Shown piece by piece: positions 1 through 62,513 of a DNA stretch of 62,513 nt (positions are counted from its first letter, which is position 1; every line of letters starts with the position of its first letter). A model generated the notes under the pieces. That model did not search any database, had not been told where the DNA came from, and saw only the letters and a list, made by a program, of their open reading frames with translations. The stretch lies in the NCBI RefSeq assembly GCF_021390425.1, contig NZ_JAJUWY010000010.1:1-62513 (forward strand), given 5' to 3'. The position numbers and the translations under genes are program-made. This DNA comes from Lysobacter sp. GX 14042. GTDB taxonomy: Bacteria > Pseudomonadota > Gammaproteobacteria > Xanthomonadales > Xanthomonadaceae.

Positions 1-10
1 CGCACCTGGT

Positions 11-33
11 TCTCTCTCCCCTCGTTCCTCGCC
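11..33. repeat. Fragment of the CGTTCCTC/GAGGAACG purine-pyrimidine repeat
   Basis: A short pyrimidine run containing CTCGTTCCTCG lies just upstream of pgk. The same octamer units build the two long palindromes at 19696-19830 and 34971-35115, so this looks like the edge of a third copy cut by the window start. It is too short to be certain. Confidence 0.4.
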
Positions 34-100
34 GTTTGCCCCCCCAGCGCCCCGCCGCCGACAATACCGGCCCCATCATCCCGGCCCAGGAACTCCGCCC

Positions 101-1279
101 ATGTCCATCCTGCGAATGACCGACCTCGAGTTGTCCGGCAAGCGCGTGCTGATCCGCGAGGATCTCAACGTGCCGATCGATGCCGAGGGCCGGATCACCT
201 CGGAGCAGCGCATCAGCGCGGCGTTGCCGACGCTGAAGCGGGCGCTGGAGAAGGGCGCGGCGGTGATGGTCATGTCGCACCGCGGCCGCCCGGTCGAGGG
301 CGAGTGGAGCGAGGCGGACTCACTGGCCCCGGTCGCACGCCGGCTGTCGGAGCTGCTGGGCCAGGACGTGCCGCTGGTGCGTGACTGGGTCGACGGCGTC
401 GAGGTGCGGCCCGGCCAGCTGGTGCTGCTGGAGAACTGCCGGATGAACCCGGGCGAGAAGAAGGACGACGAGGCGCTGGCGGGGAAGTACGCGGCGCTGT
501 GCGACGTGTTCGTCATGGACGCTTTCGGCACCGCGCACCGCGCCCAGGCCTCCACCCACGGGGTGATCCGCAAGGCGGAGGTGGCCGCCGGTGGTCCGTT
601 GCTGATGGCGGAGCTGGACGCCCTGGGCAAGGCGCTGGACAACCCGGCGCGGCCGCTGCTGGCGATCGTCGCCGGTTCCAAGGTCAGCACCAAGCTGGAA
701 CTGCTGTCCTCGCTGGTCGGCAAGGTCGACCAGCTGATCGTCGGCGGCGGCATCGCCAACACCTTCATCGCCGCGATGGGCCACGGCGTGGGCAAGTCGC
801 TGGTCGAGGCCGACCTGGTCGACACCGCGAAGCAGATCATGGCCGATGCGAAGGCACGCGGCGCGGAGATCCCGGTGCCGACGGACGTGGTGGTCGCACC
901 GGCCTTCTCGGCCGATGCGACGGCCACGGTCAGGCCGGTCGACGCGGTCGAGGCCGGGGACATGATCCTGGACATCGGACCGGAGACCGCCGCGCGCTAC
1001 GCGCAGATGATCCGGGCCGCCGGCACGGTGGTCTGGAACGGGCCGGTCGGGGTGTTCGAGTTCGATGCCTTCGGCAAGGGCACCGAGGTGCTGGCGCGGG
1101 CGATCGCGGACAGCGACGCGTTCTCGATCGCCGGCGGGGGCGACACCCTGGCGGCGGTCGACAAGTACGGGATTGCCGACCGGGTTTCCTACATCTCCAC
1201 CGGTGGCGGTGCGTTCCTGGAGTTCCTGGAAGGCAAGGAGCTGCCGGCGGTGGCGGCACTGCGGGCGCGGGCGGGATAG
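101..1279 (+). CDS. pgk: Phosphoglycerate kinase
   Basis: Converts 1,3-bisphosphoglycerate and ADP to 3-phosphoglycerate and ATP in cytosolic glycolysis. The 392-residue length is normal. The N-terminal substrate-binding segment REDLNVP sits near residue 20 (RVDLNVP or RADLNVP in most homologues). Nucleotide-binding segments KVSTKLELL (about residue 200), GPVGVFEF (about residue 310) and GGGDTLAAV (about residue 345) are intact. It is followed 77 bases later by pyk and then fba on the same strand, so this is a glycolytic cluster. The gene that usually precedes it in this group (gap) would lie outside the window. Confidence 0.97.
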
Positions 1280-1300
1280 GCCTGCATCCGCATGCAGGCC
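1279..1300 (+). terminator. Hairpin after pgk, possible terminator or attenuator
   Basis: A perfect 9-bp inverted repeat (GGCCTGCAT / ATGCAGGCC, 4-base loop) starts at the pgk stop codon. No T-run follows, so it may pause or partly terminate transcription, or stabilise the pgk message, rather than act as a full intrinsic terminator. Confidence 0.35.
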
Positions 1301-1356
1301 GGCGCGCCACGATGCTGTGCTAGCGTGCGGCGCATCCTGAGCTGACGAACGGTTCC

Positions 1357-2820
1357 ATGTCCAAGCTGCGCCGCACCAAGATCCTCGCCACCCTCGGCCC
1401 GGCGACCGACGCGCCCGGCGTGCTCGATGCGATCCTCGCCGCCGGCGTGGACGTGGTCCGGCTGAATTTCTCCCATGGCACCCCGGGCGAGCAGCGCGCG
1501 CGGGCCGAAGCGGTACGCGAGGCGGCCGCCCGGGTCGGGCGCGAGGTCGGCATCCTGGCCGACCTGCCGGGCCCGAAGATCCGCATCGAGCAGTTCGCCG
1601 AAGGCCGGGTGCAGCTGCGCAGCGGCGCGCCATTCGACCTCATCGCCGGCGCCGATGCGCCTCCCGGCGATGCCACCGCGGTCGGGGTCAGCTACCCTGG
1701 ACTGCCCGGTGACCTGGCGCCCGGCGACGTGCTGCTGCTCGACGACGGCATGGTCCAGCTGCGGGTGGAGCGCATCGAGGGCGAGCGCATCGCCACCACG
1801 GTGCTCAACGACGGCGAGCTGTCCGACCGCAAGGGCCTGAACAAGCAGGGCGGCGGTTTGTCGCTGGGGGCGATCACCGATCGTGATCGCGAGCTGATCG
1901 CGGTGGCTGCCGACGTGGGCGTGGACTTCATCGCGGTTTCGTTCTGCCGCAACGCCGGGGACATGGAGGAGGCGCGGCGGATCGCCCGCGGAGCCGGGAG
2001 CCAGGCCGCGCTGGTGTCGAAGATCGAGCGCGCCGAGGCGATCGCCAACCTGGCGGAGATCATCGAGGCCAGCGACGTGGTGATGGTCGCCCGCGGCGAC
2101 CTGGGAGTGGAGACCGGCGATGCCGAGCTGCCCGGCCTGCAGAAGAAGATCATCCGCGAATCGCTGGCCCGCAACCGGGTGGTGATCACCGCCACCCAGA
2201 TGCTGCAGTCGATGGTCGACAGCCCGATGCCCACCCGCGCCGAGGTACTGGACGTGGCCAACGCGGTGATCGACGGCACCGACGCGGTAATGCTCTCGGC
2301 CGAGACCGCGGCCGGCGGCCATCCGGTCAAGGCGGTCGAGGCGATGGCGCGGATCTGCCTGGGCGCCGAGCGCCAGTTCCACCACGACAGCGATTTCGAA
2401 GCCGCCCCGCGCGGCCTGCAGCGGGCCGACCAGGCGATCGCGATGGCGGCGATGTTCCTGTCCGAGCACATCGACCTGCGCGCGATCGTGGCCATGACCG
2501 AGTCCGGCGGCACTGCCCGCTTCCTGTCGCGCTTCCGCTCCAGCGCCCCGGTGTTCGGCCTGTCGCGCCACGCGCCGGCCCGGCGCCAGATGGCGCTGAT
2601 GCGCTCGGTGGTGCCGCTGGCCTTCGACAGCCGCGGGCTCGACCTGCACCAGGCCACCGAGCGCGCGATCGCCGAACTCGCCGGTGCCGACCTGCTGGCC
2701 GAGGGCGACCGGCTGGTGTTCACCGGCGGCGACCACATGGAAACCCATGGCGCCACCAACACCCTGCGTTTGCTGCAGGTGGGGCCGGGTGCCCAGGCCA
2801 CGCCGATCGCCGCGCTCTGA
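1357..2820 (+). CDS. pyk: Pyruvate kinase
   Basis: Transfers phosphate from phosphoenolpyruvate to ADP, the last step of glycolysis. The 487-residue protein has the family landmarks in order: the N-terminal VRLNFSHG segment (about residue 36), the active-site stretch with KIERAEA (about residue 222), MVARGDLGVE (about residue 246) and ITATQMLQSM (about residue 283), then a C-terminal allosteric-type domain with MTESGGTARFLSR (about residue 382). Start ATG at 1357 gives the usual MSKLRRTKI N-terminus. It lies between pgk and fba, consistent with a glycolytic unit. Confidence 0.97.
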   Translation: MSKLRRTKILATLGPATDAPGVLDAILAAGVDVVRLNFSHGTPGEQRARAEAVREAAARVGREVGILADLPGPKIRIEQFAEGRVQLRSGAPFDLIAGADAPPGDATAVGVSYPGLPGDLAPGDVLLLDDGMVQLRVERIEGERIATTVLNDGELSDRKGLNKQGGGLSLGAITDRDRELIAVAADVGVDFIAVSFCRNAGDMEEARRIARGAGSQAALVSKIERAEAIANLAEIIEASDVVMVARGDLGVETGDAELPGLQKKIIRESLARNRVVITATQMLQSMVDSPMPTRAEVLDVANAVIDGTDAVMLSAETAAGGHPVKAVEAMARICLGAERQFHHDSDFEAAPRGLQRADQAIAMAAMFLSEHIDLRAIVAMTESGGTARFLSRFRSSAPVFGLSRHAPARRQMALMRSVVPLAFDSRGLDLHQATERAIAELAGADLLAEGDRLVFTGGDHMETHGATNTLRLLQVGPGAQATPIAAL

Positions 2821-2845
2821 GGCGACGTAAGCTGCTGTTTCGCAA

Positions 2846-2874
2846 TGGCCCGGGGGCGCCGGCGCGGCTATACT
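2846..2874 (+). promoter_or_regulatory. Candidate sigma-70 promoter for fba
   Basis: A TATACT hexamer at 2869-2874 resembles a -10 box and lies 35 bases before the fba start. The -35 region at the right spacing is poor (near TGGCCC), as is common in GC-rich genomes. This is a weak prediction. Confidence 0.35.
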
Positions 2875-2908
2875 CGCGGGTCCATCCAACCCCCTCATCA
2901 GGACGTCC

Positions 2909-3919
2909 ATGAGCATCGAACAGCTTGCCGAAACCGCCCAGGCCATGGTGGCCGCCGGGAAGGGCATCATCGCGATCGACGAGTCGACCGGCACCATCAA
3001 GAAGCGCTTCGACAGCGTCAACGTCGAGAGCACCGAGGAGAACCGCCGCGCCTACCGCGAGATGCTGCTCACCGCACCGAAGCTGTCCGAGTACATCTCC
3101 GGCGCGATCCTGTTCGACGAGACCCTGCGCCAGTCCACGAAGGACGGCGTGCCCTTCACCAAGGTCATGAACGATGCCGGGATCATCCCGGGCATCAAGG
3201 TCGACAAGGGCACCCATCCGCTGGCCGGCTTTCCGGGCGAGGTGGTGACCGAGGGCCTGGACGGCCTGCGCGCGCGCCTGGAGGAGTACTACAGGCTCGG
3301 CGCCCGCTTCGCCAAGTGGCGCGCGGTGATCAACATCGGCGAGGACATCCCGACCGGCACCTGCATCGATGCCAACACCCACGCGTTGGCCCGCTATGCC
3401 GCGCTGTGCCAGGAGCAGGGCCTGGTGCCGATGGTCGAGCCGGAGATCCTGATCGACGGCGACCACGACATCGACACCTGCTATGAGGTGACCGAGGTCG
3501 TGCTGCGCTCGCTGTTCGCCGCGCTGTACGAGCACAACGTGATGCTCGAGGGCACCATCCTGAAGGTGTCCATGGTGCTGCCGGGCAAGGACGCCGACGA
3601 GCAGGCCTCGATCGAGGAAGTCGCCGCGGCGACCCTGCATTGCCTGAAGGCCTCCGTGCCGGCCACCCTGGCGGGGATCGTGTTCCTGTCCGGCGGCCAG
3701 TCCGACGAGGACGCCACCGCGCACCTGGACGCGATGAACCGCATGGGCGAGAAGCCCTGGCCGCTGAGCTTCAGCTACGGCCGCGCCATGCAGTCCGCCG
3801 CGCTGAAGATCTGGGGCGAGGACATGGGCGGCAACATCGCCAAGGCGCAGGAGACCGTCTACGCGCGTGCCCGCGAGAACGGCTTGGCCGCACTGGGCGA
3901 GTGGAGCAAGGACGCCTGA
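2909..3919 (+). CDS. Class I fructose-bisphosphate aldolase
   Basis: Cleaves fructose 1,6-bisphosphate to dihydroxyacetone phosphate and glyceraldehyde 3-phosphate, and does the reverse in gluconeogenesis. The 336-residue protein is of the class I, Schiff-base type (metal-independent). It has the GIIAIDESTGTIKKRF segment near residues 19-34, KWRAVIN around Lys136 and the Schiff-base lysine region GTILKVSMVLPG around Lys219. The C-terminal FSYGRAMQ stretch is also typical. It follows pyk by 88 bases and probably has its own promoter. Beside an acetate-use module, the aldolase would also serve gluconeogenesis from acetate; this link is inference. Confidence 0.95.
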   Translation: MSIEQLAETAQAMVAAGKGIIAIDESTGTIKKRFDSVNVESTEENRRAYREMLLTAPKLSEYISGAILFDETLRQSTKDGVPFTKVMNDAGIIPGIKVDKGTHPLAGFPGEVVTEGLDGLRARLEEYYRLGARFAKWRAVINIGEDIPTGTCIDANTHALARYAALCQEQGLVPMVEPEILIDGDHDIDTCYEVTEVVLRSLFAALYEHNVMLEGTILKVSMVLPGKDADEQASIEEVAAATLHCLKASVPATLAGIVFLSGGQSDEDATAHLDAMNRMGEKPWPLSFSYGRAMQSAALKIWGEDMGGNIAKAQETVYARARENGLAALGEWSKDA

Positions 3920-3941
3920 TCGACCACGCCATAGCGGTACC

Positions 3942-3968
3942 CCGGACGCCGGCCCAGTGCCGGCGTCC
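3942..3968 (+). terminator. GC-rich hairpin after fba
   Basis: An inverted repeat (CGGACGCCGG / CCGGCGTCCG) sits 24 bases after the fba stop, followed by TGTTTCC. The stem is strong but the T-run is poor, so this is a probable weak intrinsic terminator. Confidence 0.5.
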
Positions 3969-4002
3969 GTGTTTCCGCCGTCGGCCCGTCCGGTGCGCCT
4001 AC

Positions 4003-4014
4003 TACCAAAGTCGT
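4003..4014 (+). promoter_or_regulatory. Candidate CrbR operator upstream of the DUF485-actP operon
   Basis: TACCAAAGTCGT lies 76 bases before the operon start. A closely related TACCAAGGTCTA lies 71 bases before acs at 7732. The shared sequence and spacing on two genes known in other gammaproteobacteria to be co-controlled by CrbS/CrbR (also called MxtR/ErdR) make it a likely regulator-binding site. Assignment to CrbR is inference. Confidence 0.5.
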
Positions 4015-4078
4015 CTGTCGGCGGCGAGCGGGCCCCTCCTACATTCGATCCGCGGATCAACCGTGGGAGGGACACGCA

Positions 4079-4387
4079 ATGACAGGTGACATGCTCGACC
4101 GGGTGCTGGGGCACCCGGCCTACCAGGAACTGGTCCGGCGGCGGGGCAGGGCCAGCCTGGGCTTCTTCCTGCTGATGCTGGTGGTCTATGCCGGCTTCAT
4201 CCTCACCCTGGCGTTCTGGCCGGAGGTATTCGCCCGGCCGATTGGCGCCGGATACACCATGAGCGTGGGCGTGCTGTCGGCCAGCGTGGTGGCGGTCAGC
4301 GCGGTGCTGATGATCTCCGCCTTCGTGCACCTGTCCAACAAGCACTTCGATCCGCTGATCGAGGCGATCGTGAGGGACATGGAATGA
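4079..4387 (+). CDS. DUF485 family small membrane protein (YjcH-like)
   Basis: A 102-residue protein with two predicted membrane segments, at about residues 24-46 and 60-83. DUF485 proteins are encoded next to acetate/solute symporters of the SLC5 family and are presumed accessory subunits. Here the stop overlaps the actP start by four bases (ATGA), so the two are translationally coupled. A GGGAGGGA ribosome-binding sequence precedes the ATG. The upstream TACCAAAGTC motif suggests co-regulation with acs. Confidence 0.9.
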
Positions 4388-6054
4388 AGGCCGCCCTTGC
4401 CGTTCCCGCCGCGCTGGCCGCGGCGCTCGCTCCGTTGCCGGCCTCCGCGCAGGCGCCGGGCCAGGCCAACACCTCGGCGATCGTGATGTTCCTGGTGTTC
4501 ATCGTCGCCACCATGGGCATCACCTGGTGGGCCGCGCGCCGGACCCGCACCACCTCCGACTTCTATACCGCCGGCGGCGGCATCACCGGTTTCCAGAACG
4601 GGCTGGCGATCGCCGGCGACTACCTTTCGGCGGCCTCGTTCCTGGGCATCGCTGGCATGGTCTACGTCAGCGGCTTCGACGGCATGATCTATGCGATCGG
4701 CTTCCTGTTCGGCTGGCCGGTGGTGATGTTCCTGATCGCCGAGCGGCTGCGGAACCTGGGCCGCTACAACTTCGCCGACGTGACCTCGTACCGGCTGGCG
4801 GAAACGCCGCTGCGGGTGCTGGCGGCGAGCGCCTCGCTGCTGATCATCGCCCTGTACCTGATCGCCCAGATGGTGGGCGCGGGCAAGCTGATCGTGCTGC
4901 TGTTCGGGATCCGCTACGAGCTGGCGGTGAGCATCGTCGGTGCGCTGATGATCGTCTACGTGGCCTTCGGCGGCATGACCGCCACCACCTGGGTGCAGAT
5001 CATCAAGGCGGTGCTGATGCTGGCCGGCGCCACGCTGATGGCCTTCCTGGTGCTGCTGGCGTTCCGGTTCAATCCCGACGCCATGCTCGCCGAGGCGGTG
5101 CGGGTGCACCCGACCGGGCTGTCGATCATGGCGCCGGGCGCGCAGGTCAGTTCCAACCCGCTCAACGCGCTGTCGCTGGGCCTGGCGCTGGCGTTCGGCA
5201 CCGCGGGCCTGCCGCACATCCTGATGCGCTTCTTCACCGTGCCCAATGCGCGGGAGGCACGGCGCTCGGTGATCTACGCCAGCTCGTTCATCGGCTACTT
5301 CTACCTGCTGACCTTCATCATCGGCTTCGGCGGCATCGCGCTGCTGTGGCAGCACCCGGAGTTCTTCCAGCGCGGACCGGACGGCAGCATCGACATCATC
5401 AACGGGCTGATCGGCGGCACCAACATGGTGGCCGTGCACCTGGCCAATGCGGTCGGCGGCAGCCTGCTGCTGGGCTTCCTGGCCGCGGTCACCTTCGCCA
5501 CCATCGTGGCGGTGGTGGCGGGCCTGGCACTGGCCGGCGCGGCGGCGATCTCGCACGACCTGTACGCCAACGTGTTCGCACGGGGCCGGGCGACGGAGGC
5601 GCAGCAGATGAAGATCTCGCGCATCTCCACCGTCACCCTGGGCGTGGTCGCGATCCTGCTGGGCATCGTGTTCGAGAACCAGAACGTGGCCTTCATGGTG
5701 GGCCTGGCCTTCGCGGTCGCCGCCAGCGCCAACTTCCCGGTGCTGGTGCTGTCGATCGCCTGGCGTGGCTGCACCACGCGGGGTGCGACCATCGGCGGCT
5801 TCATCGGCCTGGCGGTGGCAACGGCCTGGGTGACGCTCAGCCAGACAGTGTGGGTGGACGTGTTCGGATTCGCCGAGCCGATCGTGCCGTTCCCCAACCC
5901 CGGCATCCTGTCGATCCCGCTGGCGTTCTTCTCGATCTGGCTGTTCTCGACCCTGGACCGCAGCGCGCAGGCCGGGCGAGAGCGGGCCTCGTTCGATGCC
6001 CTGCGGGTGCGCAGCGAGACCGGCATCGGCGCGGAGGGTGCCACCGAGCACTGA
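4384..6054 (+). CDS. actP: Cation/acetate symporter, SLC5 family
   Basis: A 556-residue inner-membrane sodium:solute symporter that most likely brings in acetate. The N-terminus (about residues 1-25) looks like a cleavable signal ending ASAQA, as in ActP. About 13 hydrophobic segments follow. Family landmarks include [17 protein letters not shown] near residue 58 and [12 protein letters not shown] near residue 275. It is coupled to the DUF485 gene and lies in the same module as acs, crbR and crbS, which supports acetate as substrate. An open frame running through it in another reading phase is a GC-driven shadow. Confidence 0.93.
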
Positions 6055-6074
6055 TCCGCGGCGGCGACAGAACG

Positions 6075-6108
6075 AAAGGGGCGTGCATGGGTGCACGCCC
6101 CTTTTTGC
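6075..6108 (+). terminator. Intrinsic terminator of the actP operon
   Basis: The stem AAAGGGGCGTGCA / TGCACGCCCCTTT with a short loop is followed by a T-rich tract, 21 bases after the actP stop. It is a strong rho-independent terminator and nearly symmetric, so it may also stop readthrough from the opposing porin gene. Confidence 0.9.
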
Positions 6109-6132
6109 TTTGTCACGTCTGGCGCCGGCATG

Positions 6133-6165
6133 AAAAACGCCGCCCGGCATGTTGGCCGGGCGGCG
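6133..6165 (-). terminator. Intrinsic terminator of the DcaP-like porin gene
   Basis: On the minus strand an 11-bp perfect stem (CGCCGCCCGGC / GCCGGGCGGCG) is followed by five T, 12 bases after the porin stop. Together with the actP terminator it separates the two convergent genes. Confidence 0.9.
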
Positions 6166-6176
6166 TGGGAAACAGA

Positions 6177-7598
6177 TCAGAAGCTGTACTTCACGTGCGT
6201 GTGCAGCCGGGTCAGGTCGCCCTCGCGGCCATCCTCCAGGTGGCGCTGGCCGAAGATCAGCTCGGCGCCCACGTCCAGCTTCGGCAGCGGCGAGTAGATC
6301 AGGTTGGCGTGGAAGGAGTGGGCCATCTCGGTGACGCCGAAGCCGGTGAAGGCGCGGTCGTTGTCGAACTGCGCGCGCGAGTACATCAGGTTGCCACGCA
6401 GCTTCGGCGAGAACGCGTGCCGCCAGGCGACGAAGCCGCCGTAGCCATCGAGCGCGTGGAGGTCGCCGCCGGCGTCGGCCGTCACGTCGCTGCCCAGCCC
6501 GAAGGCCAGGTACCGGCCGATGCCCGGGCCGGCGTTGAGGGCGTAGCGGATGTCGTCGTTGCTGCCCAGGTTGTAGCGGCCCGAGACGCTGAGCGCGCCA
6601 CCGGTGTCGTCCCGGTCGCCATGCTTGAACTGGCGCAGCAGGCCGGCCACCGAGAAGTGGCCCCAGTCCCCCTTGGCGGTCCAGCGCGCGGTGGCATCGG
6701 GCAGGCTGTTGTCGCCGGTGCGGAACTGCGCCCCGCCGCCATGCGGGGTGACCGTGGTTTCCGGGTTCTCCAGCGAGAACGACCACGGTCCGTTCGTGTA
6801 GCGCAGCTGGGCCTGCCGGACGAACACCGTGCCGTCGGTGGGGCCGACGAAGTCGACGGTGTCCGGCAGCGCGCCCACGTCCATGAAGTTCGACCAGGTC
6901 TGGCCGGCCAGCCACTCGTTCCAGCTGACCCAGGCGTGGCGTACCGTGACGCCGTAGGTATTGGTGCTGGACTCGTTGCCCAGGATCGCGCCGCCGCCGA
7001 ACATGTCGACCTCGATCATCGCCTTGAGCGTGTCGCCGCCGTCGGTGACGTGGTCGGTGCCCAGCCAGAAGCGCGAGAACTGGGCATGCACGTCCAGGTA
7101 GGCGTCGCCGCCATCGACCGCGTCACCGCCGACCGGGATCGCGGAAGGCAGGTAGAACAGCCGCCCGGCGCTGCCATCGGCGATCCGGCCATCGCTGGTG
7201 TCGGTGGCCATGGCGTCGAACTTGATCATGCCGCCGTAGGAAAACCGGGTGCCCGGGCTGGCCGAGGGGAGGATCGGGGTCGACTGGATGCGGGACGGGT
7301 GGTCGGTGACGGCGGCCGTGGCCCGCGCGGGCGCCGCCGGTGGAACCGGCATCGTCGCGGACGGCGTTTCGTCGGCCGCCGCCCCGGCCTGCCGCTGTGC
7401 CGCCAGCAGTTGTTCGACCACGCGCTCCAGCTGCGCCACGCGGGCTTCCAGCTCCTGCTCCCTGGGTGTTTGCGCCAGCGCCAGGCCCGGTGCCAGCAGG
7501 GCCACGGTGACGGCGGCACCGAGCAGGCGCCGCGGCATTCTTGCGACAGGCCCATGCCTGTCCTGGTGGGTCCCTTGCGGGACGGGCGGTGCAGTCAT
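6177..7598 (-). CDS. DcaP-like outer-membrane porin
   Basis: A 473-residue outer-membrane beta-barrel. The ATG at 7598 is chosen because GGAGG lies six bases before it; an in-frame ATG seven codons upstream lacks this. A signal sequence (hydrophobic run about residues 24-40, ending ALAQT) is followed by a short coiled-coil segment ([17 protein letters not shown]), then a barrel rich in alternating strands that ends in Phe (HVKYSF), as porins do. The layout matches the DcaP family of trimeric porins for small organic acids. It is divergent from acs and shares its control region with ACCAAGG motifs on both strands, so it probably admits acetate or related acids. The exact solute is unknown. Confidence 0.8.
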
Positions 7599-7706
7599 GT
7601 TTTCCCTCCGGAGTGGCAAGACGCGGGCAGGCCGTCCGGCAACGCAGGCTCCCGCCCTGGACAGCCGTGGGTCGATGCTGCGGGCCGGGGCGCCCGCCGC
7701 CTATTC

Positions 7707-7743
7707 ACCCTTGGTCGAATGCCGCGCGCTATACCAAGGTCTA
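7707..7743. promoter_or_regulatory. Divergent ACCAAGG operator pair between porin and acs
   Basis: On the plus strand TACCAAGGTCTA (7732-7743) lies 71 bases before acs. On the minus strand TTCGACCAAGGG (around 7709-7720) faces the porin gene about 110 bases from its start. The plus-strand site matches the one before the actP operon at 4003. The arrangement suggests one regulator, probably the CrbR-like protein encoded downstream of acs, controls both divergent genes. Confidence 0.5.
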
Positions 7744-7802
7744 AACCGGTGCGCAGGGTGCATGCGGCACACTCGGCCTGTACGTTCCAAGGGGTGAAGC
7801 AC

Positions 7803-9746
<1,944 letters not shown>

Positions 9747-9751
9747 ATCGC

Positions 9752-10411
9752 GTGGCCACCGTCCTCATCGCCGACGACCACCCGCTGTTCCGCGAGGCGT
9801 TGCGGGGGGCGGTCGGCCGCGTGTTGCCGGAGGCCAGGCTGCTGGAGGCCGACAGCGTCGACCGGCTGGAGGACCTGGTGGCGTCCGAGCCGGACGCCGA
9901 CCTGCTCCTGCTGGACCTGAACATGCCCGGTGCCCGGGGCTTCAGCGCCCTGGTGCACCTGCGCGCGCAGTATCCCGAGCTGCCGGTGGTGGTGGTGTCC
10001 GCGCGCGAGGAGCCGGCGGTGATGCGCCGCGCGCTGGACCACGGCGCGATGGGCTTCATTCCCAAGTCCGCCGATCCGGCCACGCTGCGCGAGGCACTTT
10101 CGCGGATCCTCGAAGGCGAGCGCTGGGCGCCGCCGCAGGCCCGGACCGCGGCCGCCGCCGCGGCGGAGGAGCACGAGGCCGCGCGGCGCCTGGCCGAGCT
10201 CACCCCGCAGCAGTTCCGCGTGCTGCAGATGCTCGGCGAGGGCCTGCTCAACAAGCAGATCGCCTATGAGCTGGAGGTCTCCGAGGCGACCATCAAGGCG
10301 CACATGACCGCGATCCTGCGCAAGCTGGGGGCGAGCAACCGCACCCAGGCGGTGCTGATCGCCAGTCGCCTCGCGCTGGACCCGCGCCCCGACGCGCCCT
10401 TCCTTGAGTAA
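9752..10411 (+). CDS. crbR: LuxR/NarL-type response regulator, CrbR/ErdR-like
   Basis: A 219-residue regulator with an N-terminal receiver (ADDH at residues 7-10, phospho-accepting Asp55 in LLLLDLNMPG) and a C-terminal LuxR helix-turn-helix (about residues 145-205, containing EGLLNKQIAYELEVSEATIKAHMTAILRKLG). The GTG at 9752, five bases after the acs stop, is the only start that begins at the receiver. In Vibrio and Pseudomonas the CrbR/ErdR family activates acs and actP in response to acetate; location between acs and a CrbS-like kinase supports this role. Its stop codon lies inside a GTAAGTAA octamer and the last codons form one arm of a hairpin (10391-10446). Confidence 0.88.
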   Translation: MATVLIADDHPLFREALRGAVGRVLPEARLLEADSVDRLEDLVASEPDADLLLLDLNMPGARGFSALVHLRAQYPELPVVVVSAREEPAVMRRALDHGAMGFIPKSADPATLREALSRILEGERWAPPQARTAAAAAAEEHEAARRLAELTPQQFRVLQMLGEGLLNKQIAYELEVSEATIKAHMTAILRKLGASNRTQAVLIASRLALDPRPDAPFLE

Positions 10412-10446
10412 GTAAGGCTCTTCTCCCAATCAAGGGAAAGCGCGCC
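10391..10446 (+). repeat. Degenerate double-stem unit overlapping the crbR stop
   Basis: Arms 10391-10407 and 10430-10446 pair over 14 of 17 positions, one of them G.U. They enclose a 22-nt loop that begins with GTAAGTAA, the octamer that opens the core of the two elements just downstream. The rest of the conserved core is missing. The crbR stop TAA (10409-10411) lies in the octamer. It may be a decayed family member or the crbR terminator. Confidence 0.45.
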
Positions 10447-10457
10447 TTGATACGACG

Positions 10458-10569
10458 CCGGGGCTCCGGGCAGGGGTGCCCTTTAGTCTCCATGTCCCCC
10501 GGCGTCGGCCTGCGGCCGCCACCTCCTCCTTTACTTACGACTAAAGGGCACCCCCACCCGGCGCGCCGG
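10458..10569 (-). repeat. Double-stem element A (minus orientation)
   Basis: Outer arms 10458-10488 and 10539-10569 pair over 31 positions (27 Watson-Crick; two of the other four are G.U on the minus strand). They enclose a 50-nt core (10489-10538). On the minus strand the core starts GTAAGTAAAGGAGGAGG, forms an inner hairpin capped by GCC-gca-GGC, and ends GGGGGACATGGA. The core matches element B at 42 of 50 positions, while the arms differ yet stay self-complementary. It lies between convergent crbR and crbS. Function is unknown: it could be a structured RNA, a non-autonomous element or a bidirectional terminator. Confidence 0.8.
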
Positions 10570-10602
10570 AATACGCGGTGGTTCGAGAAATACCGAAGCC
10601 GA

Positions 10603-10710
10603 GCCCCGTCGCGGCCGGGAGGCCTTTGCGCGTAAGTAAAGGAGGAGGCCTTCGCCGCAGGCGCAGGCCGGGGGACATGGAGCGCAAAGGCCTCCCGGCT
10701 GCGGCGGGGC
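10603..10710 (+). repeat. Double-stem element B (plus orientation)
   Basis: Outer arms 10603-10631 and 10682-10710 form a 29-bp stem with 27 Watson-Crick and two G.U pairs on the plus strand. The 50-nt core (10632-10681) has the same length and the same conserved blocks as element A, in opposite orientation. The inner hairpin (core positions 16-25 with 29-38, loop gca) keeps its pairing through compensatory changes against A. The element ends 17 bases from the crbS stop. Confidence 0.8.
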
Positions 10711-10726
10711 CCGTCAGGAACAAGTC

Positions 10727-13700
10727 TCAGGGCGCGTGCCCCGCCGCGTGGTGGCTGCTGCGTGCGGCCAGGAACGCCCGCAGCGAGGCGGGCTTCACCG
10801 GTTTGGTGAGCACCCGGTAGCCGCGCGCTTGGGCCTCGCGCTTGAGCGTGTCGCTGCCATCGGCGGTCACCAGCGCCCCGGGTACCCGCGGGCCGCGCTC
10901 GCGCAGCGCATCCAGCGCATCCAGCCCATCCATCCGGTCATGCAGGTGGTAGTCGACCAGCAGCACGTCCGGCTCCCCGGCCATGCGCTCCAGCGCCTCG
11001 TCCACGGTGGCCGCCTGCAGCACCACGATTCCCCAGCGGCCCAGCAGGTTGGCCATGCCGGCGAGGATGTCGGCGTCGTTGTCCACGCACAGCACCCGCA
11101 TGCCCTCCAGCCCGTCCGGCAGCGCCGTGGGGGAGGCCGGGCCGGGAAGCGGGGCATCGACCCCCGCCGCCCGCGGCACGCGGATCGAGAACATGCTGCC
11201 GTGGCCGCGCCGCGAACGCACGTTGAGCGGGTGGTGGAGCACGTTGGAAATGCGCTGGCAGATCGACAGCCCCAGGCCCAGTCCCTGGGCACCCCAGCCA
11301 TCGGGGTCCTCGATGCGGAAGAACTCCTCGAAGATCTGCTGCAGGTGGTACTCCGGGATGCCCGGGCCGGTATCCCAGACCTGCAGCTCGACCGAAGCGC
11401 CGCGGATCCGCGCGGTCAGCAGCACCCGGCCGTTGCGGGTGTGGCGCAGCGCGTTGGCCATGAAGTTCTGCAGCACCCGGCGCAGCAACGGACGGTCGCT
11501 GCGTACCGGCAACGGACGGGCGATCACCCGCAGGCCCAGCCCGCGCGCAGCGGCCAGCGGGGCGTACTGGGCGGCGAGTTCGGCCAGCAGTTCGGCGGCG
11601 TCGAAGTCCGACAGCTGCGGCTGCAGCGCGCCGGCATCCAGCCGGGAGACGTCGAGCAGGCCCTCCAGCAACTCCTCGGCGGCGCGCAGCGAGGTGTCCA
11701 CGCGCTCGGCCAGGTGGCGCTGCTCGTCGGCGCTGCCGCTCTCGCGCAGGGCCGAGGTGAACAGGCGGGCGGCGTTGAGCGGCTGCAGCACGTCGTGGCT
11801 GACCGCGGCCAGGAAGCGGGTCCGCGAGGCCTGCGCCGCCTCCGCCTCGCGGGTGCGGATGGCCACGCGCTGCTCGAGGGTCTCGTTGACCTCGCGCAAC
11901 TCGTCCTCCACGCGCTTGTACTCGGTCACGTCGCTGTAGCTGGTGACGTAGCCACCGCCGGGCAGCGGCTGGCCGCGCATCTCGACCACCTGTCCGGAGG
12001 CGCGCACCCGCTCGAAGACATGCGGGGTGCCGGCGCGCATGTGGGCGATGCGCTTGTCGACTTCCGCCTGCACGTCCGGGCGTTCGCCCAGCTCGCCGCG
12101 CCGTGCGTTGTAGCGGATCAGGTCGGCTACCGGGCGGCCGACGTAGAGCATGCCGTCGGGGTAGTCGAACATCCGCGCGTAACGCAGGTTCCAGGACACC
12201 AGGCGCATGTCGGCATCGACCACGCTCACCCCCTGGTCGAGGTTGTCCAGCGTGGCCGAAAGGATGCCGCGGTCGAAGCGCAACTCCAGTCCGGCCTCGT
12301 CGAGCACCGCCACCACCTCGGCCACGTCCATGCCCGAGCCCTTCAGCGCACTGGTCATCACCAGCCGCGCGGAGGCGGCGCCGATGGCGGCGGCCATCAG
12401 GCGTTCGGTGAACTGCGCCCAGTTGCGGTCGCTCGGGCGCGAGGGCTGCAGCTGCCCTCCGCCGGCGCGCGCGTGGTCGGCGAAGGCGCGCCGCGCGGTG
12501 GCATCGCCGACGAAGCGGCCGGCGAGGGCAAGCAGGTCGCCTACCTGCATCGAGGGATGGGGCGTGTGGCTCCCGGCCGGCTGCCCACCGCTGGCATAGG
12601 GATCCAGGAACGGCGCGGTCCGCAGACGCTCCTCGAAGCCCGGCCGCCAGCGCGCCGAGACCAGGAACAGGGCACCGATGTTGGCCAGCAACGACCAGAA
12701 GGTGCCATGGGTCAGCGGGTCCCAGCCGGCCAGCCCGAACAGCTGCTGCGGCCGCAGCCAGTCGATGCCGAACGGGCCGTGCAGCACCCAGGCATCGTCC
12801 ATCCAGCCGGCCTCGGTGAGGGTGGGCAGCAGCAGGGTGTAGGTCCACAGCGTGAAGCCCAGCAAAAGCCCGGTTTCCATGCCCTGGCGGCTGGCGCCGC
12901 GCCAGTACAGCCCGCCGATCAGTGCCGGGGCGAACTGCGCCACCGCGGCGAAGGACATCAGTCCGTAGGAGGCCAGGGTGGTCTCGCTGCTGCTGACCCG
13001 GTAATAGCCCCAGGCCAGCGCGGCGAAGCAGACGATCGCGATGCGGCGGATCCACAGCACCGTGGAGGCGAAGTTCCCGCCGCGCCGCTGGGCCCAGCCG
13101 CGCGCCAGCAGCGGCGGCATCACCAGGTCGTTGGAGACCATCGTCGCCAGCGCCACGCTGGACACGATCACCATGCCGGTGGCGGCCGAGAACCCGCCCA
13201 CGTAAGCGAACAGCGCCAGCAGGTTGCGGCCCTCCGACAGTGGCAGCCCGAGCACCAGGGTGTCCGCGCCCGCGCCTGCCCCGGCGACGCCCGGCACGGC
13301 CAGCCCCGCGGCGGCGATCGGCAGCACCGCCAGCGAGACCAGCGCCAGATAGCCGCCGAACATCCATCGCGCCCGGCGGATGTCGCGGACGTCCGTACAC
13401 TCCACCACCGCCACGTGGAACTGGCGCGGCAGGCACAGGATCGCGGTGAAGGCGAGCAGGGTCTGGCCGATGAAACCCGCCGGCACGCCCTGGGAGACCA
13501 GCGCCGCGGTCGCCTCGGCCAGCGGCAGCTCGCGCGCGCTGAACCAGAACATCGCGAACACGCCCACGAACACCAGCGCCACCAGCTTGACCAGCGATTC
13601 CAGCGCGATCGCCAGCATCATCCCCGGGCGGTGCTCGGTGGCATCGACCTGGCGGGTGCCGTACAGGATCGCGAACAGCGCCATCAGCACCGCCACGTAC

Positions 13701-14188
13701 AGCGCCGGGTCCCCGACGCTGGCCAGCAGCGGGTCGCGCCCGCCCAGCACCTGCAGGCTCAGCGCCACCGCCTTGTATTGCAGCGCCAGGTAGGGGACCG
13801 CGGCGATCAGCGCGATCAGCGAGACCAGCGCCGCCAGCCGCTGGGTGCGGCCGTAGCGGGCGGCGATGAAGTCGGCGATGGAGACCGTGTTCTGGTGCTG
13901 CGCCACCAGCGCCAGGCGCTCCAGGATCCGCCAGCCGAACAGCAGCATCAGCAGCGGGCCGAGATAGATGGCGAAGTAGCCGATGCCGGTGCGGGTGGCG
14001 GTGCCCACCGCGCCGTAGAAGGTCCACGACGAGCAATACACCGCAAGCGACAGGCTGTAGACCAGCGGCCGCAGCCAGGTGCCGCCGGCGCGCATGTGCA
14101 CCGGATGCCGGTCACCCCACCACGCGACCGCGAACAGCAGGGCCGCGTAGCCCAGCGATACCAGCAGCAGGATCCAGCCCGGCAGCAT
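10727..14188 (-). CDS. crbS: Hybrid sensor kinase with SLC5 transporter domain, CrbS/MxtR-like
   Basis: A 1153-residue membrane kinase. Order of parts: a sodium:solute-symporter domain of about 13 membrane segments (residues 1-500), a linker of STAC type (about 520-620), a PAS domain (about 640-740), a coiled coil, HisKA with phospho-accepting His in AAVSHDVLQPLNAAR (about residue 800), an HATPase domain with NALRH and GLGLGLSICQRI boxes, and a C-terminal receiver from residue 1029 with phospho-Asp1079 in LLVDYHLHD. This plan is that of CrbS (Vibrio) and MxtR (Pseudomonas), which work with CrbR/ErdR on acs and actP. It is convergent with crbR, not co-directional. The nearest upstream gene, cysK, reads the same way. 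Confidence 0.88.
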   Translation of the reverse strand: MLPGWILLLVSLGYAALLFAVAWWGDRHPVHMRAGGTWLRPLVYSLSLAVYCSSWTFYGAVGTATRTGIGYFAIYLGPLLMLLFGWRILERLALVAQHQNTVSIADFIAARYGRTQRLAALVSLIALIAAVPYLALQYKAVALSLQVLGGRDPLLASVGDPALYVAVLMALFAILYGTRQVDATEHRPGMMLAIALESLVKLVALVFVGVFAMFWFSARELPLAEATAALVSQGVPAGFIGQTLLAFTAILCLPRQFHVAVVECTDVRDIRRARWMFGGYLALVSLAVLPIAAAGLAVPGVAGAGAGADTLVLGLPLSEGRNLLALFAYVGGFSAATGMVIVSSVALATMVSNDLVMPPLLARGWAQRRGGNFASTVLWIRRIAIVCFAALAWGYYRVSSSETTLASYGLMSFAAVAQFAPALIGGLYWRGASRQGMETGLLLGFTLWTYTLLLPTLTEAGWMDDAWVLHGPFGIDWLRPQQLFGLAGWDPLTHGTFWSLLANIGALFLVSARWRPGFEERLRTAPFLDPYASGGQPAGSHTPHPSMQVGDLLALAGRFVGDATARRAFADHARAGGGQLQPSRPSDRNWAQFTERLMAAAIGAASARLVMTSALKGSGMDVAEVVAVLDEAGLELRFDRGILSATLDNLDQGVSVVDADMRLVSWNLRYARMFDYPDGMLYVGRPVADLIRYNARRGELGERPDVQAEVDKRIAHMRAGTPHVFERVRASGQVVEMRGQPLPGGGYVTSYSDVTEYKRVEDELREVNETLEQRVAIRTREAEAAQASRTRFLAAVSHDVLQPLNAARLFTSALRESGSADEQRHLAERVDTSLRAAEELLEGLLDVSRLDAGALQPQLSDFDAAELLAELAAQYAPLAAARGLGLRVIARPLPVRSDRPLLRRVLQNFMANALRHTRNGRVLLTARIRGASVELQVWDTGPGIPEYHLQQIFEEFFRIEDPDGWGAQGLGLGLSICQRISNVLHHPLNVRSRRGHGSMFSIRVPRAAGVDAPLPGPASPTALPDGLEGMRVLCVDNDADILAGMANLLGRWGIVVLQAATVDEALERMAGEPDVLLVDYHLHDRMDGLDALDALRERGPRVPGALVTADGSDTLKREAQARGYRVLTKPVKPASLRAFLAARSSHHAAGHAP

Positions 14189-14249
14189 CCCCGTTCCCCC
14201 GATCAGGCAGGGGGCCAGTCTAGGCCGGGCCGGGGCCGGTGGTCAGGAC

Positions 14250-15206
14250 TCAGGGAAGCCCGGCCAGCCACTCGTCGTCGGAGCCCTCCGGCACGTCCTC
14301 CAGCAGGAAGGTGCTCAGGTAACGCTCGCCGGTGTCGGGCAGCATGGCCAGGATCGCCGAGCCTGGCCCGGCGGACTTCGCCACCTCCAGCGCCGCGGCC
14401 ACGGTGGCCCCGGCGGACACGCCGCAGAAGATGCCCTCCTCGGCCGCCAGCCGGCGCGCGGTGTCGCGGGCCACGGTGTCCTCCACGGGCAGGACCTGGT
14501 CGGCGACCCCGCGGTCCAGCACCTCGGGGACGAAGTCCGGGGTCCAGCCCTGGATCCTGTGGGGGCTCCACTCCTTGCCGGCCAGCATGGAGGCGACCGC
14601 GGGCTCGCAGGCGGTGATCCTCACATCCGGGCGCGCCAGCTTCAACACCTGGCCGACGCCGGTCAGGGTGCCGCCGGTGCCCCAGCCGCTTACGAAATGG
14701 TCGAGCCGGCGGCCGGCGAAGTCCTGCAGGATTTCCGCCGCGGTGGTGCTGCGGTGCCAGGCCGGGTTGGCCGGGTTGGCGAACTGGTTGGCCAGGAACC
14801 AGCCCTTCTCCTCCGCCAGCTCGGCGGCCTTGCGGACCATGCCGGTGCCGCGCTCGGCGGCCGGGGTCAGGATCACCTTGGCACCGTAGGCGCGCATCAG
14901 CTTGCGGCGCTCGATCGAGAAGGTCTCGGTCATCACCGCGACGAACTTGTAGCCGCGCGCGGCGCAGACCATGGCCAGGGCGACGCCGGTGTTGCCGCTG
15001 GTGGCCTCCACCACGGTGTCGCCGGGCCTGAGCTCGCCGCGGGCCTCGGCATCGAGGATGATCGCCAGCGCCAGCCGGTCCTTGACCGAACCGCCGGGAT
15101 TGAAGGCTTCGACCTTGGCATACAGCGCCACGCCGTCGGGAGCCAGCCTGTTCAGCCGGACCACGGGGGTGCGGCCGATCGTGTCGAGGATGCTGTGGTG
15201 GATCAT
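14250..15206 (-). CDS. cysK: Cysteine synthase A (O-acetylserine sulfhydrylase)
   Basis: Makes cysteine from O-acetylserine and sulfide using pyridoxal phosphate. The start at 15206 (MIHHSILDTIG, preceded by GGAG) is preferred over an upstream in-frame ATG and gives 318 residues, normal for the family. The cofactor lysine is Lys42 in NPGGSVKDR, and the substrate/phosphate-binding SGNTG is at residues 70-74. A glycine-rich phosphate loop GWGTGGTLTG lies near residue 173. It lies upstream of crbS on the same strand with a 61-base gap, and is divergent from the efflux operon. The CysK-versus-CysM choice rests on length and the SGNTG context. Confidence 0.9.
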   Translation of the reverse strand: MIHHSILDTIGRTPVVRLNRLAPDGVALYAKVEAFNPGGSVKDRLALAIILDAEARGELRPGDTVVEATSGNTGVALAMVCAARGYKFVAVMTETFSIERRKLMRAYGAKVILTPAAERGTGMVRKAAELAEEKGWFLANQFANPANPAWHRSTTAAEILQDFAGRRLDHFVSGWGTGGTLTGVGQVLKLARPDVRITACEPAVASMLAGKEWSPHRIQGWTPDFVPEVLDRGVADQVLPVEDTVARDTARRLAAEEGIFCGVSAGATVAAALEVAKSAGPGSAILAMLPDTGERYLSTFLLEDVPEGSDDEWLAGLP

Positions 15207-15439
15207 CGGTGGCTCCGTGCATTGCAGGGGGGGCAGCCAGCCTGCCACAGCGCCGGGCCGGGCCGTGAGAACACCACGGGAACGCCGGGGTGCGGCGGAT
15301 GGGACGCCCGGCTTTGCCGGATCGGGCGGTCGCACCCTGCCGTCAACCTTTGGCCTACGCGCCCGTTACCCCGGTGCACCTAGACTTCACGGCTCGCATG
15401 CCTGCCGCACGCGCCCTCCCCCTCCCGGTTTTCTCCCCG

Positions 15440-16561
15440 ATGACTCCGATGCCCCGATTCCTGCTGCGCTCCGCCTGCGTCCTCCTGTCAATCACGGCGC
15501 TGGTGGCCTGCGGCGACGAAGCGCCGCCCCGCGGCGGACAGGAAGCGGTGCCGGTGACCAGCACCGAGGTGTCGCTGCAACCGTGGAACGACACCGTCCG
15601 CGCGCTGGGTACGGTCAAGGCGCGTGAATCGGTGACAGTGACCGCCAAGGTCAGCGAAACCGTGGAGAAGGTGCATTTCGAAAGTGGCGAGGTGGTGGTC
15701 GCCGGCGCGCCGCTGGTAACGCTCAGTGGCGAGCGGCAGCAGGCCGAGCTGGCCGAGGCCCAGGCCCAGGCCGCCGAGGCGGGGCAGCTGTACCGGCGCC
15801 TGGCCGAGCTCGACAGCAGCCAGCTGATCGCCCGTTCGCAGCTCGATACCCAGCGCGCCACCCGCGACACCGCCCAGGCGCGCGTGGAACAGATCCGTGC
15901 GCAGCTTGCCGACCGCGTGGTCCGGGCGCCGTTCTCCGGGGTGCTGGGCACCCGGCAGGTGAGCCCGGGCGCACTGGTCACGCCGGGGACGGTCATCGCC
16001 ACCCTGGACGCGATCAACCGCGTGTTCGTCGACGTGCCGGTGCCCGAGACCGTCCTGTCCAGCCTGGGTGTGGGCCAGAAGCTGGTGGCCCTCAGTGCCG
16101 CCTGGCCGGACCAGGTGTTCGAGGGCGTGGTCGAGCACATCGACACCCGCATCGACCCGGCGACCCGGGCGATCACCCTGCGCGGCGCCTTCGCCAATCC
16201 GGAGCACCAGCTGCGTCCCGGGATGCTGATGCAGGTGACCGTGGTCCGGCCCTCGCGCGAGGCGCTGGTGGTGCCGGAGATTTCGGTCGTCCAGGTCGGC
16301 AGCAGTTCCTACGTGTTCCGCCTGCGCGATGACGACACCGTGGAGCGCGCCGACGTGGTGGTCGGCAACCGGGTCCAGGGCCGCGCCGAGATCATCGACG
16401 GCCTGGAGGCGGGAGACCGGATCGTGGTCGACGGCACCGGCAAGCTGCGCGCGGGCATGCCGGTGGACGCCACTCCGGTCACCGGCGCACCGGCCCCCGC
16501 CATGCCGGAATCGCCGGAAGCCGGCGCCGCGATGCCCGCGCTCGCCGGTAACCTGCGATGA
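15440..16561 (+). CDS. RND efflux periplasmic adaptor (membrane fusion) lipoprotein
   Basis: A 373-residue adaptor joining an inner-membrane RND pump to an outer-membrane channel. The signal peptide ends in a lipobox (ITALVAC, Cys about residue 23), so it is probably a lipoprotein. Then follow a lipoyl-type half (TVTAKVSETVEKVHF), a coiled-coil hairpin (about residues 90-145), the second lipoyl half (DRVVRAPFSGVLGTRQVSPGA) and beta-barrel and membrane-proximal domains. The start is uncertain: ATGs at 15398, 15440 and 15449 all lack a clear ribosome-binding site. The stop overlaps the pump gene by four bases. No outer-membrane channel gene is adjacent. Confidence 0.88.
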   Translation: MTPMPRFLLRSACVLLSITALVACGDEAPPRGGQEAVPVTSTEVSLQPWNDTVRALGTVKARESVTVTAKVSETVEKVHFESGEVVVAGAPLVTLSGERQQAELAEAQAQAAEAGQLYRRLAELDSSQLIARSQLDTQRATRDTAQARVEQIRAQLADRVVRAPFSGVLGTRQVSPGALVTPGTVIATLDAINRVFVDVPVPETVLSSLGVGQKLVALSAAWPDQVFEGVVEHIDTRIDPATRAITLRGAFANPEHQLRPGMLMQVTVVRPSREALVVPEISVVQVGSSSYVFRLRDDDTVERADVVVGNRVQGRAEIIDGLEAGDRIVVDGTGKLRAGMPVDATPVTGAPAPAMPESPEAGAAMPALAGNLR

Positions 16562-19500
16562 GCCTGTCGGAACTCTCGATCCGGCGGCCGGTGTTCGCCA
16601 CCGTGATGAGCGTGCTCATCATGGTGCTGGGGGTGACCGCGTTCTCGCGCCTGACCCTGCGCGAGCTGCCGGCCATCGACCCGCCGATCGTCTCGGTGAG
16701 CGTGAATTATCCCGGCGCCTCCGCGGCGGTGGTCGAAACCCGCATCACCCAGGTGTTGGAGGATGCGCTGTCGGGCATCGAGGGCATCGAGCTGATCTCG
16801 GCGAACAGCCGCAGCGGCCGCGCCGGGGTGACCCTGGAGTTCACCCTGGAGCGTGACATCGAGGCCGCGGCCAACGACGTCCGTGACGCGATCAGCCGCA
16901 TCGCCGACCGGCTGCCGGACGAGGCCGACGCCCCCGAGGTGTGGAAGGCCGACAGTGATTCCGACACCGTGGTCTGGCTCAACATGAGCTCGACCACCAT
17001 GGACACGATGGAGCTGTCCGACTACGCCGAGCGCTATGTCGAGGACCGGCTGTCGAGCCTGGACGGCGTGTCCCAGGTGCGCCTGGGCGGCCGCCAGCGC
17101 TACGCGATGCGGATCTGGCTGGACAGCGCCGCCATGGCCGCCCGCGGCGTGACCCCGGCGGACGTGGAAGCCGCGCTGCGCGCCGAGAACGTGGAACTGC
17201 CCGCCGGCCGCATCGAGTCCAGCGACCGCGACTTCACCCTGCGCGTGGCGCGCCAGTACCGCGAACCGGAGCAGTTCGCCCAGATCCCGATCCGGGAGGG
17301 CGAGGGCGGCTACGTGGTGCGCATCGGCGACATCGCCCGGGTGGAGCTCGGCGCGGCCGAACGCCGTGCCTATTACAAGAGCAACGGCGAGACCAACGTC
17401 GGCCTGGGCATCGTCAAGACCTCGACCGCCAACGCCCTGGACGTGGTCAAGGCGGCCCGTGCCCAGGCCGAGGAAATCCAGAAGACCCTGCCCGAAGGCA
17501 CCGAGATCTTCGTCGCCTTCGACGACACGGTGTTCATCGACGCCTCGATCAAGCGCGTGTACTGGACCCTGGCCGAGGCGATGGCGCTGGTGCTGATCGT
17601 GATCTGGGCCTTCCTCGGCAGCTTCCGCGCCGCGCTCATCCCGGCGGTGACGGTGCCGGTCTGCCTGCTGGCCGCGTTCATGCCGCTGTACCTGTTCGGC
17701 TACTCGATCAACCTGCTGACCCTGCTGGCGCTGGTGCTGGCGATCGGGCTGGTGGTCGACGACGCGATCATCGTGCTGGAGAACATCCAGCGCCGCGCCG
17801 ACCTGGGCGAGCCGCCGCTGGTGGCGGCCTCGCGCGGTACAAAGCAGGTGGCCTTCGCAGTGATCGCCACCACCACCGTGCTGGTGGCGGTGTTCCTGCC
17901 CGTGGGCTTCATGGAGGGCAACACCGGGCGGCTGTTCCGCGAGCTGTCGGTGGCGCTGGCCGGCGCCGTCGCGCTGTCGGCCTTCGTGGCCCTGACGCTC
18001 ACCCCGATGATGTCGTCCAAGCTGGTCCGCCCACGCCGCCGGGAGAAGGCCAACGGCTTCAACAACTGGGTGAACGGCAAGCTCGGCGCACTGTCGGCCG
18101 GCTACGCCGGGTTGCTGGAACGCCACGTCGGCAAGCGCTGGCTGCTGGCGGCGGTCATGCTCGGCGCGCTGGGGCTGAGCTACGGCCTGTTGCGCCTGGT
18201 GCCCGCGGAGCTGGCACCGGCCGAGGACCGTGGTTCGTTCTTCGTCTCGGTGATGGGGCCGGAGGGCGCCGGTTTCGACTACACGGTCGGCCAGATGCAC
18301 GCGGTCGAGGAGATCTTCGCCCGCAATACCGGTGGCGACGAGGCGATCCGCCGTTACAACAGCCGCGTGCCCGGCGGCTGGGGTGCCAGCGAGGAGATGC
18401 ACACCGGCAACGTGGTGGTGTTCCTGCAGGACTGGGGCGAGCGCAGCCGCAGCACCGCCGATGTCGCCGAGCAGATGCGCCGTGAGCTGTCGGTGCTGCC
18501 GGGGGTGCAGGCCCAGCCGCGCGTCGGCGGCGGCCTGGTCGGTGGCCGGGGGCACCCGATCCAGATCGTGCTCGGTGGCCCCGAGTACGAGGAGATCGCC
18601 CGCTGGCGCGACGTCATGATCGAGCGCATGGAAGCCAACCCGGGCTTCTTCTCGGTCGATTCGGACTACAAGGAAACCCGGCCGCAGATGCGGGTGGAGA
18701 TCGACCGCCAGCGCGCGTCCGACCTGGGCGTCAGCGTGGCCGCGATCGGCCAGGCGCTGGAGACCATGATGGGCAGCCGGCGGGTGACCACCTTCGTCCA
18801 GGATGGCGAGGAGTACGACGTCATCGTCCAGGCCGGCCGTGACAACCGCGCCACCACCACCGACCTGTCGCAGATCCAGGTGCGCTCGCGCGGCGGCGAG
18901 CTGGTGCCGCTGTCCAACCTGGTGAGCCTGACCGAACTGGCCGAGGCCGGCACGCTCAACCGCTTCAACCGGCTGCGCGCGATCACCATCAGCGCCGGCC
19001 TGGCGCCGGGCTACAACATGGGCGAGGCGATCGGTTTCCTCGAGCAGGTCGCCCACGAGGAACTGCCGGACTACGCCCAGATCGACTGGAAGGGCCAGTC
19101 CCGCGAATTCCAGACCGCCGGCAGCGCGGTGGTGCTGACCTTCGGCCTGGCGCTGCTGGTGGTGTACCTGGTGCTGGCGGCGCAGTTCGAGAGCTTCATC
19201 CACCCGTTCGTGATCATGCTCACGGTGCCGCTCGCGGTGCTGGGCGCGCTGGTGGGGCTGGCGGTGACCGGTGGCACGCTCAACCTGTTCAGCCAGATCG
19301 GCATCGTGATGCTGATCGGACTGGCGGCCAAGAACGGCATCCTGATCGTCGAGTTCGCCAACCAGTTGCGCGACGACGGCCGTTCGATCCACCAGGCGAT
19401 CATCGAATCGGCCCGGATCCGCCTGCGTCCGATCCTGATGACCTCCATCGCCACCGCCTTCGGCGCCCTGCCGCTGGTGCTGGCCGGCGGCCCCGGCTCG

Positions 19501-19683
19501 GCCAGCCGCGGGACGATCGGCGTGGTGATCATCTTCGGCGTTGCGCTGTCGACGCTGCTGTCGCTGTTCGTGGTGCCGGCGTTCTACGTGCTGCTGGCGC
19601 GCTTCACCGACTCCCCGCTGGCGGTCACCCGCCGGCTGGAGAAGCTGGAATCGGACACGCCGGAGGTTGGCGGACACGCGTGA
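16558..19683 (+). CDS. RND efflux pump inner-membrane transporter, HAE1 type
   Basis: A 1041-residue proton-driven exporter with 12 membrane segments and two large periplasmic loops. The N-terminus SIRRPVFATVMSVLIMVLG and the TM4 motif GLVVDDAIIVLENI, with the adjacent Asp pair used in proton relay, identify the hydrophobe/amphiphile efflux family. The second half repeats the layout (LIGLAAKNGILIVEFANQL in TM10). It is translationally coupled to the adaptor. Substrate cannot be told from sequence. A long palindromic repeat begins 12 bases after its stop. Confidence 0.93.
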   Translation: MSLSELSIRRPVFATVMSVLIMVLGVTAFSRLTLRELPAIDPPIVSVSVNYPGASAAVVETRITQVLEDALSGIEGIELISANSRSGRAGVTLEFTLERDIEAAANDVRDAISRIADRLPDEADAPEVWKADSDSDTVVWLNMSSTTMDTMELSDYAERYVEDRLSSLDGVSQVRLGGRQRYAMRIWLDSAAMAARGVTPADVEAALRAENVELPAGRIESSDRDFTLRVARQYREPEQFAQIPIREGEGGYVVRIGDIARVELGAAERRAYYKSNGETNVGLGIVKTSTANALDVVKAARAQAEEIQKTLPEGTEIFVAFDDTVFIDASIKRVYWTLAEAMALVLIVIWAFLGSFRAALIPAVTVPVCLLAAFMPLYLFGYSINLLTLLALVLAIGLVVDDAIIVLENIQRRADLGEPPLVAASRGTKQVAFAVIATTTVLVAVFLPVGFMEGNTGRLFRELSVALAGAVALSAFVALTLTPMMSSKLVRPRRREKANGFNNWVNGKLGALSAGYAGLLERHVGKRWLLAAVMLGALGLSYGLLRLVPAELAPAEDRGSFFVSVMGPEGAGFDYTVGQMHAVEEIFARNTGGDEAIRRYNSRVPGGWGASEEMHTGNVVVFLQDWGERSRSTADVAEQMRRELSVLPGVQAQPRVGGGLVGGRGHPIQIVLGGPEYEEIARWRDVMIERMEANPGFFSVDSDYKETRPQMRVEIDRQRASDLGVSVAAIGQALETMMGSRRVTTFVQDGEEYDVIVQAGRDNRATTTDLSQIQVRSRGGELVPLSNLVSLTELAEAGTLNRFNRLRAITISAGLAPGYNMGEAIGFLEQVAHEELPDYAQIDWKGQSREFQTAGSAVVLTFGLALLVVYLVLAAQFESFIHPFVIMLTVPLAVLGALVGLAVTGGTLNLFSQIGIVMLIGLAAKNGILIVEFANQLRDDGRSIHQAIIESARIRLRPILMTSIATAFGALPLVLAGGPGSASRGTIGVVIIFGVALSTLLSLFVVPAFYVLLARFTDSPLAVTRRLEKLESDTPEVGGHA

Positions 19684-19695
19684 AGGCGAGGAACG

Positions 19696-19830
19696 AGGAG
19701 CGAGGAACGAGTGAAGAGGAGTGAGAAACGAGTAAGGGCAGGAGCAAAGCAAGAGCAAAGGCAAAAGCGGAGTGGAGCCGGCTTTTGCTTTTACTCGTTT
19801 CTCGTTCCTCTTCACTCGTTCCTCGCTCCT
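19696..19830 (+). repeat. Long purine/pyrimidine palindrome, copy 1
   Basis: A 40-bp arm made of GAGGAACGAG/GAGTGA-like units (19696-19735) pairs with 19791-19830 with only two non-Watson-Crick positions, both G.U on the plus strand. The 55-nt loop has its own 8-bp stem (GCAAAAGC / GCTTTTGC at 19761 and 19781). A related palindrome occurs at 34971-35115. It fills the gap between the RND pump and the next gene and may terminate the efflux operon. Confidence 0.85.
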
Positions 19831-19884
19831 GCGTATCGTCGGCACTTCCGCCGGTCCCGCCCGGCACCGCTCTGAGGGGGGCAC

Positions 19885-21405
19885 GTGGAAGACCTGGTCA
19901 CCGCACTCAACGACATCATCTGGAGTCCGGCACTGATTGTCCTGTGCCTGGGCGCCGGCCTGTACTTCTCCCTGCGGACCCGCTTCATGCAGGTGCGCGG
20001 GTTCCGCGAAATGATCCGGCTGATGCTCAACGGCCAGTCCTCGCAGGCGGGCGTGTCCTCGTTCCAGGCGCTGGCGATGTCGCTGTCGGGGCGGGTGGGC
20101 ATCGGCAACATCGCCGGCGTGGCCACCGCCATCGCGGCCGGCGGACCCGGTGCGGTGTTCTGGATGTGGATCATGGCCTTCCTTGGCGCTTCGACCGCGT
20201 ACGTCGAGGCGACCCTGGCGCAGATCTACAAGGAAAAGGACGACCAGGGGAAATACCGCGGCGGGCCGGCCTACTACATCGAGAAGGGGCTTGGGCTGAA
20301 GTGGTACGCCTGGATCTTCGCGTTCGTGACGATCATCGCCACCGGGTTCCTGCTGCCGGGCGTGCAGGCCAACGGCATCGCCCAGAGCATGACCATCGCC
20401 TGGGACATCCCGCCGCAGGTGACCGCGGCGTTCGTTGTGGTGGCGCTGGGCTTCATCATCTTTGGTGGGGTCAAGCGCATCGCCCGCTTCGCCGAGCTGG
20501 TTGTGCCGTTCATGGCGCTCGCCTACATGCTGGTCGCGCTGGTGGTCATGCTGCTGAGCTGGGACCGGGTGCCGGAGATGATCTCGCTGGTGTTCCGCAG
20601 TGCGTTCGGCCTGCACGCCGGGTTCGGGGCGATGCTCGGGCTTGCGGTGGAGTGGGGCGTCAAGCGCGGGATCTATTCCAACGAGGCGGGGCAGGGTACG
20701 AGCCCGCATGCGGCGGCGGCGGCCGAAGTCGAGCATCCGGCGCAGCAGGGCTATGTCCAGGCGTTCTCGGTGTACGTCGATACCTTGCTGGTGTGCTCGG
20801 CGACCGCCTTCATGATCCTGTCGACCGGCATGTACAACGTGGCCGGCCCGGACGGCACGATGCTGGTCAACGCGCTCCCCGGCGTGGAGGCGGGGGCGAC
20901 CTTCGCCCAGTCGGCGGTGGAATCGGTGTTGCCCGGCTACGGCGCCGGCTTCGTGGCGCTGGCACTGCTGTTCTTCGCCTTCACCACGATCGTCGCCTAT
21001 TACTACATGGCCGAGACCAACATCGCCTACATCAACCGCAAGGTGCACCGGCCGTGGCTGACCTACGCATTGCGGCTGGCGATCCTGGCCGCGGTGACCT
21101 TCGGGGCCGTGCGCACCGCCGGCGCGGCCTGGGCGCTGGGCGACATCGGCGTCGGCCTGATGGCGTGGCTGAACATCATCGCGATCCTGATCCTGCAGCG
21201 GCCGGCACTGCGCGCGCTCAAGGACTACGAGACGCGCAGGAAGTCCGGGCGCGAGGTCGGATTCGACCCGCTGGCGCTGGGCATCAGGGGCGCCGGGTTC
21301 TGGGAGCGCCGCCACGCAGGCGACGACGACCTGGATCCGGTCGTGGACGCGGCCGCACACGGCCGCATCGACCCGCCGGATCCGGGCTCCCCCAATGGCC
21401 GCTGA
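19885..21405 (+). CDS. Alanine/glycine:cation symporter (AGCS family)
   Basis: A 506-residue inner-membrane transporter that takes up alanine or glycine with sodium or protons. The GTG start at 19885 follows a GAGGGGGG ribosome-binding stretch. Family signatures include LSGRVGIGNIAGVATAI near residue 69, the GGPGAVFWMW segment near residue 91, YNVAGPDGT near residue 315 and the conserved NEAGQGTSPHAAAAAEVEHPAQQG stretch near residue 265 (split here for length: NEAGQGTSPHAAA then EVEHPAQQG). Around ten membrane segments are visible. It overlaps the following methyltransferase start by 11 bases. Confidence 0.92.
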   Translation: MEDLVTALNDIIWSPALIVLCLGAGLYFSLRTRFMQVRGFREMIRLMLNGQSSQAGVSSFQALAMSLSGRVGIGNIAGVATAIAAGGPGAVFWMWIMAFLGASTAYVEATLAQIYKEKDDQGKYRGGPAYYIEKGLGLKWYAWIFAFVTIIATGFLLPGVQANGIAQSMTIAWDIPPQVTAAFVVVALGFIIFGGVKRIARFAELVVPFMALAYMLVALVVMLLSWDRVPEMISLVFRSAFGLHAGFGAMLGLAVEWGVKRGIYSNEAGQGTSPHAAAAAEVEHPAQQGYVQAFSVYVDTLLVCSATAFMILSTGMYNVAGPDGTMLVNALPGVEAGATFAQSAVESVLPGYGAGFVALALLFFAFTTIVAYYYMAETNIAYINRKVHRPWLTYALRLAILAAVTFGAVRTAGAAWALGDIGVGLMAWLNIIAILILQRPALRALKDYETRRKSGREVGFDPLALGIRGAGFWERRHAGDDDLDPVVDAAAHGRIDPPDPGSPNGR

Positions 21406-22198
21406 GCGCAGCCCCTACCGTGCGTGGGGGGCCGCGCGTGAACCCTCCGGCGGCGGGCGCCCGCCCGGCCGTGGGGCCGAACTGCGCCTGCATGGGTTGA
21501 ACGCGGTGCGCGCGGTGTTCGCCCGGCGCCCTGCCGATATCCGCAAGCTGTACCTGGCCGAAGCCCGCATTCCCGACCTGCAGCCGTTGCTGAAGTGGTG
21601 CGTGGCCAACCGGGTCGGTTACCGGGTGGTGGCGGAGGACGACCTGCGCAAGCTGGCCGCCTCGGCCCACCACGAGGGCGTGGTCGCCGACGTGCTGCGC
21701 CGCGAGCCGGCGCCGCTGGCCGGCTGGCTGGAGGGACTCGCCGATGGACCCGCCTGCCTGCTGTGGCTGGACGGCGTGGGCAATCCGCACAACCTGGGCG
21801 CGATCCTGCGTTCGGCGGCGCATTTCGGCATCGGGGCGGTCCTGCTGCCGGCCGGTTCCGGACTGGCGCTGTCGGGCGCGGCGGCACGGGTGGCCGAGGG
21901 CGGCGCCGAGGCGCTGCCGCTGGTCCGCCTGCCCGGGGAAGAGGACGCGATGGCGCTGTTGCGGGGGGCCGGCTTCAGCCTCGCCGCGACCGTGGTCGAG
22001 GGCGGGGTGGACCTGTTCACGGCCACGCTGCCCCCGCGCCTGGTCTACGTGCTCGGCGCCGAGGGCGAAGGCATGGACCGGGACCTGGCCACGCGCTGCG
22101 ACCTGCAACTGTCCATCCCGGGTACCGGCGCGGTCGAGAGCCTCAACGTGGCGGCGGCGACCGCGGTGCTGCTGGCCGCATGGGCAGCCGTGCGCTGA
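21395..22198 (+). CDS. SpoU/TrmH family RNA 2'-O-methyltransferase
   Basis: A 267-residue SPOUT-fold methyltransferase using S-adenosylmethionine to methylate ribose in rRNA or tRNA. An N-terminal substrate-binding domain begins at about residue 28 (ELRLHGLNAVRAVF). The three SPOUT motifs are present: NPHNLGAILRSAAHFG (about residue 131), LVYVLGAEGEGM (about residue 215) and SIPGTGAVESLNVAAATAVL (about residue 240). The layout is like RlmB but the target is not proven. Its last 56 bases overlap the end of the convergent kinase gene. Confidence 0.88.
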   Translation: MAAERSPYRAWGAAREPSGGGRPPGRGAELRLHGLNAVRAVFARRPADIRKLYLAEARIPDLQPLLKWCVANRVGYRVVAEDDLRKLAASAHHEGVVADVLRREPAPLAGWLEGLADGPACLLWLDGVGNPHNLGAILRSAAHFGIGAVLLPAGSGLALSGAAARVAEGGAEALPLVRLPGEEDAMALLRGAGFSLAATVVEGGVDLFTATLPPRLVYVLGAEGEGMDRDLATRCDLQLSIPGTGAVESLNVAAATAVLLAAWAAVR

Positions 22199-22922
22199 CC
22201 CGCGTGCCGCCTTCCCCGGGGGCGCTGACCGCCAGTTCGCCGCCCAGCTGCCGGGCACGCTCGCGCATGGTGACCAGGCCCAGGCCGCTGCGGTGCCCGG
22301 CGGGCAGGCCACGGCCGTCATCGGTTACTTCCAGCAGCAGCAAGGATCCGTCGCAGGACAGGTGTACGCCGACCCGGCGCGCGGCGGCATGGCGCAGGGC
22401 ATTGGTGAGCGCCTCCTGGGCAATGCGGAAACAGGCCACCTCGGCCTCCGGCGCCGGGCGCTCGCCCAGTGGCTGCAGGTCGAGGTCAAGGGCCGGGCCG
22501 CCCTTGCGCAGCAGGGACTCGGCCTGCCAGCGCAGCGCCGGCACCAGCCCGAGTTCGTCCAGCTGGGGCGGGCGCAGCAGCAGCGAGATGTTGCGCAGCT
22601 TGACCACCGTCTGGTCGGCGATGGCGCCGATGTCGGCGATGGTCTCCGCCCGGCGGCCGGCATCCTCGTCGCCCAGCAGCATCTGCGCCGACAGCTTGAT
22701 GGCGGTGATGTCCTGGCCGATGTCGTCGTGCAGTTCGCGCGAGAGCGTGCGGCGCTCGTCTTCCTGCAGGGTGATCACCCGCCGGGCCAGGGCCTGCAGC
22801 TCGTGGTGCTGGCGCTCGATGGTGTGCTGGCCGGCGGCGCCGCGCCTGCGGCCGAGCAGGTAACCGGCCGCGAGCGCGGCCAACGCCAGTACCAGGATGT
22901 ACAACACGGAGGCGGACGGCAT
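22143..22922 (-). CDS. Orphan sensor histidine kinase, NarX/HisKA_3 type
   Basis: A 259-residue kinase with one N-terminal membrane segment (about residues 5-24) and no evident sensor domain. It has the HisKA_3 box ERRTLSRELHDDIGQ with phospho-accepting His65 and an HATPase domain (EALTNALRHA about residue 170, DDGRGLP, GLGLVTMRERA). Such kinases normally pair with NarL-type regulators. None is adjacent; the nearest NarL-type regulator in the window is the CrbR-like one. The 3' end overlaps the methyltransferase gene by 56 bases in the opposite direction. Confidence 0.85.
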   Translation of the reverse strand: MPSASVLYILVLALAALAAGYLLGRRRGAAGQHTIERQHHELQALARRVITLQEDERRTLSRELHDDIGQDITAIKLSAQMLLGDEDAGRRAETIADIGAIADQTVVKLRNISLLLRPPQLDELGLVPALRWQAESLLRKGGPALDLDLQPLGERPAPEAEVACFRIAQEALTNALRHAAARRVGVHLSCDGSLLLLEVTDDGRGLPAGHRSGLGLVTMRERARQLGGELAVSAPGEGGTRVSARLPMRPAAPRSPPPR

Positions 22923-23000
22923 GGGCAGAGTCTGCCAGAGCCGGTGGCCCGTGCGGATGCACGTTGGCCTGCGCCGGCCCCGGGTGGGGCCTGCTGCGAG

Positions 23001-24164
23001 TCAGAACAGCTCGACGCTGCCGGCGTCCATGCTTTGCTGCGCGACCGGCTTGTGCGGCGGGCGCTCCCATTCGCCGCGCATCTGGCCGATGCGGCCGACC
23101 AGGCGTCGCAGGGCCTGCTGCATCTCGCCGTCGTCGATCCCGCGGTGCAGCAGTTCGTGCAGCGCGGTGGCCTCGCGGTTGATCTCCAGCAACCGGTCCA
23201 GGTGCACGGTCGCCGCGCCGAGCGCCTGGGTGGCGATGTCCTCGAACTGCAGCGCACGCACCGCCTCGGCCACCGAGCCGTCGATCGACTGGCCGCAGCC
23301 GGCGATCTCGCGCATCCCGGTATCCAGCCCGCGGTTCATGCCCTCCACGCGGTCGACCATCGCCGCCGCCTCGGCACGGGCGCCGCGGGAGCGGTCCAGG
23401 TCGCGCGAGGCCATGGTGGTGACGGTGTCGCGCACCCTGGCGATCGCGTCCTTGGAGCTGTGGGCCAGCTTGCGGATCTGCTCGTTGAAGGCGGTCGAAC
23501 GCTCCGACAGGTTGCGCACCTCGTCGGCGACCACCGCGAAGCCGCGGCCCGCCTCGCCCGCGCGCGCGGCCTCGATGGCGGCGTTGAGCGCCAGCAGGTT
23601 GGTCTGGTCGGCGATCGACTTCACGTCCTCAAGCAGGGCGAAGATGCCGTCCAGATGCTCGGCCATCGCATCGATGTGGGTGACCGTGTTGCCGCTCTGG
23701 CCGGCGACCTCTTCCAGCGCCTCGACCAGCTGTTCCATCTTGCGGCTGGCCTGCAGGGCGAACTGGTGCACGTCCATGCCGCCCTCGACGTCGCTGCGGT
23801 CGAGGATCCGGGTGACCACCTCGCTCTGGCGGCGGGACTGGCGGTTCATGGCATCGAAGCTGCCGCCGAGCCGGGCCACCGACTCGCGGATCAGCTCGCG
23901 GGTGCGGGTGATCTCGGTGCGCGAGCCGTCCACCTCGGCATTGACGAAGCTGCGCAGCTCGTCGAGCAGCTTGCTCTGCTCGCGGACCATGGCGGACTGG
24001 GCGCTGGGACGGTGCAGGTACCAGGCCAGGGTGAGCCAGGCGGCGGCCATCGCCACGGTGGCGCCCAGCCGGGCGGCCGCGGGCCAGTCGAGCACCTGGG
24101 CGGCCAGCACCAGGAGGGTAAGCGCCACGGGGGCGGCGAGGCGGATGACTACACGGGAATCCAT
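23001..24164 (-). CDS. Methyl-accepting chemotaxis protein, short receptor
   Basis: A 387-residue receptor with two closely spaced membrane segments near the N-terminus (about residues 8-45), almost no periplasmic part, and a signalling domain whose hairpin tip is [32 protein letters not shown] (read here as [19 protein letters not shown], about residue 195, then [14 protein letters not shown]). The C-terminus ends AGSVELF, a tail shared exactly with the CheD encoded nearby. The start at 24164 places a sigma-28 promoter (24196-24222) just upstream, so it is transcribed alone. With no sizeable outside domain it may sense an internal or membrane signal. Confidence 0.85.
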
Positions 24165-24195
24165 TGCGGCTCTCGTCGGGGACGGTGTACCTGTG

Positions 24196-24222
24196 ATAAC
24201 GGCACCAAGCGCCCCGGCTTTA
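24196..24222 (-). promoter_or_regulatory. Sigma-28 (FliA) promoter of the short receptor
   Basis: On the minus strand TAAA, a 15-base spacer and GCCGTTAT match the FliA consensus TAAA-N15-GCCGATAA at 10 of 12 positions. It ends 32 bases before the receptor start. The TAAA box includes the cheB stop codon, so the promoter is embedded in the end of the preceding gene. Confidence 0.7.
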
Positions 24223-25329
24223 GTCGCCGGCGCCGGTGGATGCCGCCGGTACCCGCGACAGCAGGCACGCGGCGACCTCGCCCAGCGGCACCACGTCGGA
24301 GGCCGCCGACAGCGCCACCGCGGCGCCGGGCATGCCCCACACCACGCTGCTGGCGCGGTCCTGGGCGACGGTGCGCGCCCCGGCCTGGCGCAGCGCGAGC
24401 ATGCCGCGGGCGCCATCGCTGCCCATCCCGGTCAGCAGCGCCGCGGCGACCCCGCGGCCGACCTGTTCGGCGGCCGAGCCGAACAGCGCGTCGACGCTGG
24501 GACGGAACGCGGCCGGCTCGTCGCTGATCACGCAGCGCAGCACGCCACCCTGGCGCCGGATGCGCAGGTGCCGGCCGCCCGGAGCGACATAGGCGCGCCC
24601 GCGCTGCAGCGGCTCGCCATCGGTCGCCTGGGTCACGGTGAGCGCGCAGTGGCGATCGAGCCGTTCGGCGAAGGCGGCGCTGAAGGTCGCCGGGATGTGC
24701 TGGGCGATCACCACCGGTGGCATGTCCGCCGGCAACGGCGCCAGCACCTGGCGGATCGCCTCGGTACCGCCGGTGGAGGCACCGATGGCGACCAGCTCGA
24801 AGCCCGCGGCGCGCGCCGGTGCCAGCCGGCCCGCTGCCGGCGCCGCAGTGTCCGGACGCACCGGTGCCGCCGCGCGTACCCGGGCCCCGGCCGCGGCCAG
24901 CACCTTGGCCCGCAGCTCGGCGGCGTAGGCGGCCATGACGTCCGGCGAATCCACGCGCGGCTTGGCGATGAAGTCCACCGCGCCCGAGGCGAGCGCATCC
25001 AGGGTCACGCTGGCGCCCTGCTCGGTGAGCGTGGAGACCATCACCACCGGCAGCGGGCTCAGCCGCATCAGCTGGCGCAGGAAACTCAGCCCGTCCATCC
25101 GCGGCATTTCCACGTCCAGGGTGAGCACGTCGGGCGCCAGGCGGCGGATCTTCTCGCGCGCGATGTAGGCGTCGGCGGCGGCGCCGACCACTTCGATCCG
25201 CGGATCGGCACCCAGCAGCGCCGGCATCAGCTGGCGCATCACCGCCGAGTCGTCGACCACCAGCACCCGGACCGGCCGCTCGCCGGCCCCGCTTGCCATG
25301 CCCCTGTCCATTTGTGTCCGTGTCTCCAT
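24220..25329 (-). CDS. cheB: Chemotaxis protein-glutamate methylesterase/deamidase
   Basis: Removes methyl groups from receptor glutamates during adaptation. The 369-residue protein has an N-terminal receiver ([11 protein letters not shown], phospho-Asp72 in [12 protein letters not shown]) and a C-terminal esterase with the Ser185-His211-Asp305 triad ([28 protein letters not shown]). The ATG at 25329 overlaps the cheD stop by one base (TGATG), so it is coupled to it; an internal ATG at 25299 is an alternative. The long Ala/Pro-rich linker is at about residues 140-175. Confidence 0.93.
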
Positions 25330-25937
25330 CAGAACAGCTCCACGCTGCCGGCCACCGGGGTGCGGCTGAGGGTGCCCAGGTAGGCGCGCTCCGCGCGCAC
25401 GATCTCGTCGTCGCCGCGGGTCGGCGGCAGGCGCTTGACCAGGCTGCGCCCGGTCTGCACGAAGAAGCAGACCTTGCGCGCCTGGATGTCGCCCAGGTCC
25501 TGGGCCACCACCGGGATTGCCTCGGCGGCGAGGTACTGGAGCACGAAGCGCGCGTTGCGGGTGCCGACCGGATCCAGGTGGAAGCCGCTGAGCACGTTGC
25601 CGCCGCCGAACACCTTGGCCTGCAGCCGCTGGCGCCGTGCCCCGCGCTTGAGCAGGTCGTTGACCAGCAGCTCCATCGCGTGCACGCCGTAGCGCGCGCT
25701 CGGGTCGCTGTCGCCGCTGCCGGTGCCGCCGGGGAGCAGGAAGTGGTTCATCCCGCCGACACCGACCGCCGGGTCGTACAGGCAGGCCGCCACGCACGAG
25801 CCGAGCAGGGTGACCAGCGCCAGCGGCTGGTCGCTGACCCGGTAGTCGGCCGGCATCAGGCGCAGGGCGTGGGTGCCCAGCTCCCGGTCCCAGTAGCTGC
25901 CCGGCTCGGTCACCGGGGGTGCTGCGGCGAGGCTCAT
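25329..25937 (-). CDS. cheD: Chemoreceptor glutamine deamidase CheD
   Basis: Deamidates receptor glutamines to glutamates. The 202-residue protein contains the catalytic Cys48 in TLLGSCVAACLYD and His65 in GGMNHFLLPG, followed by a Thr-containing region (NVLSGFHLDPVGTRNARF). The start overlaps the cheR stop by four bases (ATGA). The C-terminal residues AGSVELF, beyond the conserved domain, are identical to the tail of the short receptor at 23001-24164; see findings. Confidence 0.92.
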   Translation of the reverse strand: MSLAAAPPVTEPGSYWDRELGTHALRLMPADYRVSDQPLALVTLLGSCVAACLYDPAVGVGGMNHFLLPGGTGSGDSDPSARYGVHAMELLVNDLLKRGARRQRLQAKVFGGGNVLSGFHLDPVGTRNARFVLQYLAAEAIPVVAQDLGDIQARKVCFFVQTGRSLVKRLPPTRGDDEIVRAERAYLGTLSRTPVAGSVELF

Positions 25938-26824
25938 GCCGGTACCTGCGCTGCGGCGCGGTAGGTGGTCTGGCCGCACGGCACGACCAGGTCGCTGGCG
26001 TGGGTGAAGGTCTCCGAATGCCCGGCGTACAGCAGCCCGCCCGGTGCCAGCAGCGGCACCAGGCGGCCCAGCACCGCGTGCTGGGTGGGCTTGTCGAAGT
26101 AGATCATCACGTTGCGGCAGAACACCGCCGCGAAGCCGCCGCGCAGGCGGTAATCGCCGGCAAGCAGGTTGAACGGGCGGAACTGCACCAGCGCCTGCAG
26201 TTCCGGGCGCACCCGGCACAGGCCGGCGTTGGGGCCGGCGCCTTTCTGGAAGAACGCCCGGCGCCGCTCGGCGGACAGCGCCTCGATCCGTTCCAGTGGA
26301 TAGCTCGCCGAGGCCGCGGTGCGCAGCACGCTGGTGTCGATGTCGGTGGCCAGGATCCGCACCGGCGGGGCCAGGGTGCCGAAAGCCTCGCAGGCGGTGA
26401 TGGCGATCGACCATGGCTCCTCGCCGGTCGAGGCCGCGCAGCACCACACGTCCAGGGGGCCGCCGTGGCGGGCGTGCATCGCCTGCAGGTGGCCGGCGAG
26501 GTTGTCGAAATGGTGCGCCTCGCGGAAGAACGAGGTCAGGTTGGTGGTCAGCGCGTTGGTGAACGCCTCCCACTCCCCGCCGCCGCGTGGCTCCGGCGGA
26601 GCCGACTCCAGCCGGTCCAGGTAATCGCAGAAGCGCCGCAGGCCGAGCGCGCGCACGCGCCGGGCCAGCCGGCTGTAGACCATGTCGCGCTTGTGCGGGT
26701 TGAGGTGGATGCCCGCCCGGGCGTGGATCAGCCGGGCGACGCGGCGGAAGTCGCGCTCGTCGAACTCGAACTCGCGCGTGTCCTGCACCGCCAGTGGGCG
26801 GGGGAGGGCGGGAACCTCAGTCAT
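25934..26824 (-). CDS. cheR: Chemotaxis protein methyltransferase CheR
   Basis: Methylates glutamate side chains of chemoreceptors with S-adenosylmethionine. The 296-residue protein has the N-terminal helical domain ([12 protein letters not shown] about residue 51), the TNLTSFFRE segment near residue 93, the SAM-binding motif [14 protein letters not shown] near residue 125 and [11 protein letters not shown] near residue 156, plus CRNVMIYFD near residue 237. Its start overlaps the upstream receptor stop by four bases. Two receptors in this cluster end in WQEF-type pentapeptides that can tether CheR. Confidence 0.95.
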
Positions 26825-29085
26825 TGGCGGCGGTCCGCCCCCGGTCGCGCGGCCGATGCGCGTGGCGCAGCCAGGCGGAAGGCCGCGACCGAATCCACCA
26901 GCCGCCCGGACTGGCGCTCCAGTGCGGTGGCCGCCACGCGGGCGTGTTCGACCAGCGCGGCGTTGTGCTGGGTGCCCTCGTCCATCTGCGAGATCGCCTG
27001 GTTGACCTGGCCGATGCCGGTGGACTGCTCCTGCGCGGCGGCGCTGATCTCGGCGATCAGGCCGGCGACCTGCTGCACCCCGGCGACGATTTCGCCGATC
27101 GCGCCACCGGCCTCGCCTACCAGCCGGCTGCCGTTGCCGACGGTGGTGACCGAGGCCTCGATCAGCTCCTTGATCTCGCGCGCGGCGGAAGCCGAGCGCT
27201 GGGCGAGGGTGCGCACCTCGGCGGCGACCACGGCGAAGCCGCGGCCCTGCTCGCCGGCCCGCGCCGCCTCGACCGCGGCGTTGAGCGCCAGGATGTTGGT
27301 CTGGAAGGCGATGCCGTCGATCACCGCGATGATGTCGACGATCCGGCGCGAGGCGGCGTCGATATCGGCCATGGTCTCGACCACGCGGGAGGTCAGTTCG
27401 CCCCCGTTGCCGGCCGCCTGGGCGGTGCCGCGGGCCAGCTCGGTGGCCTGCATCGCGTTGCCGGCGGTCTGGCGCACGGTGGCGGTCAGCGACTCCAGCG
27501 AGGCGGCGGTTTCCTGCAGCGCGGCGGCCTGCTTCTCGGTGCGGCGGGACAGGTCGGCATTGCCTCCGGCGATGCGGGCGGCGGCCGCGTCGATCTCGCG
27601 GGCGCCTTCCTGGATCCCGGACACGATCGCCGACAGCTGGTCCACGGTCTGGTTGGTGCTGTCCTTCATGCGCCCGAACACGCCCTGCATGTCGGCCTCG
27701 ATGCGCCGGCTCAGGTCGCCTGCAGCCAGCGCCGCCAGGACCTGCTGCATGCTTTCCAGGCTCTGACTGGTCGCCTGCAGGAGCTGGTCGATGTGGCCGG
27801 CGATCACCCGCAGGAAACCGTGCTTGTCGTCGATCCGGATCCGCCGGCTGAAGTCGCCGGCCGCGGCCGCGCGCAGGATCCCGGCGACCTCGTCCTGCAT
27901 CGCCAGCGCCTCGGTGCGGTCGCGCAGCTCGGTGACCACGCCGATCTGCCTTCCGGCCTCCAGTACCGGGGTCACCGTCAGGTCCAGGCTGCGGCTGCCC
28001 AGCTGCAGGCGGTGCGCGGCGGTGTCGTCCAGTGACTGCAGTGCCGCCCGCTCCAGGCCGGTGCCGGCCAGGAGCATAGCCAGGTCACCGCCGACCAGCT
28101 GGCGGACGTCGAAGCCGGGCACCGCTACCCGTGCATCGGCGGCGATGCGGGTCAGCAGCCCGTGGGCGGCGTCGTTGGCGTACACCAGCTGCAGGTCGTG
28201 GTTGGCCACCAGCACGGCGGCCGGTGCCACGTCCAGCGCACGCTGGATCCGCGCGCTGGCCCGCGCCCGGCGCTGCGAGTCGACCACCTCGAAGCCCAGC
28301 CGCACCTGCATCGCCTTCAGGCCCTGCAGCACCCGCCCGATCTCATCGTCCCGCTCGATCTCGATCGGGTCGTCGTAGTGGCCTGCGGCGATCCGGCGGA
28401 AATGTCCCGCCGCGCCTTCCAGCCGGCCCACCACGTCGCGCGCCAGCCACCAGGCCGAGTACAGCGCACACGCGCCCAGCCCGAGCGCGGCCAGCCACGG
28501 CAGCCGCGCATCCACGCCGGTGCCGGCCAGCCACAGCAGGCCCAGCCCGCCGGCACCCGCGCCAAGCGCCGCCAGCAGCAGCCGCTGGCGCAGGGACAGC
28601 CGCCACAGCGGATTGAGTTCCTCCAGGCGGTCACGCCGGGTGACCCGGCCCACGCGCAGGCGCAACCCGCCCGCCCGCCCGGCACGGAAGGCGGCATAGG
28701 CGCGTTCGGCGTGTGCGATCTCCTTTGCCGTGGCGCGGCGCCGTACCGACATGTAGCCGGTGAGCTGCCCGTCCTCGTGTACCGGGGCGACGTTGCCGCG
28801 CACCCAGTAATGGTCGCCGTTCTTCGCCCGGTTCTTGATGATGCCGACCCAGGGCCGGCCCGCCTTCAGCGTCTGCCACAGGTCGGCGAAGACCTCCGGT
28901 GGCATGTCCGGGTGGCGCACGAGGTTGTGCGGCTGGCCGAGCAGCTCGGCCTCGCTGAATCCGCTGAGCCGGACGAAGTCGCGGTTGGCCATGCGGATCA
29001 CGCCGCGGGTGTCCGTGGCCGAGACGAGAAGGTCGGTTTCGTCGAGGTCGATCGACTTGCCGGTGACCGGAAGGTTGCTACGCAT
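26821..29085 (-). CDS. Aer-like PAS-containing chemoreceptor
   Basis: A 754-residue receptor. The N-terminal PAS domain (about residues 15-120) has the Aer-type segment [20 protein letters not shown] and could hold FAD for redox sensing. Two membrane segments lie at about residues 170-215, then HAMP, a second PAS-like domain (about 290-400), further HAMP repeats and a signalling domain ([20 protein letters not shown] about residue 590). There is no C-terminal CheR-binding pentapeptide (it ends PGADRRQ). The ATG at 29085 with GGAG six bases upstream is preferred over a GTG four codons earlier. It heads a fully overlapping run with cheR, cheD and cheB. Confidence 0.88.
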
Positions 29086-29138
29086 GCTGTGCTCCACCCG
29101 GCGTGGGGAACCGGGCTCTGCGCGGAGGGACCGCGGCT

Positions 29139-29153
29139 ATACCGGTTAACGGC
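29139..29153 (-). promoter_or_regulatory. GTTAAC-containing motif upstream of the Aer-like receptor
   Basis: Minus-strand GCCGTTAACCGGTAT lies 54 bases before the start. A copy matching at 13 of 15 positions lies 68 bases before the next receptor gene (31571-31585). No sigma-28 or sigma-54 promoter is visible in either gap, so this may be a shared promoter or operator element. Its role is unknown. Confidence 0.35.
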
Positions 29154-29190
29154 CGGGCGTGCGGGCTCTGAAGCCGAGGCCCGCAACGCA

Positions 29191-29220
29191 CGGGGGCGCA
29201 CCGTTGCCGGTGCGCCCCCG
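29191..29220. terminator. Strong hairpin between two receptor genes
   Basis: Inverted repeat CGGGGGCGCACCG / CGGTGCGCCCCCG with a tiny loop sits 22 bases after the end of the 753-residue receptor gene (minus strand). It lacks a T-run, so it could be a partial terminator or a processing/stabilising hairpin in a long receptor-che transcript. Confidence 0.5.
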
Positions 29221-29241
29221 TGGACCTGCTGCCGCTGGAAC

Positions 29242-31503
29242 TCAGAATTCCTGCCAGTCCGCGTCGCTGCCGACAGCCTTGCGGTGCAGTACCGGGCGCG
29301 CGGGAGGGCGGGGCGGGGCGGCACGGGCCACCGCCGCGGGCGCGGCCGTCGCCGGAAGCGCACCGGCATCGCGCAGGTGCCGTTCGAAGCCGACGGCATC
29401 GCCGTTCGCCGCGTCCGCCCGGAAGACCGCCACCGTCTGCACCAGCGTCCCGGCCTGCTGCTCAAGCGCGCGCGCCGCGGCGGAAGCCTGCTCCACCAGT
29501 GCCGCGTTCTGCTGGGTGCCCTCGTCCATGTGCACCACCGCCTGGCTGACCTGCTCGATGCCGGCACTCTGCTCGGCGGAGGCGGCGGCAATCTCCGAGA
29601 TGATCTCGCTGACCTTGCCGACCCGGGCGACGATCTCCTCCATGGTGGTGCCGGCCTGGTTGACCAGTGCGCTGCCGTCCTCGACCTTGGCCACCGAATC
29701 GTCGATCAGGCCCTTGATCTCCTTGGCAGCCGCCGCCGAGCGCTGCGCGAGCGAGCGCACCTCACTCGCGACCACCGCGAAGCCGCGGCCCTGCTCGCCG
29801 GCGCGCGCCGCCTCCACCGCGGCATTGAGCGCCAGGATGTTGGTCTGGAAGGCGATCCCGTCGATCACCGCGATGATGTCGACGATCCGGCGTGAGGCCT
29901 CGTTGATGCCGTCCATGGTGCGGACCACTTCGCCCACCACCTCGCCGCCCTGGCCAGCCACCTCGGCCGCGCCGCGGGCCAGTTCGTTGGCCTGGCGGGC
30001 GTTGTCGGCGTTGTGCTGCACGGTGGAGGTCAGCTCCTCCATCGAGGAGGCGGTTTCCTCCAGCGAGGCGGCCTGCTGCTCGGTGCGGCGCGACAGGTCG
30101 CTGTTGCCGGCGGCGATCTCGCCGGCCGCGGCATTGATCGCGTCGCTGCCCTGGCGGATCTGGCCGACGATCTGTGCCAGCTTGTCGACCGTGCGATTGG
30201 CATCGGCGGCCAGGCGGCCGAACTGGCCGGGGAGGGCTTCGTCGGCGCGCTGCTGCAGGTCGCCGGCGGCGACTGCGGTCATCACGCTGCCCACCTCGTC
30301 CAGGCCACGGTGGGCGCTGGCCATCAGTTCGTTGAGGCTGGCGACCATGTCGCGGTAGGTGAACTCGAAACGCGAGGCGTCCCCACGGCGGCTGAAGTCG
30401 CCGGCGGTCGCCGCCGTGACCAGCTCGCCGATGGCATCGTTGGCAGCCTGCATGTTGGCCTTGATGGCCGCCACGGAACGGGTGGTGGCGATCTTCTTGC
30501 CGGGAAGCTCCGGGAAATCACGCGAGAGGTCGCCGCGCGCGTACTCCGCGACGAACTCGGACACGGCAGCCACCGCGGCAATGTGCGATCCGGCCAGTTC
30601 ATTGACCTGCTCGGCCATGCGTCCGTAGGCGCCGGGGAAACGGTCGGCGGGAATGCGATGGTCGATTTCCCCCGCTTCGTGGCGGGCGGCGATCTCGGCC
30701 TGGGCGTCGGCGAAGGACTGGAGCTGCGCCTGCATCTGGCGCATGGACAGCAGCAAGGTCGCCACTTCGTCGCGGCCCTGCGTCAGGATCGTCCCGTCGA
30801 GCTTGCCCTGCGCGATATCGCGCGCGACCACGGTGGCCTCGCCAAGCGGGCGCGTCAGGCTGCGGGTGATCAGCCAGGCCAGCAGCGCGCTGGCGAACAG
30901 GGCGAAGGCGATGATGCCCAGCATCTGGAGACGGGCGCTTTGATAGCTCTCCAGCGCATGCGCATAGGCTTCTTCGTTCTGGACCGATTGCAGGGCCAGG
31001 TTCTCGCGCAGCGCCTGCTGCCAGCGTTCGATCGCCGGCGCGGCCTGGTCCAGCAGCACGGCCTTCGCTTCGTCGTCGAGTTGCTGCATGGCCAGTCGCA
31101 GCACTTCGTCGTTGGCCGGCATGGCCTCGTTGCGGGCCTCCAGTATCCGGTCGCGCAGCGCACGGCCCTGGACGTCGGTCGGCATCGCGTCCAGCTCGCT
31201 CCAGGCGGCCTCGTAGTCGGCGCGCAGCGAATCCAGGATCTCCCGCCGCCCGCGGGCATAGGTCGCGTCATCCATCAACGCGATGTCGCGTACCAACACG
31301 GCGACCGCGGCGGTACGGTCGAACATGATCTCGATCTTGCTTGTCTTGATGTTGTTGTCGAGGGAGATCTCGTCCAGGTCGGCCTTCATGCCCGCCAGCT
31401 TGGCCAGCGCAACCGCCCCCAGGGCGATCAGGAACACAAGCAAAAGACCAAACGCAGCGCCCAGGCGGGTGCCGACTCGATAGTTGTGGATGAAACCGGT
31501 CAC
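29242..31503 (-). CDS. Methyl-accepting chemotaxis protein with 4-helix-bundle sensor
   Basis: A 753-residue receptor. The GTG at 31503 follows GGAG by six bases and gives a short cytoplasmic start ([15 protein letters not shown]); an upstream in-frame ATG at 31599 lacks this. Membrane segment 1 is at about residues 13-35, a helical periplasmic domain at about 36-195 and membrane segment 2 at about 196-220. HAMP and HAMP-like repeats ([16 protein letters not shown] and similar) and the signalling domain ([20 protein letters not shown]) follow. It ends DADWQEF, fitting the CheR/CheB tethering pentapeptide pattern x-W-x-x-F. The signalling half is nearly identical to that of the 884-residue receptor. 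Confidence 0.9.
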
Positions 31504-31570
31504 AGGAAGCTCCAGAAGGAAATCGCGCGCAGCGGCTTGCACTCCAGGCCGGAGCGGCATCGTTCGCTGC

Positions 31571-31585
31571 ATTCCCGTTAACGGC
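31571..31585 (-). promoter_or_regulatory. GTTAAC-containing motif upstream of the 753-residue receptor
   Basis: Minus-strand GCCGTTAACGGGAAT, the partner of the motif at 29139-29153. The 214-base gap in which it lies otherwise holds only the terminator of the preceding gene at 31665-31693. Confidence 0.35.
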
Positions 31586-31664
31586 GGCTCCGCGGCCAAC
31601 TTCGGGACCGGCGGTTGGCTTTCCTGAACTGTTGTGCCCTGGCTAGACCTGGGTCAGGACGAAC

Positions 31665-31693
31665 AAAAAAAGGCGCGCCGTTTCCGGCGCGCC
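31665..31693 (-). terminator. Intrinsic terminator of the 884-residue receptor gene
   Basis: On the minus strand a 9-bp perfect stem (GGCGCGCCG / CGGCGCGCC, loop GAAA) is followed by seven T, 25 bases past the stop codon. It is a textbook rho-independent terminator and shows that the next receptor needs its own promoter. Confidence 0.93.
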
Positions 31694-31717
31694 CCTGGTT
31701 TTCCGCAGGATCGCGGC

Positions 31718-34372
31718 CTAGAACTCCTGCCACTCCTGGTCGTTGCTGGCGACCGCCTTCGGGCGCGGCAGCGGGCGGCGGGGAGCCGGCTGGCTTTCCG
31801 TGCGCGGGGCAGGCGGCGCCTCCGTGGAGTGCCCGGCGGTCGCCTGTGCACCGATCCGCTCGAGCTCGGCATTGAACGCGTCGGCGAGGCGGAACGCCGC
31901 GACGGTTTCCACCAGCACCGAGGACTGCTGCTCCAGCGAGCGGGCGGCGGCGGAGGCCTGCTCCACCAGCGCGGCGTTCTGCTGGGTGCCCTCGTCCATG
32001 TGGGTGATGGCCTGGCTGACCTGCTCGATGCCGCTGCTCTGCTCGGCGGAGGCGGCGCTGATTTCGGCGATAATCTCGGCGACCCGGTTCACGCTGGCGA
32101 CGATCTCGCCCATGGTGGTGCCGGCGCGGTTGACCAGGGTGCTGCCGTCGTCGACCTTGGCGACCGAGTCGTCGATCAGCACCTTGATCTCCTTGGCGGC
32201 GGCGGCCGAGCGCTGCGCCAGCGAGCGTACCTCGGAGGCGACCACCGCGAAGCCGCGGCCCTGTTCGCCGGCTCGCGCCGCCTCGACCGCGGCGTTGAGC
32301 GCCAGGATGTTGGTCTGGAAGGCGATGCCGTCGATCACCCCGATGATGTCGACGATCTTGCGCGAGGCCTCGTTGATGCCGCTCATGGTCTGCACCACCT
32401 GGCCGACCACCTCGCCGCCCTGGGTGGCGACATCGGCCGCGCCGCGCGCCAGCTGGTTGGCCTGGCGGGCGTTGTCGGCGTTGTGCTGCACGGTGGAGGT
32501 CAGCTCCTCCATCGAGGAGGCGGTTTCCTCCAGCGAAGCGGCCTGCTGCTCGGTGCGGCGCGAGAGGTCGTTGTTGCCCGAGGAGATCTCCCCGGCGGCG
32601 GCGCTGATCGAATCGCTGCCCTTGCGGATCCGGCCGACGATGTCGGCCAGGCGCTCGACGGTGTGGTTGGCATCGCCGACCAGCTTGCCGAAGCGGCCCG
32701 GCAGGCCGGCCTCGGCACGGCGGGTGAGGTCGCCCTCGGCCATCGCCGCCAGCAGCACGCCGACCTCGTCCAGGCCGCGGTCGGCGCTGGCCATCAGCTC
32801 GTTGAGTCCTTCGATCATCTCCCTGTAGATGAACTCGAAGCGCCCGGCGTCGCCGCGCTGGCTGAAGTCGCCGGCCACGGCGGCTTCCACCAGCATGCGG
32901 ATCTCGGCGGTGACGGCCTGGTTGCCGGCCTTGACCGCGTCCACCGCAGCGGTGACCTCGGCCTTGGTGCCGGGCAGGCGGGCGATGTCGCGGGACAGGT
33001 CGCCGCGGGCGTAGTCGCCGACGATCTCGATGGTCTGGCGGGTCAGGTCGATGTGCGACTCGACCAGGGTGTTGATCTCCTCGGCCATCGTCCCGTAGGC
33101 GCCGGGGAAGGAAGCGGTGTCCAGGCGCTCGTGGATGTCGCCGGCCTCGTGCGCGTCGTAGACCTTGCGCTGGGCGGCGGCGAAGGAGCGCAGGGCGATG
33201 ACCGCGCGCTGCAGCCCGCGGGCGATGTCGCGCAGCTCGTCCTGGCTGCCGGTGCGCACCTCGTCGGGGAACTCGCCGGCGGCGATCGACTCGGCGGCGG
33301 TCTGGATGGTGTGCAGCGAGGCACGGGTGCTGCGGGTGAAACCCAGGAACAGATAACCGGCGACCAGCAGCACCAGGATCACAACCAGCCAGGTGATGTT
33401 GGCGGTGGTCTTCAGCGAGGACAGCTGCGCGGCGGCGGCGGCGTCCAGCGCATGCAGGCTGCCCATCATCGCCGCGCTCATCGCCAGGTGGGTGGCGTGC
33501 TCGCGGGCGGCCAGGGTTTCCACCGGCAGCTCGGGCATGTCGGCCTCGAGGATGTGGGTGGTGATCGCGTCGTTCTGCTTGCCCATCGCCTCCAGCGCGG
33601 TGCGCACCGGCTTGCCGCCGGTGGCGCCCAGCACCGGCATCCGCTGCTCGGCGTTGGCCAGCTCGAGCTCGATGCGCGAGCGCAGGAAATCCTGCATCGT
33701 GCGCGAGATCGCCAGGCCGGTGCGGTCCTCGACCCAGATCGCGCCTTCGCCCAGCACCCGCAGGCCGACCACGCCCTGCTGGGCGGTGTACTCGGCCAGG
33801 GTCGGCAGCCAGTCACTCGCCGCGCGCCCCATGTACAGCACCGTCGGCTCCTGCGAGTGCGACAGGCCGGTGCGTTCGGCGACCAGGTTCATCAAGCCGC
33901 TGACCTGCTCGATCGCCTCGTCGGTGGCCGAACTGGAACTGTCGGCCGCGGCCGTGGCCCAGGCCGCGCCGGCGTCCTTGAAGGCGCTTGCCAGGCTTGC
34001 ATCGCCGATGCGTCCGGCGGCCCAGCGGGCGGCGGCCTCGAGCTGGCGGCTGGCATTGGCAGCCTCGGCGGCAAGCTCGTCGGCCGGCACGTTGCTGCCG
34101 GCGGCGAGGCGGACCTGCTTCTGCCGGTGGGCCTGCATGGACAGCATCGACTGCTGCAGGTGCGACAGGCCCTGCACGGCGCTGCGCTGGCGCTCGACCG
34201 CCTGGATCTCGGTGTTGGAACGGACCACCAGGATGCCGGCCAGGACGCCGCAGGTGAGCATGAAGGCGGCGCCGATCACCAGCGCCTTGTGGCCGAAGCG
34301 CAGGCTGGCCATCAGCCGCGTGGCGGGTGCCAGCAGCCGGTCGGCGAGGGAGGAGGAGGAACGTGCGGACAT
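31718..34372 (-). CDS. Methyl-accepting chemotaxis protein, large PilJ/NarX-like sensor
   Basis: An 884-residue receptor. Membrane segment 1 lies at about residues 28-50, a long helical periplasmic domain at about 51-325 (with an [19 protein letters not shown] segment as in PilJ/NarX-type sensors) and membrane segment 2 at about 326-350. Then follow HAMP repeats, a signalling domain ([20 protein letters not shown]) and a proline-rich linker ending NDQEWQEF, a CheR/CheB-tethering pentapeptide. A sigma-28 promoter precedes it (34404-34430) and a strong terminator follows, so it is a single-gene FliA-dependent unit. The ligand is unknown. Confidence 0.9.
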
Positions 34373-34403
34373 CGTGGCCTCGGATCAGGGTGGGTCCCCC
34401 GCG

Positions 34404-34430
34404 GCATCGGCCGGAGCGCCGCGATCTTTA
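34404..34430 (-). promoter_or_regulatory. Sigma-28 (FliA) promoter of the 884-residue receptor
   Basis: Minus-strand TAAA, exactly 15 bases, then GCCGATGC; 11 of 12 consensus positions match TAAA-N15-GCCGATAA. It ends 32 bases before the ATG. A second FliA promoter reads the other way 51 bases away. Confidence 0.85.
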
Positions 34431-34480
34431 ATCGTCGATGAATCCGGGCGTGACCGGGTTCACAGCTTCCAGCCGCGGGT

Positions 34481-34507
34481 TAAAGAACGCCGGCTGCCGG
34501 CCGATTC
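34481..34507 (+). promoter_or_regulatory. Sigma-28 (FliA) promoter of the TonB-domain gene
   Basis: Plus-strand TAAA, exactly 15 bases, then GCCGATTC; 10 of 12 consensus positions match. It ends 72 bases before the ATG at 34579. It forms a divergent pair with the receptor promoter at 34404-34430. Confidence 0.8.
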
Positions 34508-34578
34508 CGGAAACAGGCGGCCTGTCCGCCCCGTTTCCCGCATCCCGGCACCACCGGTCGAACCCAGGAGTCCTCCCC

Positions 34579-34878
34579 ATGTCCCGCGTCCTCGTTCCCG
34601 CCCTGCTTGCCCTGGCGATGGCCTTCCCGGCACACGCCAGCCTGACCCCGACCAAGCGCGTCGAGCCGCAGTACCCCGCCGACGCCGCCCGCGCCGGCAC
34701 CGAAGGCTTCGTCGAAGTCGAGTTCAGCGTCTCCGCCGACGGCAAGGTCGAGAGCGTCTCGGTGGTCAACGCCAAGCCCTCGCGCGTGTTCGAGTCCGCC
34801 GCGGTGCGCGCGGTCAAGCAGTGGGAGTTCGCCCCCGGCGGCGGTCGCGGGAAGGTGCGGCTGGACTTTACACTTTAG
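34579..34878 (+). CDS. Small TonB C-terminal-domain protein, secreted
   Basis: A 99-residue protein with a signal peptide (about residues 1-20, ending AHAS) followed directly by a TonB C-terminal domain (RVEPQYPADAARAGTEGFV, VEFSVSADGKVESVSVV, AVRAVKQWEF). It lacks the membrane anchor and proline-rich span of true TonB, so it cannot span the periplasm and couple to ExbBD in the usual way. AGGAG lies nine bases before the ATG. It is the only plus-strand gene in the motility region, has a FliA-type promoter and a strong terminator of its own. Role in motility or chemotaxis is inferred from this regulation only. Confidence 0.85.
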   Translation: MSRVLVPALLALAMAFPAHASLTPTKRVEPQYPADAARAGTEGFVEVEFSVSADGKVESVSVVNAKPSRVFESAAVRAVKQWEFAPGGGRGKVRLDFTL

Positions 34879-34900
34879 GATCCCGCTGAATTGCGACGCA

Positions 34901-34928
34901 AAACGCGCCCTTTGGGGCGCGTTTTTTT
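34901..34928 (+). terminator. Intrinsic terminator of the TonB-domain gene
   Basis: Stem ACGCGCCC / GGGGCGCGT with loop of about three bases followed by seven T, 23 bases past the stop codon. Strong rho-independent terminator. Confidence 0.93.
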
Positions 34929-34970
34929 GTTTGGAGTTTGCGGCCATCGGCCCGGGGGCGGGCTTGTGGC

Positions 34971-35115
34971 GGGGATGAGGAACGAGTGGAGAGGAACGAG
35001 GAACGAGTGAAAGCGGGGAGTGAGTGAAGAGGAGTGAGGAGTGAGTAGAAGCGGACGGTGCCTCTGCTCTTGCCTTTACTCGTTCCTCACTCCTCTTCAC
35101 TCGTTTCTCATCCCC
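34971..35115. repeat. Long purine/pyrimidine palindrome, copy 2
   Basis: A 41-nt arm (34971-35011) pairs with 35075-35115 at 36 Watson-Crick positions; of the other five, three are G.U and two A.C on the plus strand. It is built from the same GAGGAACGAG and GAGTGA units as copy 1 at 19696-19830. It fills the space between the TonB-domain gene terminator and the cheW stop, and could terminate the cheW operon on the minus strand. Confidence 0.85.
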
Positions 35116-35120
35116 GGCTC

Positions 35121-35627
35121 TCAGGCAGCCGCCGTCACCGCCGCCGCCACCAGCCCCATCTCGCTGCTGGTCATCAGCCGCTCGATGTCCAGCAGGATCA
35201 GCATCCGCTCGTCCAGCGTGCCGATGCCGGTGAGGAACTGGCGGTCGATGGTGGCGCCGATTTCCGGCACCGCGCGCATCTGCTCGGCGCTCAGGCGGAC
35301 CACGTCGGACACGCTGTCGACCACCATGCCCACCACCCGGTCGCCGACGTTGAGCACGATCATCACCGTCACCGCGGTGTAGTCGGCCCGGGGCAGGCGG
35401 AACTTCAGGCGCATGTCGACCACCGGCACGATGGTGCCGCGCAGGTTGATCACGCCCTTGATGTAGTCGGGGGCGTCGGGCAGGCGGGTGACCGAGTCGT
35501 AGCCGCGGATCTCCTGCACCTTGAGGATGTCGACGCCGTACTCCTCCTCGCCTAGGGCGAAGGTGAGGAACTCGGCGCTGCCGGCGGCCTCGGTGCCGGT
35601 GGCGGTATCGGTAGTGGAAATGCTCAT
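35121..35627 (-). CDS. cheW: Chemotaxis coupling protein CheW
   Basis: Links receptors to CheA in the chemosensory array. The 168-residue protein has a single CheW domain ([21 protein letters not shown] about residue 20 onward, read in two parts: [12 protein letters not shown] and [12 protein letters not shown]; then [18 protein letters not shown] about residue 55, and [12 protein letters not shown]). A short variable N-terminus precedes it and a run of alanines ends it. It is 27 bases downstream of the second cheA and is the last gene of the parC-cheW stretch. Confidence 0.95.
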
Positions 35628-35654
35628 GGGATCGGACCTCGGGGAGTCAGGGGC

Positions 35655-37625
35655 TCAGGCCGCGGCGGGCAGTGTCAGGGTGCTGCCGAGGCTGCCGGCA
35701 TCGACGATCAGCGCGACCCGGCCATCGCCGAGGATGGTCGCGCCGGACACGCCGGGGATGCGGCGGTAGTTGGTTTCAAGGTTCTTGACCACGACCTGCT
35801 GCTGGCCGAGCAGGTCGTCGACCTCCAGTGCCATGCGGCGGCCGTCGGCCTCGACCACGACGGCGATCGGGTTGCCGCTGGTGGTGCCGGCCGAAGGCAG
35901 GCGGAACTGCTCGCGCAGGTTGACCAGCGGCACGTAGTCATCGCGCATCCGCAGCACCCGGGTGTCGCCGGCGATGGTGCGGATCTGCCCGGCCTCGGGC
36001 TGCAGCGACTCGATGACCATGTTCAGTGGGACGATGAAGACCTCCTCGCCCACCGCCACGCTCATGCCGTCGAGGATCGCCAGGGTCAGCGGCAGCCGCA
36101 CCACCACGGTGCTGCCCGCGCCGCGGGTGCTGCGCACCTCGACCGCGCCGCCCAGGGCGAGGATGTTGCTCTTGACCACGTCCATGCCGACCCCGCGGCC
36201 GGAGACGTCGGTCAGCGCGTCGGCGGTGGAGAAGCCGGGCTGGAACACCAGGTCCCAGACCTGCGCGTCGGTGGGGTTGTCGGGCACCTGCAAACCGCGC
36301 TCGGCGGCCTTGGCGAGGATCCGGTCACGGTCCATGCCGCGGCCGTCATCGCCCACCTCGATCACGATGTGCCCGCCCTGGTGGGTGGCGTTGAGGGTGA
36401 CCGTGCCGGTCTCGTCCTTGCCGGCCGCGCGGCGCTCGGCCGGGGGCTCCAGGCCGTGGTCGATGGCGTTGCGCACCAGGTGCACCAGCGGGTCGACGAT
36501 CTTCTCGATCACGCCCTTGTCCAGCTCGGTGGCCTCGCCGCTGGTGCGCAGGCGCACCTTCTTGTCCAGCCGCGCGGCCAGGTCGCGGACCATCCGCGGG
36601 AAGCGGCTGAAGGCGAACTCGACCGGCAGCATGCGCACGCTCATCACCGCTTCCTGCAGGTCGCGGGTGTTGCGCTCCAGCTGGGCCAGCCCCGACAGCA
36701 GCGACTCGTGCGCCACCGGGTCCAGGTCCTCGGCGCGCTGGGTCAGCATCGCCTGGGTGATGACCAGTTCGCCGACCAGGTTGATCAGCGAGTCGACCTT
36801 GGACACGGCCACCCGGATCGAGCTGTCCTGCTCGCTCTGGCGGGCGGAGTCGGCAGCGGCTGCGGCGGCAGGCATGGCCTCGTCGGCCGAGGCCGACACC
36901 GGTGTGGGCGTGGCGGCCGGCGCGCCCACCGCCTCGACCTGCAGCGCGCACTGGTCCTCGACCCAGGCGAAGGCGTCCTCGATCGCCGCGCGCGGCACCG
37001 AACCGGGCAGCATCAGATCCCAGGCCAGGTGCGCCTCGAAGGGGTCGAGTTCGCTGAACGGCGGTAGCCGCGCGTCATCGACGTTCGCGTCCAGTGCGCC
37101 GTGCTCGGCCAGGTCGCGGAAGATCCGCAGCGGGTCGTTGCCGCTCATGAACAGCGACGGCTCCGGGGCAAAAGCAATGCGCCAGCTCTCCGGGGCCGCG
37201 TCCGCTGCGGTGTTGCCGCCGGCACCGGCCACCGCGGCGGGCGTGCCGTCCAGCAGGGCCTGCAGGCTGGCCTGCACGTGCGACAGCGCCGCGCCGTCGA
37301 TGTCGCCGCCATGCTCGGCCACCTGCAGCAGGCTGCCCAGCACGTCGACCGCCTCCAGCAGCGCGTCGACCGCGGGGGCATCCAGCTGGCGGGTGCCGGC
37401 GCGGGCCTCGTCGAGCAGGGTCTCCAGCAGGTGGGTCAGGTCGGTGACCGCACGGAAGCCGAAGGTCGCCGCGCCGCCCTTGATCGAGTGGGCGGCACGG
37501 AAGACCACGTTGATCGTGTCCAGGTCCGGCTCGGCCGATTCCAGGCGCAGCAGGCCGGCCTCCATGGCCTGCAGGCCTTCGCGGCTTTCCTCGAAGAACG
37601 CGGCGTGGAAGCGGCTGATGTCCAT
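35655..37625 (-). CDS. cheA: Chemotaxis histidine kinase CheA, second copy
   Basis: A 656-residue CheA. The HPt domain has His46 in RAAHSIKGGAATFGF. A middle domain at about residues 145-245 (FAPEPSLFMSGNDPLRIFR) resembles the PEPxLF-type segment of many CheA proteins. Then come the dimerisation domain (SKVDSLINLVGELVITQA about residue 280), the HATPase (LVHLVRNAIDHGLEPP about residue 385, GRGVGMDVVKSN) and a C-terminal CheW-like domain. It differs from the first CheA (41662-43440), which lacks the middle domain. Neighbours are a CheY-like receiver upstream and CheW downstream. Confidence 0.94.
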   Translation of the reverse strand: MDISRFHAAFFEESREGLQAMEAGLLRLESAEPDLDTINVVFRAAHSIKGGAATFGFRAVTDLTHLLETLLDEARAGTRQLDAPAVDALLEAVDVLGSLLQVAEHGGDIDGAALSHVQASLQALLDGTPAAVAGAGGNTAADAAPESWRIAFAPEPSLFMSGNDPLRIFRDLAEHGALDANVDDARLPPFSELDPFEAHLAWDLMLPGSVPRAAIEDAFAWVEDQCALQVEAVGAPAATPTPVSASADEAMPAAAAAADSARQSEQDSSIRVAVSKVDSLINLVGELVITQAMLTQRAEDLDPVAHESLLSGLAQLERNTRDLQEAVMSVRMLPVEFAFSRFPRMVRDLAARLDKKVRLRTSGEATELDKGVIEKIVDPLVHLVRNAIDHGLEPPAERRAAGKDETGTVTLNATHQGGHIVIEVGDDGRGMDRDRILAKAAERGLQVPDNPTDAQVWDLVFQPGFSTADALTDVSGRGVGMDVVKSNILALGGAVEVRSTRGAGSTVVVRLPLTLAILDGMSVAVGEEVFIVPLNMVIESLQPEAGQIRTIAGDTRVLRMRDDYVPLVNLREQFRLPSAGTTSGNPIAVVVEADGRRMALEVDDLLGQQQVVVKNLETNYRRIPGVSGATILGDGRVALIVDAGSLGSTLTLPAAA

Positions 37626-37638
37626 CGTCGTCGGGCCC

Positions 37639-38004
37639 TCAGCCCAGCACCTTGCCCACGGTCGCGACCAGCTGCGCCGGCTCGAACGGCTTGACCAGCC
37701 AGCCGGTGGCGCCGGCGGCGCGGCCTTCCTGCTTCTTGTCGCTGCCCGACTCGGTGGTCAGCATCAGCAGCGGGGTGAACTTGTAGTCGGGCAGCTGGCG
37801 CAGCTGGCGGATCAGCTCGATACCGTCCATGCGCGGCATGTTGACGTCGGTGACCACCGCGTCGAACTTCTGGCCCCTGGCCTTGTCCAGCGCCGCCTGG
37901 CCGTCCTCGGCCTCGTGCACGGCGTAGCCGGCCGAGGACAGGGCGAAGGCGACCATCTGCCGCATGGAGGTGGAATCGTCGACGATCAACAGCTGTGCGC
38001 TCAC
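37639..38004 (-). CDS. CheY-like single-domain response regulator, second copy
   Basis: A 121-residue receiver with acidic pocket residues (VDDSTSMRQM, Asp9/Asp10), phospho-acceptor Asp53 in AVVTDVNMPRMDG, the Thr of LMLTTES and the Lys of LVKPFE. The GTG start overlaps the STAS gene stop by four bases (GTGA). It sits directly before the second cheA, so it is probably the cognate phosphate acceptor or sink for that kinase, while the cheY at 44047 pairs with cheZ. Confidence 0.92.
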   Translation of the reverse strand: MSAQLLIVDDSTSMRQMVAFALSSAGYAVHEAEDGQAALDKARGQKFDAVVTDVNMPRMDGIELIRQLRQLPDYKFTPLLMLTTESGSDKKQEGRAAGATGWLVKPFEPAQLVATVGKVLG

Positions 38005-38324
38005 GCGTTTTCTCCGGTATTGCTGGCGTGCATCTGTGGGGTCCGGGGGCAGCCCAGGCTGGCGTCCAGCGCCAGCAGGCGGACGGCCTCGTCCAGGGCG
38101 GGCGAGGCCTGGGCGAGAAAGGTGCTGCGGCCGGCGTCGGCGCGCTCGCGCACGAAGGCGTGCAGCAGCTGCAGCCCGGCGGTGTGCACGCGGCGCACCT
38201 GCGAGCCGTCCAGCGCGAGCGGGCCATCCTGCGCCAGGTGCGGCGCAAGCGCGGCCTGCAGCTCGGCGACATGCTCGATGCCAAGGTCCGCCTGCAGCTC
38301 GATCGGGTGGGGGGTGTCAGCCAT
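38001..38324 (-). CDS. STAS-domain protein
   Basis: A 107-residue stand-alone STAS domain (HVAELQAALAPHL, LALDGSQVRRVHTAGLQLLHAFV), the anti-anti-sigma/lipid-asymmetry fold. The usual phospho-acceptor serine position in the DxSxVxxVxTAGLQLL loop is occupied by a Thr in HTAGLQLL, so phosphoregulation is uncertain. It is coupled to the second cheY and cheA. STAS proteins occur next to CheA in related gammaproteobacterial clusters, but their task there is not established. Confidence 0.85.
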   Translation of the reverse strand: MADTPHPIELQADLGIEHVAELQAALAPHLAQDGPLALDGSQVRRVHTAGLQLLHAFVRERADAGRSTFLAQASPALDEAVRLLALDASLGCPRTPQMHASNTGENA

Positions 38325-38399
38325 GGGTGCGAAGTGTCCTGCGGCCGGGGAGGGCGTCGATCCCGGTAACGGCGGCCGCCGTGCGGACTTGAGCGCCGG

Positions 38400-39077
38400 T
38401 CACTGGAACAGGGCGGTCGCGTCCAGCAGCACGGTCGGGGTGGACATCGAGCGGGCGATGCCCAGTACCGCGCCCGGGGCGGTGGCGGTGAAGGGCTGCT
38501 CGATGCCCTCCGCGGCGATGCTGGTGACATCGTCGAGCGCGCTGACCAGCACGCCCAGCAGCTCGTCCCCGTGCTCGAGCACGATGATCCGCGAGTGCTC
38601 GTCGGGCTCCACCCGCCCGGTACCCAGCCAGGCCGCGAGGTCGGTGACCGGGACGATGCGGCCGCGCAGGTTCATCACCCCCAGCACGTGCCCGGCGGCA
38701 CCGCGCATGGCGACCACCGGCGCGACCCGCACCACCTCCTGCACGCGCAGCAGCTGGAAGGCGTAGCTGTCGCGGCCGAGCCGGGCCCGCAACCAGCGGG
38801 CGGGGGGTGCCGCGGCGACCGGGGCCGGCTCGCAAGCCGGTGCCGGAACGGAAACAGGAGCGGCAACGTGGGCAGGAGCGTGGACGGGAGCGGGAGCAGG
38901 AGCGGGGATGGGCGGTGGAACGGGAACCCGGGCGGCCGCCGGCTCCAGCGCGACCGCCGGCATGGGCGCGGAAAGCCCGGCGTGCGGCTCGTTGGCGGCA
39001 TCGCGGGCGGTGGTCGCAGCCTGCGCGACCGGGGCCAGCAACTCGTCCAGGTAGGCGTCGACGGCGGCGTGGTTCAT
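38400..39077 (-). CDS. ParP-like CheW-domain protein
   Basis: A 225-residue protein with an N-terminal helix (about residues 1-25), a long Pro/Ala/Val-rich linker (about 45-95) and a C-terminal CheW-like domain (YAFQLLRVQEVVRV, VLGVMNLRGRIVPVTDLAAWL). It is coupled by a four-base overlap to the ParA-type ATPase gene. In Vibrio and Pseudomonas, ParP and ParC together place chemotaxis arrays at the flagellated pole, ParP joining ParC to CheA. The gene order motC-motD-parC-parP matches. The linker DNA is repetitive (GGAGCGGG-like units). Confidence 0.82.
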   Translation of the reverse strand: MNHAAVDAYLDELLAPVAQAATTARDAANEPHAGLSAPMPAVALEPAAARVPVPPPIPAPAPAPVHAPAHVAAPVSVPAPACEPAPVAAAPPARWLRARLGRDSYAFQLLRVQEVVRVAPVVAMRGAAGHVLGVMNLRGRIVPVTDLAAWLGTGRVEPDEHSRIIVLEHGDELLGVLVSALDDVTSIAAEGIEQPFTATAPGAVLGIARSMSTPTVLLDATALFQ

Positions 39078-39847
39078 GCCGCCTCCTGCTGCCGCGGCAG
39101 CACCGCCAGCAGCCAGCGCAGGGCCGATTGATAGGCGTCGGCGCCGCGGCCGGTGGGGACCTCCTCCTCGACCAGCGAAGGCGCGTCGCGCAGCCGGGTG
39201 TCCATCGGGATCGACTTGGGCCAGACGATCCCTTCGTAGCGCTCGTGCAACTGGTCGAGCACGCGCACGCCCGAGCGGGTGCGGCGGTCGTAGAGGGTCG
39301 GGATGACGTGGCGTGGCAGTGGCCGGCGGCGCGAGCGCTCGACCATCTCCGCGGTGCGCAACATGTCGGCCAGCCCGTGCATCGCCAAGGGGTCGGTCTG
39401 GCTGGGCACCACCAGCCGGTCGGCGGCGGCCAGCGCGTTGACCATCAGCAGGCCCAGGGTCGGCGGGCAGTCCAGCAGCACGTAGTCGTAGCGCCCGCGC
39501 ACCGCGTGCAGCGCCCGCCCGAGCGCCAGGCCCAGGCCGGGCTGGGTGGCGCCGCGGCGCTCCAGGGTGGCCAGCGCCGGCTGCGCGGGGACCATCAGCA
39601 GGCCGGTTATCGCGGTGCGCCGCGCCAGGCTGGTCAGGTCCGCGCCGCCCAGCTCGGAGAAGATGTCGTGGGTGCCGGGAGGCGCCGGGTCGGTGGGAAT
39701 GCCGAAGGCCCGGGTCAGCGAGGCGTGCGGGTCCAGGTCGACCAGCAGCACGCGCTGCTCCATGCCGGCCAGCCCACGGGCCAGCAGCAGGGAAGTGGTG
39801 GTCTTGCCGACGCCGCCCTTCTGGTTCGCGATTGCCCAGGTCTGCAT
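39074..39847 (-). CDS. ParA/MinD-type ATPase, ParC-like
   Basis: A 257-residue deviant-Walker ATPase (NQKGGVGKTTTS at residues 8-19, VLLVDLDPHASLTRAFG near residue 36, YVLLDCPPTLGLLMVNAL near residue 120). By position beside a CheW-domain ParP-like gene and the motor genes it is most likely ParC, which marks the pole and recruits chemotaxis arrays, not a plasmid partition protein. One base separates it from the motD stop. Confidence 0.88.
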   Translation of the reverse strand: MQTWAIANQKGGVGKTTTSLLLARGLAGMEQRVLLVDLDPHASLTRAFGIPTDPAPPGTHDIFSELGGADLTSLARRTAITGLLMVPAQPALATLERRGATQPGLGLALGRALHAVRGRYDYVLLDCPPTLGLLMVNALAAADRLVVPSQTDPLAMHGLADMLRTAEMVERSRRRPLPRHVIPTLYDRRTRSGVRVLDQLHERYEGIVWPKSIPMDTRLRDAPSLVEEEVPTGRGADAYQSALRWLLAVLPRQQEAA

Positions 39848-39848
39848 G

Positions 39849-40802
39849 TCAGCCTGCTCCGTCAGTGACCGGCGCCAGCGCCACCAGGGCGCTGCCGGTG
39901 GCCGGGTCCAGTGGTTGGGTGGGGGTGCCGGGCGGGATCACGGTGTCCGGCCCCTGCGGCGCGGCCAGGATCACCAGCAGCACCCGGCGGTTGGCGTTGC
40001 GGCCTTCCGGCGTGTCGTTGCCGGCGACCGGCTGGTGCTCGCCGTAGCCGACCATGGCCAGTCGCCCGGGTGCCACGCCGGCATCCACCAGCTCATGCAC
40101 CACGCTGGCCGAGCGCGCCGCCGACAGTTCCCAGTTGGACGGGAAGCGGGCGTTGGCGATCGGCACGTCGTCGGTGTAGCCCTCGACCCGGACCGCATTG
40201 GGTTCGTCGCGCAGCACGTTCGCCAGCCGGCGGATGGTCTCCACCGCGACCGGACCGGGCACCGCCACGCCGCTGGCGAACAGGATGTCGCTGTTGATTT
40301 CCACCTCGAGGAAATCCGGCCCGCGGCGCACCGTCACCAGCTTCTCGCGCACCAGCTCCGACAGCGCGTCCTGGATGCGCCGGCCGAGCACCTGCAGTTC
40401 GTTCCGGCGCCGTCCCGCGGCCTGCAGCTGCGCGGCATGCGCCTCGGCGATCTGCGGCTGGCGGCCGAGCGTCGGCATGTCCAGCACCTGCAGCATGCGC
40501 GGGGCGTTGACCGGGGTCGCGGCGGCGGGGCCGGCCTTGGCCGCGGCGGTCTGGATGGAGGGGCGGTCGAAGGCCGAGCCGCGCAGCTGGGTCTGGCCGA
40601 GCTGGATCGGGCTGATGGTGCGCGGCGGGCCGCCGAAGGCCGAGGACAGCGAGTCGGCCAGCACCCGGTACTTGCCCTCGTTGACCGAGGAGATCGCGTA
40701 CATCACCACGAAGAAGGCCAGCAGCAGCGTCATAAGGTCGGCATAGGGGATCGCCCATGCCTCGGCGTTGGTGTGCTCCTCGTGGTGCCTGCGACGGGCC
40801 AT
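39849..40802 (-). CDS. motD: Flagellar stator protein MotB/MotD
   Basis: A 317-residue stator B subunit with one membrane helix (about residues 19-40) carrying the ion-binding Asp22 in PYADLMTLLLAFF. A plug/linker and a C-terminal OmpA-type peptidoglycan-binding domain (VEGYTDDVPIANARFPSNWELS about residue 215, read as VEGYTDDVPIAN then FPSNWELSAARS) follow. It overlaps no gene but begins one base from the motC stop. Position after cheA/motC and before parC is that of MotD in Pseudomonas-type clusters. The coupling ion is not evident. Confidence 0.92.
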   Translation of the reverse strand: MARRRHHEEHTNAEAWAIPYADLMTLLLAFFVVMYAISSVNEGKYRVLADSLSSAFGGPPRTISPIQLGQTQLRGSAFDRPSIQTAAAKAGPAAATPVNAPRMLQVLDMPTLGRQPQIAEAHAAQLQAAGRRRNELQVLGRRIQDALSELVREKLVTVRRGPDFLEVEINSDILFASGVAVPGPVAVETIRRLANVLRDEPNAVRVEGYTDDVPIANARFPSNWELSAARSASVVHELVDAGVAPGRLAMVGYGEHQPVAGNDTPEGRNANRRVLLVILAAPQGPDTVIPPGTPTQPLDPATGSALVALAPVTDGAG

Positions 40803-40803
40803 C

Positions 40804-41544
40804 TCAGTCCCCGAAGCCGTTGAGCCGGGTCTCGATGTTGCGCGGGTTCTCGCCCTGGGCGATGGCCGCCAGGCCCTCGATGACCATCTCCCGGTCGGTG
40901 CCCTGGCGGTTGATGATGCCCTTGAGCTTGGTCGCCGCCGGCAGCAGCGCCAGGTTCGCGCTGCCGATGCCGTAGATGGTGGCGGTGAACGCGGCCGCGA
41001 TGCCGTGGCCGAGCTTGCTCGGGTCGGCCAGGTTCTTCATCACCGCCATCAGGCCCAGCACCGCGCCGACGATGCCCAGGGTGGGCGCGTAGATGCCGGC
41101 GCCCTCGAACACCTTGGCCGCGGCCAGGTCGCGCTGCTGCTGGCCTTCCAGGTCGATCTCCAGCATCTGCCGGATGGTCTCCGGCTCGACGCCGTCGACC
41201 ACCATCTGCAGGCCCTTGCGCAGGAACGGATCCTCGATCGCCTCGACCTCGGCTTCCAGCCCCAGCAGGCCCTGGCGGCGGGCGGTGCCGCTCCATTCCA
41301 CGATCCGGGCGATCAGCGCGGCGCGGTCGGTCGCCGGCGGCTGCAGCACCCAGCGGCCGATCTTCAATGCGCGGCGGAAGGTCTCCACCGGGGTCTGGAT
41401 CAGCACCGCGGCGATGGTGCCGAGGATCACGATCACGAACGCGGCCGGCGACCACAGGCCGGACAGCCCCGCGCCCTTGAGCACGCTGCCGCCAACCAGG
41501 GCCACCAGGGCCAGTGCGCTGCCGATTGCGGTGAGCTTGTCCAT
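40804..41544 (-). CDS. motC: Flagellar stator protein MotA/MotC
   Basis: A 246-residue stator A subunit with four membrane segments (about residues 5-22, 33-50, 148-170 and 180-203). Conserved parts are the N-terminus DKLTAIGSALALVALVGG, the cytoplasmic loop with RKGLQMVVDGVE, and GAGIYAPTLGIVGAVLGLM. It resembles PomA/MotC, consistent with the next gene. The 118-base gap to cheA contains a REP-like repeat and a hairpin, so motC may be transcribed separately. Confidence 0.93.
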   Translation of the reverse strand: MDKLTAIGSALALVALVGGSVLKGAGLSGLWSPAAFVIVILGTIAAVLIQTPVETFRRALKIGRWVLQPPATDRAALIARIVEWSGTARRQGLLGLEAEVEAIEDPFLRKGLQMVVDGVEPETIRQMLEIDLEGQQQRDLAAAKVFEGAGIYAPTLGIVGAVLGLMAVMKNLADPSKLGHGIAAAFTATIYGIGSANLALLPAATKLKGIINRQGTDREMVIEGLAAIAQGENPRNIETRLNGFGD

Positions 41545-41604
41545 TGCCTTCGATATCGGTCCGGGGGAGGGATGCTTGAGTGGGGTGGGTGTTGTGGGTG
41601 TCGG

Positions 41605-41624
41605 ACGCGGCCGGGGGCCGCGTC
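41605..41624. terminator. GC hairpin between cheA and motC
   Basis: GACGCGGCC / GGCCGCGTC forms a 9-bp stem with a two-base loop in the cheA-motC gap. There is no T-run. It may slow readthrough from cheA into motC on the minus strand. Confidence 0.45.
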
Positions 41625-41657
41625 CCGGGTGCGGCCTGGGCCATTACCCGGGCTACG
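41624..41657. repeat. REP-like repeat CCCGGGT...ACCCGGG, copy 1
   Basis: A 34-base palindromic repeat with ends CCCGGGT and ACCCGGG and tail CTACG. A second copy at 62246-62279 matches at about 29 positions. Its position in a 118-base gap between operon parts is typical of REP-like elements. Confidence 0.75.
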
Positions 41658-41661
41658 TTGG

Positions 41662-43440
41662 TCAGGCGGCGCGTGCGGGGGCCAGGCCGCTGCGGTAGAG
41701 GGTGTCGACGTCGAGGATCAGGGCCATGCGGCCGTCACCGATCAGGCTGGCGCCGGCGTAGCCGTCCAGGCCGCGCAGGCTGCGCGGCAGGGCCTTGATC
41801 ACCACCTCCTCGCGGCCGCGCACGCGGTCGACCACCAGGCAGTAGCGCTGCTCGCCGGACTGCAGGACCACCGCGGTACGCTCGCCGGCCCGGTCCCCTT
41901 CCAGTCCCAGCCAGCGGCGCAGGTCGAGCAGCGGGAGCGGTTGCTGGCGCAGGTCCAGCACCGGCTGGCCGTCGATGGTCATCGGGGTGCCGGCCGGCCG
42001 GTGCGGCAGCACTTCGATCACCCGCACCAGCGGCAGCGCATAGACGTCGCCGGCGATCTCCACCAGCAGGGTCGGCAGGATCGCCAGGGTCAGCGGCACG
42101 CGGATGACGAAGCGGCTGCCGGCGCCGGGCTCGGACTGGATCTGCACCTGCCCGGACAGCTCCCGGATCCGGCTCTGCACCACGTCCATGCCGACCCCGC
42201 GGCCGGACAGGTCGCTGACCTCGCTGCGGGTCGAGAAGCCGGGCAGGAACAGCAACTGCAGGCTTTCCTCCGGCGACATCCGCGCGGCGGCGTCGGCGTC
42301 CACCAGCCCCTTGCGGATGGCGCTGTCGCGGATCCGCTCGGAATCGATGCCGGCGCCGTCGTCGCGGACCTCGATCGCCACGTGGTCGCCCTCCTGCTGG
42401 GCCGACAGCCGCACCACGCCCTGTTCGGGCTTGCCGGCCAGGCGGCGCTGCTCCGGTGCCTCGATGCCGTGGTCGATCGCGTTGCGGACCAGGTGCACCA
42501 GCGGGTCGGCGAGTGCCTCGACCAGGTTGCGGTCGAGCTCGGTGTCCGCGCCCAGCACTTCCAGCTCGACCTTCTTGCTCAGCTGCCGGGCGACGTCGCG
42601 GGTGAGTTTCGGGAAGCGGGCGAACACCCGGCCGACCGGCTGCATGCGCGCGGTCATCACCGCCGACTGCAGGCGCGAGGTGGTCGCATCCAGCGCGGCC
42701 ACGGCGCGGTCGAGCTGCTCGTCGCCGAGGCGGACGCGGATGCTCTTCAGGCGGTTGCGCGCGAGCACCATCTCGCCGACCAGGTTGACCATCGCGTCCA
42801 GGCGGCGGACGTCGACCCGGACGGTCTGTTCCTCCGGGGCAACGGCCGGGCGGGCGGCGGCGGGCTTCTTCGCCGGCGCGGGGGCGGGTGATGGCGATGG
42901 CGATGCTGCCGCTGCCGGAGCGGGCGCCGGCGCCTCCGCGGCGGCGCCGGGAACCCCGCCGGCGCCATGCAGGCTGTCGAGCAGCGCGTCGAAATCGAGC
43001 TCGTCCAGGTCGCCGCCGACCAGGTCCGCGGCCGGGTCGGGGGCCACCGCCGCGGGGGCAGGCACCGCCTGCGGATGCAGGCTGTCGATCAGTTCCCGGG
43101 GCGCTTCCGGCAGCGGCTCGCCGGCGGTGATCGCATCGAGCATGTCCACCAGCAGGTCGATCGCCTGCTGGGCACCGTCGAAAGCCACCGGATCCAGCGG
43201 CCGGGTGCCGTCGCGGGCCAGGTTCAGGCGGTCCTCGAAGGCGTGGCAGAGCTTGACCATCGGGGCGAAGTCGAGGAATCCAGCGCCGCCCTTGATGGTG
43301 TGGAAGCCGCGGAACACCGCGTTGAGCCCTTCGCTGTCGCCGGGCGAATGCTCGAGCACGACCATCTGCTCGCCGAGCTGGTCGAGGATCTCGCGCGCTT
43401 CGACCAGGAAGTCGGCGCAGATGTCGCTGCCGGTGTCCAC
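41662..43440 (-). CDS. cheA: Chemotaxis histidine kinase CheA, principal copy
   Basis: A 592-residue CheA that phosphorylates CheY and CheB. The GTG at 43440, four bases after the cheZ stop and preceded by TGAGG, gives the normal start just before the HPt domain (His47 in RGFHTIKGGAGFLDF). There is no clear P2 domain; residues about 130-235 are an Ala/Pro linker. Dimerisation (VRRLDAMVNLVGEMV), HATPase (LVHLVRNAIDHGIEAPE, GRGVGMDVVQSR) and CheW-like domains follow. Its neighbours cheY and cheZ suggest that it drives the flagellar motor. Confidence 0.95.
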   Translation of the reverse strand: MDTGSDICADFLVEAREILDQLGEQMVVLEHSPGDSEGLNAVFRGFHTIKGGAGFLDFAPMVKLCHAFEDRLNLARDGTRPLDPVAFDGAQQAIDLLVDMLDAITAGEPLPEAPRELIDSLHPQAVPAPAAVAPDPAADLVGGDLDELDFDALLDSLHGAGGVPGAAAEAPAPAPAAAASPSPSPAPAPAKKPAAARPAVAPEEQTVRVDVRRLDAMVNLVGEMVLARNRLKSIRVRLGDEQLDRAVAALDATTSRLQSAVMTARMQPVGRVFARFPKLTRDVARQLSKKVELEVLGADTELDRNLVEALADPLVHLVRNAIDHGIEAPEQRRLAGKPEQGVVRLSAQQEGDHVAIEVRDDGAGIDSERIRDSAIRKGLVDADAAARMSPEESLQLLFLPGFSTRSEVSDLSGRGVGMDVVQSRIRELSGQVQIQSEPGAGSRFVIRVPLTLAILPTLLVEIAGDVYALPLVRVIEVLPHRPAGTPMTIDGQPVLDLRQQPLPLLDLRRWLGLEGDRAGERTAVVLQSGEQRYCLVVDRVRGREEVVIKALPRSLRGLDGYAGASLIGDGRMALILDVDTLYRSGLAPARAA

Positions 43441-43444
43441 CGCC

Positions 43445-44050
43445 TCAGATCCCCAGCGAGGACAGCAGCCGGTTGGCCTCGTCCTGGGAAGCCGGCTCGG
43501 CATCCAGGCCGGCCACCGCCGGGCCGTGGCCGCGGGGGTCGGCCGGCAGGCGCAGCGGGGCCTCGGCCTCGCCGATCATCTCGCCCAGCCCGGCGTGCAC
43601 GGTGCGCACCAGCGCTACCACGCGCAGGATGATCTGCCCGGTAAGGTCCTGGTAGCCCTGGGTGGCGGTCAGCTCCGACAGCCGGCTGCGGACGCCGGCC
43701 ACCAGCGCGGCCTGCTCGTTGCTGGCCGGTTCGATCGCGCGCAGCAGGGTGCTGCATTCGTCGACCAGGTCCAGGGTGCGCATGCTGGCGTTCTCGGTCA
43801 GCGCGACCACGTGCTCCAGGCGCGCGCAGGCCTCCGGCAGCGAGGTGCCCGACGGCGAGGAAGCTTCGCCCAGCAGCGCCTGCTCCAGCTCACGGGCGAG
43901 CCGGGTGATGCCCTGGACCAGCGGCTGCGCGCGCCACTGGATCAACTCGTCGACGTTGCGGCGCCACCCTGCCTCGTCGTCGTGCTCCAGCGCGGCGAGC
44001 GCGGCCATCAGGTGCCGTGCGAGCGCGTCGCGGTCGAGGCCGGCGTTCAC
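43445..44050 (-). CDS. cheZ: CheY-P phosphatase CheZ
   Basis: A 201-residue four-helix-bundle phosphatase that removes phosphate from CheY. Conserved central helix segment [18 protein letters not shown] (about residue 132) contains the catalytic Gln in LTGQ. The C-terminal [13 protein letters not shown] is the CheY-binding amphipathic helix, as in other CheZ proteins. It overlaps the cheY stop by four bases. Confidence 0.95.
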
Positions 44051-44439
44051 GCCGTGGTCCCCAGCCGCTCGAAGATCTTGGCCAGCTTGTCGTTGAGCGT
44101 GGCGGCGGTGAACGGCTTGATGACGTAGCCGTTCACCCCGGCCTGGGCGGCCTCGATGATCTGCTCGCGCTTGGCCTCGGCGGTAACCATCAGCACCGGC
44201 AGCGTCTTCATCGCGGCGTCGGCGCGGATCGCCCGCAGCAGGTCGATGCCCGGCATGCCCGGCATGTTCCAGTCGGTGATCACCAGGTCGAAGCTGGCCT
44301 TGCCCAGCTCGGCCAGCGCGGTGGTGCCGTCGTCGGCCTCCGCGGTGTTGGTGAAGCCCAGGTCGTTGAGCAGGTTCTTGACGATGCGCCGCATCGTCGA
44401 GAAGTCGTCGACGATGAGGATGCGGATGTTCTTGTCCAT
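44047..44439 (-). CDS. cheY: Chemotaxis response regulator CheY
   Basis: A 130-residue receiver that binds the flagellar switch when phosphorylated. Asp11/Asp12 in [17 protein letters not shown], phospho-acceptor Asp56 in [11 protein letters not shown], Thr in MVTAEAK and Lys in VIKPF are all present. The sequence is very close to classic enteric and pseudomonad CheY. Adjacent to cheZ and fliA. Confidence 0.97.
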
Positions 44440-44455
44440 GGATTCGGAAGGGGCC

Positions 44456-45208
44456 TCAGTGCGGGTCGTGCATGATGGTTCCGCGCCAGTCGCCCAGCCG
44501 CGCCCGCAGCCGGAGCATGGCCTGGCCGTGGATCTGGCAGACGCGTGATTCGCTGATCGACAGCACCGCGCCGATCTCGCGAAGGTTCATTTCCTGCTCG
44601 TAGTAGAGCGACAGGACCAGTTGCTCGCGCTCGGGCAGCTGTCCGATGGACTCGCCCAGGCACTCGCGGAAGTTGTCGTGCTCGGCTGCGCGCAGCGGCG
44701 TGGCGTGGTCGTCGCCCGGGACCCGCGGTTCGCCGTCATGGTCCTCGGTCAGCGCCTCCAGGCTGACCAGCTGGCCGCGGGCGGACTCCTCGAGCATGCG
44801 GTAGTACTCGTCGAGCGGGACTTCCAGCTCGGCGGCGACCTGCGAGGCGGTGGCGGCGCGACCGGTCCGCTGTTCGACCGCGCGGGTGGCGGCGACCACG
44901 TCGCGGTACTTGCGGTGCACCGAGCGCGGCACCCAGTCGCCGCGGCGGATCTCGTCGATCATCGAGCCGCGGATGCGGATCGAGGCGTAGGTCTCGAAGG
45001 TCGCGCCCTGGTCGTCCTGGAAGTTCCGCGCGGCGTCGATCAGGCCGAGCATGCCGGCCTGCACCAGGTCGTCGATCTCGACACTGGCCGGCAGCCGCGC
45101 GGCCAAGTGGTGGGCGATGCGGCGGACCAGCTCGCCGTGGCGCTCGACCACGGTCGCGGCGTCGTCGCGGGGCTGGCTGGCCCGGTAGGCGGCGGTCGCG
45201 ATGCTCAT
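44456..45208 (-). CDS. fliA: RNA polymerase sigma-28 factor for flagellar genes
   Basis: A 250-residue sigma factor for late flagellar and chemotaxis genes. Region 2 ([36 protein letters not shown]), region 3 and region 4 ([25 protein letters not shown]) are intact. The ATG at 45208 overlaps the fleN stop by four bases; the frame stays open upstream by chance. Its target promoters are visible in this window at 24196, 34404 and 34481. Confidence 0.96.
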
Positions 45209-46077
45209 GCCACCGCGCTCCCCGGCTGGACGACCAGCCGCTCGGCGAAGAACTCGATGTGCCCGCGCGTGCCCGGCGGCGACTGCCACTGGCGCGCGCG
45301 CCGGGCGATGTCGGCGAAGGCCCGGGCCGACGGGCTGGAGGGGAAGGCCTCCACCACCGCCTCCTGGCGCTGCACGGCCCGGCGCAGCCATTCGTCGCGC
45401 GGCACCGCGCCCAGGTAGTTGAGGGTCACGTCGAGGAAGCGCGCGGTCACCCGCTCGAGCTTGGCGAACAGCGCCCTGCCCTCGTTGGGGTGGTGGATCT
45501 GGTTGGCCAGGATCTGCACCCGGCGCACGCCGCGGTCGCGGCTGAGCACCTTGATCAGCGCGTAGGCATCGGTCACCGAGGCCGGCTCGTCGCAGACCAC
45601 CACCACCACGTCCTGCGCGGCCTGGCAGAAGGTCAGCACGCCGTCGGCGATGCCCGCCGCGGTGTCGATCACCATCGCCTCCAGCGGCACGTCCAGCTGG
45701 CTGAAGGCGTGCACCAGGCCGACGTGCTCGGCCGGGGTGAGCTCGGTCATGTGGCGCTTGCCGGACGCGGCCGGCACTACCCACATGCCGGCGGGCCCCT
45801 TGATCAGGGTGTCGCGCAGCTCGCAGCGCCCGGCGAACACGTCGGCCAGGGTGAAGCGCGGCGACAGGCCCAGCAGCACGTCGATGTTGGCCAGGCCCAG
45901 ATCGGTGTCCAGCAGCAGGGTGCGCTGGCCGGCGTTGCACAGGGCCATGGCGAGGTTGACCGAGACATTGGTCTTGCCCACGCCGCCCTTTCCGCTGGCC
46001 ACGGCGATGACCCGCACCGGCGGACTCGCGGGCGCCGCGGCGGCCGGAACGGCGATGGCGGGATCAGGCAGAGACAT
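45205..46077 (-). CDS. fleN: Flagellar number regulator, MinD-like ATPase
   Basis: A 290-residue MinD/ParA-family ATPase (also called FlhG). It antagonises FlhF and the flagellar master regulator to hold flagellar number low, usually one polar flagellum. Deviant Walker box SGKGGVGKTNVS at about residues 29-40, LLLDTDLGLANIDVLLG near residue 57 and VIDTAAGIADGVLTF near residue 135 are clear. The ATG at 46077, preceded by GAGGA, overlaps the flhF end by 14 bases. The pair flhF-fleN implies polar flagellation. Confidence 0.95.
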   Translation of the reverse strand: MSLPDPAIAVPAAAAPASPPVRVIAVASGKGGVGKTNVSVNLAMALCNAGQRTLLLDTDLGLANIDVLLGLSPRFTLADVFAGRCELRDTLIKGPAGMWVVPAASGKRHMTELTPAEHVGLVHAFSQLDVPLEAMVIDTAAGIADGVLTFCQAAQDVVVVVCDEPASVTDAYALIKVLSRDRGVRRVQILANQIHHPNEGRALFAKLERVTARFLDVTLNYLGAVPRDEWLRRAVQRQEAVVEAFPSSPSARAFADIARRARQWQSPPGTRGHIEFFAERLVVQPGSAVA

Positions 46078-47635
46078 GACGGTCCTCGGTGACAAGGGGG
46101 TTATCGGCAGCACGACGCAGTTTCTCCAGTTGCAGCACCAGGCCGGAGGCGCTGGCCGCCTCCAGGTCGCCGGGAACCCGCTGTCCGCAGGTGGTGTAGG
46201 CCAGTCCCAGGCCGTTGCGGACCAGCATCGACACTGCCGCGCCCAGGCGCCCGGTCTCGTCGGTCTTGGTCAGCACCACGCCCTCGGGCGCGGCCATGCG
46301 GTAGCGGCGCACGACCTCGTTCATGTCGTGCGGATGGGCGTTGGCCGGCAGCACCAGCAGGCTGCGCAGGTTGCCGGTGGCACGCAGCCAGGTGACCTGG
46401 CCGAGCAGGGCGCGGTCGCGCGGGCCGTAGCCGGCGGTATCGACCAGCACCAGCGGGTAGTCCTGCAACTGCTCCAGGGTCCCGGCCAGGGCTTCGGGGC
46501 CGTCGGCCTCGCACACGGTGATGCCGAGCCGGCGGCCGTGGGCGTGCAGCTGCTCGCGGGCGCCGATGCGCTCGATGTCGGTGGTGACCATTGCGACGTC
46601 GCGGGCGCGGTGGCGCGCGGCGAAGCGGGCGGCGAGCTTGGCCACCGTGGTGGTCTTGCCGGCGCCGGTCGGACCGACCAGGGCGATCACCCCGCCGTCG
46701 TCGATCGGCTCACTGCGGATCACGGTCAGGGTGCGGGCCAGCTCGGCGAGCATCGGTGGGTGGATGCGCTCGGGATCCAGCGCCGGGTCCAGGCGCGAGG
46801 CGACCTGCTGCGCCAGCGACTCGTCGCAGCCGTAGCCGACGAGCAGGTCGTAGGCGGTGGCGCGCGCCGGGGAGCCGCGCAGGCGTTCCAGGGCGAGTTG
46901 GCCGACCTGCTGCTCGATCAGCTTGCGCATGTCCGACAGTTCGGTGCGTAGCGCGACCATCTCCGGGGCGGGGTCGGGCACCGCGCGCAGCGTCGGCGTG
47001 GGGCGCGCGGGTTCCCGGGATTCCGTGGCGGGCGGGTGCGCGCTGTCCGCGGTGACGGTGCTAGCGGCGCTGGTCGTGGCGCCGTTGGCGGCGGCGATCA
47101 GGTGGTCGGCGGCGTCGGGGTCGGCCAGCGCGCTCATCATCGCTTCGAAACGCGAGGGGGCGGGGCTGGCGGGGGCCGTGGCCTGGGGGGCGGCTTCCAT
47201 GCTGGAAGACGGGGCTTGGGCATCCGGGGCAGCGGCGACCCGGGCGACGGGTGCAGCGGGCTCTTGGGTGAGGTCGGCGAGGGTGGGCTCCTCGGCGGAG
47301 CGGGCGCGGGCTTCGCCGAGGCGGAACACCGCGCGGGCGCGGGTGGCCAGGGTGTCGCGGACCGACGGCGCCGGGGCCGGTGCTGCGTCCGCCGCCGACG
47401 GTGTCTCACTGGCGGCCTTGGCTTCCGCGTCGGGCTGCGCGGCCGCGGCACGCGGCGTGGCGGCGGTGCGCAGGGCCTGCTGGACCAGCACCTCGTCGTA
47501 GTCGGTGGCCGCGACCACCTCGATGCCCTGGGCGACCGGACGGTTGGACAGGATCACCGCGTCGGCACCCTGGTCTTCGCGCACCATGCGCAGGGCGGTA
47601 CGCATGTCGGGGGCGATGAAGCGTTTGATTCTCAT
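46064..47635 (-). CDS. flhF: Flagellar biosynthesis SRP-type GTPase FlhF
   Basis: A 523-residue SRP-family GTPase that sets the polar site and number of flagella. The N-terminal basic domain (MRIKRFIAPDMRTALRMVRE) is followed by a long Ala/Pro-rich variable region (about residues 75-225) and the NG domain with G1 VGPTGAGKTTTVAKLAAR (about residue 318), VLVDTAGYGPRD (about residue 400) and VLTKTDETGRLG (about residue 465). Downstream overlap with fleN and upstream flhA match polar flagellar clusters. Confidence 0.95.
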   Translation of the reverse strand: MRIKRFIAPDMRTALRMVREDQGADAVILSNRPVAQGIEVVAATDYDEVLVQQALRTAATPRAAAAQPDAEAKAASETPSAADAAPAPAPSVRDTLATRARAVFRLGEARARSAEEPTLADLTQEPAAPVARVAAAPDAQAPSSSMEAAPQATAPASPAPSRFEAMMSALADPDAADHLIAAANGATTSAASTVTADSAHPPATESREPARPTPTLRAVPDPAPEMVALRTELSDMRKLIEQQVGQLALERLRGSPARATAYDLLVGYGCDESLAQQVASRLDPALDPERIHPPMLAELARTLTVIRSEPIDDGGVIALVGPTGAGKTTTVAKLAARFAARHRARDVAMVTTDIERIGAREQLHAHGRRLGITVCEADGPEALAGTLEQLQDYPLVLVDTAGYGPRDRALLGQVTWLRATGNLRSLLVLPANAHPHDMNEVVRRYRMAAPEGVVLTKTDETGRLGAAVSMLVRNGLGLAYTTCGQRVPGDLEAASASGLVLQLEKLRRAADNPLVTEDRHVSA

Positions 47636-47694
47636 GCCTGGCTGCTCATCCGTTCGTGCTGTTCGTCATCGTGCTGTTCACCGGAGCGGCGGCA

Positions 47695-49773
47695 TCAACC
47701 GACCGATCCGACCAGCCGCAGGCGCTTGTCCTCGGGGACCTCGCCGTAGGCCAGGACCGAAAGGGCGGGAACGCTGTGCCGCACCAGTCGCGAGAGCGTG
47801 GGGCGGATCGCCCCGGGAACCAGCAGCACCGCCGGCTCGCCGCGGCCTTCCTGCTGGGTGACGCACTCGCTGAGGTTGTGGTGCAGGCGTTCGGCCAGTC
47901 CGGGTTCCAGCGCGGCACCGTTGCCGCTGACCGAGTCCTGCAATACCCGTTCCAGTGCCGGCGCCAGGGTGTAGACCGGCAGCTCCGGGCCCATGCCGTT
48001 GATCTCCTGGACGATGAACCGGCCCAGCGCGGTGCGGACCGCGGCGGTGAGGACGGCCGCGTCCTGGGTGTGGGCGCCGTGCTCCAGCAGCGCCTCGACG
48101 ATCTGCCGCATCTGCCGCAGCGGCACCTTCTCGGCGAGCAGTGACTGCAACACCCGCACCACCGTGGAGAGCGGCAGCAGCTTGGGCGTCAAATCCTCGA
48201 CGAGCTTCGGTGTCGTCTTGCCGACGCTGTCGAGCAGGTGCTGGACCTCGTCGTGGCCGAGCAGCTCGGTTGCGCGCTCGCGGACCACGTGCGAGAGGTG
48301 GGTGGCGACCACGGTGGCGGCGTCGACCACGGTGTAGCCCAGCGACTCGGCGTGCGCGCGCTGCGACGGGGCGATCCACACCGCGTCCAGGCCAAAGGCC
48401 GGGTCCTTGCCGGGGATGCCGTCGAGCGGCCCGAACACCTGGCCGGGGTCCAGCGCCAGGTCGCGGTCCGGGTGCAGCTCGCCGGTGGCGACCGGCACCC
48501 CGTGCACCAGCAACCGGTACTGCCCCGGCGCCAGTTCGAGGTTGTCGCGCACGTGCACGGCCGGGATCAGGAAGCCCAGGTCCTGGGTCAGCTTGCGGCG
48601 GATGCCCTTGAGCCGGGCCAGCAGCTCGCCGCCCTGGTTCTTGTCGACCAGCGCGATCAGCTTGTAGCCGACCTCCAGTGCCAGCGGCTCGACCGGGCGG
48701 ACCTCGTCCCAGCTCAGCTCAGGGAGCTGCGAGGGCTCCCCCGACGCGGCCGCGGGCTCGGCGGGCCCGGCTGCTGCGGCCTGCTCCTTGCGGTGCAGTT
48801 TCCAGGCGGCGTAGCCAAGCGCGGCGGCCAGCAGCAGGAAGGGCAGGTTGGGCATGCCCGGCACCACGCCGATGATGCCCAGCAGGGTGGCGGCGACGAT
48901 CAGCGCGCGCTTGTGGCCGAACACCTGCTGGCCGACCGCCTCGCCCATCTCCTGCTCGCGGCTGGCGCGGGTGACCAGCATCGCCACCGCGGTGGACACC
49001 AGCAGGCCGGGCAGCTGCGCCACCAGGCCGTCGCCGATGGTCAGCAGGGTGTAGACCTCGGCCGCCTGGCCGAACGGCATGCCGTGCTGCAGGGTGCCGA
49101 TCAGCAGCCCGCCGATGACGTTCACGAACAGGATCAGCAGCCCGGCGATGGCGTCGCCGCGGACGAACTTGCTGGCACCGTCCATCGAGCCGTAGAAGTC
49201 GGCCTCGGCGGCGACCTCCTGGCGGCGTGCGGTGGCGTCCTCGCGGCTGAGCAGGCCGGCGTTGAGGTCGGCGTCGATCGCCATCTGCTTGCCGGGCATC
49301 GAGTCCAGCACGAAGCGCGCGGAGACCTCGGAGATCCGCCCGGAGCCCTTGGTGACCACCACGAAGTTGATGATGGTCAGGATCGCGAACACCACGATGC
49401 CGACCGCGAAGCTGCCGCCGACCACGAAGTTGCCGAACGACTCGATCACCTTGCCGGCCGCGCCGGGGCCTTCATGGCCGTGCAGCAGCACCACCCGGGT
49501 GGACGCCACGTTCAGCGCCAGGCGCAGCATCGTGACCATCAGCAGCACCGAGGGGAAGATCGAGAATTCCAGCGGACGCCTGACGTAGACCACCGCCAGC
49601 ATCACCACCAGCGACAGCGCGATGTTGATGGTGAACAGCGCGTCGAGCAGTGGCGTCGGCAGCGGCACCACGACCATCGCCAGCAGCGCCATCACCACCA
49701 CCGGGGCGGCCATCCCGCCGCGTACCGCCGCCAAGACGTTGCCGGCGGTCGGGCGCTGCACCTGGGCGCTCAT
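47695..49773 (-). CDS. flhA: Flagellar type III export gate protein FlhA
   Basis: A 692-residue export-gate component. Eight membrane segments fill the first ~320 residues, with the family signature around SARFVLDSMPGKQMAIDAD (about residue 150). The C-terminal cytoplasmic domain (after about residue 350) binds substrates and chaperones and includes GYKLIALVDKNQGGELL and GYTVVDAATVVATHLSHVV. The start overlaps the flhB stop by four bases. Confidence 0.97.
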   Translation of the reverse strand: MSAQVQRPTAGNVLAAVRGGMAAPVVVMALLAMVVVPLPTPLLDALFTINIALSLVVMLAVVYVRRPLEFSIFPSVLLMVTMLRLALNVASTRVVLLHGHEGPGAAGKVIESFGNFVVGGSFAVGIVVFAILTIINFVVVTKGSGRISEVSARFVLDSMPGKQMAIDADLNAGLLSREDATARRQEVAAEADFYGSMDGASKFVRGDAIAGLLILFVNVIGGLLIGTLQHGMPFGQAAEVYTLLTIGDGLVAQLPGLLVSTAVAMLVTRASREQEMGEAVGQQVFGHKRALIVAATLLGIIGVVPGMPNLPFLLLAAALGYAAWKLHRKEQAAAAGPAEPAAASGEPSQLPELSWDEVRPVEPLALEVGYKLIALVDKNQGGELLARLKGIRRKLTQDLGFLIPAVHVRDNLELAPGQYRLLVHGVPVATGELHPDRDLALDPGQVFGPLDGIPGKDPAFGLDAVWIAPSQRAHAESLGYTVVDAATVVATHLSHVVRERATELLGHDEVQHLLDSVGKTTPKLVEDLTPKLLPLSTVVRVLQSLLAEKVPLRQMRQIVEALLEHGAHTQDAAVLTAAVRTALGRFIVQEINGMGPELPVYTLAPALERVLQDSVSGNGAALEPGLAERLHHNLSECVTQQEGRGEPAVLLVPGAIRPTLSRLVRHSVPALSVLAYGEVPEDKRLRLVGSVG

Positions 49774-50927
49774 CGCGCGGCCCCGGGAGCGGCATCGGCG
49801 TCGGGTGCGCCCTCGGCTCCGAGGTCGGGCTGCTCGAGTGTCGGCGCGGCCCCATGGCCGGGATTCCAGTGGCGCAACTGGTAGAGGTAGGACAGCACCT
49901 GCGCAACGGCGGCGTACAGCTTCACCGGGATCTCCTGGTCGACCTGCGCCTGCCTATACAAGGCGCGTGCCAGCGGCGGCGCCTCGACCACCGCCACCCG
50001 GTGCTGGCCGGCGATTTCGCGGATCCGCAGGGCCATCTCGTCCACGCCCTTGGCGACCACCCGCGGGGCGCGCATGGTCCCGGAGTCGTACTTGAGCGCG
50101 ACCGCGTAGTGGGTGGGGTTGGTCACCACCACGTCCGCCGCCGGCACCGCTTCCATCATCCGGCGCTGCGACAGCTGGCGGGCGACCTGGCGCATCCGTC
50201 CCTTGATCTCCGGGTTGCCCTCGGTCTGCTTGAGCTCGTCGCGGATCTCCTGCTTGGTCATCTTCAGCTTGCTGCGGTGCTGGAACTTCTGCCACGGCAC
50301 GTCGATCGCCGCGAGCAGGGCCAGCGAGCCGACGATCGCCAGCAGCGTGGTCGAGGTGATGTCCAGCCCGGTGCCGATCGCCCCTTCCAGGCTCATCCTG
50401 GGGATGGCCAGCAGGCGCGACATGCCGGCGCCGATCACCGTCGCGCCGACCCCGGCCACCAGCAGCACGCGCAGCAGCGAGCGCAGCAGCTCGACCAGCC
50501 CGTCCTTGCCGTAGATCCGCTTCAGGCCGCTGGCCGGGTTGAGCCGCTTGAAGTCGGGCTGCAGCGACTTGGACGCCCAGCGCAGCCCGCCCATCACCGC
50601 CGGCGAGACCAGGCAGGCCAGCAGCGCGATGCCCAGCACCGGCAGCACCGGCAGCATCAGGCCGGCGAGCAGCCGCGCGAAGTGCCCGGCCAGCCGTTCC
50701 GGGCGGCCCAGCAGTGCCGGGTCGACGCTCAACGCGTTGTGCAGCCAGTCCTGCGATGCCGTGCCGATCGCCGGCGCCAGTGCCAGTAGCGCGACCGCGG
50801 TCATGCCCAGCACGGCCAGGTTGGCCAGCTCGCGCGAGCGCGGGACATCGCCCTTCTCGCGTGCCTCGCGCAGGCGTTTTTCGGTGGGTTCTTCGGTGCG
50901 GTCCGCGCGATCTGCATCCTGCGACAT
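49770..50927 (-). CDS. flhB: Flagellar type III export switch protein FlhB
   Basis: A 385-residue membrane protein that switches export specificity from hook to filament proteins. Four membrane segments occupy about residues 30-215. The autocleavage motif NPTH begins at Asn270 (TNPTHYAVALKY). The N-terminus DRTEEPTEKRLREAREKG is typical. The C-terminal tail after about residue 355 is Ala/Pro-rich and variable. A 45-base gap separates it from fliR. Confidence 0.96.
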   Translation of the reverse strand: MSQDADRADRTEEPTEKRLREAREKGDVPRSRELANLAVLGMTAVALLALAPAIGTASQDWLHNALSVDPALLGRPERLAGHFARLLAGLMLPVLPVLGIALLACLVSPAVMGGLRWASKSLQPDFKRLNPASGLKRIYGKDGLVELLRSLLRVLLVAGVGATVIGAGMSRLLAIPRMSLEGAIGTGLDITSTTLLAIVGSLALLAAIDVPWQKFQHRSKLKMTKQEIRDELKQTEGNPEIKGRMRQVARQLSQRRMMEAVPAADVVVTNPTHYAVALKYDSGTMRAPRVVAKGVDEMALRIREIAGQHRVAVVEAPPLARALYRQAQVDQEIPVKLYAAVAQVLSYLYQLRHWNPGHGAAPTLEQPDLGAEGAPDADAAPGAAR

Positions 50928-50972
50928 CGGTCGGCCTCCGGTTCGGGCGTGCCGCCCGGGCGGGGCCGGGCG

Positions 50973-51761
50973 TCAGGCGGTGAGTGCGCGCGCTGCCAGG
51001 AAGGCGTCCTGGAACAGGGCTTCGACGGGTGCCTGCATTTCCCGTGCCGCGAAGCTGACCAGCACCAGCCCGACCAGCAGCGCGACCGGGATGCCGATGA
51101 CGATCGGGTTCAGCGCGGCGGCCGCGCGCGAGAGCACGCCGAAGGCCAGGTTGGAGGCCAGCAGCGCCATCATCACCGGCAGGGCCAGCAACACGCCGGT
51201 GCGCAGCACGGTGGAGAAGAACACCGGCAAGGCCGAGGCCAGGTACATCGGGTCGGGCAGGGCGGTACCGATCGGCAGGGTGCGGTAGCTGTCGGCCAGC
51301 AGCTCGACCAGCGCCAGGTGCCCGTCCACGGTGAAGAACAGCAGCGCGAACATCAGGTAGAACCACTGCGACAGCACGGTCGAGGAGGCCCCGCTGAGCG
51401 GGTCGGCCAGGGTGGCCATCGACAGCGCCATGCCCTGGCTGATCAGCTCGCCGGCCAGCCGTCCGGCCTCGAAGGCCAGCCGCAGAACCAGGCCAATGGC
51501 GATCCCGACCGCCATCTCCCGGGCGACGCTGAGCACCGTGAAGGCATCCAGGGCCGCCACCGGCGGTGCCGGCAGCACCGTCGAGACCGCCGCCGACAGC
51601 GCCACGGCGACGATCAGCCGGGCCCGCATCGGCATGCCCTGGCCGCCGATCACCGGCAGCACCTGCAACGCGGCGCCGATGCGCAGCAGGTGCCACAGCA
51701 CCGTGCCGAGCATGCCGAACAGGTCGAGCCCGTCCACGGTGGCGGCGGTTACCGGGTCCAC
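50973..51761 (-). CDS. fliR: Flagellar export apparatus protein FliR
   Basis: A 262-residue polytopic membrane protein of the export gate, with six hydrophobic segments. Recognisable parts are PVIGGQGMPMRARLIVAVALS near residue 37 (read as PVIGGQGMPMRARL) and AGRLAGELISQGMALSMA near residue 95. It sits at the end of fliLMNOPQR, six bases after fliQ. Confidence 0.93.
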   Translation of the reverse strand: MDPVTAATVDGLDLFGMLGTVLWHLLRIGAALQVLPVIGGQGMPMRARLIVAVALSAAVSTVLPAPPVAALDAFTVLSVAREMAVGIAIGLVLRLAFEAGRLAGELISQGMALSMATLADPLSGASSTVLSQWFYLMFALLFFTVDGHLALVELLADSYRTLPIGTALPDPMYLASALPVFFSTVLRTGVLLALPVMMALLASNLAFGVLSRAAAALNPIVIGIPVALLVGLVLVSFAAREMQAPVEALFQDAFLAARALTA

Positions 51762-51767
51762 GCTGGC

Positions 51768-52037
51768 TCAGCCGATCAGGTGCGGGATCCGGTGGAACAG
51801 CTCGGTGGTGAAGGCCACCATGCGGCCCAGCAGGAAGTGCCCGGTCAGCGCCAGCACCGCGGCCAGCGCGATCGCCTTGGCGACGAAGCCAATGGTCTGC
51901 TCGTTGACCTGGGTGGCGGCCTGGATGATGCCGACCACCACGCCGATCACCAGCACGGCCAGCAGCGGCGGGGCGGCGAGCATCAGTGCCATCTGCAGGC
52001 CGCGGCTGATCTCGGTGACGGCGGTTTCCGGGCTCAT
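51768..52037 (-). CDS. fliQ: Flagellar export apparatus protein FliQ
   Basis: An 89-residue two-helix membrane protein of the export gate (hydrophobic segments about residues 15-40 and 53-75). Typical parts are QMALMLAAPPLLAVLVIGVVVG (split: QMALMLAAPPLL) and IIQAATQVNEQTIGFVAK. Length and position between fliP and fliR are standard. Confidence 0.95.
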   Translation of the reverse strand: MSPETAVTEISRGLQMALMLAAPPLLAVLVIGVVVGIIQAATQVNEQTIGFVAKAIALAAVLALTGHFLLGRMVAFTTELFHRIPHLIG

Positions 52038-52041
52038 GGCG

Positions 52042-52851
52042 CTATACCAGGTTGAAGCTGGCGGCCAGCGAGCCGACCACCAGCATCCAGCCGTCCACCA
52101 GCACGAACAGCAGGATCTTGAAGGGGGCGGAGATCAGCATCGGCGAGAGCATCATCATGCCCATCGACATCAGCACGCTGGCCACCACCAGGTCGATGAT
52201 CACGAACGGGATGTAGACCAGGAAGGCGATCTCGAACGCGGTCTTGAGCTCGCTGGTCAGGAACGAGGCCGCCAGCACGCCGAACGGCACGTCCTGCCCG
52301 GTGGCGTAGGGCCCGGTGCCCGACAGGTTGGCGAAGGTCATCAGGTCGTTCTCGCGCACCTGGGCCAGCATGAAGCCGCGGAACGGCTCCAGCGCCGCCG
52401 TCCAGGCCTGGCGGAACTCCATCTCGTCGTTGAGGTAGGGCGAGATGCCGGCGACCCAGGCGGTGTCGAACACCGGCATCATCACCATCACCGTCAGGAA
52501 CAGCGCCAGTGCCAGCAGCACCTGGTTGGACGGGGTCTGGCCGGTGCCCAGGGCCTGCCGCAGCAGCCCCAGCACGATGATGATCCGGGTGAACGCGGTC
52601 AGGCCAAGCAGCGCCGCCGGAAGCAGGGTGATGCCGGTCATCAGCAGCAGCACCTGCAGCGGCAGGCTGACCGGCTCGCCGCCGATGTTGCCGACGGTCA
52701 CGTCGGGCAGGGCCGGCATCGGCTGGCTGGCCGCGGCCGCCTGCGCGGCGGCCTCGGGGGCGGCCTGCGCCCAGGCGGGGCCGGCGGCCAGCAGCATCAG
52801 GGCCAGGCCGGCGAGCAACGCCAGCAGCCAGGGGGCACGCGTGTCCATCAC
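52042..52851 (-). CDS. fliP: Flagellar export apparatus protein FliP
   Basis: A 269-residue export-gate protein with a cleavable signal sequence (hydrophobic about residues 8-28, ending AWAQAAP), then four membrane segments. Conserved stretches are LTAFTRIIIVLGLLRQALGTGQ (read in part as FTRIIIVLGLLRQALG, about residue 85) and PFVIIDLVVASVLMSMGMMML (part: IDLVVASVLMSMGM, about residue 210). It overlaps the fliO stop by four bases. Confidence 0.96.
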   Translation of the reverse strand: MMDTRAPWLLALLAGLALMLLAAGPAWAQAAPEAAAQAAAASQPMPALPDVTVGNIGGEPVSLPLQVLLLMTGITLLPAALLGLTAFTRIIIVLGLLRQALGTGQTPSNQVLLALALFLTVMVMMPVFDTAWVAGISPYLNDEMEFRQAWTAALEPFRGFMLAQVRENDLMTFANLSGTGPYATGQDVPFGVLAASFLTSELKTAFEIAFLVYIPFVIIDLVVASVLMSMGMMMLSPMLISAPFKILLFVLVDGWMLVVGSLAASFNLV

Positions 52852-53207
52852 TTCTTCTTTCCGAAATGCTGCGCAAGCACCTGCGCGAAGGGGGAGGGCG
52901 CCGTGCCTCCGGCGTCCGGCAGCGGCTGCTCCAGGGTGTGCAGGGTGCGGGTGCCGCCAGGGCCGGTGGACAGCAACAGCTGGGTGCCGCCGACGTCGAC
53001 CACCACCACCCGCTCGCGCGGGCCGATGGACAGCGAGCCGACCAGCTTCAGGTGCCGGTTGCCCGCCGCCGCGCCGATGCCCGGCACGCGCCTGGCCAGC
53101 CAGGCCAGGCCGAGGATCAGCCCGACCACCAGCAGCAGCGCGACCAGGGCGCCACCGAGGGAGCCGGCGCCGGAGGCCGCCGTTGCAGTGCTTTCCACCG
53201 CGCTCAC
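52848..53207 (-). CDS. fliO: Flagellar biosynthesis protein FliO
   Basis: A 119-residue protein with one N-terminal membrane segment (about residues 18-38) and a small cytoplasmic beta domain (LKLVGSLSIGPRERVVVVDVGG, read as LVGSLSIGPRERVVVVDV; and QLLLSTGPGGTRTLHTL). FliO helps assemble FliP in the export gate. Overlaps both neighbours, as normal for this operon. Confidence 0.93.
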   Translation of the reverse strand: MSAVESTATAASGAGSLGGALVALLLVVGLILGLAWLARRVPGIGAAAGNRHLKLVGSLSIGPRERVVVVDVGGTQLLLSTGPGGTRTLHTLEQPLPDAGGTAPSPFAQVLAQHFGKKK

Positions 53208-53566
53208 CGCAGTCGCTTGATGCGCTCCGACGGGCTGACCACGTCGGTCAGGCGCACGCCGAATCGGTCGTTGACCACCACCACCTCGCCCTGCGCGATG
53301 AGGGTGCCGTTGACGTAGACGTCCAGCGGGTCGCCGGCGCCACGCTCCAGTTCCACCACCGAGCCCTGGTTGAGCTGCAGCAGGTTGCGGATCGGGATCT
53401 TCGCCCGGCCCACCTCCAGCGACAGCGAGACCGGGACGTCGAGGATCACGTCCAGGTTCAGCTCGGGGGCGCCGCTGGGGTCGGCGGTCAGGTCGTCGAA
53501 GGACGCCCGCGGGGTCGGGTCTTCCATCAGGGGCGTTTCCATGTCCTGGGTGTCGGTCTGGCTCAT
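53204..53566 (-). CDS. fliN: Flagellar motor switch protein FliN
   Basis: A 120-residue C-ring protein. The acidic N-terminus (about residues 1-40) is variable and the SpoA-type domain follows (LDVILDVPVSLSLEVGRAKI, LLQLNQGSVVELERGAGDPL, VNDRFGVRLTDVVSPSERIK). The ATG at 53566 overlaps the fliM stop by four bases and matches the usual FliN length better than the longer open frame. Confidence 0.95.
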   Translation of the reverse strand: MSQTDTQDMETPLMEDPTPRASFDDLTADPSGAPELNLDVILDVPVSLSLEVGRAKIPIRNLLQLNQGSVVELERGAGDPLDVYVNGTLIAQGEVVVVNDRFGVRLTDVVSPSERIKRLR

Positions 53567-54567
53567 TGCTTCACGAGCTCCTTGAGGTCGGGGACGTTGC
53601 GTGGCGGGCGCACGGCGGTGACCTTCACCGCGTTGCAGCCGTTGTGGGTGCCGAAGCGGCCGGTGAACACCGGGGTGCGCTCCACCTCCAGGCTCACCGC
53701 CTCGGGCAGGTCGATCGGGATCACGTCGCCGACCTTCAGCCGGCACAGCTCGCCCAGGGTGATCTCGCGGCGCGCCAGGGCGCTGGTCAGCTCGACCTTC
53801 GCGTCCAGCAGCTGCTCGCGCATGGCGCGGGTCCAGCCCTCGTCGCGCTCGACCCGGTCGCTCTGCAGGCCGGCGTCGAGCTGCTCGCGGATCGGCTCGA
53901 GCATCGAGTACGGGATGGAGACATGGAACTCGCCGCCGCCGCCCTCCAGTTCGACGTGGAAACGGCTGACCACGATGTACTCGCGCGGGCTGATGATGTT
54001 GGCGAAGTGCGGATTGACCTCGGAGTTGAGGTACTCGTACTCGACCGGCATCACCGGCGCCCAGGCCTCGGTGAGGTCGGCGAAGGTCTGCCGGAGCAGC
54101 AGCTGGATCACCCGCATCTCGGTGGGGGTGAACTCGCGGCCCTCGATCCGGGTGTGGTACTTGCCCGACCCGCCGAAGAAGTTGTCGACCACGGTGAACA
54201 CCAGCCGCGGCTCGAACAGCACCAGCGCGGTGCCGCGCAGCGGCTTCATCCGCACCAGGTTGATGTTGGTCGGCACCTGCAGCGAGTGGATGTACTCGCC
54301 GAAGCGCATCAGGTCCACGCCGCGCACCGACAGGTCGGCCGAGCGCCGCAGCAGGTTGAACAGTCCGACCCGCCAGGTGCGGGCGAAGCGCTCGTTGATC
54401 ATCTCCAGGGTCGGCATCCGGCCGCGGATGATCCGGTCCTGGCTGGTGAAGTCGTAGTTGCGGGCCTCGCCGGGTTCCGGGGCCTCGTCTTCGACGTCAA
54501 CGGCGCCGGAATCGACGCCGTGCAGCAGGGCATCGATCTCGTCCTGGGAAAGCAGGTCGGAGCTCAT
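53563..54567 (-). CDS. fliM: Flagellar motor switch protein FliM
   Basis: A 334-residue C-ring protein that binds CheY-P through its N-terminus (DLLSQDEIDALLHG, residues 4-17). The middle CheC-like domain contains FGEYIHSLQVPTNINLVRMKP and GTALVLFEPRLVFTVVDNFFGG (shortened: GTALVLFEPRLVF); the C-terminal SpoA domain ends DLKELVKQ. The ATG at 54567 is fixed by this CheY-binding motif. Ten bases separate it from fliL. Confidence 0.96.
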   Translation of the reverse strand: MSSDLLSQDEIDALLHGVDSGAVDVEDEAPEPGEARNYDFTSQDRIIRGRMPTLEMINERFARTWRVGLFNLLRRSADLSVRGVDLMRFGEYIHSLQVPTNINLVRMKPLRGTALVLFEPRLVFTVVDNFFGGSGKYHTRIEGREFTPTEMRVIQLLLRQTFADLTEAWAPVMPVEYEYLNSEVNPHFANIISPREYIVVSRFHVELEGGGGEFHVSIPYSMLEPIREQLDAGLQSDRVERDEGWTRAMREQLLDAKVELTSALARREITLGELCRLKVGDVIPIDLPEAVSLEVERTPVFTGRFGTHNGCNAVKVTAVRPPRNVPDLKELVKQ

Positions 54568-54577
54568 CGGGCGCGCC

Positions 54578-55075
54578 TTACTGGGTGACGAAGCTGGTGA
54601 AGTACAGCGCCTCGACGCCGGCCGGCGCGCCCTCGGCCTTGAGCAGTGCGCGGACCTCGTCGCGGCCACTGTCCTGCAGCCGCTCCTTGGCCGCGCGCTG
54701 GGACAGCTGGTCGGCGGTGTGCTGGCCGAACATCAGCAGCAGGCGGTTGCGGATCGCCGGTGCGTGCAGTTCGATGGCGGCGGCGGTGGCCGGGTCGCGG
54801 GTCATCAGCTGGACGTCGGCTTGCAGATAGCGCACCGAATCCGGGTCGGCCAGGTTGACCACGAAGGCCGGGTCCAGCGGGAAGTAGATCGCCGGGCCGC
54901 GCTTGCCGCCGCTGGCGCCCTCCACCGGTGCATCGGCCGCCACCTCGGGAGCCGGGTTGGCATTGGCGCGCGAAAGCCACGCCCAGATGCCGGTCCCGGC
55001 CAGGGCGACGAGCAGCACGACGACGAGGATCCAGGGCAGCTTGCTGGACTTGGGGGCGGGGGCCTGCTTGGACAC
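54578..55075 (-). CDS. fliL: Flagellar basal body-associated protein FliL
   Basis: A 165-residue inner-membrane protein that surrounds and supports the stators. One membrane segment at about residues 14-34 (LPWILVVVLLVALAGTGIWAW), a linker and a periplasmic FliL domain (AIYFPLDPAFVVNL, RYLQADVQLMTRD, IRNRLLLMFGQHT) with ending YFTSFVTQ are standard. The GTG start has GGAG upstream. A sigma-54 promoter lies 36 bases before it, so fliL begins a transcription unit. Confidence 0.94.
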   Translation of the reverse strand: MSKQAPAPKSSKLPWILVVVLLVALAGTGIWAWLSRANANPAPEVAADAPVEGASGGKRGPAIYFPLDPAFVVNLADPDSVRYLQADVQLMTRDPATAAAIELHAPAIRNRLLLMFGQHTADQLSQRAAKERLQDSGRDEVRALLKAEGAPAGVEALYFTSFVTQ

Positions 55076-55110
55076 GCGACAACTCCGGTGGATCAGGTGT
55101 GCCGGAGTCC

Positions 55111-55126
55111 TGCAATCCGCGTGCCG
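55111..55126 (-). promoter_or_regulatory. Sigma-54 promoter of the fliL-R unit
   Basis: Minus-strand CGGCACG, four bases, TTGCA matches the RpoN consensus TGGCACG-N4-TTGC(A/T) except at the first base; the GG and GC dinucleotides at -24/-12 are intact with the right spacing. It ends 36 bases before the fliL start, in the only sizeable gap between fliK and fliL. Confidence 0.8.
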
Positions 55127-55215
55127 GAAGCGCCAGCGTGACCGGGCGCACGGAAAACGGGCGGTGTCAGCGCTTTGACGAGGCCCGGCCCGGCGCCGGT
55201 GCCGGGGCTTTGACG

Positions 55216-56289
55216 TCAGGCGTATTCGTCGAGCAGGCCCTGGCGGTGCAGCGGGATCGCGGTGGCCGGGGCGTCGCCGGCCGGTTGGTCCGGGCCATCC
55301 CGGACAGCGGCGTCGCCGGCCGGTGCCCCGCCCTGGTTGCCGCTGCCGCCACCGCGTTGTTGTCCCGCACCCACGTCGGCGCGTGCCAGTTCCAGTCCCT
55401 GCTGGCCGAGCATCTCGCGCAGGCGGACCAGGCTGGCCTCGAGCGCGTGGCGCACGTCCTGGCTGGCCGAGGCGAGTTCCACGCTCACCCGGTCGCCGTC
55501 GAGGTCCAGGCGCACGTCGACCACGCCCAGGTGCTCGGGATTGAGCCGGATCTCGGCGCGTCCGAGCTGCTGGCCGGCCAGCCAGCCGATCCGGGCGCCG
55601 AGGCCGTCGTCGAAGCCACCGTCCGGATCGGCCGGCATCGCCATCGGCGCCGCCAGGGCGACCGGCATCGGCGCCGGGACGCGTGCCGGCGCGGCGGACT
55701 GGCCCGTCGCCAGGCTGGCCGCGACCCCCGGATCCGCATCGGGGGCGGTGGCGGCCGCCGCGGCCAGGTCCGGCAACGTCGGCAACGCGCCGGCGTCGGC
55801 TCCGGCAGCCGGGCCCGTCGCGGGTGCCAGCGCGGCGTTGTCACCGGCCCGGACGTCCGCGAGCGTCGTGCCCGTGGCGGTGGGCTGGCCGGGAAGCGGC
55901 AGGCCGGGCCGGGTCGCAGGCGCTCCGGCCGGGGCGCCGTCGTCGGGCGCCGGCGCGGACCCGGCGGCGGAGGCGGGCTCCGGAAAGGCCACGCCGATCA
56001 GCGCCAGGATGTTCCCGGCCAGGTCCACGGCATCGGCGTGGGCGGACGGCGGGTCGTCGCCGTCGCCATCATCGGGCTCGCGTCCGCCTTCGCTCGCGGC
56101 AGCAAGGGCGGCGCGGGGTTCGGCCGCCGCGTCCGCGCCGGGCTCCGCGCCGGGTCCACGGGCGCCATCCAGCAGCGCGGCGAAGCCGCCGGTTTCGCCG
56201 CGCCCGGCGCCACCGCCGCCCTCCGGCTTTCCGGCCGCGGGCCTGGCGGCCGCCGGCGACGCACCGCCAGCGGGAACCGCCCCGGCCAT
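55216..56289 (-). CDS. fliK: Flagellar hook-length control protein FliK
   Basis: A 357-residue ruler protein that sets hook length. Residues about 1-235 are low-complexity Ala/Pro/Gly-rich, as in this family. The conserved C-terminal hook-control domain follows (GRAEIRLNPEHLGVVDVRLD, VSVELASASQDVRHALEA, LREMLGQQGLELARADV). The ATG at 56289 overlaps the fliJ stop by one base. The ruler region is very GC-rich, so several reading frames stay open across it. Confidence 0.9.
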   Translation of the reverse strand: MAGAVPAGGASPAAARPAAGKPEGGGGAGRGETGGFAALLDGARGPGAEPGADAAAEPRAALAAASEGGREPDDGDGDDPPSAHADAVDLAGNILALIGVAFPEPASAAGSAPAPDDGAPAGAPATRPGLPLPGQPTATGTTLADVRAGDNAALAPATGPAAGADAGALPTLPDLAAAAATAPDADPGVAASLATGQSAAPARVPAPMPVALAAPMAMPADPDGGFDDGLGARIGWLAGQQLGRAEIRLNPEHLGVVDVRLDLDGDRVSVELASASQDVRHALEASLVRLREMLGQQGLELARADVGAGQQRGGGSGNQGGAPAGDAAVRDGPDQPAGDAPATAIPLHRQGLLDEYA

Positions 56290-56735
56290 CACGGTGACGG
56301 ATCCTGCCCGGCGGCCACCCGGCGCCGGGCACCGAGGTCGTCGAGCTCGCGCTGGGTGCGCTGCTCGGCGGCCCGGACCTCGTCGGCGTGGTAGCTGGCC
56401 GAAAGCTTCTCCAGCACGTGGGTCTCGCGGCTGGCCAGCATCAGCCGGGCGCGCTCGACCTCGCTGTGCTCGCGGCTGGTATCGACCGCGCGGCTCTGCT
56501 GGACGATCGCCTGGTCGAGCCGGGCGCGGAAGGCCAGCCGGTTGGCCAGCAGGGCCGGGTTGGTGACGCTGCCGTCGCCGACCAGTGCGTACTCGTCGGC
56601 GTACTGGCGCAGCGCCTCGAGCCGGGACTGCTGCTCGGCGAGCGCCTGCTCGCGGCTGGCCAGCTCGCGCGCGGCCTCGTCCTGGTTCTGCTGCTTCACC
56701 CTGAGCAGGGGCTGCAGGCGTTGCGATCGGGTCAT
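56289..56735 (-). CDS. fliJ: Flagellar export chaperone FliJ
   Basis: A 148-residue, almost wholly coiled-coil protein of the export ATPase complex ([19 protein letters not shown] at the start, then heptads through about residue 135). FliJ couples the FliI ATPase ring to FlhA. The ATG at 56735 overlaps the fliI stop by four bases. Confidence 0.9.
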
Positions 56736-58141
56736 CGGAGGCTCTCCTGCGCGGCAGGCGCGGCTTCGGGGTTGGCGGGACGGTCGTCGAGCAGGGTGGC
56801 CAGCGCGGCCCGGCTGGACTCGACATCGGCGGCCTCGGCGACGTCCTGGCCGAGGAAGGCCTGGATCGCCGGCCAGCGCGCCAGCGCCTCGTCGACCACC
56901 GGGTCGCTGCCGCGCTGGTAGGCGCCGATGGCGATCAGGTCGCGCTGGGTGTTGTAGGCCACCATCAGCTGCTTGAGCTTGCGGATGCGGGCGCGCCACG
57001 GCGCGTCGGTGATGTCCTGCATCACCCGGCTGACCGAAACCTCGACGTCGATCGCCGGGTACTGGCCGGAATCGGCGATGCGCCGGGTCAGCACGATGTG
57101 GCCGTCGAGGATCGCCCGAGCGGCATCGGCGATCGGCTCCTGCTGGTCGTCGCCCTCGGTCAGCACGGTGTAGAAGGCGGTGATCGAGCCGCTGCCGTCG
57201 GCGCCGTTGCCGGCCCGTTCCACCAGGGCCGGCAGGCGTGCGAACACGCTGGGCGGGTAGCCGCGGGTGGTCGGCGGTTCGCCCACCGACAGGCCGATCT
57301 CGCGCTGGGCGTGGGCGTAGCGGGTCAGCGAATCCATCAGCAGCAGCACGTCCAGGCCCTGGTCGCGGTAGTACTCGGCGATCGCGGTGGCGCGCAGGGC
57401 GCCGTGCAGCCGTGCCAGCGGCGGCCGGTCGGCCGGGGCGGCCACCACCACCGAGCGGCGCATGCCGTCCTCGCCGAGGGTAGCCTCGACAAAATCGCGC
57501 ACCTCGCGGCCACGCTCGCCGACCAGCCCGACCACGATCACGTCGGCCTTGGTGTAGCGGGTCATCATCCCCAGCAGCGTCGACTTGCCGACGCCGGAAC
57601 CGGCGAACAGGCCGATGCGCTGGCCACGGCCGATCGGCAGCAGCGCGTTGATCGCGCGCACGCCCACGTCCAGCGACTGGGTGATCGGTTCGCGCATCAG
57701 CGGGTTGATGCTTTCCCCGCCCAGCCCGACCCAGCGGTCCGGGCGGATCGGGCCGCGGCCGTCGAGCGGCACGCCGTCACTGTCGATCACCCGGCCCAGC
57801 AGGCCTTCGCCGACGGCCACCTCGCCGCGCTTGCGGCTGCTGATCACCCGGGCGTTGGGCAGCAGGCCGGCGATGTCGTCGGTGGGCATCAGGAACGTGC
57901 GCTCGCCGGAGAAGCCGACCACCTCGGCATCGATCCAGCGCCCGCCGGCGGTCTCCACCCGCACGTGCGAGCCCAGCGGCGCGCTGCAGCCGGAGGCCTC
58001 CAGGGTCAGGCCGACCGCGCGGCGCAGCACGCCTTCCCGGGCCAGGCCCAGTGGCGGCGGCTGCAGGCGGGCCTGCGACAGCCGGGCGGCCAGGCGCAGG
58101 TTGCGCAGTTCCTCCCAGTGCTCGGCGGCGATGTTGCCCAT
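56732..58141 (-). CDS. fliI: Flagellar export ATPase FliI
   Basis: A 469-residue F1-like ATPase that energises export. Walker [17 protein letters not shown] lies near residue 178, the catalytic [10 protein letters not shown] near residue 205 and Walker [18 protein letters not shown] near residue 260. The [17 protein letters not shown] segment is family-typical. Start overlaps the fliH stop by one base. Confidence 0.97.
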
Positions 58142-58785
58142 TATTCGTCGTCCTCGATCGGCTGGGCCTGGGCCAGCGCGTCCAGGCAGCCCTGCAGGCG
58201 CGCGGCCAGGGTGCCGTCCACCCGCACGCTCTCGCTGTGCAGGCGCAGCTCGCCCCGTCCCAGTGCGGTATCGGCGGTCAGCCGCACCCCGCTCAGGCCC
58301 GCCAGGTGCGGGGCCAGGGTGCCGAGGTCGTCGGGGTGCAGCCGCAGTTCGATCTCGCGCGAAGTGCTGCCGACCGTGTCCAGCGCCTCGCGGACCAGGT
58401 CGGCGAGCAGGGTCGGGTCGGCCTTGTAGGCGCGGCCGAGCAGGGTGCCGGCGATGCGTACCGCCAGTTCACCCAGCGCCTCGGCGACCTCGCCCTCCAG
58501 CCGGGCCAGCGGGCGGGTGAAGCCGTCCAGGATGCCCTGCATCTGGGCCAGGGTGCGGCGCACCTCGGCCTCGCCGGTCGCCAGCCCTTCGGCGTGGCCG
58601 GTCTGGTAACCGTTGCGGTAGCCCTCCTCGCGCGCGGCCTCCTCCATCGCCTGCAGTGCCTCGACGCTGAGCGGCTCGGGAAGCGGTTCCGGCTCCGGCT
58701 CGGGCCGGGGAGGCGGTCGTGGCGCCTCCAGGTCCGGTGCGGTCCAGCGCACCACCTGCAGCTGCGGCGCGGTGGCCGCGCTCAT
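58141..58785 (-). CDS. fliH: Flagellar export ATPase regulator FliH
   Basis: A 214-residue stator-like protein that binds FliI. A Pro/Glu-rich N-terminal run ([13 protein letters not shown], about residues 24-38) and a GxxxG-like helix ([20 protein letters not shown]) precede the C-terminal E/V-ATPase-subunit-like domain ([20 protein letters not shown]). Order fliG-fliH-fliI is conserved. Confidence 0.93.
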
Positions 58786-59798
58786 ACGAAGGCCTCCTGC
58801 TTGGCCGCCAGCTGGATGGTGCCGGCGTCGGCCATGCGGCGGACTTCGGCGAGGATCTCCTTCTGCGCGGCCTCGACCTCGGCCAGCCGTACCGGTCCGC
58901 GTGCGTCCATGTCCTCGAGCAGGATCTCGGCCGCACGCTGGGACATGTTGGCGGTGATCTTGTTGCGCACTCCGGCCTCCGCGCCGCGCAGCGCGACCGC
59001 CAGCCGGTCGCTGGAGATCTCGCGCAGCACGGTCTGGATCGCCCGGTCGTCGAGGTCGGCCAGGTTGTCGAAGACGAACATCAGGTCGCGGATCTGCGCG
59101 CCCAGCGGCTCGTCGATGCGGTTGATCGATTCAAGGATCACCTCGTCCTGGCCGGAATCCATGAAGTTGAGGATGTTGGCCGCCATCCGCACCCCGCCGA
59201 TCGCCGAGGACTTCAGGTTCTGGTTGCCGGAGAACTGGCGCGCCATCACGTCGTTGAGTTCGTTCAGCGCGTTGGGCGGGATGCCGTCGAGGGTCGCGAT
59301 GCGCAGCAGGACGTCGGCCCGGACCCGATCGGACAGGCACTTGAGCACTTCGGCGGCCTGGTCCTCGTCCAGGTGCGCCATCACGATGGCGATGATCTGC
59401 GGGTGCTCGTTGCGCACCAGTTCGGCGATCGCCCGCGGGTCCATCCACTTCAGGGTGTCCAGGCCGGAGGTGTTGCGGCCGGCCAGGATGCGGTCGATCA
59501 GGCTGCTGGCGCGCTCCTCGCCCAGTGCCTGGGTGAGCACGGCGCGGATGTAGTCGTCGGCGCCGGCGCCGATCGCCGCCGGCTGCGCCAGCGAATCGAC
59601 GAAGTCGTCGAACACCTGGGTGACGGTGTCGCGGGCGACCGCGCTGACCGTGGTCATCGCCATGCCCAGCTTCTGCACCTCGCGCGGGCCCATGTGCTTG
59701 AGCACCTCGGCGGCCTGCGCCTCGCCCAGCGAGAGCAGGACCACCGCGGCGCGCTGGGCGCCGGTCAGGGGTTCACGTGCACTGCGGTTGTCACTCAT
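58782..59798 (-). CDS. fliG: Flagellar motor switch protein FliG
   Basis: A 338-residue C-ring protein that contacts the stator and sets rotation direction. Typical sequences are QRAAVVLLSLGEAQAAEVLKHM near residue 15 (shortened: AAVVLLSLGEAQAAEVL), EHPQIIAIVMAHLDEDQAAE (about residue 130) and the C-terminal torque helix region LMFVFDNLADLDDRAIQTVL. The ATG at 59798 overlaps the fliF end by eight bases. Confidence 0.96.
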   Translation of the reverse strand: MSDNRSAREPLTGAQRAAVVLLSLGEAQAAEVLKHMGPREVQKLGMAMTTVSAVARDTVTQVFDDFVDSLAQPAAIGAGADDYIRAVLTQALGEERASSLIDRILAGRNTSGLDTLKWMDPRAIAELVRNEHPQIIAIVMAHLDEDQAAEVLKCLSDRVRADVLLRIATLDGIPPNALNELNDVMARQFSGNQNLKSSAIGGVRMAANILNFMDSGQDEVILESINRIDEPLGAQIRDLMFVFDNLADLDDRAIQTVLREISSDRLAVALRGAEAGVRNKITANMSQRAAEILLEDMDARGPVRLAEVEAAQKEILAEVRRMADAGTIQLAAKQEAFV

Positions 59799-61476
59799 CG
59801 TTTTCCATCCAGCTGCGCACCACGTTGGCGACCCGGCGCGGATCGTTGCCGACCGCGGTGCGGGCGACCTGCAGTTTCTCGTCGAAATCCATCGCCGCGT
59901 CGGCCGCGGCATCGCGCAGCTTGGCCGGTGCGGGCTCGCGGGTGGCCGACAGGGTCACCGGGATCTCCTCGTCCTCCTCGACCAGGGTCGCGACCGGTGG
60001 CGTGGCCTTCGCCGGTCCGCGCGGGCCGAGGATCTGGCGGAACGCCGGGCGCAGCACCGCCAGGATCAGCACCAGTAGGGCGATGCCGCCCAGGGCCACC
60101 CGCAGCAGCTCACGGGCGCGCGGGCTTTCCCAGAACGGCGGCCCGGCCGGCACCTCGTCGCCGGCGACCGGGGCGAACGGGGCGTTGACCACCGAGACGC
60201 TGTCGCCGCGGCGGGCATCGAAGCCGACCGCCTGCTGGACCAGGCTCTCGATGCGGGCGATCTGCTCGGCGGTGAGCGGGCGGGTGGTGGGCTTGCCGTC
60301 CGCGCCGGGCGCGCCGGGGAGGTTGTCGACCAGGACCGCCGCGGTGACGCGGTTGATCCGGCCCGGCGCCTGGCGGGTGTGGGTCAGGGTGCGGTCGACT
60401 TCGTAGTTGCGCACCGAGGTGCGCGCGCTGGGGCCGGTGGCGACCGGCTCCGGCAGCGGGTCGGCCGGGGCGGCAGCCATCGCCGCATCGCCCGCCGCCG
60501 CAACCGCATCCGGGGTGTTGCTGGCGGTCCCGGGCACCCCGGACGGCGGCGCCGGGCCGCCCTGGCTGGACTCGGAGGTCTGCTCGCTGCGCACGATCCC
60601 CGCGTCCGGCCCGTACTGTTCGCGCGCCTGCTCGGTTTCGGCGAAGTCCATGTCCACGCTGACCTGGGCGCTGACCCGCCCGGGGCCGGTCATCGGCGCC
60701 AGCAGCTCCTGGATGCGCTGGACGTAGACGCTCTCCTGCCGGCGCTGCTGCTCGAAGCGGCGCGCGCCCATGGCGTCCTCGCTGTCGGGGTCGCTCTCCG
60801 ACAGCATCCGCCCGAGGTGGTCGACCACCGTGACCCGGTCCGGAGCCAGCATCGGGATCGAATTGGCGACCAGGTGCACGATGGCATTGACCTGGCCACG
60901 CTCCAGCGCGGCCCCGCCGACCATGTTCAGCACCACCGAGGCCGAGGCCGGCTGGCGCTCGCGGGTGAACGCACTGGGCTTGGGGATGGCCAGGTGCACG
61001 CGGGCCTCGCGCACCGGGCGCAGGGTGGCGATGGTGCGCGCCAGCTCCACTTCCATCGCGTGCTGGTAGCGCGCGCTCTCGACGAACTGGCTGGTGCCGA
61101 AGCCCTGGTCGCCCTGGAAGGATTCGAATCCGGCAGTGCTGTTCTCGCCCGGCAGCCCGGCGGCGGCGAGCGCCAGCCGCGCCGGCCCGAGCTGGTCGCT
61201 GGGCACCGCCAGCGCCCCGTTGCCGGGCTCGATCCGGAACGGGATGCTGGCCCCGCGCAGCAGGTCCGAGGCCTCCGCCGAAGCCCGGGCATCCTGCCCG
61301 GCGAACACCGGCACGTAGTCCGGCTTCTGGGTCCAGAAGAACAGCCACAGCCCCAGCGCGATCGCCGCCGCCGCGATGGCGAACACGCCCAGCTGGCGGA
61401 CGACCGGGATCTCCTGCAGGGGGCCGAGCTGCTTCAGGCTCTCGGCGGCGTTCTTGGGGAAGGGAATGACGCTCAT
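59791..61476 (-). CDS. fliF: Flagellar MS-ring protein FliF
   Basis: A 561-residue inner-membrane ring protein. Membrane segments are at about residues 25-45 and 450-470. Between them are the ring-building motifs (YVPVFAGQDARASAEASDLL, ALAAAGLPGENSTAGFESF, RYQHAMEVELARTIATL, VREARVHLAIPKPSAFTRER). The C-terminal tail after about residue 540 binds FliG. It follows fliE by 44 bases. Confidence 0.96.
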   Translation of the reverse strand: MSVIPFPKNAAESLKQLGPLQEIPVVRQLGVFAIAAAAIALGLWLFFWTQKPDYVPVFAGQDARASAEASDLLRGASIPFRIEPGNGALAVPSDQLGPARLALAAAGLPGENSTAGFESFQGDQGFGTSQFVESARYQHAMEVELARTIATLRPVREARVHLAIPKPSAFTRERQPASASVVLNMVGGAALERGQVNAIVHLVANSIPMLAPDRVTVVDHLGRMLSESDPDSEDAMGARRFEQQRRQESVYVQRIQELLAPMTGPGRVSAQVSVDMDFAETEQAREQYGPDAGIVRSEQTSESSQGGPAPPSGVPGTASNTPDAVAAAGDAAMAAAPADPLPEPVATGPSARTSVRNYEVDRTLTHTRQAPGRINRVTAAVLVDNLPGAPGADGKPTTRPLTAEQIARIESLVQQAVGFDARRGDSVSVVNAPFAPVAGDEVPAGPPFWESPRARELLRVALGGIALLVLILAVLRPAFRQILGPRGPAKATPPVATLVEEDEEIPVTLSATREPAPAKLRDAAADAAMDFDEKLQVARTAVGNDPRRVANVVRSWMENDE

Positions 61477-61520
61477 GGGTTCAGCCGGTCAAAGGGCGAA
61501 GGGACGGGTGGGGCGGGGCC

Positions 61521-61898
61521 TCACACCGGCATGTTCATCACGTCCTGGTAGGCCTGGACCATGCGGTTGCGCACCTCGACGGTGGCGCGGAACGCCACCT
61601 GCGACTGCTGCATGGCCACCATCACCCGCGCCAGGTCGGCGTTGGGGTCGCCCATCTCGAAGGCCTTCTGCATCGCCCCGGCGTGGTTCTGCGCCCCGCT
61701 GACCCCGTCGATCGCCTTGTTGAGGGTCTCCATGAAACCGGTCCCCTCGGCGCCCTGCACCGCCCCGGCACGCGAGGCGCCGGGATTGAGCAGGCCGGGG
61801 TCGATCGCCTTGCCCGGCGCGGCATCGCCGCCCGGCCCATGCGTGCGCATCTCGTGGGCGCGGATCTGGCTGAGGATGGAGGAGATCCCGTCGGTCAT
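61521..61898 (-). CDS. fliE: Flagellar hook-basal body protein FliE
   Basis: A 125-residue basal-body protein joining MS ring and rod. The C-terminal conserved region is clear (NADLARVMVAMQQSQVAFRA, VRNRMVQAYQDVMNMPV). The ATG at 61898 (MTDGISSILSQIRAHEM) gives the usual length; an upstream in-frame ATG does not fit the family. It is first in the fliE-K unit and has a sigma-54 promoter 39 bases upstream. Confidence 0.94.
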   Translation of the reverse strand: MTDGISSILSQIRAHEMRTHGPGGDAAPGKAIDPGLLNPGASRAGAVQGAEGTGFMETLNKAIDGVSGAQNHAGAMQKAFEMGDPNADLARVMVAMQQSQVAFRATVEVRNRMVQAYQDVMNMPV

Positions 61899-61937
61899 GG
61901 CCGGGTGCGTGGTCCTGGGTTCACTGCCGGTGAACAG

Positions 61938-61953
61938 GCAATTCGCGTGCCAC
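61938..61953 (-). promoter_or_regulatory. Sigma-54 promoter of the fliE unit
   Basis: Minus-strand TGGCACG, four bases, TTGCC matches the RpoN consensus TGGCACG-N4-TTGC perfectly. It ends 39 bases before the fliE ATG. No activator gene lies inside the window on this side. Confidence 0.9.
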
Positions 61954-61979
61954 GGCGCCGTGGCGGCTTTCCGGCACCC

Positions 61980-62013
61980 CGTCATCCCCGCGCACGCGTG
62001 GATCCATGGACTT
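61980..62013. repeat. REP-like repeat CGTCATCCCCGCGCACGCG, copy 1
   Basis: CGTCATCCCCGCGCACGCG is followed by (T/G)GGA, two to three bases, CCATGG and a nearby CTTTC. The second copy is at 62316-62357. It resembles the TCATCCCCGCG-type intergenic repeats common in gammaproteobacteria. Confidence 0.7.
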
Positions 62014-62047
62014 TCGGGCTTCGGAGAGGTCGCGGGGGGAGCCGGCT

Positions 62048-62145
62048 GCTGCGAGGGGGGTGCTCCGCGCTCCTGACGGCATCCATGCCTTTAAGTCGCG
62101 GCGCAGGCCATCCATGGCCTGCTCTCCGCACCCCCCCCTCGCAGC
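62048..62145 (-). repeat. Double-stem element C1 (second class, minus orientation)
   Basis: Outer arms (62048-62063 with 62128-62145, one two-base bulge) enclose a core at 62071-62097. On the minus strand the core is GACTTAAAGG, an inner hairpin, then GCCGTCAGGA. The 3' side also carries a perfect 9-bp hairpin (62103-62122). The core ends match those of element C2, but the outer arms do not. Confidence 0.65.
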
Positions 62146-62245
62146 ATCCGTCTCCCACTCGTGACGCTGCTCCTGCGGGGGCTGGGTGTGGGCTTCGGGA
62201 ACACCCCCATTACCCGGTGGTGCGGGCCTGGTGACAGGACAGGGG

Positions 62246-62279
62246 CCCGGGTGCGGCCTGCGGCCTTACCCGGACTACG
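62246..62279. repeat. REP-like repeat CCCGGGT...ACCCGG, copy 2
   Basis: Second copy of the palindromic repeat at 41624-41657 (CCCGGGTGCGGCCT, variable middle, TTACCCGG, tail ACTACG). It lies in the gene-free stretch upstream of fliE. Confidence 0.75.
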
Positions 62280-62315
62280 TGGTGGGGCTCACCACACACA
62301 CAAACACTCCTCCAC

Positions 62316-62357
62316 CGTCATCCCCGCGCACGCGGGGAGCCATGGCCACGGTGCACT
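62316..62357. repeat. REP-like repeat CGTCATCCCCGCGCACGCG, copy 2
   Basis: Matches copy 1 at 61980-62013 over the first 19 bases and again at GGAGCCATGG; here the 5' part forms a small CCCCGCG / CGCGGGG hairpin that copy 1 has partly lost. Confidence 0.7.
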
Positions 62358-62396
62358 TTCCGGAAGGCGCGCCTCCGAAATCGTCGACACCCGCCC

Positions 62397-62491
62397 GGAG
62401 CCGGCTGCCGTGGTGGGACGGGCCGCCCGACTTCAAAAAGGGCCGAAGGCCCGTCAGGAGGGCGGCCCGTCCCGCCCCGGCGGCCGGCTCC
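62397..62491 (+). repeat. Double-stem element C2 (second class, plus orientation)
   Basis: Arms 62398-62428 and 62460-62490 form a 31-bp stem with 28 Watson-Crick pairs, two G.U and one mismatch on the plus strand (one more pair at 62397/62491). The 31-nt core (62429-62459) starts GACTTCAAAAAGG, forms the inner hairpin GGGCC-gaa-GGCCC and ends CCGTCAGGA, matching the core ends of element C1. Confidence 0.8.
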
Positions 62492-62513
62492 CCCGCGACG
62501 TATCCGAAGGACC

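Follow-up and report, generated by a model that had tools for sequence, protein, structure and literature searches.

Head-to-head pairs of long hairpins with a covarying internal loop in Lysobacter sp. GX 14042 and other proteobacteria: an apparently undescribed family of dispersed elements with REPIN-like architecture

Integron attC sites fold as strand-specific, single-stranded hairpins with a variable stem, as the elements reported here probably do, and ERIC or RU-1 sequences are enterobacterial and 127 bp long, in which they differ from the present elements. Bottom-strand folding of attC is mentioned in the accessible part of one source (PMC8266576), and ERIC or RU-1 is presented, in the available part of its description, as a small mobile sequence of multiple intergenic regions, a likeness to the elements considered here (PMC2759123). 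REPINs come closest in architecture. As far as excerpts of the relevant papers go, what replicates is proposed to be their inverted doublet (PMC3116915), REP dimers are often heterodimers (PMC3733652), and processing of the REP strand by the E. coli TnpA-REP depends on a tag and a bulge (PMC8266576). CGTC-tagged palindromes share three properties with the present family, being dispersed, forming heterodimers in several of their own families and having no known dedicated transposase; in the portion of the source available they differ as short hairpins with CGTC at one end and without an internal-loop core of this kind (PMC3733652). The BRE (Beta-proteobacterial repeat element) of Bordetella, compared here by its partly accessible description only, is likewise GC-rich and mostly intergenic and is reported from Bordetella, Comamonadaceae and one Rhodocyclaceae genome, but it is about 90 bp long and sometimes tandem (PMC3110155).

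The window analysed is the whole stretch of 62,513 nt from Lysobacter sp. GX 14042 (contig NZ_JAJUWY010000010.1). Two convergent genes, named from their sequences as a LuxR-type response-regulator gene (9590-10411, plus strand) and a sensor-kinase gene (10727-14188, minus strand), leave a block of 315 nt between their stop codons (10412-10726), and two long hairpin elements, A and B, form the inner part of this block (10457-10713; Table 1). The bounds first given for them, 10458-10710, were slightly too narrow.

Table 1. Coordinates of the parts of the block between the two stop codons. R1 is a covariance model derived from a set of 39 diverse copies chosen by exact core pattern; A and B are both among these 39, and their R1 scores are those of building-set members.
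Feature	Position	Strand	Evidence or remark
Element A, whole covariance-model match	10457..10570	-	R1 96.9 bits, E 2.0e-18 (own genome)
A, outer stem 5' arm	10539..10569	-	pairs with 10458-10488
A, outer stem 3' arm	10458..10488	-	pairs with 10539-10569
A, conserved internal loop, 5' strand (GUAAGUAAAGGAGGA)	10524..10538	-	core pattern, alignment, loop covariation
A, conserved internal loop, 3' strand (GGGGGACAUGGA)	10489..10500	-	core pattern, alignment, loop covariation
A, inner hairpin P2	10501..10523	-	folding, pair covariation
Spacer between A and B 5' ends	10571..10599	.	sequence
Element B, whole covariance-model match	10600..10713	+	R1 96.3 bits, E 2.7e-18 (own genome)
B, outer stem 5' arm	10603..10631	+	folding, arm pairing
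B, conserved internal loop, 5' strand	10632..10646	+	core pattern, alignment, loop covariation
B, inner hairpin P2	10647..10669	+	folding, pair covariation
B, conserved internal loop, 3' strand	10670..10681	+	core pattern, alignment, loop covariation
B, outer stem 3' arm	10682..10710	+	folding, arm pairing
A-side outer end	10412..10456	.	adjoins LuxR-type gene stop codon
B-side outer end (TCAGG..)	10714..10726	.	adjoins sensor-kinase stop codon (other strand)

The comparison of A with B agrees with what the preliminary description had reported. Both cores are 50 nt long, with the same base at 42 positions; in the arms, pairs 2, 3, 4, 10, 12 and 16 from the core have changed on both sides with pairing kept; and core pairs 19-35 and 22-32 carry double-sided changes around a retained GCA loop. 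Further arm pairs altered on both sides and still paired are 17, 18, 20, 26, 28 and 31. Over 29 arm pairs, 14 are the same in A and B, 2 differ on one side, 11 differ on two sides and 2 fail to pair in A, in B or in both. RNA folding gives z-scores against shuffles of -6.7 (A) and -9.7 (B), with none of 200 shuffles as good, and the core-strand fold of both elements is unchanged under DNA parameters. Judged by eye, the A-side outer end resembles the A-side ends of the Luteimonas copies L015, L043 and L094 (TATCAA..CTTTCCCTTGATTGGGAGAAGA), and the B-side outer end is shorter in the window than its Luteimonas counterparts. Searches of the organism's own genome with the exact pattern and with R1 return this pair as the sole occurrence.

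The elements are widespread outside this genome. Scanning genome_contigs (one genome per species, 84,980 species) with the two loop strands as an exact pattern yielded 101 stretches with 113 copies, which with A and B make 115 rows. These copies lie in 29 other genomes, by title Rhodocyclales, Burkholderiales and genera, uncultured beta- and gammaproteobacteria, Ca. Nitricoxidireducens, and a Luteimonas. Spread is multi-copy: across the 29 carriers, R1 matches run from at least 6 to at least 112 per genome, counts that may be too low with at most 131 candidates scored in each. The preliminary description had named, as the expected support, numerous copies in which cores are conserved and arms covary, and the covariance-model search found such copies across genomes. 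The distribution is also patchy. R1 elements occur in 3 of the 40 genomes sampled from the window's family (centre genome included), in 4 of 41 of the family of Ca. Nitricoxidireducens bremensis (G302; centre genome and one more known carrier included) and in 15 of 39 of the Roseateles depolymerans family (again with the centre and one more known carrier), while 3 of 369 genomes of the window's class carry one under strict filters (E 1e-8, 10 candidates per genome). The prevalence of 1/297 given by the exact pattern is too low, since G010 and G028, with 0 by pattern, have 13 and 17 R1 matches. Nine congeners all lack the exact pattern, and one of them, G003, searched with R1 as well, has none.

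Databases of known motifs and of mobile DNA returned little. At gathering score Rfam has 0 matches in the window, and at relaxed threshold the best (E 0.16, 21.7 bits against a gathering score of 55) is at chance level. Viral contigs have 0 matches to the exact pattern; phage DNA, searched with the window unit only, has no match to it, nor do plasmids, where one weak partial match to a G302 unit was found. The literature searched holds no recognisable description of the family, although the sequences of BRE (PMC3110155) and of the Burkholderiales-1 motif (PMC2864571) are not in the readable text; the latter stands without an Rfam accession in a motif table in the accessible part of its source (PMC2864571). 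Among literature text containing core-sequence words, the matches listed are unrelated by title. The hairpins are thus members of a widespread, cross-class and apparently undescribed family of dispersed elements.

The unit of this family is the head-to-head pair, which the preliminary description had overlooked. With a relaxed pattern, all 87 of 87 neighbours within 400 bp stand head-to-head, in minus-plus order, a count in which two G302 loci figure twice (L008 = L170, L011 = L156; dropped from the arm comparison). Core-to-core gaps cluster at 103 nt, the commonest value of the other pairs, against 93 nt in the window. Lone elements number 54 of 228; for 15 of these a locus end is no more than 400 bp away. 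In a sample from the Roseateles family, 50 matches hand-picked by eye as close, 22 of 24 neighbours at 400 bp or less keep the minus-plus order, and in G302 a head-to-head pair is present at 37 of 40 loci. The two partners are rarely alike: 5' arms are less than 60% identical in 74 of 84 pairs. Within G302 they fall into two types, 93% (type 1) and 85% (type 2) identical within a type and 32% between types. Arms therefore travel with the core inside a genome, as in ordinary repeat copies, and vary freely only between types and species. Of the original proposal of selection for structure with free arm sequence, the first half stands, since stems and loop covary, and the second holds between species and arm types, not within one genome; the outcome that had been named as counting against it, arms conserved together with cores, is seen in part, inside G302.

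Several variants of the unit were observed. Spacers of Luteimonas DXCY (L013, L043, L056, L074, L078, L094, L095) contain a second repeat, GTAGGTCGGGGCTACGCCCCCGAC-like, which resembles a GTAG-tagged REP. In Burkholderiales JACPVA (L040, L042, L051, L070, L080, L096) the 3' loop strand of one partner holds about 70 extra nt that form a strong hairpin, and in L083 the 5' side carries an insertion. Single elements of JAAYXJ (L006, L079) combine the 5' arm of one type with the 3' arm of the other and look like pairs reduced by deletion to a single core. Lone elements of Comamonadaceae JAAFIY (L028, L054, L103) lie in a mosaic repeat of several hundred bp with spurious ORFs, possibly related to BRE.

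Both the stems and the internal loop covary. Alignment A1, made by MAFFT without fitting to structure, has double-sided compensated changes in 26 of 28 predicted pairs; 88.5% of its pairing cells are paired, as against 57.1% when shuffled and 34.6-47.2% when slid, and its covariation score is 0.744 (control, 0.193). When the arms of 33 non-redundant copies (of 104) are anchored on the core, pairing is 91.3% versus 42.7-46.4% for slid arms. Conservation of the loop in A1 is by selection of copies, because these were picked via the exact core pattern. Loop covariation was counted over elements found with a relaxed pattern plus paired arms, in which part of the loop is still fixed by the pattern. 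Among 125 distinct elements from 31 genomes, positions 4 x 10' are A-T in 113, G-C in 11 and C-C in 1, and positions 11 x 5' are G.G in 110, A.T in 14 and A.G in 1; positions 12 x 4', in 125 distinct elements, are A.G in 101, A.A in 12, G.A in 11 and C.G in 1. One canonical and two partly non-canonical contacts of this purine-rich loop thus vary in concert, as expected of a folded motif. Alignment and covariation alike support the internal loop as the conserved part of the element. Five Rhodocyclales have a unit in common at fadA-fadB; its flanks match those of L062 at 86-91% identity and its arms differ among the five species via compensated changes, so some copies are old and kept.

The fold is specific to one strand. 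With 12 of the 115 rows discarded as truncated, the first 24 arm pairs of the remaining 103 copies show, on the core strand, 140 G-U pairs against 15 A-C mismatches. An A-C on the core strand is a G-U on the opposite strand, and an excess of this size therefore points to selection on the core strand alone, as RNA or single-stranded DNA. The same counts bear on passive palindrome correction, in which template switching in inverted repeats would copy one arm onto the other and structure would be under no selection. That process could account for arms that are rewritten yet almost perfectly paired, even in the orthologous fadA-fadB copies; the preliminary description, too, had suggested that the arms may be re-made from one another. 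Correction should, however, neither favour G-U over A-C on one strand nor alter loop positions jointly, and it should erase the mismatched loop, which is conserved instead; as the whole explanation it is very improbable. The elements probably act as folded single strands.

The two partners of operonic units bear on whether the single strand is RNA or DNA. In G302, 36 units were taken from 36 of 40 loci (no partner was matched at L165, L185 and L192, and L166, which has two pairs, is excluded). In 29 of these units both flanking genes run the same way, type 1 being sense and type 2 antisense to the mRNA; another 3 are oriented the other way round, 4 have convergent neighbours and 0 divergent ones. 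For 53 units from scan loci and the window, the context is co-directional in 40, convergent in 9, divergent in 1 and readable on one side in 3; gene strands in both counts come from a heuristic of GC by codon position, without annotation. Distinct one-sided changes in G302 give G-U to A-C ratios of 12:0 for type 2 (p 0.0005) and 10:4 for type 1 (p 0.18, not significant), with the reservation that G302 copies are related and even distinct changes are not fully independent. The strand bias is clear, then, for all copies together and for type 2. Since type 2 is antisense, selection acting on the operon mRNA does not suffice as an explanation.

A structured RNA element on the core strand, such as a protein-binding site, an operon processing or stability element, or a small RNA, is possible but on balance doubtful. 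The head-to-head pair would then guarantee one sense copy whichever way the locus is transcribed. In its strong covariation and in its conserved loop, where contacts are partly non-canonical, the element does resemble an RNA motif, the type 1 hairpin of G302 is sense and upstream of the next start codon in 29 of 36 units, and the fadA-fadB unit is kept in 5 species; the loop strand AAAGGAGG (10525-10538 and 10632-10645 in the window) moreover resembles a Shine-Dalgarno sequence and would be complementary to the 16S rRNA 3' end. Type 2 nevertheless shows the clearest core-strand wobble bias while antisense to the same mRNAs, no Rfam match exists, and the orientation bias can follow from a ribosome-binding-like sequence at one unit end. 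In the window, moreover, the unit lies between convergent genes, so no partner precedes a start codon. The structured RNA with an active loop that was originally envisaged is accordingly not shown, as the antisense partner in operons keeps the bias. RNA transcribed from both strands is a possible reading; folded single-stranded DNA is preferred over an mRNA element, mainly because the type 2 bias is antisense.

Units appear as blocks that relatives lack. Orthologous stop codons in four congeners (L109-L112) are 9 nt apart, against 315 nt in the window. At moaD-moaE, G302 has 351 nt from the moaD stop to the moaE match, whereas 13 of 14 relatives have 2-25 nt and 1 of 14 has 117 nt; the moaD end was found in these 14 of 29 relatives' loci, the others, mostly on the opposite strand, being left out, and 0 of the 29 loci has an R1 element. 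By eye, G302 units often run from a stop codon to the GGAGCAACTGAC-ATG of the next gene, their downstream end is a Shine-Dalgarno-like sequence, and a similar end is found at fadA-fadB in other species. Also by eye, Rhodocyclales units bear ATGAAAC-like inverted motifs at their outer ends, and several Luteimonas copies end beside terminator-like sequences. Luteimonas units such as those at L015, L020, L032, L043, L074 and L094 frequently terminate in GGAGAAGAACC-like sequence adjoining a T or A run, and several of them carry what looks by eye like a terminator-like hairpin. Copy number, patchiness and sites empty in relatives together suggest that the units are or have been mobile; no excision or insertion event was seen.

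If they are mobile, the hairpins might be passengers of a MITE, a non-autonomous derivative of a DDE transposon with terminal inverted repeats. Outer ends conserved within G302, the ATGAAAC-like inverted motifs and the presence of the unit as a block would fit such an origin. It is nonetheless unlikely. An apparent 8-bp target-site duplication at the moaD-moaE unit did not generalise: among 36 G302 units, 16 have both sides readable and 1 of these has an identical duplication (shuffle mean 1.3). Across genomes, moreover, conservation is strongest in the internal loop, and the 6.8 kb interval between two lone elements (L091), considered as a large composite element, was rejected as such, with no transposase family among the 10 ORFs scanned against Pfam; 5 of the 10 match transport, AMP-binding or redox families and 5 match none.

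The search for an enzyme gave no dedicated candidate. Y1_Tnp has no match in the window's own genome; it matches in 17 of 29 carriers and in none of the other 12, which include those with at least 112 and at least 88 R1 matches, though many carriers are draft assemblies from which a Y1_Tnp gene could be missing. An element lies within 1.5 kb of 1 of 27 Y1 loci. A RAYT as dedicated enzyme is therefore unsupported. All-against-all comparison of ORFs at loci of many genomes revealed no shared mobilisation gene near elements among the 14 clusters listed; those recognised by eye are host genes (e.g. fadA/fadB-like, transport), and others are unnamed.

Likeness to REPINs is therefore best taken as one of architecture, not of membership. 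Like REPINs, as described in the available parts of the sources, the present units are dispersed, extragenic, inverted hairpin pairs, often heterodimers, which would fold single-stranded, one of the two strands being recognised (PMC3116915, PMC3733652, PMC8266576), and in all 87 pairs two palindromes are inverted as a unit. Unlike REPINs, they consist of hairpins of about 112 nt (REPs have 20-40 bp), their conserved part is a covarying internal loop instead of a GTAG tag with a palindrome, and no RAYT association was found. Near the stem base, GTAG occurs in 6 of 106 copies and GGAG in 14 of 106, and no REP-type tag is present. The preliminary description had called the arrangement the reverse of REPINs; this is right for the place of the conserved part and wrong for the head-to-head pair, which is REPIN-like. 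In contrast to attC, with its R'' and R' boxes near the hairpin ends, the arms of A1 (32 nt each side) have no invariant column.

Weighing these observations, we put at about an even chance the reading that A and B form the opposite ends of a single REPIN-like miniature mobile element that folds as single-stranded DNA. Its two non-identical hairpins of about 112 nt stand head-to-head, and each DNA strand bears one correct, outward-pointing hairpin. Where the DNA becomes single-stranded, a long stem would form, topped by a fixed purine-rich internal loop with non-canonical contacts and, above it, a short hairpin; the loop may be recognised by an enzyme acting in trans that mobilises the unit, and the unit would insert or survive at gene ends. 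More tentatively, this could be an undescribed kind of single-strand mobility, in which a RAYT-unrelated enzyme reads the partly non-canonical loop at both inverted ends and Rhodocyclales units carry their own ribosome-binding site, so that they can enter the stop-start junctions of operons. Lone elements, the lack of a general target-site duplication, the lack of a Y1_Tnp link and the non-significant wobble bias of type 1 taken alone count against this reading, and the fadA-fadB unit, its arms rewritten by compensation in five species, suggests maintenance in place and not only mobility.

The family matters as a set of folded elements with very strong covariation, extending to the internal loop, that crosses classes and is without an Rfam match. 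It raises a directly testable question: which protein reads the loop. If the elements work as RNA, they would be a new widespread intergenic RNA motif. If they work as single-stranded DNA, they would be a second kind of REPIN-like element, for which RAYT is not needed.
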